Positions 1-27,646 of a stretch of DNA of 27,646 nucleotides are shown here, piece after piece. Origin of the DNA: Gammaproteobacteria bacterium (GTDB taxonomy: Bacteria; Pseudomonadota; Gammaproteobacteria; DSM-16500); assembly GCA_004322325.1 (NCBI GenBank), contig SCTP01000190.1, positions 1 through 27,646 of the forward strand, given 5' to 3'. Every line of letters starts with the position of its first letter. Positions within the stretch are counted from its first letter, which is position 1. The notes beneath the pieces were generated by a model that saw nothing but the letters and a program-made list of their open reading frames with translations, was not told where the DNA came from and did no database searches. Made by a program: the position numbers and the translations under genes.

Positions 1-2
1 CG

Positions 3-89
3 GGAAACCTTGAAGATATCACGAACGGCCATGCTCATCGTGCCCATGATAGAAGTGTTAGTGGATATTATTATCTTAGGAAGTGGTGA
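3..89 (+). CDS. Possible C-terminal tail of an unidentified upstream gene (partial)
   Basis: Frame 3 is open from the left edge to a TGA at 87-89 and encodes a hydrophilic tail ending in SGYYYLRKW. Frame 1 is also open from the edge to 135, with a more hydrophobic translation, so the coding frame is not secure. A gene ending here would lie just upstream of the icmX cluster and on the same strand. I do not recognise the tail; other Dot/Icm genes such as dotA or icmV often sit nearby in related genomes, but nothing visible here proves that identity. Confidence 0.3.
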   Translation, partial: GNLEDITNGHAHRAHDRSVSGYYYLRKW

Positions 90-107
90 ATTACAACCGT
101 ATTCAAG

Positions 108-113
108 TATACT
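108..113 (+). promoter_or_regulatory. Possible -10 element for the icmX cluster
   Basis: TATACT lies 34 bases before the chosen ATG at 147. No good -35 hexamer is visible 16-18 bases upstream, so this is a weak call based on the -10 match and position only. Confidence 0.25.
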
Positions 114-146
114 GGTAAAAATATGCGTAGTGTGAGGACCGAAAGC

Positions 147-641
147 ATGCGTCAATGGCAATTGATCTTTCTCGTAAGTGCGGTAACTTTTTTCACCGTA
201 ACAGCTAGCTTTGCCCAATCTTCTTTTTTTGGCGGGGGAAATACGAGTACCACTAAAAAACAGCCTCCTGCTCCGCCACCTAATCAAGTCATGTCAGCAG
301 AAGATTTTAGTAAAGCCGCCACCAGTTTAGGCCAGCAAAAGCGAGATGCGTTAAAACAGCAACTGAACCAGCAGCTTAAAAAACCACCGTCACCGACTAG
401 TGAGCCTTCTGCTACTGGACAAAATACCATCAGCCCAAACGGACCGGCTTCGAATACCCCAGCGCCAACCACGCCTTCTTCACTGCCAGCGAATTCAGCT
501 AACACGCCGGCTTCGTCGCCGAGCAATCAAAATCAAACCTATACTGGATTTGGCACGGGCAATGCCAACACCAATACCAATTCTTCTACTAATTCTTCTA
601 CCAGCGGCAGCTCGGGCGGAGGATGGAATATTAAGTACTAA
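147..641 (+). CDS. Secreted Pro/Thr/Ser/Asn-rich protein upstream of icmX
   Basis: A 164-residue protein of unknown function. The N terminus (MRQWQLIFLVSAVTFFTV...ASFA) is a typical Sec signal peptide with probable cleavage near SFA-QSS, so the product should be periplasmic or outer-membrane facing. After a Gly-rich stretch come a PPAPPP segment, a charged helical stretch with KQQLNQQLKK, and then a long low-complexity Pro/Ser/Thr/Asn region ending in GSSGGGWNIKY. The start at 147 is preferred over the in-frame ATG at 123 because GAGG at 134-137 is 9 bases upstream and the signal peptide then begins properly. It ends 25 bases before icmX, on the same strand, which suggests an accessory part of the same secretion locus. 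It could also be a separated low-complexity portion of an IcmX-like protein; that is inference. Confidence 0.75.
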   Translation: MRQWQLIFLVSAVTFFTVTASFAQSSFFGGGNTSTTKKQPPAPPPNQVMSAEDFSKAATSLGQQKRDALKQQLNQQLKKPPSPTSEPSATGQNTISPNGPASNTPAPTTPSSLPANSANTPASSPSNQNQTYTGFGTGNANTNTNSSTNSSTSGSSGGGWNIKY

Positions 642-666
642 ATGGCCGAGTAAAGGAGTCATTGCT

Positions 667-1593
667 ATGCGTTTTTCAATCAAAATGTTTGCCACCGCTT
701 TTATCGCCAGCTTCCTCAGCATTAACAATGCATTTGCCGATAACGCTGCTGAAATGATGGGTTTTATGGGAACGTCTACCGAATACTTAAGGCAGATCGC
801 CGCCAATACGTATGGTACGCTGGTAGCGGTGAACAATATTCCTGTCTATTTAAGCGAACTGACAGAAATGGCGATGAGTTGGTTGGCTCAAGATACGGAC
901 GGGGATTCGATCATCAGTACCAATCAAGATCGATTTGCTGGTTTAGGTTATTGGTCGGTTCAAGATATGGATGTACAAAATAATATGCAGCAGCAATTGA
1001 TCGCTGACATGATGCATCGTCCTGTTTCTGATTTTACTAACCCACCAGATAATCCCACTATTCTTGGCCTTTTTCCGACAGTGAATGACATTGCTTATAG
1101 CACCGTCTTAGGCGCACCACCCGCACCGAAAGGATCCGCTTCGGCTTACAACTACATTAAAAATGCCAGCGGAATGACGCTTTATCACGTTATTCCTGGC
1201 ATCACGTGGGTAGGAACAAAAGATGATAGAGATAGATACTCCGCTTATTACAGTACGATCATGTCAGTCAGTTCTTATAATGGTTATCTTCTCAGTAACT
1301 TAGTGGCTGAAAACCAAAATGGCAATCAACTCTCTGATCTGCAAAACCAACTCATTGGGCAAGTGAGTAACTCCGGTTGGATTTTACAAATTGCAACGGA
1401 AGATTTAGGCAAAGTATTGCGCGAAATCTTATTATTTGACTCACAATCTTATGTTTTACTCACGCAATTATTGCAAACTGAAAAACAAATGCTCGCAGCA
1501 CACGCGATGACGAATACCTTACTCTTGTTATATGGTCAACAGAATGAATCGCAAATGGTGTCCAAAGCACAAGGTTCGCCACCCAAAGTATAA
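667..1593 (+). CDS. icmX: IcmX, Dot/Icm (type IVB) secretion periplasmic protein
   Basis: A 308-residue protein. The start at 667 follows AAAGGAG (652-658) by 8 bases and gives a clear signal peptide (MRFSIKMFATAFIASFLS..AFA-DNAAEMMG). The frame is open further upstream to position 400, but that part overlaps the preceding gene and is spurious. The mature part is rich in Asn, Tyr and Ser, with NTYGTLVAVNNIP and the pair Q(L/T)LQTEKQMLAAHAMTNTLL near the C terminus; the latter resembles the conserved end of IcmX proteins as I recall them. Identification leans on icmW starting just after its stop; icmX and icmW are adjacent in Legionella and Coxiella. It is shorter than Legionella IcmX (about 466 aa). 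In Legionella IcmX is periplasmic, is partly released, and is needed for intracellular growth. Confidence 0.72.
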   Translation: MRFSIKMFATAFIASFLSINNAFADNAAEMMGFMGTSTEYLRQIAANTYGTLVAVNNIPVYLSELTEMAMSWLAQDTDGDSIISTNQDRFAGLGYWSVQDMDVQNNMQQQLIADMMHRPVSDFTNPPDNPTILGLFPTVNDIAYSTVLGAPPAPKGSASAYNYIKNASGMTLYHVIPGITWVGTKDDRDRYSAYYSTIMSVSSYNGYLLSNLVAENQNGNQLSDLQNQLIGQVSNSGWILQIATEDLGKVLREILLFDSQSYVLLTQLLQTEKQMLAAHAMTNTLLLLYGQQNESQMVSKAQGSPPKV

Positions 1594-1608
1594 TTGAGGT
1601 TAATGATC

Positions 1609-2058
1609 ATGCCCAAATTAGATTTACTGTCAGCCCATGAATTTTGGAAAAGTTACGAAGATCCGATGATTTACCGCGTCATTTCTTTCATGGAAACGGC
1701 TGAAGATTGGGCGCTCGATGGTGATCCCACCCTTGAGCAAGTGATTGCGAAAATAGGTGAAGCATTAGATGAGTTAACATCGTTTGAATTAGGCAAAGAA
1801 GAACAATTTGTCGCCTTAAGTTCTCATATTAAAACATCGCGTATCTTACGATTATTACAGGCAATTGACACCATTGATCCAGGGTCAGCGTCTAAATTAT
1901 TAATGTATGCGGAAGAAAACAATAGTGCAGAAAATGCCATGGCGGGGTTATTCCTGCGGCGTAATATTGTGTTTGAACGATTACGATTACTCGCGCGGGT
2001 TTTTTCGCAGGAACGGTTTGAGTTAGTGTTAAAAATACTTGAGCATGAGCATGATTAA
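1609..2058 (+). CDS. icmW: IcmW, Dot/Icm coupling-complex chaperone
   Basis: A 149-residue acidic cytosolic protein closely matching the IcmW family in length and sequence: DPMIYRVISFMETAEDW near residues 17-33, then LLQAIDTIDPGSASKLL and a C-terminal NIVFERLRLLARVF block, which are the family's most conserved segments. In Legionella IcmW pairs with IcmS (and LvgA) and bridges effectors to the DotL coupling protein. The ATG at 1609 is chosen because GAGG at 1596-1599 is 9 bases upstream and the resulting MPKL start matches known IcmW proteins; a TTG at 1594 and an ATG at 1603 are in frame but sit on or too near the RBS. It begins 15 bases after the icmX stop, so the two are probably co-transcribed. 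Confidence 0.93.
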   Translation: MPKLDLLSAHEFWKSYEDPMIYRVISFMETAEDWALDGDPTLEQVIAKIGEALDELTSFELGKEEQFVALSSHIKTSRILRLLQAIDTIDPGSASKLLMYAEENNSAENAMAGLFLRRNIVFERLRLLARVFSQERFELVLKILEHEHD

Positions 2059-2230
2059 ATTACCGACCATTTTCCAATTCTTAACTCGCAACCGCTATCG
2101 CAAAGAACTAACACTGGTGGTGATTTGCAAGCTTGTAGCATTGTTGCTGCTGAGTGTGTTGTTTATGTCATTTTCGGTGGAGGCGCAGTTGGAAAAACCG
2201 CAGGTGGTTAGGCATTATATGGCGGATTGA
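2051..2230 (+). CDS. Small single-TM protein resembling CydP (putative cytochrome oxidase small subunit)
   Basis: A 59-residue protein with one membrane helix (LTLVVICKLVALLLLSVLFMSF) preceded by a basic stretch RNRYRKE and followed by a short tail ending in VVRHYMAD. The arrangement basic-RKE-(L/V)V-KL-hydrophobic helix and a C-terminal V..RH.. resembles the small proteins annotated as CydP. The ATG at 2051 overlaps the icmW stop by 8 bases; an ATG at 2045 and a TTG at 2039 are alternatives. Overlap with icmW implies translational coupling, so a role in the secretion locus is also possible. The family call is from memory of the motif only. Confidence 0.5.
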   Translation: MIKLPTIFQFLTRNRYRKELTLVVICKLVALLLLSVLFMSFSVEAQLEKPQVVRHYMAD

Positions 2231-2293
2231 TTGTTTCGCTAAAACCCTAGACTCACAAATACTGGCATGATAACGTAGGCCGAAACACAATCG

Positions 2294-3259
2294 ATGGAAT
2301 ATATCATGATAAGTAGATTGCACACTTTATTTTCCCATTCTAGAAAAAATACACCTTCTGATCTTGAATCCGCACCTTTATTAAAAGAATTAACAGAGAT
2401 TGTCATTACAGATAGTAGAAATCATCCTGGTGAAGAAAATAACAATAACAATTACAACTATATTAAGCGTTTAGATTTTATTAAAAATAATCTGCAAGAA
2501 AATATTACGCGTCTTAATGATCAAATAAAAACTCAAGAAGATGTAGTGACAGCCATTAACAACCTCAAAACTGCCATAGAAGCTTCAATTAGTAATTTAA
2601 AAAATAACAAAGCGAATTTTATTGTTAGACATCCTTGGATTTTTTCGCAGTATGTTATTGCGGCAACATTGCTCCTATTTACCTCTTTTTCCATCCCCTA
2701 CTCCCTAAAGATCTCTGACGAAACTAAACAAGATACACCAGAAAATGCGGGTTGGTTCTTTGCTTCTACTCTTTCTGGTTCAGTAGGAATGGCATTACTG
2801 CTATACAATACGCTTGGACGCTGTCTCACCGACGAGATTCGGGTGTTAAAAGACGATCGTCGCTTTGATACACTCCTTGCAACCGATCAAACAGCCATCT
2901 TAAATTTCTTTACTAATAATCATCTCACTGTGCAAGATCGAGCACAAAATACACCTCCTCAAGATGAGACACAATTACATATCGTTACCGATAAACTCAG
3001 TAGCCTTGCGAATTTAATGCAAGCAAAAATGGACGACATGATAACCAAATTAGCTGCCAGTAAAAATGAACTTATGTCGTATAAAAAAGATGAAAAGAAA
3101 ATAAAAATGTTACATGACTTTAAAATGTTATGTTTCTCTAAGTTTGACTTTCCATATCGAAGTTGTGTTACTCCTGACATCATTAAAAATATTAAAGTTT
3201 ATGTGGGGAATAAAGAAGAAGATTATCGCAAGACGTTAGAGAATCAACTAGCAAAATAA
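2294..3259 (+). CDS. Unknown protein with coiled coils and a TM hairpin; possible Dot/Icm substrate
   Basis: A 321-residue, AT-rich ORF of unknown function. It has a charged N-terminal region with an Asn run (NNNNNYN near residues 49-55), a predicted coiled coil (about 58-110, LQENITRLNDQIKTQEDVV), two hydrophobic helices (about 116-136 and 153-171), then a second helical coiled region (about 235-270) and a basic C terminus. An acidic cluster EED lies within the last 16 residues (EEDYRKTLENQLAK), reminiscent of the E-block seen in some Dot/Icm effectors. An alternative start is the ATG at 2306, with GGA about 7 bases upstream. It follows the icm genes on the same strand after a 63-base gap. 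Effector status is a hypothesis; an ordinary inner-membrane protein is equally possible. Confidence 0.65.
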   Translation: MEYIMISRLHTLFSHSRKNTPSDLESAPLLKELTEIVITDSRNHPGEENNNNNYNYIKRLDFIKNNLQENITRLNDQIKTQEDVVTAINNLKTAIEASISNLKNNKANFIVRHPWIFSQYVIAATLLLFTSFSIPYSLKISDETKQDTPENAGWFFASTLSGSVGMALLLYNTLGRCLTDEIRVLKDDRRFDTLLATDQTAILNFFTNNHLTVQDRAQNTPPQDETQLHIVTDKLSSLANLMQAKMDDMITKLAASKNELMSYKKDEKKIKMLHDFKMLCFSKFDFPYRSCVTPDIIKNIKVYVGNKEEDYRKTLENQLAK

Positions 3260-3264
3260 ATAAT

Positions 3265-3309
3265 CTGGAGATTGCCACGCCCCGCAAAAAATGCGGGGCT
3301 CGCAATGAC
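3265..3309. repeat. REP-like hairpin, also a possible bidirectional terminator
   Basis: An imperfect palindrome: ATTGC (3271-3275) pairs with GCAAT (3302-3306), and inside it CCCCGCA (3280-3286) pairs with TGCGGGG (3292-3298) around an A5 loop. The outer bases (GGAGATTGCCACG...CTCGCAATGAC) match the widespread GTCATTGCGAGC-type intergenic repeat of proteobacteria. It sits between two convergent genes, where it can act as a transcription terminator. Only this copy is present in the window. Confidence 0.6.
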
Positions 3310-3313
3310 AAAC

Positions 3314-3343
3314 TTAGTTATTATTAGTTATTATTAGTTATTT
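3314..3343. repeat. Three tandem copies of a 10-bp unit
   Basis: The unit TTAGTTATTA occurs at 3314 and 3324, with a third copy at 3334 differing in the last base. On the minus strand the repeat supplies the last residues (NNN) and a series of TAA stop codons of the small gene at 3324-3569. Confidence 0.7.
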
Positions 3344-3569
3344 TTTCATAAAGCCATTGAGCTTCCTGAATAATTTCGCTTAATGCCCAAAAATAGTTAT
3401 TTATACTATCAGAAGTTGCAAGGACTTCTATATCAATTAAAGTAGCCATAGTTGCCAGGGCTTCGGCTTTACAAAGGCAACTACTTACTGCATTAGAAAG
3501 TTGCTCAAAACTTAAAGTGGGATTTAGATAATAGATTTTATTAGGTAATAGATTTGATGGATGTGTCAT
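3324..3569 (-). CDS. Small helical protein, weakly DUF3077/DUF6124-like
   Basis: An 81-residue protein of unknown function. The ATG at 3569 is preferred to a GTG at 3602 because AAGGA lies 7 bases upstream of it. The N-terminal third (NKIYYLNPTLSFEQLSNAV) is followed by a helix rich in small residues (KAEALATMATLIDIE) and a last helix (YFWALSEIIQEAQWLYEKI). That order, with an LA..A motif followed by a helical H/F-A-xxEIxxxAxxL segment, recalls the small DUF3077/DUF6124 proteins of Pseudomonas, but the match is weak and from memory. The gene lies directly downstream of the structured leader at 3603-3780 and probably depends on it; such leader plus small gene pairs are typical of phage-derived loci. 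Confidence 0.6.
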   Translation of the reverse strand: MTHPSNLLPNKIYYLNPTLSFEQLSNAVSSCLCKAEALATMATLIDIEVLATSDSINNYFWALSEIIQEAQWLYEKITNNN

Positions 3570-3602
3570 TGAAAATTCCTTTATGTAGCTTTGAAATTTC
3601 AC

Positions 3603-3780
3603 CCCTAATAGGTGGCCAGGTGCTCAAAGCCACACAAAGATGGCAGGCATATTCCTCTTGCGAGTATTTTATTAGCCTACACCCGACCTTCTGAATGAGT
3701 AGGCATAAAAAAACCGCTATCGGGTGCGGCTAACCGCTTTGTGAGTGCTTTGAGGCACGAGGTTGTAAGATACAACCAAG
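3603..3780 (-). ncRNA. Structured Ash/C4-like phage leader RNA
   Basis: The region upstream of the small gene holds several complementary segments: a hairpin GGTTGTA/TACAACC (3761-3777), CACCCGA (3680-3686) against TCGGGTG (3720-3726), GCCTAC (3675-3680) against GTAGGC (3699-3704), and a long-range near-inverted pair of GTGCTCAAAGCCAC (left) and GTGCTTTGAGGCAC (right). On the minus strand, a short frame reads MPTHSEGRV, a TAG, then ANKILAR...LPSLCGFEHLATY, TAG. From memory this resembles the peptide and RNA layout found upstream of phage ash/Icd-type genes, where a C4-type antisense RNA is made. The in-frame stop makes the peptide a remnant or a leader. Family assignment is inference; the base pairing is directly visible. 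Confidence 0.45.
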
Positions 3781-3814
3781 CAGATATAGGGTCAAGATAG
3801 GGATTGATTTTCTC

Positions 3815-3873
3815 TTTACCAAACGCTATCCTATTAGCGTATAGTAATACTAAACGCTAATAGAGTTTACATA
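3815..3873 (+). repeat. Left terminal inverted repeat of the ATPase cassette
   Basis: This 59-base segment is the inverted counterpart of 5028-5086, with 51 of 59 positions identical by hand alignment and a perfect stretch from 3849 to 3872. Inside it is a 31-bp palindrome (3832-3862; arms of 14 with one mismatch, loop AAT) plus an extra half-site AAACGCTA at 3821-3828. The repeat ends on the first base of the ATPase ATG, so it must contain or overlap the promoter and the ribosome binding region. Confidence 0.88.
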
Positions 3874-5021
3874 TGGTAAATCGAGCCTACTGGCAAGAAC
3901 TAATCGAATCCGCCTGGAAACATCGCTCCATTGTATGGCTAGCGGGAGTCAGGCGGGTAGGTAAAACACGATTATGTCAAAGCCTCCCCAATATTGATTA
4001 TTTCGATTGCGAGTTACCCCGAGTAAGACAACAATTAGAAGATATCGAAAGTTTTTTCGATACTAAGCAGAAAAAACGTATTATTCTTGATGAAGTTCAT
4101 CGACTAAATAATCCTTCTGAAATACTAAAAATTGCAGCTGATCATTATCCAAGCATAAAAGTATTAGCTACAGGATCATCTACATTAGGGGCTTCTTCAA
4201 AATTCGCTGATACGCTTACTGGTCGCAAAACCGATTTATGGCTCACCCCCATGATTAATGCAGAAATCAATCTTTTTGGCGATACTAATCTAAAACATCG
4301 CTTATTATTCGGCGGATTACCCCCTTTTTTCATGAGCAAGAGCTTACCCGAGCATGATTATCAAGAATGGATTGATTCTTACTGGGCAAAAGATATTCAA
4401 GAATTATTTCGCCTAGAACGACGAGATTCTTTTCAAAAATTTACGGAACTCTTGTTAGCCCAAAGTGGCGGCATTTTTGAAGCTTCCAAGTTTGCCATAC
4501 CGTGTGAGGTTAGCAGGCAAACTATTACTAACTACTTAAAAGTATTAGAAGCTACCTTTGTCGCTCACGTCATCAAACCATTTAATACTCATCGTCCAAC
4601 TGAAATTGTCTCCGCTCCAAAAGTATATGGTTTTGATAGCGGATTTGTTTGTCATGCAAAAGGATGGCTCGAATTACGGCAGGAAGATTTAGGTTTATTG
4701 TGGGAACATTATGTATTGAATGAAATGAATGCCAGACTGCAAACAAGGAAAATTCATTATTGGAGGGACAAACAAAAACATGAAATTGACTTTATCTTAC
4801 AAAAGAAACGCTCCAAATCTTTAATTGCTATTGAATGTAAATGGTTAGCTAATCAATTTGATCCTGATAATATGAAAATTTTTCGAGAAAAATATCCACA
4901 GGGTGAAAATTACGTGGTCGCTTCAAACATATCTGATTCATTCCATAAAAAATACGGCGATTTATCCGTTCATTTTGTTGGATTACATGACTTAATCATG
5001 AACGTACAGCAAATTGCTTAA
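3873..5021 (+). CDS. AAA ATPase with DUF4143-type C-terminal domain, bounded by inverted repeats
   Basis: A 382-residue ATPase of the AAA_14/DUF4143 class. The Walker A is GVRRVGKT (25-32), the Walker B is RIILDEVH (69-76, D73/E74), and a sensor-like LATGSST follows at 98-104. The C-terminal part has the DUF4143 signature with VYGFDSGFV (251-259), WEHYVLNEM (277-285), EIDFIL (304-309) and AIECKW (319-324); D306, E321 and K323 fit a PD-(D/E)XK-like nuclease arrangement, and E278 could supply the preceding acidic residue. The function of the family is not settled. There is no strong ribosome binding site (AGAG about 7 bases ahead at most). The gene is the only one between two long inverted repeats and is on neither flanking operon, suggesting a self-contained cassette. 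Confidence 0.88.
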   Translation: MVNRAYWQELIESAWKHRSIVWLAGVRRVGKTRLCQSLPNIDYFDCELPRVRQQLEDIESFFDTKQKKRIILDEVHRLNNPSEILKIAADHYPSIKVLATGSSTLGASSKFADTLTGRKTDLWLTPMINAEINLFGDTNLKHRLLFGGLPPFFMSKSLPEHDYQEWIDSYWAKDIQELFRLERRDSFQKFTELLLAQSGGIFEASKFAIPCEVSRQTITNYLKVLEATFVAHVIKPFNTHRPTEIVSAPKVYGFDSGFVCHAKGWLELRQEDLGLLWEHYVLNEMNARLQTRKIHYWRDKQKHEIDFILQKKRSKSLIAIECKWLANQFDPDNMKIFREKYPQGENYVVASNISDSFHKKYGDLSVHFVGLHDLIMNVQQIA

Positions 5022-5027
5022 TTACCG

Positions 5028-5086
5028 AATGTAAACTCTATTAGCGTTTAGTCATACTAAACGCTATTTTGATTGCGTTTGGTAAA
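5028..5086 (-). repeat. Right terminal inverted repeat of the ATPase cassette
   Basis: Inverted partner of 3815-3873. It contains a perfect palindrome with 11-bp arms around CAT (TAGCGTTTAGT at 5042-5052 and ACTAAACGCTA at 5056-5066) and an outer half-site near GCGTTTGG. Its end is one base from the yicC stop codon (TGA complement at 5088-5090). No target-site duplication is obvious. Confidence 0.88.
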
Positions 5087-5087
5087 A

Positions 5088-5957
5088 TCACTCCACATTC
5101 TGCACCTGCTCCCTCACCTGCTCAATCAACACCTTCATCTCCACCGCCATGTGCGTCATCGCCGAATCCGATGACTTCGACCCCAGCGTATTCGCTTCCC
5201 TATTCAACTCTTGCAACAAAAAATCTAACCGACGCCCTACCGCCCCACCCTGTTTTAATACCCGTCGAATTTCCCCAATATGCGTTTCTGCCCGCTCGAT
5301 TTCTTCCGCCACATCCATTTTCTGCGCAAACATCACCATTTCCTGTTCCAACCGCGTCGAATCGAGCTCCAATTTCACATCAGCAAAACGCTTCATCAAC
5401 CGTTCTTGCTGCTCCCTCATCACATACGGTAAATTTTCCCGCACCTTGACCAACTCTTGCTGCATTAAATCCATGCGCTGTAAAAATAATTGCTTTAATT
5501 CCTCCCCCTCTCGCCCACGCGCTGCTACCAAATCCGTCAGCGTCGTATTCACCAATTGCAGCACATGATCTTCCAACATACCGATATCCGCTTCTTTCGT
5601 CTCCAACACCCCCGGAAAACGTAAAATATCCGTCGAACAAGTAGAAACCGCCGTCGGCAACATCGTCGCGATTTGTGCACTTGCGTGGCACAGTTCTTGC
5701 GCAAGTACCATGTTCACCGTATACAACGAACCTGCCACCCTCACACTCGGCTGATAACGCAGCAAGCACTCTACTTTACCTCGCTTCAAATGCTCCCGGA
5801 TTCGTTCTCGAATAGGCATTTCAAATACACGCAATACATCCGGTAAATGTAAACTGACTTCTAAATAACGATGGTTAATCGAACGCATCTCACAAATCAA
5901 ACTACCCCACTCTCCTTGAGATTGCGCTCGCGCAAATGCTGTCATGCTATAAATCAT
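5088..5957 (-). CDS. yicC: YicC family endoribonuclease
   Basis: A 289-residue protein of full family length. The N-terminal YicC domain begins MIYSMTAFAR and continues with CEMRSINHRYLEVSLHLP, the family hallmark; the C-terminal DUF1732 domain holds RRLDFLLQELNREANTLGSKSSD and ends shortly after. In E. coli YicC is a hexameric endoribonuclease that takes part in small-RNA (RyhB) turnover. The start at 5957 has GAGGA 7 bases upstream. An FtsN-like gene lies 22 bases upstream on the same strand. In many proteobacteria yicC is followed by gmk; here the DNA directly after the stop is the inverted repeat of the ATPase cassette, so the usual neighbour is absent. Confidence 0.95.
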   Translation of the reverse strand: MIYSMTAFARAQSQGEWGSLICEMRSINHRYLEVSLHLPDVLRVFEMPIRERIREHLKRGKVECLLRYQPSVRVAGSLYTVNMVLAQELCHASAQIATMLPTAVSTCSTDILRFPGVLETKEADIGMLEDHVLQLVNTTLTDLVAARGREGEELKQLFLQRMDLMQQELVKVRENLPYVMREQQERLMKRFADVKLELDSTRLEQEMVMFAQKMDVAEEIERAETHIGEIRRVLKQGGAVGRRLDFLLQELNREANTLGSKSSDSAMTHMAVEMKVLIEQVREQVQNVE

Positions 5958-5979
5958 GATAAAATCCTCGTCTAAGTGA

Positions 5980-6411
5980 TTATTTTCGCTTCTTCTTAAT
6001 ATGGCTCGCCAATTCTTTCTCTAACTCCCCCGCATTCACAATCGATGCAGAAGCGGGTGCAGCAGCCGCTTCTGTTGCCACCACGGTAGTTTTCACCTGC
6101 ATAGCAGGCAACGTATTGTAAAATTCAAAATGAATCGGTTGTTCAGCTTCCTCTTTATTCGCTATCGATGCGGATTTTGCTGTATTGGTTGAACGATGAC
6201 GCCGTTCTGCTATCCAAGTGGTCATTCGTGATACATACGTTGAAAGACGCGATGATGGCGCATGCTTGCTGACATAACTGACCAGAAAAATCGCACAAAA
6301 AAATGCCGCAGCCAATACACCAATGGATAACAACCACCGCCAACGCGCCTGCCCCACTGCACGGCGTGCAGCAGGAAGTGTCCGTTTAGCTGCAAACTGT
6401 TTCTTTGTCAT
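5980..6411 (-). CDS. FtsN-like single-TM protein lacking a SPOR domain
   Basis: About 143 residues. A basic cytosolic N terminus (MTKKQFAAKRTLPAARR) precedes one membrane helix (WLLSIGVLAAAFFCAIFLVSYV), then a periplasmic part with HFEFYNTLPAMQV. This order and the F-FY-LP-V motif match the N-terminal half of FtsN/SPOR-type division proteins, in which the motif sits before the SPOR domain. Here the protein ends in KKKRK soon after, with no SPOR domain. The ATG at 6411 gives the better N terminus, although AAGGA is unusually close; an in-frame ATG at 6438 adds nine residues and has no clear binding site. It may be co-transcribed with yicC. A peptidoglycan-division role is inference. Confidence 0.7.
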   Translation of the reverse strand: MTKKQFAAKRTLPAARRAVGQARWRWLLSIGVLAAAFFCAIFLVSYVSKHAPSSRLSTYVSRMTTWIAERRHRSTNTAKSASIANKEEAEQPIHFEFYNTLPAMQVKTTVVATEAAAAPASASIVNAGELEKELASHIKKKRK

Positions 6412-6517
6412 ATCCTTTCGCCTAAATTTAAGTATCATATCGTTCGTTCTGCTAACGTTGCAAGCAAGAAAAAACGCGTTAAATGAGTCACAAAACTTCC
6501 ATTTTATCCATTGTATT

Positions 6518-6535
6518 TGTAAGCCTTTTCTTACA
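6518..6535 (+). promoter_or_regulatory. GacA/LetA-type upstream activating site
   Basis: TGTAAG, six bases, CTTACA: an exact match to the consensus for GacA binding upstream of rsmY/rsmZ in Pseudomonas, and related to the LetA site in Legionella. It lies about 190 bp before a TATACT -10 element and the GGA-rich transcript at 6730-6874, the same distance found upstream of Pseudomonas rsm genes. The extra flanking T/A extend the symmetry to 20 bases. Confidence 0.82.
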
Positions 6536-6717
6536 AACTAATTGGGAAATTTACTGATTATTGCATACGACGCATTTTGTGAAAAGACAAAAAAATGATT
6601 GTATCTTCTTGATTAAAATAAAAATAAAAAATATAATACTTTCCGTACAGAATCACACGCATGAATATTTTTTATTAATTTATTTGATTTGAAATAGCAT
6701 GCGTAATCTGATTTCTG
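6536..6717 (+). other. AT-rich spacer between the activating site and the sRNA promoter
   Basis: No gene is visible. Long A and T tracts (around 6615-6640 and 6665-6690) make it a plausible curved or nucleoid-protein-binding segment; in Pseudomonas and Legionella the corresponding linker is also AT-rich. That functional reading is inference. Confidence 0.4.
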
Positions 6718-6723
6718 TATACT
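6718..6723 (+). promoter_or_regulatory. -10 element of the Rsm-type sRNA
   Basis: TATACT is preceded by TG, with only a poor -35 (TAGCAT at 6695-6700, spacer 17). A weak -35 fits a promoter that depends on an activator. It predicts transcription starting near 6730. Confidence 0.55.
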
Positions 6724-6729
6724 TGATTT

Positions 6730-6874
6730 CGTAGTCACGGATGGCTACTCTCGCAAAAAAGGACTTGTGCAACCACTCCTCGTTTTGTGTGTTCAGGGAC
6801 GGTATTTTTGGCATGGATTGCCAGACCTGAGTTGAGCATGTATAGGCGGTACTTCCCAGTACCGCCTTTTTTTT
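6730..6874 (+). ncRNA. Rsm/Csr-type regulatory RNA (RsmY/RsmZ-like)
   Basis: An approximately 145-nt transcript predicted from the -10 element to the terminator. It carries four GGA motifs, all fitting ANGGAN: ACGGAT (6737-6742), AAGGAC (6759-6764), AGGGAC (6795-6800) and ATGGAT (6813-6818). RNAs of this class sequester CsrA/RsmA and so relieve repression of target mRNAs; in Legionella they are produced under LetA/S control during the switch to transmission. The evidence is the exact activating box, its distance, the GGA motifs and the strong terminator. No credible protein is encoded in this interval. The 5' end is approximate. Confidence 0.75.
6844..6874 (+). terminator. Rho-independent terminator of the sRNA
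   Basis: AGGCGGTAC (6844-6852) pairs perfectly with GTACCGCCT (6859-6867) around a six-base loop, followed by a run of eight T (6867-6874). Confidence 0.9.
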
Positions 6875-6892
6875 CGCCTAAAATTCGCGTGC

Positions 6893-6918
6893 AAAAAAAT
6901 TCCCGCTTTCGCGGGAAT
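6893..6918 (-). terminator. Rho-independent terminator of the topA transcript
   Basis: On the minus strand ATTCCCGC and GCGGGAAT form an 8-bp stem around GAAA, followed by a run of T (plus-strand A at 6893-6899). It begins 5 bases after the topA stop and is convergent with the sRNA terminator. Confidence 0.88.
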
Positions 6919-6923
6919 CACTT

Positions 6924-9221
6924 TTATCCTTGCACTTCTTCCACCTGCTTCGTATACCCACACGTTTGCCGCGGACACACCAACTCTGTTCCACGCCGTT
7001 TGGTTTTCTTCACCGTTAACATCGGCCACGCACATTTTGGACAGCTCTGGTTAATCGGTTCATTCCAAATCGCATATTTGCAATCAGGATAACGCGAGCA
7101 TGAGAAGAACACACGACCACGGCGTGATTGGCGTTTGACTATTTTTCCCTGCTTACATTCAGGGCATTCCACCCCTGTGTCCGCCGGCTTATTCAATGAT
7201 TCAATATGCTTACATTTAGGATAATTCCCGCAGCCAATAAACTTACCGTACCGCCCATGCTTGATTTTCAATTGACCACCACAATCAGGACAATCTCTAC
7301 CTTCGACTAATTCAGCTGCAGGCGTTTTTTCTTCTCCAGGCTGCTCTTCCATCGCACGCGTGTAAGAACAATCCGGATAACCTGTGCAGCCAATAAAACG
7401 ATCGCGTTTGCCCAGACGAATAGAAAGAGGCTTGCTGCAGTCAGGACATTTTTCATCCAGCTGTTCTTGTGTCACATCTTTGCGTTTAACCGTTTCAGCA
7501 ATATCATCCACGCGCGTTTTGAAAGGATCCCAAAAGGCTTCTAGCAATGGTACCCATTCTTTCTCACCGCGTGACACTTCGTCTAATTCATCTTCCAATC
7601 GCGCTGTGAAATCATAATCGACATAACGAGTGAAATATTGGGTTAAAAATTTACTGACGATACGACCAATATCCGTCGGACGGAATCGCTTGGCATCTTG
7701 CACCACGTATTCGCGAGTTTGCAACGTGGACACAATCGCTGCATAGGTTGACGGGCGCCCAATGCCATATTCTTCTAATGCTTTAATAAGCGTTGCATCA
7801 GAATAGCGCGGCGGCGGTTCAGTGAAATGTTGATTGCAACTAATGTCTTGCAAGGTCACTTCATCCCCTTCTTGCAACGATGGTAACAAATGTTCATCCA
7901 CCAAATCTTCTGGCTTATCATCCGACCCTTCCTGATACACGCGCATAAAACCAGGATCCATCACCGCGGAACCGGTGGAACGGAATTGATGTTGCTCGCT
8001 ACCCGCCGCCATATCGATGGTTAAGGTGTCAATCGTCGCGGAAATCATTTGTGAAGCAACCGTACGTTTCCAGATCAAATCATATAACTTAAATTGCTCC
8101 GGCGATAAATACGATTTGACGGATTCAGGCGTCCGCATCACGGACGTTGGCCTAATGGCTTCATGCGCTTCTTGTGCATTCTTCGCTTTGGTTTTATAAA
8201 GACGCGCCTCTTCCGGCAGATTATCTTTACCATACCGTTCCGTAATTAATTCACGGATCTCATTAATCGCATCTTGTGCAAGATTCACGGAGTCCGTACG
8301 CATGTAACTGATCAACCCCACGGAGCCATTTTCCAATTCCACCCCTTCATACAACTGCTGAGCAATTCGCATCGCACGTTGCACGGCAAAACCTAATTTA
8401 CGCGCCGCTTCTTGCTGCATTGTCGACGTGATAAATGGCGCAGCAGGATTGCGCTTGCGCTGCTTCCGCTCGACATGCACCACTCGCAGCTTACCTTTCG
8501 CTGCTTTCAATAATTGCGCTTTGACTTCTTCCGCGCGCTCTTGCGTCGTGATCGAAAATTGTTCTAACTTCGTGCCTTCATACACCGTCAGTCTCGCTTT
8601 GAAGGCTTTCTTCATTGCTTCCAACGCCGCTTCCAAATCCCAATATTCTTGCGTGACAAATTTTTCGATTTCTTCTTCCCGCTCGACAATCATCCGCAAC
8701 GCGGGGCTTTGCACACGGCCGGCCGACAGACCATAGCGAATCTTCTTCCATAATAAAGGTGACAGATTAAAACCCACCAAATAATCCAACGCCCGCCGTG
8801 CTTGTTGCGCATTCACTAATTCCATCGAGATATCGCGCGGGTTTTGTACGGCAGATTGAACAGCGGATTTGGTGATTTCATTGAACACAATACGATGTAC
8901 TGGTTTCTTACTTAAAGCCTTTTTATCTTTCAGAATGGTATAAATATGCCACGAGATAGCTTCTCCTTCACGATCAGGGTCAGTCGCGAGATAGAGTGCA
9001 TCTGCTTTTTTCATGGCGCTGATAATGGCAGCGACGTGTTTTTCATTCTTTTCAATTAATTCATAACGCATCGCAAAATGATGCGCAGGATCCACCGCCC
9101 CTTCTTTCGGGAGCAAATCCCGAACGTGGCCATAAGATGCCATGATCATAAAATCCGGGCCAAGATACTTTTTAATAGTTTTCGCCTTTGCTGGCGACTC
9201 AACGATGACAAGGTTACTCAT
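6924..9221 (-). CDS. topA: DNA topoisomerase I
   Basis: A 765-residue type IA topoisomerase that relaxes negative supercoils. The Toprim domain starts LVIVESPAKAKTIKKYL with E8, and has DPDREGEAIS (81-90). The active-site tyrosine is Y306 in SYMRTDS. SAGRVQSPALR (166-176) and GIGRPSTYA are further family blocks. The C terminus has four zinc-ribbon-like modules: three with paired CP-C and C--YP-C and a last, variant CPKC...CPRQTCGY. Length and domain order are close to the proteobacterial enzyme, shorter than E. coli (865 aa) at the C-terminal end. It is the last gene of the minus-strand series and is followed by a terminator. Confidence 0.97.
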   Translation of the reverse strand: MSNLVIVESPAKAKTIKKYLGPDFMIMASYGHVRDLLPKEGAVDPAHHFAMRYELIEKNEKHVAAIISAMKKADALYLATDPDREGEAISWHIYTILKDKKALSKKPVHRIVFNEITKSAVQSAVQNPRDISMELVNAQQARRALDYLVGFNLSPLLWKKIRYGLSAGRVQSPALRMIVEREEEIEKFVTQEYWDLEAALEAMKKAFKARLTVYEGTKLEQFSITTQERAEEVKAQLLKAAKGKLRVVHVERKQRKRNPAAPFITSTMQQEAARKLGFAVQRAMRIAQQLYEGVELENGSVGLISYMRTDSVNLAQDAINEIRELITERYGKDNLPEEARLYKTKAKNAQEAHEAIRPTSVMRTPESVKSYLSPEQFKLYDLIWKRTVASQMISATIDTLTIDMAAGSEQHQFRSTGSAVMDPGFMRVYQEGSDDKPEDLVDEHLLPSLQEGDEVTLQDISCNQHFTEPPPRYSDATLIKALEEYGIGRPSTYAAIVSTLQTREYVVQDAKRFRPTDIGRIVSKFLTQYFTRYVDYDFTARLEDELDEVSRGEKEWVPLLEAFWDPFKTRVDDIAETVKRKDVTQEQLDEKCPDCSKPLSIRLGKRDRFIGCTGYPDCSYTRAMEEQPGEEKTPAAELVEGRDCPDCGGQLKIKHGRYGKFIGCGNYPKCKHIESLNKPADTGVECPECKQGKIVKRQSRRGRVFFSCSRYPDCKYAIWNEPINQSCPKCAWPMLTVKKTKRRGTELVCPRQTCGYTKQVEEVQG

Positions 9222-9282
9222 GGAAATAAGAATTCCTTAAGAATTGACAATAGCAGTATAGCCTAAAATTTATTTTTGGAGA

Positions 9283-9750
9283 TTAATGTAATACATCGAA
9301 TGCATCCGATAGGATCATATCTTGCAACAAAGACAGTGCCGCTTTTTTGTCCGGTTGATTAAATAATGCGATTAAAACCACCCACTTAATGCGACCCATA
9401 TCCACTTCACGGGGGTCTAACGCCATTAATCGATCAATGACAATCTCACGCGTCATGGGATCCAGAATGCCCAATTGTTCAAGATAAAGGAGGAAACCAC
9501 GACCTTCCATCCCTAACCGTTCGCCTTCTTCAGGCGCATAGTGGCGGATGGCATGCGCGGTTAATTGCGGGCCCGCTTGCACGGTTTCTTGGACGCGGGT
9601 TAATCCATCGAGCCAATCCAGGGCACGGCCAATTTCACCACGGTGAAATCCAGCCAATTCCAGCTCGGAGACAACGGTGGCTTGATCTACATTCAAGGCC
9701 ACACTGCCATCCATATAATTTTCAAAAAGATACATTAAAATTTCGAACAT
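9283..9750 (-). CDS. smg: Smg / DUF494 family protein
   Basis: A 155-residue protein matching the Smg family in length and sequence (MFEILMYLFENYM at the start, ELELAGFHRGEIGRALDWL, EGERLGMEGRGFL, and the closing KWVVLIALFNQPD). The molecular function is not known; the gene is commonly found next to dprA and topA in gammaproteobacteria, and that order is kept here. It begins 17 bases downstream of dprA and ends 61 bases before topA. Confidence 0.93.
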   Translation of the reverse strand: MFEILMYLFENYMDGSVALNVDQATVVSELELAGFHRGEIGRALDWLDGLTRVQETVQAGPQLTAHAIRHYAPEEGERLGMEGRGFLLYLEQLGILDPMTREIVIDRLMALDPREVDMGRIKWVVLIALFNQPDKKAALSLLQDMILSDAFDVLH

Positions 9751-9767
9751 ATAGTTGATAATCCACC

Positions 9768-10871
9768 TTACTGATTCGTCTCTGAACGGACGTATCCACC
9801 GGGTACCGATTGGATCACGCCGTGCAATTCCAATGTTAAGAGCATGGAGGAAACTGTACTGACAGTCAATCCGGTGCGCAATATTATCACATCCAATGAA
9901 GTGATTTCATGACCAATATGGTCATAGAGTTGCTGATGGTCAAGCGGTAAGCCATCGAGAGACGATGACTTGGCAACGGGGGCAGCAACAGCTTGGAGGG
10001 CGCCTAATTCTTCTAATATATCGGCAGCAGATTCGACTAATTTAGCACCTTCTTTAATAAGGTGATGACAGCCGCGTGCCAATGGCTGATGGATGGAACC
10101 GGGAATAGCAAATACTTCGCGGCCTTGCTCGAGGGCAAGTCGAGCAGTAATGAGAGAACCGCTTTTGAGTGCGGCCTCGACCACTAAGACGCCGATACTC
10201 AATCCGCCGATGATCCGATTGCGGCGCGGGAAGTTTGAAGGATGGGCAGGGAGAGGAAGAGGAAATTCAGAAATCACCGCACCGTGATATTGGATGATGT
10301 CTTCAACGAGGGTGCGATGGGCCGCGGGATACGTATGATGCAAGCCGGTCCCCGCCACGCCAATGGTTATTCCTTTTGCAGATAAGGCGCCGCGATGACT
10401 CGCCCCATCGATGCCTAATGCTAAACCGCTGGTGATAGCAAAACCCGCCTCAGCCAAATGATGTGCAAAACTTTCGGCATTTTTTATCCCATAAGACGTG
10501 GCATGACGTGAACCAACAAGAGCGAGCTGGACGTGGGATAAGGCTTGCGGATTGCCGCGCAAATAGAGAACGATGGGTGGATCGGAAATTTCTTTCAACA
10601 AAGGCGGATACGCTGCATCATCCAGCGTGATAATGGCATGATGATCTGTTTGCGACCAAGTGAGTGCTTGTTCAACCGCTTTCCAATCGGGCTGTTGTAA
10701 ATGCGGAATATGTTTTTGCGCAATGCCTGCGGCTATCCAATCATCCGTTGAAGCGCGGAACAAGGTTTCGATATCAGGAAAATGCTCCAACCATCGCATG
10801 AGCGTACGCGGCCCGACGTTGGGTAGATGATGTGCAGCTAGCCAATAGGGTAAAGAAAAAGGTGTACTCAT
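9768..10871 (-). CDS. dprA: DNA-processing protein DprA (Smf)
   Basis: A 367-residue single-strand DNA-binding protein that loads RecA during natural transformation. The Rossmann-like core has VGSRHATSYG, SGLALGIDGASHRGAL, GTGLHHTYPAAHRTL and SEFPLP..HPSNFPRRNRIIGGLS. An N-terminal helical segment (LPNVGPRTLMRWLE) resembles the SAM/HhH part and the C terminus has a winged-helix DML1-like domain (LDVIILRTGLTVSTVSSMLLTLEL). The ATGA overlap with gshB shows translational coupling. Presence of dprA is compatible with competence but does not prove it. Confidence 0.96.
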   Translation of the reverse strand: MSTPFSLPYWLAAHHLPNVGPRTLMRWLEHFPDIETLFRASTDDWIAAGIAQKHIPHLQQPDWKAVEQALTWSQTDHHAIITLDDAAYPPLLKEISDPPIVLYLRGNPQALSHVQLALVGSRHATSYGIKNAESFAHHLAEAGFAITSGLALGIDGASHRGALSAKGITIGVAGTGLHHTYPAAHRTLVEDIIQYHGAVISEFPLPLPAHPSNFPRRNRIIGGLSIGVLVVEAALKSGSLITARLALEQGREVFAIPGSIHQPLARGCHHLIKEGAKLVESAADILEELGALQAVAAPVAKSSSLDGLPLDHQQLYDHIGHEITSLDVIILRTGLTVSTVSSMLLTLELHGVIQSVPGGYVRSETNQ

Positions 10872-11803
10872 ATAATAGCATCCAACAACATCCCTGCGAT
10901 ATTTAAGCCTGTTCCGGCATCAATCTCACGAATGCATGTCGGACTGGTAACATTGATTTCTGTTAAATAATCACCAATGATATCTAAGCCAACAAAATAC
11001 AACCCTCGCTCTCGCAACATTGGCCCCACTTGCGCGCAAATGAAACGATCACGTTCAGACAAAGGCTGCACAACACCTTTCGCCCCCACCGCCAGATTGC
11101 CACGCCAATCACGCCCTTGCGGAACACGGGCCAGCGCATGAGGGACAGCCTCGCCGTTAATCAGCAAAATGCGTTTATCGCCCTGTTTGATTTCCGGAAT
11201 AAACCGCTGCGCCATGATGTAATTCGTTTCACCTTGCGTGAGTGTTTCGAAAATCACATTCGCATTCACTTCTCCTTCCCTCACACGAAAGACCGATGTC
11301 CCACCCATGCTGTTTAATGGTTTACACACGACATCACCCTGCTCTTGCCAAAAAGTGTGTAATTTTTCTATCGATTGTGTCACCAAGGTCGGTGGTGTGC
11401 AGTCTGGAAAATAAGTGGTATATAATTTTTCATTTGCATCACGCAACGCTTGTGGCCGATTCACCACGGTCACACCCAAGCGTTCTGCCTGCTCTAAAAT
11501 ATACGTCGTATAAATATAAGTCTCATTAAACGGCGGATCTTTGCGCATTAAAATAACATCTAATTCAGCCAACGCCAGATGCTTTTCTGCCTGCCATTCA
11601 AACCATCGCTGCGGATCACGAAAAACACGCATCCGACGAGCATCGCCATAAGGGACACCATCGCGTAAAAATAAATTGGCTTGTTCGAAATAATAAATTT
11701 CCCAGCCTCGTGCTTCTGCTTCCCATAACATCGCTAACGTGCTGTCTTTTTGATACTGGATCGATCCGATTAGATCCATTACCACCCCTAATCGTATTGT
11801 CAT
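10868..11803 (-). CDS. gshB: Glutathione synthase
   Basis: A 311-residue ATP-grasp enzyme joining gamma-glutamylcysteine and glycine. The N terminus has VVMDLIGSIQYQKDSTLAML, typical of bacterial GshB; then LMRKDPPFNETYIYTTYILE, the ATP-grasp KPLNSMGGTSVFRV and the C-terminal INVTSPTCIREID. Its length matches E. coli GshB (316 aa). It overlaps both neighbours by ATGA (gshA upstream, dprA downstream), so it is in one transcript with gshA, completing the glutathione pathway. Confidence 0.97.
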   Translation of the reverse strand: MTIRLGVVMDLIGSIQYQKDSTLAMLWEAEARGWEIYYFEQANLFLRDGVPYGDARRMRVFRDPQRWFEWQAEKHLALAELDVILMRKDPPFNETYIYTTYILEQAERLGVTVVNRPQALRDANEKLYTTYFPDCTPPTLVTQSIEKLHTFWQEQGDVVCKPLNSMGGTSVFRVREGEVNANVIFETLTQGETNYIMAQRFIPEIKQGDKRILLINGEAVPHALARVPQGRDWRGNLAVGAKGVVQPLSERDRFICAQVGPMLRERGLYFVGLDIIGDYLTEINVTSPTCIREIDAGTGLNIAGMLLDAII

Positions 11804-13104
11804 ATCGATTTTTTCGCCTGCTCGTTAATTTCTCGTGCCGCCGCTAACATGCTTAACTGGGCCACCACACCGTAAGTATAAAACCGATTTTGACACGCAT
11901 CTGGATCCATCTCTTCATTGGGATCATTACAAGTTTGAGAAAAAGCGAGCGGCTCAAAATGCATGCCGGGAGCATTTAAGTTTTCATCCACACCACGTTC
12001 TTTGTGTACGCGATAAAACCCGCCCACGACACATTCTCCCCACAGATACACCACCGGTTCCGCTACCGCTTGCTCTGGTCCAATCGTTTCAAACGTATAA
12101 ACACCTTCTTGAATAATGACACGATGCACCGGCTGACCACCTTTTGTCATCGACATGCGTGTCCGCTGTTTGCGATTCATTGATTTGAGCTCTTCAACAT
12201 TGCGCACCGTCATCACCGCCATACCGTAAGTACCTGCATCCGCTTTCACAATCAAAAATGGTTGATGAGGAATATTATATTCTGCATATTTGGCTTTGAT
12301 TTCGGCAAATAATTTTTCGGCATTAATCACCAAACATTCCATCCCTTCTTGTTGCATAAAATCAATGCGACCACAGTGCCGAAAAAGCGGCGCGATCAGC
12401 CAAGGATCAATATCGACTTTTTTCGCAAATTCTTCTACGACACCGGCATAATACTGAAAATGCTCGGATTTCAATCGCTGGCTCCAACCTAATTCGGCTG
12501 GCGGAATTAATGGTGTCTTGAGATGGCGTAAGATATCAGGGATACCTTCGGAAAGATCGTTATTTAGCAAAATTAGATCGGGCGTAAAATCGGCAAGGTG
12601 TAATTCATCTTGTTGACGCCGTAATGGTTCAATCACCACTTTTTTACCGGAAGGTAATACGATATCCATCGGTGTTTTAATATCTTCAATCAAGGTTCCT
12701 AACCGCACTTCAAATTGCGCTTGCGTTAAAATAGTCTGCAAGATGTGTACATTTTCCCAATAAAGCAAATTACGCGTATGACTCTCCGGAATAATCATAA
12801 TACGCTTTGCCTCAGGGATGAATTGATGAATCACTTTTGCGGCTGATTTAATCGCTAAGGATAAAAAATCAGGATTAAGATTATTAAAACCCGCGGGAAA
12901 TAAATTCATATCAATCGGTGCTAGCTTAAAACCTGCATTGCGCAAATCGACGGAACCGTACACCGGCGGAGTCGTCAACTGCCATTGCTGATGAAACCAC
13001 TCATCAATCATGCGATGACGGCTCAGAAAATGTCGCTCAAGAAAACGCAGCGGTTCAACAAACGTGGTATTGAGTTGAGGGATGATAAGAGAATTCGCCA
13101 ACAT
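11800..13104 (-). CDS. gshA: Glutamate-cysteine ligase (ferrooxidans-type GshA)
   Basis: A 434-residue enzyme making gamma-glutamylcysteine, the first step of glutathione synthesis. The sequence matches the proteobacterial GshA class distinct from the E. coli GshA fold: VYGSVDLRNAGFKLAPIDMNLFPAGFNNL near the N terminus, KADAGTYGMAVMTV (ATP-grasp-like) in the middle, YLWGECVVGGFYR and a C-terminal MDPDACQNRFYTYGVVAQLSMLAAA. AAGGA precedes the ATG by 6 bases. It lies 12 bases after dsbD and overlaps gshB by ATGA. Confidence 0.93.
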   Translation of the reverse strand: MLANSLIIPQLNTTFVEPLRFLERHFLSRHRMIDEWFHQQWQLTTPPVYGSVDLRNAGFKLAPIDMNLFPAGFNNLNPDFLSLAIKSAAKVIHQFIPEAKRIMIIPESHTRNLLYWENVHILQTILTQAQFEVRLGTLIEDIKTPMDIVLPSGKKVVIEPLRRQQDELHLADFTPDLILLNNDLSEGIPDILRHLKTPLIPPAELGWSQRLKSEHFQYYAGVVEEFAKKVDIDPWLIAPLFRHCGRIDFMQQEGMECLVINAEKLFAEIKAKYAEYNIPHQPFLIVKADAGTYGMAVMTVRNVEELKSMNRKQRTRMSMTKGGQPVHRVIIQEGVYTFETIGPEQAVAEPVVYLWGECVVGGFYRVHKERGVDENLNAPGMHFEPLAFSQTCNDPNEEMDPDACQNRFYTYGVVAQLSMLAAAREINEQAKKSI

Positions 13105-13116
13105 TTTTTTTCCTTG

Positions 13117-14670
13117 TTATGAGTGAACGATATGAAGTCGGCCTAAAAATTCATTGGCATTCACTTCGCCAATGATACGATTGGTATTGATTTCTTGCCC
13201 ATTGGCATCAAAAAATAATACCGTGGGTGGCGCAATCACTTCATATTGTTTCATTAATGCTTCATCAGCGGCTGTATTATCGGATAAATCGGCTCGTAAT
13301 AAAACATACGGTTTTAAGGCTTGTTTCACGATGGTTGAGTGAAAAACACGGTTATCCATCGCCACACAAGATTCGCACCAATCAGCATAAAAATCCAGCA
13401 TCACCGGTTTGTGAGCAGCTCGCGCCGCTAACAACTGTTGGTTGAGACTGGCGACATCGCGGATGATGATAAAATGGGTAGCAGGAGGCGTCACGAAAGG
13501 AGTGATCACGCCAGGGGATACGCGTGAGGCCAACCAAATCGCCATGGCGATCATGATCACCCCCATTAATTTTTCGACGGCTTTCATCCACGGACCGCTT
13601 TTCGGCAGCCATTGCTTTGTTGAAATGCCAATTAGCAAAAGCGGTAGACCCATACCGAATCCCATCGCAAATAAAGCACTGGCACCAAGCACCAGATTAC
13701 CCGTCTGACCAATGTACATCAGCACGCCAACGAGCGGTGCTGTGACGCATGGAGATAGGATGAAAGTGGAAAATAAGCCCATCAAAAATACACTCACGTA
13801 AGTACCACCTTGTTGATGCGCCGTGAGCTTGAAAAGAGATTGTTGCAGGAAGCGTGGAACACGCAGTGTGTAAAAACCGAAGAGAGAAAAAGCAAGTAAG
13901 ATGAATATCATACTCATGGAGATAATCGCCCACGGCTGTTGCAGCCAGACTTGCAGAGAATTGCCCATCGTCGCGGCGGCTAATCCGATGAAGGCATAAG
14001 CAAGAGCCATGCCAACGACATAAGTTAACGTCAGCAAGAAAGCTTTTTTGGTGCTCATCTGCTGTTTTTGGCCAACGATGATGCTTGTCACAATTGGAAT
14101 CATGGGTAACACGCAAGGGGTAAAGGCTAGTAATAAACCTAAGCCCGTAAATAAGAACCATATCACTGGCAAATGCTGTGTTTGGAGCGCATTTTGCACG
14201 CCATGTTGATCGGTTAACAGAGAAGATGAAGATACTGAACCAGTGGCTAAATTTAATAAAACACTTTTATGCGTGGGAGGATAGCAAAAACCATCTTGCG
14301 CACAGCCTTGATATTCCACATTTAATTGTACTTGCTGTGCTGACGCATTTAATACAATCGGAATACTTAAATAGTTGGAGTAAATTTCGTGCCGGGTATG
14401 GTTGCGATCGTATTTTAAATCGCCTTGTGGATAATGAATATCCGCTGCAATAGCAGGCTGTAAGGTAACGTGGGTACGTTTTGTATAAAGATAATAACCA
14501 GGGGCAATACGCCAATTCGCAAAAATTTCATTCGAGTGACTAACAGAAGCAGAAAAAGTAAAAGCTTCATCCACTGGTAAAGGCGGTGCTATCGCAAAAG
14601 CGAGTTGTCCAGTAAAGAAGAAATAGCCTATGACGATAAAAATAAAAAACCAACCTCGTCTATTCTGCAT
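13117..14670 (-). CDS. dsbD: Thiol:disulfide interchange protein DsbD (short form)
   Basis: A 517-residue inner-membrane protein moving electrons from cytosolic thioredoxin to periplasmic thiols. A signal peptide is followed by the alpha domain with CAQDGFC (C123/C129), a membrane domain with CVLPMIP (C186) and [10 protein letters not shown] (C308), and a C-terminal thioredoxin gamma domain with WCESC (C432/C435). All three cysteine pairs needed for the relay are present. The membrane part shows about six helices and passes from WLASRV directly to the gamma domain, so it lacks the last two helices of the eight in E. coli DsbD, which explains the 48-residue shortfall. It overlaps hemE by 11 bases. 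Confidence 0.96.
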
Positions 14671-15748
14671 AAGGCGACCTATTGTAAGGGAGATGATACG
14701 CTTTACTCAATTCATGGACGGCATCAATCATGACACTCACATTTTCTGGCGGTACATCCGGTGTAATACCATGGCCCAAGTTAAATACATGCCCTTCACC
14801 TGGTCCAAATGCGTCTAATATGTTCGACACTTCTTGGCGGATGGCATGGTGCGAATCCAACAACCGAGCGGGGTTCATATTGCCTTGTAGCGCGACTTTC
14901 TTACCCACTTTCGCACGTGCTGCGTTCAAGGAAATCTCCCAATCCACACCAATTCCCTCACACCCTGCCTCCGCCATTTGCGGGAGGAAATGGCTTCCTC
15001 CTTTGGTAAATAAAATGACAGGGATCTTTCTATTATTATAATGTCTAATAAGACCAGCGATGATTTGTTTTAAGTAAAATAGGGAAAATAATTCATATTC
15101 TGGCAATGGCAGCATCCCCCCCCAGGTATCAAACAACATCACCACTTGTACGCCGGCGATAATTTGAGCGTTTAAGTGGACGCAGACGGATTTAGCTAAT
15201 GTATCCAACAACTTATGCAATAACTGGGGATTTTCTTGTTGTAATTTACGCAATAATGGGAAGCCGGGTTGTGATTTTCCTTCCACCATGTAAGCTGCTA
15301 ACGTCCAGGGGCTACCGCAAAAACCGATAAGCGGGACTTTACCGGCTAGTTCATGCTGGACGAGTTGAATGGTTTTATAAACATAATTTAACCGTTCAGG
15401 ATCAGGGACTTGTAAGCGCTGAATATCAGAAGAGTGCCGCAAAGGGCATACAAACTGGGGGCCTTGTCCTTCGCTGAAGAAAAGTCCTAATCCCATCGCA
15501 TCGGGGATGGTTAAGATGTCAGAGAAAAGGATGGCGGCATCGAGGGCAAAGCGCTGCAGAGGTTGCAAGGTCACTTCGCAGGCTAAATCAGGCGTTTTGC
15601 ACAAGCGCATAAAACTGCCTGCGCGTTCTCGCGTCGCGCGGTATTCTGGCAGGTAGCGGCCTGCCTGGCGCATAATCCAGACAGGCGTGACATCTACCGG
15701 TTCGCGGCAGAGGGCTTTGAGTAATCGGTCGTTTTTTAATGATGGCAT
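14660..15748 (-). CDS. hemE: Uroporphyrinogen decarboxylase
   Basis: A 362-residue enzyme converting uroporphyrinogen III to coproporphyrinogen III in haem synthesis. The hallmark [16 protein letters not shown] is at 22-37; [27 protein letters not shown] and [13 protein letters not shown] are further signature blocks, and [10 protein letters not shown] lies near the C terminus. It is the first gene of the minus-strand series running to topA and overlaps dsbD. Its start is 36 bases from the divergent gspC. Confidence 0.97.
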
Positions 15749-15762
15749 GGTGCTGTATCGGA

Positions 15763-15768
15763 TATAAT
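15763..15768 (+). promoter_or_regulatory. Possible -10 element in the hemE/gspC divergent gap
   Basis: TATAAT sits in the 36-base space between the divergent starts. If used for gspC, the transcript would begin only about 10 bases before the ATG at 15785. The symmetry GATATAATATC could serve either strand. No -35 is evident, so the call is tentative. Confidence 0.3.
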
Positions 15769-15784
15769 ATCGGCGGAATTATAC

Positions 15785-16282
15785 ATGAAGCTAAGCAATA
15801 TGATAATAAATAACAATCTTCCACAGCGAGCTGCTGCTGGTTCATGCGTATTGATAGCCCTCTTCGTTGGCTTCACTTTCTTTTATGCGCTCTGGCAATG
15901 GCATAGCGATTGGGTACTTGCCCACCAACCGATGACCGCGCCCGTTTTGACAACATCCGATGCGACCACTAGCTTGATTGCAGCCATCCCGGATGAGCAT
16001 TTATTTGGCGCAGGAGTAGGCGAGATGCCGATTAGTAGTCTGCAATTACGGGTGACAGGAATCGTCAAGATGGAAGGGGCGTTATCGAAAGCGTATATTT
16101 CGATTGCAGGGCAGTCGAGTAAAATTTACCGAACGGGAGATAGCTTGCCTTATGGTGTGACGGTTCACGACATTACTTCAGATGCTGTCATTCTGGAGAA
16201 TGATGGCCATTTAGAGAAATTGCCGTTGCCGCGCGAGCAATTGGCGTTCAAAATGCGAAATGCTGAGGAGCTGGTATCGTGA
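15785..16282 (+). CDS. gspC: Type II secretion protein GspC (short, PDZ-less)
   Basis: A 165-residue inner-membrane protein. One membrane helix (SCVLIALFVGFTFFYALW, about 20-37) is followed by a linker and an HR domain with LQLRVTGIVK and a Y..GD-LPYGVTVHDITSDAVILENDG...LPL segment, characteristic of GspC. HR binds the N0 domain of the GspD secretin. The protein stops after HR with no PDZ domain. The next gene overlaps it. Other T2SS genes are nearby on the opposite strand (gspM-G), which supports the call. Confidence 0.85.
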   Translation: MKLSNMIINNNLPQRAAAGSCVLIALFVGFTFFYALWQWHSDWVLAHQPMTAPVLTTSDATTSLIAAIPDEHLFGAGVGEMPISSLQLRVTGIVKMEGALSKAYISIAGQSSKIYRTGDSLPYGVTVHDITSDAVILENDGHLEKLPLPREQLAFKMRNAEELVS

Positions 16283-16626
16283 TCAAGATATTGGTTAAGG
16301 TTTGCTGTTTTTGCCTGCTCTCGGGCTTGCTTTTTGCCTGTGCCACTCGCACTTCCCCGCCACGTCGGTTTATGTATACGGCCGATATGTCCGTGTTGCA
16401 GCAGGGTAAGCGTGACTTTAAAGCAGGGTATTACCGCCGAGCGATGCGAGAATTATTGCCATTGGCGTGTGACGGATATGCGGAAGCACAGTATGCGGTA
16501 GGGTATATGTATTATTATGGGAATGGGGTAACTCAGGATACAGAAGTAGGGTATTTTTGGATCAAACGGGCGGCAGATCAAGGGTTTGTCCCAGCGGAAA
16601 AAGCGTTGGAGATAGTAAAAAATTAA
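16279..16626 (+). CDS. Small lipoprotein with Sel1-like repeat
   Basis: A 115-residue protein starting with GTG at 16279 and overlapping the gspC stop by 4 bases; GAGGAG (16265-16270) is 8 bases upstream. The signal sequence ends in a lipobox LLFA-C, so Cys20 or Cys21 would be lipidated. The mature part has a TPR/Sel1-type helix pair (FKAGYYRRAMRELLPLA and AEAQYAVGYMYYYGNGV..DTEVGYFWIKRAADQGFVPAE). Sel1 repeats mediate protein contacts. Tight coupling to gspC suggests a role with the T2SS, for example in the outer membrane as a pilotin-like partner, but no pilotin family is recognisable. Confidence 0.82.
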   Translation: MIKILVKVCCFCLLSGLLFACATRTSPPRRFMYTADMSVLQQGKRDFKAGYYRRAMRELLPLACDGYAEAQYAVGYMYYYGNGVTQDTEVGYFWIKRAADQGFVPAEKALEIVKN

Positions 16627-16703
16627 TAATTCTTTAAGGTATAGTCGAATATAATCATTAATATGCTCACTCAATTATCACAATAATATTATTAGAGATT
16701 AAA

Positions 16704-18116
16704 ATGACCGAACCGCTCATGACGATTCTTGATCAAGAACGAATTATTTGGATTGAGGCTCATATTCAAGATCGCAGCAAAATAGATGCTGTAAAAAGGG
16801 TGATTAATTCATTTGACGATGTTGTTCTGGGGCGATTTTATGCTTTAGAACAAGCCTATTGGGCAGCTAAGAATAAAGAAGAAATTCGAGAACAAATACG
16901 AAATGAGATTTTTGGTTCCAATATTCCTGTCTTAAATAAAGCAGATAGTAAAGTACGTAATTATTTGTGGTGTAGATTCTGCTTAGCTCTAGAAGGAAAA
17001 ACGGCTGAAAATTTTACTTATGAAACAACTTGGCAAAAGCTTTCTTCTCTTTTTAAGAAAAATAAATCTCCTGTCTCAGCTCCAAATTTTCTTTTAACTT
17101 ATTTGGATAAGACGTTAGAAGATAAGGATTCATTTATTCCAGCTTATACATTACGTTCAAATAAGTCACAAAAACATATTGCACCCATTATCACCCCTTA
17201 TTATTTTTTAACTTTAGAAAAAAATAATCCGATTAGAAATTTATTTACGCAAATTAAAAAAATTCAAGCTAGCATTGCGGAAGAAATAAAATATCTACCG
17301 GCTGCACAGGCGAGAAAAATGCGTGTAGTACAAGACCTTCTTGATCGTTACATACAAACCATTCAAACGCTTGTTGTTGCAGACCATGTCAGTGAGGATG
17401 ATTTTAAAAACAAAATTATAGAATGCTCATCGCATTGCTTAGACGAATTAAAATCTATCTCGAATGAGCAACTAGCAACTTCTATTAACTACATGGTAAA
17501 CAATATTCTACGATCTTTTAAATATATTTCACATCAGAAAACAATATGGCCAATATTTACTGGAAAAGATTTTTACTCAACAGCATTAAATTACATCAAA
17601 GACAATAGCACTTATTTATCAGATGATCAGCATAATCAAGTAGTGGTTTTAGAATTATTTCGAACAGTGTCAATGAAATTACAAAACACCTCCAAAACTC
17701 AGCAGAAAAATCTGATTTCTGATAACTTGAAACTACTAATGAAAGCCAGCAAAGATTTAACCTATATCAATAAACAACCTCTCATTAGTGAAAAAATTAA
17801 TGAAGCTATTAATACAGCTATTAATGAATTATCAAAAACACAATTATCGCAAAAAAATTTCTTCCTTCGCTTCTTTTCAAACACGGAAGATAAAATTAAA
17901 AAACAATATATAACTGTTCTAAAAATGCTGCGTGAAACATCAACAGATAAAAATATTTTTGCTAAACTAGATGGCTTAACAATCATACGTAAAACTGAAC
18001 TAACAATGAATAAAAGAAAAATTGAAAATGACCCCCTCCTTGGAATAATAGTAAAGATGCAAAAAAATCTAAAAGTAGAACTCGTAAAATCAAGAATTCC
18101 GACAGCAGGAAGCTAA
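16704..18116 (+). CDS. Unknown AT-rich helical protein; possible secreted effector
   Basis: A 470-residue ORF without recognised domain. It has no signal peptide or clear membrane helix, is largely helical, and is rich in Lys, Asn, Ile and Ser. The N terminus (MTEPLMTILDQERIIWIEAHIQD) is acidic; helical stretches include TQIKKIQASIAEEIKYLPAAQARKMRVVQDLLDRYIQ(about 192-230) in pieces. The last 20 residues (basic, ending in IPTAGS) lack an E-block. A TATAAT at 16650-16655 could be its promoter. The composition contrasts with the neighbouring gsp genes, suggesting acquisition or a rapidly evolving host-interaction gene. It converges on gspM with only four bases between the stops. Function is unknown; effector status is a hypothesis. 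Confidence 0.7.
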   Translation: MTEPLMTILDQERIIWIEAHIQDRSKIDAVKRVINSFDDVVLGRFYALEQAYWAAKNKEEIREQIRNEIFGSNIPVLNKADSKVRNYLWCRFCLALEGKTAENFTYETTWQKLSSLFKKNKSPVSAPNFLLTYLDKTLEDKDSFIPAYTLRSNKSQKHIAPIITPYYFLTLEKNNPIRNLFTQIKKIQASIAEEIKYLPAAQARKMRVVQDLLDRYIQTIQTLVVADHVSEDDFKNKIIECSSHCLDELKSISNEQLATSINYMVNNILRSFKYISHQKTIWPIFTGKDFYSTALNYIKDNSTYLSDDQHNQVVVLELFRTVSMKLQNTSKTQQKNLISDNLKLLMKASKDLTYINKQPLISEKINEAINTAINELSKTQLSQKNFFLRFFSNTEDKIKKQYITVLKMLRETSTDKNIFAKLDGLTIIRKTELTMNKRKIENDPLLGIIVKMQKNLKVELVKSRIPTAGS

Positions 18117-18120
18117 TATG

Positions 18121-18636
18121 TCATCCTAACTTTACTATTACCTCTGCATTTACCATCCCCGACACATTGTCTGGTATAGCAGATAACTGCGTAATAGTTG
18201 CATTTTTCGTTTTCAAAACACTTATTAACAACTTCATCAACCTATCAAATTCCACCTTCTGAAACTGCATCTCAATCGAATCATCCCCACTCTGTCGCAA
18301 TTGCGCGAGAGACTGTCCTAAACCCGCCTGATTAATCTCCTTCTGCAACTCACTCAACATCACCACCGCTGAGGTGGCCTGCTTTTTCTGCCCCTGACGT
18401 TCTCCTTTCTTGATCGCCTCATCTGCCGCTTCCATCCACACCAACGTGGCTTTATCCGCGTGAATCCGATTCCGCAGTAAAGCGACATGATCTACTAGCG
18501 GCGTCCAAATCCATTGATACACGATAAAAATTCCCACCATCGCACCACCCCACATCACCGCTTGTCTCTCACGTGATGCCAGATTAAACCACCATATTTT
18601 TGCATTCGCCCACTGTTCTTTCATCATCGTCATCAC
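18121..18636 (-). CDS. gspM: Type II secretion protein GspM
   Basis: A 171-residue inner-membrane protein. After a short cytosolic stretch comes one membrane helix (AVMWGGAMVGIFIVYQWIW, about 26-45), then a periplasmic coiled and ferredoxin-like region with the VEFDRLMKLLISVLKTKNATI segment typical of GspM. GspM binds GspL in the assembly platform. It is the last gene of the gspG-M series, overlapping gspL by 4 bases. Confidence 0.88.
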   Translation of the reverse strand: MMTMMKEQWANAKIWWFNLASRERQAVMWGGAMVGIFIVYQWIWTPLVDHVALLRNRIHADKATLVWMEAADEAIKKGERQGQKKQATSAVVMLSELQKEINQAGLGQSLAQLRQSGDDSIEMQFQKVEFDRLMKLLISVLKTKNATITQLSAIPDNVSGMVNAEVIVKLG

Positions 18637-19748
18637 TCAATCTCAATCACAGCGTTAATCTGTGTGCCTGCCAGATTGGCACTCTGTTGTTTCACACTCA
18701 ACCCTTGCTGCGTTAAATAATCAGTAAATAGTGAAAAATTATCAGGGGTGGCTGCTGTTAATTCCAGCGTTAATTGATTATTTTGAAAATCCAATCGCTT
18801 TAACTTTACATTATGCGCAGTTGATAAACCCTTTCCCACCTGCCCTAACAACGTCAACAATCGATTCTCACCTGCTTGACCCTCTTGCTGCTGCAATTTT
18901 TCTTGCATCCGTAATTTCGGCGCCACCACACTACTCGCTTGTGGAAAATTGCGTTTATAAATTTGCGCAATCTGATACTCAATCGCACTTTCTTGCGATT
19001 TTAAAATAAAATAAGACACGATAGGATATAAAAACAATAACCCTACCCACACAGCCGCAGTATAAGCGGTAATTTTCCAAAGCTTGTGAATATGAGGAAG
19101 TGTCGATTTCTTTTTTGTATACACGCCTTGCAGCAAATTAATAAAAGGCGTACGAGTGACCTGTTGCGCTAAATCATAAATAAAATTTTCCGACGATAAA
19201 TAAATCACCTTCGGCGGCGTCATCCAATCGAGTATTTGCGGCAAATTAGCTTGATCACACGCAAACCCTTGCCATAAACTTGTGCGCACTATCGCTACTT
19301 TTTCCATCAACACATACCAACTATTTTCTTCATAAGGCAACGCAAGTGACGCGGGAATAAATTGATCCGCCTCAATCTGCCATGATTGCAATAACGCTAC
19401 CCATGCTTGCATTTTCTCCCGAGATACAACCGCTACTGATACATTCCCATCTGCTAACGTGTCACCCATCGCAAAATGCAGGGTTTCCACCTCATCAATT
19501 AATTCATCTTCTAAAGCAAATGGAATAGCTTGTAGACGCTTCGAACGAGAAAGATGTGGTAATTGAACACTGGTTAAAAGCACATCTTCCACCGGCACAA
19601 TCAACCATACTTCACGATTTTCAGCCAGTTGCGCAAAACCAATCGCATCATCACGGCAAGCATGCTGCGCTACGACACCATCCGCATTCACAACGGCCCA
19701 GCTTGGGTGATCCGTATCTAAATAAATAATTAATCTTTCTTGCATCAC
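18633..19748 (-). CDS. gspL: Type II secretion protein GspL
   Basis: A 371-residue protein with a cytosolic actin-like N-terminal domain (about 1-220, beginning ERLIIYLDTDHPSWAVV), one membrane helix (AAVWVGLLFLYPIVSYFIL, about 232-250) and a periplasmic ferredoxin-like domain ending with LTLELTAATPDNFSLFTDYL. GspL recruits the ATPase GspE to the membrane and binds GspM. The start overlaps the gspK stop by 4 bases. Confidence 0.9.
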   Translation of the reverse strand: MMQERLIIYLDTDHPSWAVVNADGVVAQHACRDDAIGFAQLAENREVWLIVPVEDVLLTSVQLPHLSRSKRLQAIPFALEDELIDEVETLHFAMGDTLADGNVSVAVVSREKMQAWVALLQSWQIEADQFIPASLALPYEENSWYVLMEKVAIVRTSLWQGFACDQANLPQILDWMTPPKVIYLSSENFIYDLAQQVTRTPFINLLQGVYTKKKSTLPHIHKLWKITAYTAAVWVGLLFLYPIVSYFILKSQESAIEYQIAQIYKRNFPQASSVVAPKLRMQEKLQQQEGQAGENRLLTLLGQVGKGLSTAHNVKLKRLDFQNNQLTLELTAATPDNFSLFTDYLTQQGLSVKQQSANLAGTQINAVIEIE

Positions 19749-20620
19749 CCTATCCCTTTACTTTGCCAGAGAATGTTTATCGCCAATTGATCACCTTTTG
19801 TCGCTCGCTCCAACAGAGTATAAAGCACAAGTTGCTGCTTCTCTATCGTCACATTGGTTACAACGAGAAAATAACTACTCACCACCGTTACCTTTTGCGC
19901 TGAAATAGGATGATTTTTCACGATATCATTATTCAAAAATTGCTGCATCGATACAAATGGTGAAGTGGAACGTAATGCCATAATGGCATTCCCTGCTTCC
20001 AAGTTCATGGTTGGGCTTAATACCGCCAAAATAGGCGCAGGAGCCGATTGGACATTCACCAATGCTGCTGCCTCAGGCAATGCCGTCACATAAGGTTGCA
20101 ACGCATGATAAATCGCTGGTGTGATACCTTTTACAGATCGTAATTCACTCACCGATACCATCGATCCTAGTGTAATCCAATGTACCACCGCATTTACTAT
20201 CGCCTGTATTTTTTCTTCCGATAAATTAGGTGCGACACTTTGGATTAATCGCTTAAAACTTGTTTGCGCCTCGGTATCATTTAAATTATTAAGATTAAAT
20301 CGCGCTTGCATATCTTCAATCGTGCTACTGATGTGATAATCATTTATCGTATTGGTAGGCGATGTCATGGGTAATTTATCAATTAATTGATCTGGTTTCT
20401 GATTTTCCCAATCGCGACGCAATTGCTCAATGGCCCAAGCAACTGACCCTTGGGCATAAAACGCGGCTTGCGTATCACGCAAAATCAGCGTGGTGCGCTG
20501 CGTATCGCGCGAAAGCCGAGCCATCATGATATACGCCATTGAAGCGACGAGAGCCATGATAAATAAGGCAACGACAATCGCTACACCTTGCTGCTGTTTA
20601 AAGCTACGCGGAGATAACAT
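19745..20620 (-). CDS. gspK: Type II secretion minor pseudopilin GspK
   Basis: A 291-residue pseudopilin. The prepilin site is QQQG-VAIVVALFIMALV; the usual Glu at +5 is absent, as is normal for GspK. The large globular domain has two helix-hairpin-helix-like segments (VSVSELRSVKGITPAIYHAL and the FVSMQQFLNND stretch), typical of the tip protein. GspK sits on top of the I-J-K complex that starts pseudopilus assembly. It overlaps gspJ by 17 bases. Confidence 0.93.
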   Translation of the reverse strand: MLSPRSFKQQQGVAIVVALFIMALVASMAYIMMARLSRDTQRTTLILRDTQAAFYAQGSVAWAIEQLRRDWENQKPDQLIDKLPMTSPTNTINDYHISSTIEDMQARFNLNNLNDTEAQTSFKRLIQSVAPNLSEEKIQAIVNAVVHWITLGSMVSVSELRSVKGITPAIYHALQPYVTALPEAAALVNVQSAPAPILAVLSPTMNLEAGNAIMALRSTSPFVSMQQFLNNDIVKNHPISAQKVTVVSSYFLVVTNVTIEKQQLVLYTLLERATKGDQLAINILWQSKGIG

Positions 20621-21167
20621 ACAATTGACTGAGCTGTCCTCCGCTTGAAAAAGTTAAATAAATACGCACTGCACGCGGCAATGGTTCGGTACTTTCTTTT
20701 CCTGTGACAGGCCATTGCGAATAAACATGTCCTTGTTGATCAAGATATTCAAAACGAACGGCGCTCACGTTATCCAATAAATCACGTCGATGTGGCGGTG
20801 AAGAAGACGCTTGATCTAATACGGGCAAGGTGAGGCGTGAAAAAGAAGGATCATGCCATTGATAAGTGGTGCGTTGTAAGGTGAGGCTGGCATGAGTAAA
20901 CGTGAGGCTTTGCGAAGAACCGAGAAAAGCTCGCTCTTCTTTTCCTGCTGCATTTAACACGGGCCGATTAACGGCTTGCTCGATATCCCGTGAGAAAATC
21001 AGCAATGCCATTTGTAATTGACGCAAGCGTTCTGCATTTCTTTCCGTACCCGCTTGCAATGTGATCACGTGATGTAATGCAGTCGTTAACATCAGGGAGA
21101 GCATCGTGAAAATAAACAGAGCGATGAGGATTTCCAGAAGCGTAAAACCACTATTATTCTTTCGCAT
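20604..21167 (-). CDS. gspJ: Type II secretion minor pseudopilin GspJ
   Basis: A 187-residue pseudopilin with prepilin motif NNSG-FTLLEILIALFIF, the +5 Glu present. The mature domain has LRQLQMALLIFSRDIEQAVNRPV and SVRFEYLDQQG-like elements characteristic of GspJ, with AVRIYLTF near the end. Forms the tip complex with GspI and GspK. It overlaps both gspI (14 bases) and gspK. Confidence 0.93.
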   Translation of the reverse strand: MRKNNSGFTLLEILIALFIFTMLSLMLTTALHHVITLQAGTERNAERLRQLQMALLIFSRDIEQAVNRPVLNAAGKEERAFLGSSQSLTFTHASLTLQRTTYQWHDPSFSRLTLPVLDQASSSPPHRRDLLDNVSAVRFEYLDQQGHVYSQWPVTGKESTEPLPRAVRIYLTFSSGGQLSQLYVISA

Positions 21168-21561
21168 TAATGTAACTCTCCAAGCTCACGATTGGCGTTT
21201 CGTTCTGATCCTCCTCTTCTTCTCCATACACATCGACCTGAATCTTCTTAATCCGCTCATCTGCCGTTTCTTCTTGTTGCGCTTGCCAGTGCCAATCGCG
21301 ATTCAACATACGTGTCGTCTGTTTCAGCGTCTCTCCCTTCGGCAACACCAAGATCCCAACACGCGCTTCGTTTAACACCTGACTCCCGACCCACATCGCA
21401 ATCGTCTTATCCTGCAAATAAGTGGTTCCACGAATAGATTGAGAAGCCGCTTTGATAATCGCTGTCATGGCAATACCGACAATCGCCAAAGCGATGAGGA
21501 CTTCGATCAGTGTTAAACCGCTAGTACAACGCTTTACTGGTAATCGTGCCATCGACATCAC
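21154..21561 (-). CDS. gspI: Type II secretion minor pseudopilin GspI
   Basis: A 135-residue pseudopilin. The prepilin motif is RCTSG-LTLIEVLIALAIVG, then AAS..IRGTTYLQDKTIAMWVGSQVLNEAR, a conserved GspI segment. Start choice is open: ATGs at 21561, 21558 and 21552 are in frame, and the gene overlaps the gspH end by up to 41 bases. Part of the pseudopilus tip complex. Confidence 0.92.
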   Translation of the reverse strand: MMSMARLPVKRCTSGLTLIEVLIALAIVGIAMTAIIKAASQSIRGTTYLQDKTIAMWVGSQVLNEARVGILVLPKGETLKQTTRMLNRDWHWQAQQEETADERIKKIQVDVYGEEEEDQNETPIVSLESYINAKE

Positions 21562-21940
21562 CTCTCACGGCGTAACGTGGTTTTTCTCCTTTTTTACCGA
21601 CATACAAGGTAAAAGGCGTGATATCACCATTCATGGAAATGATCACTTCTCCCTCTAATCGCAGCTGCATACCTTCTGGAATCGCATGCTCTTCCACCGG
21701 TACCCATCGATCTTTTTGCAAGCGAGTAAATTGAAACCTATCCGCTCCAATCGTCAATCCTAGCACCGAAGGCTGTAGCATTGCCTGCTCTTCCGCCAAC
21801 GTCAGCATTTGAGTCAACTCATTGGCAAGAGACTCTACTTGCTTATTTTCATTTCGATGGAGAGAAAGCAAGGCAACGCTGGTCACGATGCTGGTAATAA
21901 AAAGCACAATCAAAATCTCGATCAGCGTATAGCCTCTCAC
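21521..21940 (-). CDS. gspH: Type II secretion minor pseudopilin GspH
   Basis: A 139-residue pseudopilin with MRG-YTLIEILIVLFITSI at the N terminus; the leader is only three residues. LANELTQMLTLAEEQAMLQPSVLGL and the later strand-rich part fit GspH, which links the tip complex to the GspG fibre. It overlaps gspG (ATGA) and gspI. Confidence 0.92.
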   Translation of the reverse strand: MRGYTLIEILIVLFITSIVTSVALLSLHRNENKQVESLANELTQMLTLAEEQAMLQPSVLGLTIGADRFQFTRLQKDRWVPVEEHAIPEGMQLRLEGEVIISMNGDITPFTLYVGKKGEKPRYAVRGDVDGTITSKALY

Positions 21941-22383
21941 GCCGTTTCAGCCTCATTCATATTCCAATTTCCAATCTCACTATTCCCCTCTTTCCCTTTT
22001 GGCCCAAAACTATAAATCTTCAACTTTTCCCCTTCATTCAAGTATTGATACCCTTCACCCCACGGATCCATCGGCAACTCTTGTAGATACCCTTCTGGCT
22101 TCCAATTCCGCGGTATGGGCAGCGTGGTGGGCTTGGTGACCAATGCCTGCAGACCTTGATCAGTCGATGGATAATGGCCGTTATCCAGCCTATAGAGATC
22201 AAGCGCGCTCTGAATAGCGAGAATATCCTGCCGCGCACGCACCATTCTGGCTTGCTCCGGTCGGCTCATGATTTTAGGCACAATCATGGCAGCTAAAACC
22301 CCTAAAATCACCACCACCACCAGCACTTCGATCAAGGTAAAACCAGCTGTTCTATAATTATTTGATTTAAAATGACTTTTCAT
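21937..22383 (-). CDS. gspG: Type II secretion major pseudopilin GspG
   Basis: About 148 residues. The prepilin motif is TAG-FTLIEVLVVVVILGVLAAMIVPKIM, followed by DILAIQSALDLYRLDNGHYPSTDQGLQALV and the C-terminal DPWGEGYQYLNEGE..IYSFGPKG, all hallmarks of the main pseudopilin with its calcium-binding loop. The ATG at 22383 is preferred to 22419: GGAAG is 6 bases upstream and the leader is then of normal length. First gene of the gspG-M series; gspF, normally just upstream, is 5 kb away beyond accessory genes. Confidence 0.96.
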   Translation of the reverse strand: MKSHFKSNNYRTAGFTLIEVLVVVVILGVLAAMIVPKIMSRPEQARMVRARQDILAIQSALDLYRLDNGHYPSTDQGLQALVTKPTTLPIPRNWKPEGYLQELPMDPWGEGYQYLNEGEKLKIYSFGPKGKEGNSEIGNWNMNEAETA

Positions 22384-22534
22384 ATCGCTCTTCCATTGAT
22401 ATAATTGAATTGCCAACATAACAAAGCAAGTCTAAAATGTAAACGGAGTTGTTTTTACCGCTAGGTAATTAAACTTTAAGGAAATCAGCTTATACTAAGA
22501 GTTAGTTAAAACACCCTCGGGGAGTTAAAAAATT

Positions 22535-22873
22535 ATGACAGACTTAAAAAAAGAACAAGCACTCATTGAAGTAGAACAAGCCTTAAAAGACTTCGAACAG
22601 TCGATTGAAGGAATCATGGCGGGAACAGAAGCATTATTAAAAAAAATAAACGATCAAAACCCCTATAAAAGACAAGTTAAAGAATTCTTAGTTAGCCTCA
22701 ATGTAACAGGAACAGATTATTCCAAAGAAGTAAGCGAATTTCGAAAAAAATTCATGCAAAAAGAAGCAGAAGCATTAAATACAACGTTATCTAAAGACTA
22801 TACAGCCGCCCTCAAGCAAAAACGCGGGCTGGAAGAAGAGATTACAAATAAACCTTCAAAAAAACTCAGATAG
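22535..22873 (+). CDS. Unknown small coiled-coil protein
   Basis: A 112-residue, soluble, highly charged and helical protein (KKEQALIEVEQALKDFEQSI, later KQKRGLEEEITNKPSKKLR). GGGGAG (22519-22524) is 10 bases upstream of the ATG. A TATACT at 22492-22497 may be its -10. No domain is recognised. It is divergent from gspG and leads into a plus-strand run with the next gene 29 bases away. Confidence 0.65.
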   Translation: MTDLKKEQALIEVEQALKDFEQSIEGIMAGTEALLKKINDQNPYKRQVKEFLVSLNVTGTDYSKEVSEFRKKFMQKEAEALNTTLSKDYTAALKQKRGLEEEITNKPSKKLR

Positions 22874-22902
22874 ATCATCTGGGCTCACAAGGAGCATGAC
22901 GT

Positions 22903-23682
22903 ATGTTTGAACGGTTGCAAAAGCCTTTCCTGACGGTCGAAACCGGTGAGGCTTATCAACCCATTCGATTAACCTACGATCTCTATCAAAAAAATCAATT
23001 GATAGATGCATTGAATGAGCTCACGTGTTGTGAAAAAAACCCGCGAGGTGAAGCATGGACGTGGTTTTGGCGGGATGAATGTGATGACTTGCATTTTGAA
23101 TCCGTGGATTCTTACCGTAAAAATTCCGAACACCCATTACGTCTTGGCACGTTAACTATTTATCAAGATAAACTCTACCTCAATCTTCCTTCTTTCAAGC
23201 GAGCGTGTTTAGCAGTTTCCTTTTTTTATCGTAAGATTGATGAAGCCATTGCCAAAGTGCACAATGCAGATTTTCTCAACAAAGTATTTGGGTTAGATGA
23301 ACGGTTGCCACACGGTTTTACTGAATTGTTCAAAGAAGAAGAATTAGAGAAAATCGTTCGGCAGCGTATTCATGATTACGAAGCCGTACAAGAAAAAATA
23401 GAAAATGCGGCTAGCACCCAAGAAGCGTTTACACTTCTGGCTGAGTACACCAAAGCAGAAGCAAAAAAGCGCTTACCTTATGCCGAACGTTATCCTTTTT
23501 ATGAGCATCAGAACGATGATCCTGATGTCGTCTCGCTCGGGTTTTATATTTACCTTCGCAGTCGCGAGCTAGTTGCCATTCGCCGTTGGTATGGTGAAAT
23601 GGGTTATAGCTTAGATGACGCGGCCAAAGAAATCACCAACCAAGTGTTTGGTGATATGATGCATATCGATATTATTGAGTAA
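22903..23682 (+). CDS. Conserved-looking unknown protein, 259 aa
   Basis: The ATG follows AAGGAG by 8 bases. The protein is soluble, with an N-terminal part containing ACCEK-type cysteines (ELTCCEKNPRG), a Trp-rich segment (EAWTWFWRDECDD, about 50-62), a central region with LNLPSFKRACLAVSFFYRKIDEAIA, and a C-terminal helical part ending DDAAKEITNQVFGDMMHIDIIE. No family is recognised. It precedes yhbY by 6 bases and may be co-transcribed with it. Codon use looks like that of housekeeping neighbours rather than the AT-rich ORFs. Confidence 0.75.
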   Translation: MFERLQKPFLTVETGEAYQPIRLTYDLYQKNQLIDALNELTCCEKNPRGEAWTWFWRDECDDLHFESVDSYRKNSEHPLRLGTLTIYQDKLYLNLPSFKRACLAVSFFYRKIDEAIAKVHNADFLNKVFGLDERLPHGFTELFKEEELEKIVRQRIHDYEAVQEKIENAASTQEAFTLLAEYTKAEAKKRLPYAERYPFYEHQNDDPDVVSLGFYIYLRSRELVAIRRWYGEMGYSLDDAAKEITNQVFGDMMHIDIIE

Positions 23683-23688
23683 CTTTCT

Positions 23689-23961
23689 ATGTCACTTTCC
23701 ACTAAGTTTAAACAACAGTTAAAAGCACGTGCGCATAAATTAAAGCCTGTCATATTAATTGGGCAACAAGGGTTAACGCCCGCGGTTGAAAAAGAAATTA
23801 ATCGCGCGCTGGATGATCATGAGCTGATTAAAATCCGGATTGCGGAGCAGGATCGGGAGATAAGGAAGGAATTGTTTTCGCAGTTGTGTGAGACGGCACA
23901 GGCGGAGTTGGTGCAGGTGATTGGGAATATTGGGGTGGTTTATCGAGCTAGCAAGCAATAA
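23689..23961 (+). CDS. yhbY: YhbY-type RNA-binding protein (CRM domain)
   Basis: A 90-residue single-CRM-domain protein. LKARAHKLKPVILIGQQGLTPAVEKEINRALDDHELIKIRI holds the GxxG-like (GQQGLT) loop and the fold's first half; IGNIGVVYRAS is the usual ending. YhbY binds pre-50S ribosomal particles. The upstream gap is 6 bases and there is no strong Shine-Dalgarno. Confidence 0.95.
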   Translation: MSLSTKFKQQLKARAHKLKPVILIGQQGLTPAVEKEINRALDDHELIKIRIAEQDREIRKELFSQLCETAQAELVQVIGNIGVVYRASKQ

Positions 23962-24029
23962 ATCCCTACTTGAAGAGCGTATCTACATAGTGTATACTTT
24001 CTAGCGATAGGATATAAAGAGAAGTTGCT

Positions 24030-24293
24030 ATGAAAATACACACCACCATTCAAAAATGGGGAAATAGTTTGGCGATTCGCATCACCGGCCCCTTAAAAAC
24101 CATTCCCCATTTTACAGCCAATATGCCCGTTGAAATTGAGGTGAATGAAGAAGGACTCACGATCCATCCTCTCTCAAAAAAAAGAAAATTACTTTTTAAT
24201 GAAGCTCAAATATTAAAAGGATTGACAGCTGAAAATGCACATGCCGATGAAATAGTTGATATTCATTATCGAGAATTCAAAAACCATGAATAA
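24030..24293 (+). CDS. MazE-type antitoxin (AbrB/SpoVT fold)
   Basis: An 87-residue protein beginning KIHTTIQKWGNSLAIRI, the signature of MazE/PemI-type DNA-binding domains; the C terminus (acidic, ENAHADEIVDIHYREF) should wrap the toxin. AGAGAAG precedes the ATG by 5 bases. It overlaps the toxin ATG by 8 bases. The upstream region has a symmetric GTATAC (around 23991) that could be part of an operator for autoregulation. Confidence 0.88.
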   Translation: MKIHTTIQKWGNSLAIRITGPLKTIPHFTANMPVEIEVNEEGLTIHPLSKKRKLLFNEAQILKGLTAENAHADEIVDIHYREFKNHE

Positions 24294-24642
24294 ATATATT
24301 CCAGAACGTTTTGACGTTATTTTTCTCGATTTTGAACCTAAAAAAGGTAAGGAAATAGGAAAATATAGGCCCGCATTAGTTTTATCTTCTAAGGAATATA
24401 ATAAAAAAACAGGCCTACTTATTTGTTGCCCAATTAGCACCAGTATCAGAGGACACTTGAGCGAAGTCTTTGTGGATGGCCTCGAAAAACCCTCAGTTAT
24501 AGCTTCTAGCATTATTCAAACTTTATCTTGGCAAGAGCGAAAAGCAAAATTTATTAAAAAAGTCAGCAATGAAGTTTTTGAAGCTGTTTTACAGCGATTA
24601 TTACCTTTAGTTGGAGCTGATGAGTTTCTGGAGAGTAATTAA
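24286..24642 (+). CDS. MazF/PemK-type toxin
   Basis: A 118-residue endoribonuclease-type toxin. RFDVIFLDFEPKKGKEIGKYRPALVLSS and TGLLICCPISTSIRG are the conserved MazF/PemK strands, and PSVIASSIIQTLSW contains the third conserved block. The ATG at 24286 gives MNKYIPERFD and overlaps mazE, as usual in these operons; the in-frame start at 24256 would reach further into mazE and is less likely. MazF cuts mRNA at short sequences and is neutralised by MazE. It converges on the AAA ATPase gene with 22 bases between stops. Confidence 0.9.
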   Translation: MNKYIPERFDVIFLDFEPKKGKEIGKYRPALVLSSKEYNKKTGLLICCPISTSIRGHLSEVFVDGLEKPSVIASSIIQTLSWQERKAKFIKKVSNEVFEAVLQRLLPLVGADEFLESN

Positions 24643-24664
24643 AATAAAATTCTCATGAACAATA

Positions 24665-25810
24665 CTAAAAATCTTTGTCATTAAAATACAACCTTAATGC
24701 CGCCGCCATTAATGGATCAATAAAGTGATATTCGCCATTTGTCTTTCTTTCTATATAATCCCGTTGTTCAAGTATTTTAAGCGCCTCAACAACAGAAGAA
24801 CTGGTCATATAAATTTTATTTAAAAATACCTTACCTGTTAATTCTCTGGTATGCCCTTCCGTGATTGCAATAAGAATCTTCCTTTGTCCCGCACTTAATG
24901 TAGATAATTCTCTTGCGATTTCTTGGCGCTCTTCTGTCACCATATTGATCCAATAAATCCGCGCATCTTCCGATGAAGGAGCACGTTTGAGATCAGACTC
25001 CCAAAGCCGCAGACATAATCCATTCATATAAAAGGGATGTCTTTCTGTAAGAGTAAATAAAGCTTCTAAGACAGAATCATCTAAATTAGAATTCCACCGT
25101 TTCCGCGCTAATTTATTGATATGCTTTCTGTAATGCTGCTCGTCTATTCTATCCAAAACAATCCTATCACATAACTTATATAACGGCCTTGCTTTATCGT
25201 AAAACATTCTTGCTAGTAAATGACGATTACTTCCTGAAAAAACAAAAGAAAGATAATGTGTTTGTTGGGCAACATGCCTCAATGCGCCTTCAATTCCTTT
25301 ACCTTCAGCAACCTCACCTATTTCTTGAATTTCGTCAAGAAAAAATACAGCCTGCTTATTTTTCTTGCTCAACAAATCTTCCAAAGCTTGCAATGCTTCC
25401 ATAATAGTAGTTGCTGGATCATTGCTACCCTCAGGAATAAGCGCAATGTTAACGCCCTGGGTACCTACCGTCCATTTTGCACTTGTTTTTTTAAAATACT
25501 GACGAATAATTTCCAGCACCTGCTCTATCGGTGTATTTATTTCACTAATGATTTTCTTAACTCCCGCCAATATCTGCTGCTCAACTCGTTTAGCATCCAC
25601 TGCAACAAATAGATCAGCTTCTCCAAAAAGAATAGGCAACTCATCGACAGCATATTTTACTAAGCTTGTTTTCCCATACCGTCTGGGTGACATGATTAAA
25701 GTATGTTGCCGCGATTTAATATTTGCGATCAATCTGTTTCGTTCATTTTCTCTATTGCAAAAAGCATTACCTTTTGCGATTCCTCGCGGGAAATAAATCT
25801 CATAACTCAT
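24665..25810 (-). CDS. AAA ATPase with C-terminal winged helix (PF01637-like), behind palindrome array
   Basis: A 381-residue ATPase. Walker A is SPRRYGKT (41-48), Walker B is AVFFLDEIQE (154-163, D159/E160), and a sensor-like FVFSGSNR lies near 189-196. The C-terminal part (LSAGQRKILIAITEG...MTSSSVVEALKILEQRDYIE) is a winged-helix domain. The PRRYGKTSL loop and overall form fit the archaeal-type ATPase class (PF01637), related to but distinct from the DUF4143 ATPase at 3873. There is no strong ribosome binding site. The upstream DNA is the palindrome array at 25846-25895. Function is unknown; these proteins are often found in accessory DNA. Confidence 0.85.
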   Translation of the reverse strand: MSYEIYFPRGIAKGNAFCNRENERNRLIANIKSRQHTLIMSPRRYGKTSLVKYAVDELPILFGEADLFVAVDAKRVEQQILAGVKKIISEINTPIEQVLEIIRQYFKKTSAKWTVGTQGVNIALIPEGSNDPATTIMEALQALEDLLSKKNKQAVFFLDEIQEIGEVAEGKGIEGALRHVAQQTHYLSFVFSGSNRHLLARMFYDKARPLYKLCDRIVLDRIDEQHYRKHINKLARKRWNSNLDDSVLEALFTLTERHPFYMNGLCLRLWESDLKRAPSSEDARIYWINMVTEERQEIARELSTLSAGQRKILIAITEGHTRELTGKVFLNKIYMTSSSVVEALKILEQRDYIERKTNGEYHFIDPLMAAALRLYFNDKDF

Positions 25811-25845
25811 GGGAGTATCACTTTCTAATAAGGTAGGTAAATTAT

Positions 25846-25895
25846 AACTCGTCGATCACCGACTCGGCAATCACCGAGTCGGCACTTACCGAGTT
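25846..25895. repeat. Array of interlocking palindromic half-sites upstream of the ATPase gene
   Basis: Four related sites spaced 15 bases apart: AACTCG (25846), CCGACTCGG (25859), CCGAGTCGG (25874) and CCGAGTT (25889). The whole 50 bases is nearly its own reverse complement, and the two central 9-mers are exact inverted repeats. It lies in the 91-base gap between the MFS stop and the ATPase start, 36 bases from the latter, so it should overlap the ATPase promoter and could also fold in the MFS transcript as a terminator-like hairpin. No copy is seen on the other side of the gene. Confidence 0.88.
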
Positions 25896-25901
25896 AAATT
25901 A

Positions 25902-27335
25902 TTAGTCTTTTAAAAACAAAGACTTATCTTTATCCTTGGGCGCCACCTGCACCGGCGACTTCAACATCTGCTGTCCATCTTGCGGCTTTAAGCGCAAAAA
26001 GATAAACATCGAGAAAAACGTCAACACCCCTAACGCCAGAAAAGTTTGATGAAATACCGTCGGCGTCAACAAAAACCGCCCCGCCTCTGCCGGCGAAAAA
26101 TACCGCAGCAACAACGCACTAACCGCCACTCCCAAGCTTTGGGCTATTTGCTGCATGGTGCTAACAATGCTCGTGGCTGCACTCATATCATCCGCTGATA
26201 ATTCCGCATAGCCGAGAGAATTCATCCCACTATACTGCAATGAAATTAATAACCCAAAAATAAACGTGAAAATAGCAATCAAATAAGCCGGTGTCGCTGC
26301 ATCAATCTGCCTAAACATCAATAATGAAAAACTAACCAGTACCGTATTTAATAATAATAAACGCTTATACCCGGTAAAACGTAAAATAGGCAAAGAAATA
26401 GCTTTAATCGCTAAAATACCTAATGCAATCGGCACTAATAATAACCCCGATAATTGCGCTGAATATCCCAACCCAACTTGCAATAATAAGGGTAATAAAA
26501 ATGGTACCCCGCCAAAACTTAAGCGCGATAATAAATTACCCATCACCGAAATTTGAAAGGTTCGAATGCGGAATAAAGCAACATTCACAATAGGGTGCTG
26601 TTGCTTGCGTGAATAGAGAAAATAACTCATCAGCATGAAAATGGAAAGAAACATGATCAAGAAAGCGGTACTTTCATTAGCCGTGGATTCACTTAAATCT
26701 GATAAAGAAAACGTTAATGCCGCTAAACCGCCACCAAATAAAACAAATCCCACCATATCAAATGGACGCACTTTTCGCGACGCTGTATCTTTTAACCAAT
26801 AAATAGCTAAGCCAATCGCCAACAACCCCACTGGAATATTCACCCAGAAAATCCAATGCCACGATAAATGATCCGTAATAAACCCACCTGCGAGCGGCCC
26901 TAACATCACCCCGACTGAGACCACCATAATCACCCGATTCATCGCATCCACTAACTCGTGACGTTGAAACGTATATAAAATAATTAAACGACCCAAAGGC
27001 AGCATTAACGCCCCACCTAAGCCTTGAATACTGCGCGCAATTACTAACTCAAATAAACTATGCGCATAACCGCACCACAGCGAACTGACGGTGAAAAGCG
27101 CTAATGCAGCAATAATAACGCGCTTAATCCCCCACTTATCTGCAATCCATCCGCTAATGGGAATAAAAATCGCTAAACTTAACAAGTAACTGATTAACGC
27201 AATTTTTAAATCCACCGGATTAACCTGCAAGCTACGCGCCATCGCAGGAATAGCTGTATTGATGATGGTGGTGTCAAGCGCATCCATGAATAAAGCCAGA
27301 GAAACAATGAATGCAATAATTCTTTTTTCTAGCAT
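25902..27335 (-). CDS. MFS transporter, DHA2 family (MdtD/EmrB-like)
   Basis: A 477-residue inner-membrane proton-drug antiporter type protein. The first helix ends LDTTIINTAIPAM (family motif), motif A is GWIADKWGIKRV, and motif C is GPLAGGFITDHLSWHWIF. About 13-14 helices can be seen. The substrate cannot be told. It starts 4 bases after the gspF stop on the same strand, so it is probably in the gspF transcript, which is unusual for a transporter of this kind. Confidence 0.9.
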   Translation of the reverse strand: MLEKRIIAFIVSLALFMDALDTTIINTAIPAMARSLQVNPVDLKIALISYLLSLAIFIPISGWIADKWGIKRVIIAALALFTVSSLWCGYAHSLFELVIARSIQGLGGALMLPLGRLIILYTFQRHELVDAMNRVIMVVSVGVMLGPLAGGFITDHLSWHWIFWVNIPVGLLAIGLAIYWLKDTASRKVRPFDMVGFVLFGGGLAALTFSLSDLSESTANESTAFLIMFLSIFMLMSYFLYSRKQQHPIVNVALFRIRTFQISVMGNLLSRLSFGGVPFLLPLLLQVGLGYSAQLSGLLLVPIALGILAIKAISLPILRFTGYKRLLLLNTVLVSFSLLMFRQIDAATPAYLIAIFTFIFGLLISLQYSGMNSLGYAELSADDMSAATSIVSTMQQIAQSLGVAVSALLLRYFSPAEAGRFLLTPTVFHQTFLALGVLTFFSMFIFLRLKPQDGQQMLKSPVQVAPKDKDKSLFLKD

Positions 27336-27339
27336 GGCA

Positions 27340-27646
27340 TCAACCTGTAAATTGATTCAGTTGGAAAATCGGTAACAATACAGCCAATACAATAAATAAT
27401 ACTATCATGCCCATTATCAAAATAATCGCTGGCTCAAATAAGGCTAATGCCACATCAATTAAACGCGTAATATCATTTTCTTGATGCTGCGCCACACGCT
27501 CGAGCATGCCTTCAATTTGACCACTGCTTTCACCGCTTGCAATCATGTGTACACTCATGGGCGAAAAAAAAGTCGTGTGCTTTAAGGCAAGATAAATCGC
27601 TGCCCCTTCACGCACACGTTGTACTGCTTCTTCCACTGCCTGGCGA
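27340..27646 (-). CDS. gspF: Type II secretion platform protein GspF, C-terminal part (runs off the window)
   Basis: The C-terminal approximately 102 residues; the frame continues beyond the right edge. REGAAIYLALKHTTFFSPMSVHMIASGESSGQIEGMLERVA in pieces, followed by LALFEPAIILIMGMIVLFIVLAVLLPIFQLNQ, is the highly conserved end of GspF/PilC family proteins, and the closing LNQF favours GspF over PilC. It forms the inner-membrane platform with GspC, L and M. Confidence 0.93.
   Translation of the reverse strand, partial: RQAVEEAVQRVREGAAIYLALKHTTFFSPMSVHMIASGESSGQIEGMLERVAQHQENDITRLIDVALALFEPAIILIMGMIVLFIVLAVLLPIFQLNQFTG

Follow-up and report, generated by a model that had tools for sequence, protein, structure and literature searches.

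According to the available part of one paper, PDC-S01 is the fourth most common defence across prokaryotes, has undergone multiple transfers across domains and comprises nearly 40,000 loci (9,986 in archaea, 29,494 in bacteria), while validation is pending for most such defence candidates (PMC12988326). Restriction-modification (R-M) units have been described, in the accessible passages of three further papers, to insert with long, variable target duplications of the order of 100 bp and without a known mobile element (PMC3031569, PMC1643837, PMC3874152, citing Nobusato et al. 2000; Furuta et al. 2010). A link between PDC-S01 or DUF4143 genes and either an operator array or duplicated gene ends was not found in the open-access literature, most subscription papers lying outside the search, and the term DUF4143 itself occurs in only one of the open-access papers searched.

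Here, we describe a gene of this type that lies between two inverted copies of a short repeat in a stretch of 27,646 nucleotides, which is referred to as the window throughout. Taken as a whole, the explanation that we consider probable combines an operator of a PDC-S01-type ATPase-nuclease gene with insertion of such genes by long target duplication. The features concerned are the following.

1594..2058, + strand, icmW homologue
3815..3879, + strand, left copy of the repeat, an operator-like array of four alternating half-sites (repeat search, half-site scan): 3817-3828 >, 3835-3846 <, 3848-3859 >, 3867-3878 < (the last overlaps the ATG)
3873..5021, + strand, AAA_14/DUF4143 ATPase-nuclease (PADLOC PDC-S01), 382 aa (ORF, Pfam, PADLOC)
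3924..4268, + strand, AAA+ (AAA_14) ATPase domain, residues 18-132 (Pfam; conserved columns)
4389..4844, + strand, DUF4143 region, residues 173-324 (Pfam)
4665..5018, + strand, C-terminal PD-(D/E)XK nuclease-like domain, residues 265-382 with D306, E321 and K323 (alignment, model, fold matches)
5022..5086, - strand, right copy of the repeat, an inverted second array with half-sites 5073-5084, 5055-5066, 5042-5053 and 5023-5034
5042..5066, + strand, 11-bp perfect stem with 3-nt loop and TTTTG tail within the right copy (terminator consensus match only)
5088..5957, - strand, yicC, the right-hand neighbour of the ATPase gene

Inverted arms and the array upstream of the ATPase gene

A repeat search of the window has revealed inverted arms of 65 nt (3815-3879 and 5022-5086) that are 86% complementary. 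The original prediction had described them as inverted copies over 3815-3873 and 5028-5086 enclosing a single AAA_14/DUF4143 gene, which is correct (51/59 identical), and the extended arms agree at 56/65 positions, their length being 65 nt because the fourth half-site overlaps the start codon. It was also right that the right repeat ends one base short of the yicC stop triplet (5088-5090) and that no transposase is present, the ATPase gene standing alone between the repeats. The arm had further been described as a 31-base palindrome plus an outer half-site; this is a cut through a four-site array with the order > < > <, in which 31 is the repeat period. The half-sites of the window are located at -56, -38, -25 and -6 relative to the ATG, and the left edge at 3815 is the exact start of DNA homology with a same-genus relative (G015). 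A 33-nt core pattern gave three matches in a both-strand search with up to 3 mismatches and none in 100 dinucleotide shuffles, and no arm copies beyond these two were found by BLAST in the assembly (2.03 Mb, 353 contigs, ~93% complete).

Scanning of genome contigs for relatives yielded 162, and the analysis was continued with the best 80 (60-66% identical), which are labelled Poribacteria, Acidobacteria, Nitrospirae, Planctomycetes, Chlamydiae, Dependentiae and others. The same alternating half-sites precede the start codons of most of these best 80 of 162. A strict half-site pattern matched 105 times in the 23.8 kb of 300-bp upstream stretches (62/80 loci); other DNA of these loci (441 kb) contains 23 matches, and the 2 matches in 37.8 kb downstream of the gene in the 80 relatives correspond to the background level. 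The consensus obtained from the weight matrix is TACTATATGCAA, and the half-sites alternate in orientation with a spacing of 18/13 and a period of 31 bp. A usable start for their positioning was available in 66/82 loci, 64 of which contain at least two half-sites; the commonest positions are -86>, -66 to -68<, -53 to -55>, -35/-37<, -22/-24> and -6<, with the last half-site of the array covering the start codon. The left arm of the window represents a four-site version of this pattern, and its conservation directly upstream of this gene across phyla identifies the left repeat as an operator-like array. A strict core-dyad pattern matched in 4/20 genomes, always at the ATPase locus, the operators of the other 16 deviating from it. 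In the closest relative (locus L098 in G015, 74% identical) the upstream site reads as a perfect palindrome of ~55 bp. It can be added that this palindromic operator (~2635-2690) reaches into the start codon, as if from fold-back copying.

Consensus matching has identified promoter-like pairs scoring at least 10 of 12 in 14/66 upstreams vs 8/330 shuffles. Among the family upstreams, the promoter-like -35 elements are most often found at -36 (11) and -38 (7), and the -10 elements at -14 (9), -42 (9) and -12 (8). The best pair of the window, at -57/-33, is off the family's commonest place, and its promoter-like sites are not above those of shuffles (5 vs 4.6).

Behind the gene, the inverted copy of the window scores 37, vs a highest score of 18 among 1500 mismatched pairs (77 loci, including the window and L098). 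The score of L034 (17) is below this mismatched maximum and is accompanied by a higher direct score of 22, because palindromic arrays give both. No inverted copy was detected behind the gene of the 74% relative. The proposal that the operators double as ends is therefore not supported, a clear inverted copy behind the gene being present in the window only, of 77 loci, and the suggested search for other copies with the same bounds has returned none in the genome and, among the 77 loci, only a weak one in L034. In our reading, the right arm arose by local duplication in inverted orientation and is no transposon end; it may since have come to serve as a terminator or as an additional binding site.

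The ATPase-nuclease and its candidate role as binder of the array

The protein matches the PADLOC PDC-S01 profile PDLC04789 over near its whole length (E 1.5e-59, residues 1-354) and may accordingly be classed as PDC-S01-type, a candidate phage-defence ATPase. The AAA_14 domain contains a conserved P-loop (GVRRxGKT) and a conserved LDE motif. Helices 184-196, 204-208 and 215-227 together with strand 231-236 of the DUF4143 region look, in our reading, like a winged helix. A PD-(D/E)XK core consists of an alpha-beta-beta-beta-alpha-beta arrangement with D ... (D/E)xK on strands; such a core fold is found in the structure model (pLDDT 93.6), and the PD-(D/E)XK-like residues proposed originally, D306, E321 and K323, have proved to be conserved in 80, 81 and 80 of 82 aligned rows. 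The fold matches of this domain comprise McrBC chains, VRR_NUC, Can2, DdmD and restriction enzymes. The protein thus carries a PD-(D/E)XK nuclease-like domain resembling that of McrBC.

For a partner of the gene, 474 ORFs within 2.5 kb of it were compared across loci and the 12 largest clusters examined. Poribacteria loci share neighbours among themselves, elsewhere a cluster covers at most 6 loci, and the only neighbour kind that recurs in several phyla is another DUF4143-type ORF (8 ORFs in the 6 loci L009, L027, L055, L068, L070 and L083), the two L027 ORFs probably being its own gene with a misread start. As a separate observation, DUF4143-type ORFs adjoin each other in several unrelated genomes (L009, L055, L068, L070, L083). 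Because no regulator or partner gene was seen travelling with the ATPase gene among these 474 neighbouring ORFs and 12 largest clusters, the ATPase itself is the likeliest binder of the array. Covariation of half-site letters with protein columns showed no clear enrichment in residues 196-240 (4, 2 and 4 of the 20 highest-ranking columns, 1.8 expected), and the letters at two of the three positions follow GC content. Palindromic sites that are conserved immediately before the start and accompany the gene, as found here, are expected of an autorepressed gene, the promoter overlap being given by consensus match only. The suggestion of an autoregulated gene is thus supported by an operator-like array conserved upstream across phyla and by the lack of a travelling regulator among the neighbours compared, with the ATPase as the presumed binder.

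Insertion sites and flanking direct repeats

Between icmW, the product of which belongs to Dot/Icm-type secretion systems, and yicC, the window holds ~3.0 kb. In 3/6 same-genus genomes whose yicC region was compared, yicC faces icmW without the ATPase gene over ~340 (G011), ~500 (G002) and ~840 bp (G006); in the other three (G009, G008, G015) icmW is not within the compared stretch around yicC. Part of the 3.0 kb is occupied by a 321-aa ORF (2294-3259) that has neither a Pfam match nor a homologue in any of 33 related genomes. Within 5 bases of either end of the unit (3815/5086) there is no direct match >3 bases, no long target duplication was detected at the window or at the closest relative in G015, and no remnant of the yicC 3' end was found at the left border. 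The comparison of the yicC region that had been proposed has thus yielded the empty arrangement in G006, G002 and G011 and no duplication at the window borders, the intergenic DNA being too diverged to place the insertion breakpoints against these three genomes. The gene order suggests that a segment carrying the ATPase gene has entered the window between icmW and yicC.

Further features of the window have been recorded. The 321-aa ORF at 2294-3259 contains hydrophobic stretches by eye; an sRNA-Xcc1 family RNA (3606-3688, - strand, 67.1 bits, gathering 53) adjoins the unit on the left and lies beside a 92-aa ORF; IcmW and its neighbouring ORF (400-2058) are conserved together in same-genus genomes; and at 24030-24642 and 24665-25810 a MazE-like ORF (below the Pfam cut-off) and a PemK-type toxin gene adjoin a second AAA_14/ATPase_2-type ATPase.

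Across the family, the upstream DNA of each gene was compared with its downstream DNA, a test in which 1500 mismatched pairs never exceeded a score of 15. Flank length set the number of loci (77/82 for the inverted-copy test, 79/82 for the first repeat test, in which the start of L027 was read as a 41-residue stub). In the first set, 8/79 genes score >15, all reaching 20, among them the window and L034, where the repeat is the operator itself; of the 143 control ORFs, one scores >15, and this is the second DUF4143 gene of L068, a PDC-S01 match. The second set is made up of distant DUF4143 genes that come mostly from related genomes (114 ORFs in L099-L208, reduced to 96 by removal of duplicates and short flanks), of which 7/96 reach 20 vs 3/160 controls (p 0.04; 4 controls >15), the three control matches being two Fic genes matching SoFic profiles and one DUF4942 gene. 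When both sets are pooled, with the window and L034 as non-hits (their repeats are operator) and the second L068 ATPase moved from the controls to the family, flanking direct repeats with a score of at least 20 are found at 14/176 DUF4143 genes vs 3/302 control ORFs (Fisher p 1.3e-4), and the numbers are unchanged in a recount based on distinct 3' ends. A looser cut-off (>15) results in 14/176 vs 4/302 (p 6e-4), and moving all of the at most five further DUF4143-type ORFs that possibly stand among the first-set controls as non-hits results in p 1.8e-4. The long repeats of L009, L080, L167 and L198 had been candidates for duplicated gene ends and were read as repetitive intergenic DNA; without these four cases, the count is 10/176 vs 3/302 (p 0.006). 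Long flanking repeats, of ~30-170 bp, occur in only ~8% of family loci, and most of their copies are not exact (79-92% identical). The repeated stretches are as follows.

L112: 3' end of thyA, 77 bp
L111: 3' end of queA, 54 bp
L069: 3' end of a lysine-decarboxylase-like gene, ~91 bp
L115: 3' end of an ORF without Pfam match, ~80 bp
L140: 5' part of lptE, ~150-167 bp
L011: start of a family 9 glycosyltransferase gene, 36 bp
L074: exact 57-bp stretch, terminator-like; within the right repeat, 34 bp match the end of a tRNA-Phe
L159: 32 bp, diverged, the weakest of those counted as gene ends
L068: end of a luxR-type gene, 87-93 bp, three times, the third copy joined to the gene and one DUF4143 gene lying between each pair

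The target genes differ from locus to locus, and for L011 an empty site has been located in G175, in which its two flanking genes abut. Beside the series of L068, the stretch 1-826 holds a further short DUF4143-type ORF, the end of which (820) directly precedes the first copy of the luxR-type end (826); it is perhaps a third insertion in the series. Across related genomes, thyA gave a match in 35/38, with an extra gene end only in G019; the two thyA ends in G045 belong to one gene that is divided between two contigs. The two thyA ends of L112 differ in a tight base cluster, as if from different lineages, and because these copies have diverged, duplication by recombination with donor DNA carrying the gene end appears favoured over paired nicks by the nuclease in at least L112.

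In the protein tree (81 rows; L027, with an internal stop, was left out of the 82), 25 label changes are counted for 15 phyla, vs a minimum of 14 and a shuffled mean of 46, with 15 rows unlabelled; the pattern is partly grouped by phylum and partly scattered. Since the Poribacteria copies form one supported group and the Acidobacteriota copies one weakly supported group, part of the family's spread may be vertical. Plasmid records gave 332 matches, all <60% identity, and viral contigs two matches at 67% without flanking repeats. Two ideas on mobility have been discarded: insertion at tRNA genes as a rule (a tRNA within 300 bp in only 5/82 loci, L033 and L046 being the same locus type), and transposition in near-relative pairs sharing only operator and gene (L051 and L054 share a downstream gene and are one locus). 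Separately, G015 has 26 DUF4143 matches in its 1.7-Mb genome, and there are none in five same-genus genomes. At L149 (4917-5984) and L193 (1811-3331), Fic genes that match SoFic profiles are flanked by an exact 86-bp and by a 53-bp direct repeat, respectively, and may insert in the same way as DUF4143 genes; a DUF4942 gene at L192 (5008-6813) has flanking direct repeats of ~178 bp.

Readings of the locus and comparison with known systems

In the explanation that we favour, a PDC-S01-type AAA+ ATPase that also has a PD-(D/E)XK nuclease-like domain would have the 59/65-bp repeat as its operator. The ATPase would bind the array, probably via its winged-helix-like region, and would act as the repressor of its own gene; in whatever host it arrives, a new copy could thus first be expressed and then be kept at a low level. 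The gene would be a selfish or defensive nuclease unit behaving like an R-M gene. Its route into genomes would be 'insertion with long target duplication', with no transposase working on terminal repeats; in the window, a segment carrying the ATPase would have been acquired between icmW and yicC, with the 3' inverted operator as a local duplication. Mobility of the family is supported, from comparison of the loci, by patchy phyla, long flanking direct repeats in a minority of loci and empty sites. The compact mobile unit of the original prediction is consequently supported at the family level, where these features are found; the window's own copy shows no such duplication. Counted against the favoured explanation are the promoter pair of the window, off the family position, the presence of repeats in ~8% of loci only (with four of the 14 cases resembling repetitive intergenic DNA), the absence of a long target duplication from the window and G015, the lack of clear enrichment in the covariation comparison and the groups in the tree that follow phylum.

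A transposon-like unit, in which the ATPase-nuclease recognises the inverted repeats as ends and uses them to excise and insert the gene, would fit repeats that bound the gene tightly and the nuclease-like fold of the protein. We regard it as very unlikely, as there is no transposase, no target duplication >3 bases at 3815/5086, no further copy found in the genome and no shared inverted end among 77 loci: the window alone has a clear inverted copy, the 74% relative has none, and half-sites downstream of the gene are at background in the 80 relatives. That a MITE or intergenic repeat family flanks an unrelated gene by chance, as a short palindromic repeat without transposase might suggest, is scarcely credible, given that the two copies found in the genome are both at the ATPase gene and that the same motif recurs at the same ATG distances of this gene in other phyla. 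The right repeat by itself could be a mere rho-independent terminator shared by two convergent genes, its operator likeness a by-product of the inverted duplication and without regulatory role. A terminator-like hairpin indeed follows the stop codon of the ATPase gene at a distance of ~20 bp, where this gene and yicC converge, and faces yicC; its stem, with the 3-nt loop and TTTTG tail noted above, is perfect in the right copy and imperfect in the left; the whole 65-bp array, however, is kept (56/65) beyond the hairpin alone, and shuffles of the stretch contain 0.8 terminator-like sites on average. We hold this reading to be possible and rather doubtful; it concerns the right arm only, is compatible with the favoured explanation, and both can hold together.

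The insertion part of the favoured explanation is opposed by an ordinary autorepressed defence gene, inherited vertically and horizontally, the direct repeats of which arose by chance duplication or through homologous recombination (Campbell-type integration with a donor gene end) and not by gene-linked insertion. The rarity of the repeats (~8% of loci), the inexact copies (mostly 79-92% identical), the base cluster in the L112 thyA ends and the tree groups that follow phylum are all in line with it. However, controls show repeats less often, and their three matches (two Fic, one DUF4942) are perhaps mobile themselves; moreover, the serial insertions at one luxR-type gene end (L068), the exact 57-bp repeat in L074 and the variation of targets between loci argue against it, and we consider it unlikely. 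About equally unlikely, in our estimate, is a bolder form of the insertion idea, according to which PDC-S01/DUF4143 genes are self-mobilising one-gene elements: the ATPase-nuclease would cut or nick the target at two points ~30-170 bp apart, often at gene ends, leaving long duplications with the host gene kept whole, and would then shut itself down via the operator array, in a mode common to SoFic genes.

Returning to the favoured explanation, the operator array would provide a ready-made candidate DNA ligand and thereby a handle on what a PDC-S01 protein recognises, and the recurrent duplication of host gene ends suggests selfish insertions comparable with R-M units; the claims on binding and on insertion are both directly testable. 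Among the described systems, PDC-S01 is matched by the window protein over near its whole length. The nuclease-like domain resembles the chains of McrBC, a methyl-specific restriction nuclease, with an identity of only ~10%; McrB, in contrast to the ATPase part here, is a separate GTPase chain. The archaeal AAA+ ATPases 2qen (PAB2304) and 2fna (SSO1545) are 14-19% identical, with the nuclease part outside the aligned range, and RuvB leads the Foldseek list. For R-M units, as far as the accessible passages on them extend, the likeness lies in a nuclease-bearing unit with long target duplications at the family level: direct repeats were not seen at the window or G015 and are present at 14/176 genes vs 3/302 controls in the family, and empty sites are found in relatives (G006, G002 and G011 for the window, G175 for L011). 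Unlike them, the window has one gene, with no methyltransferase seen beside it and with ATPase and nuclease-like domain in one chain. By analogy, the family may be said to resemble R-M genes inserted with long target duplication.
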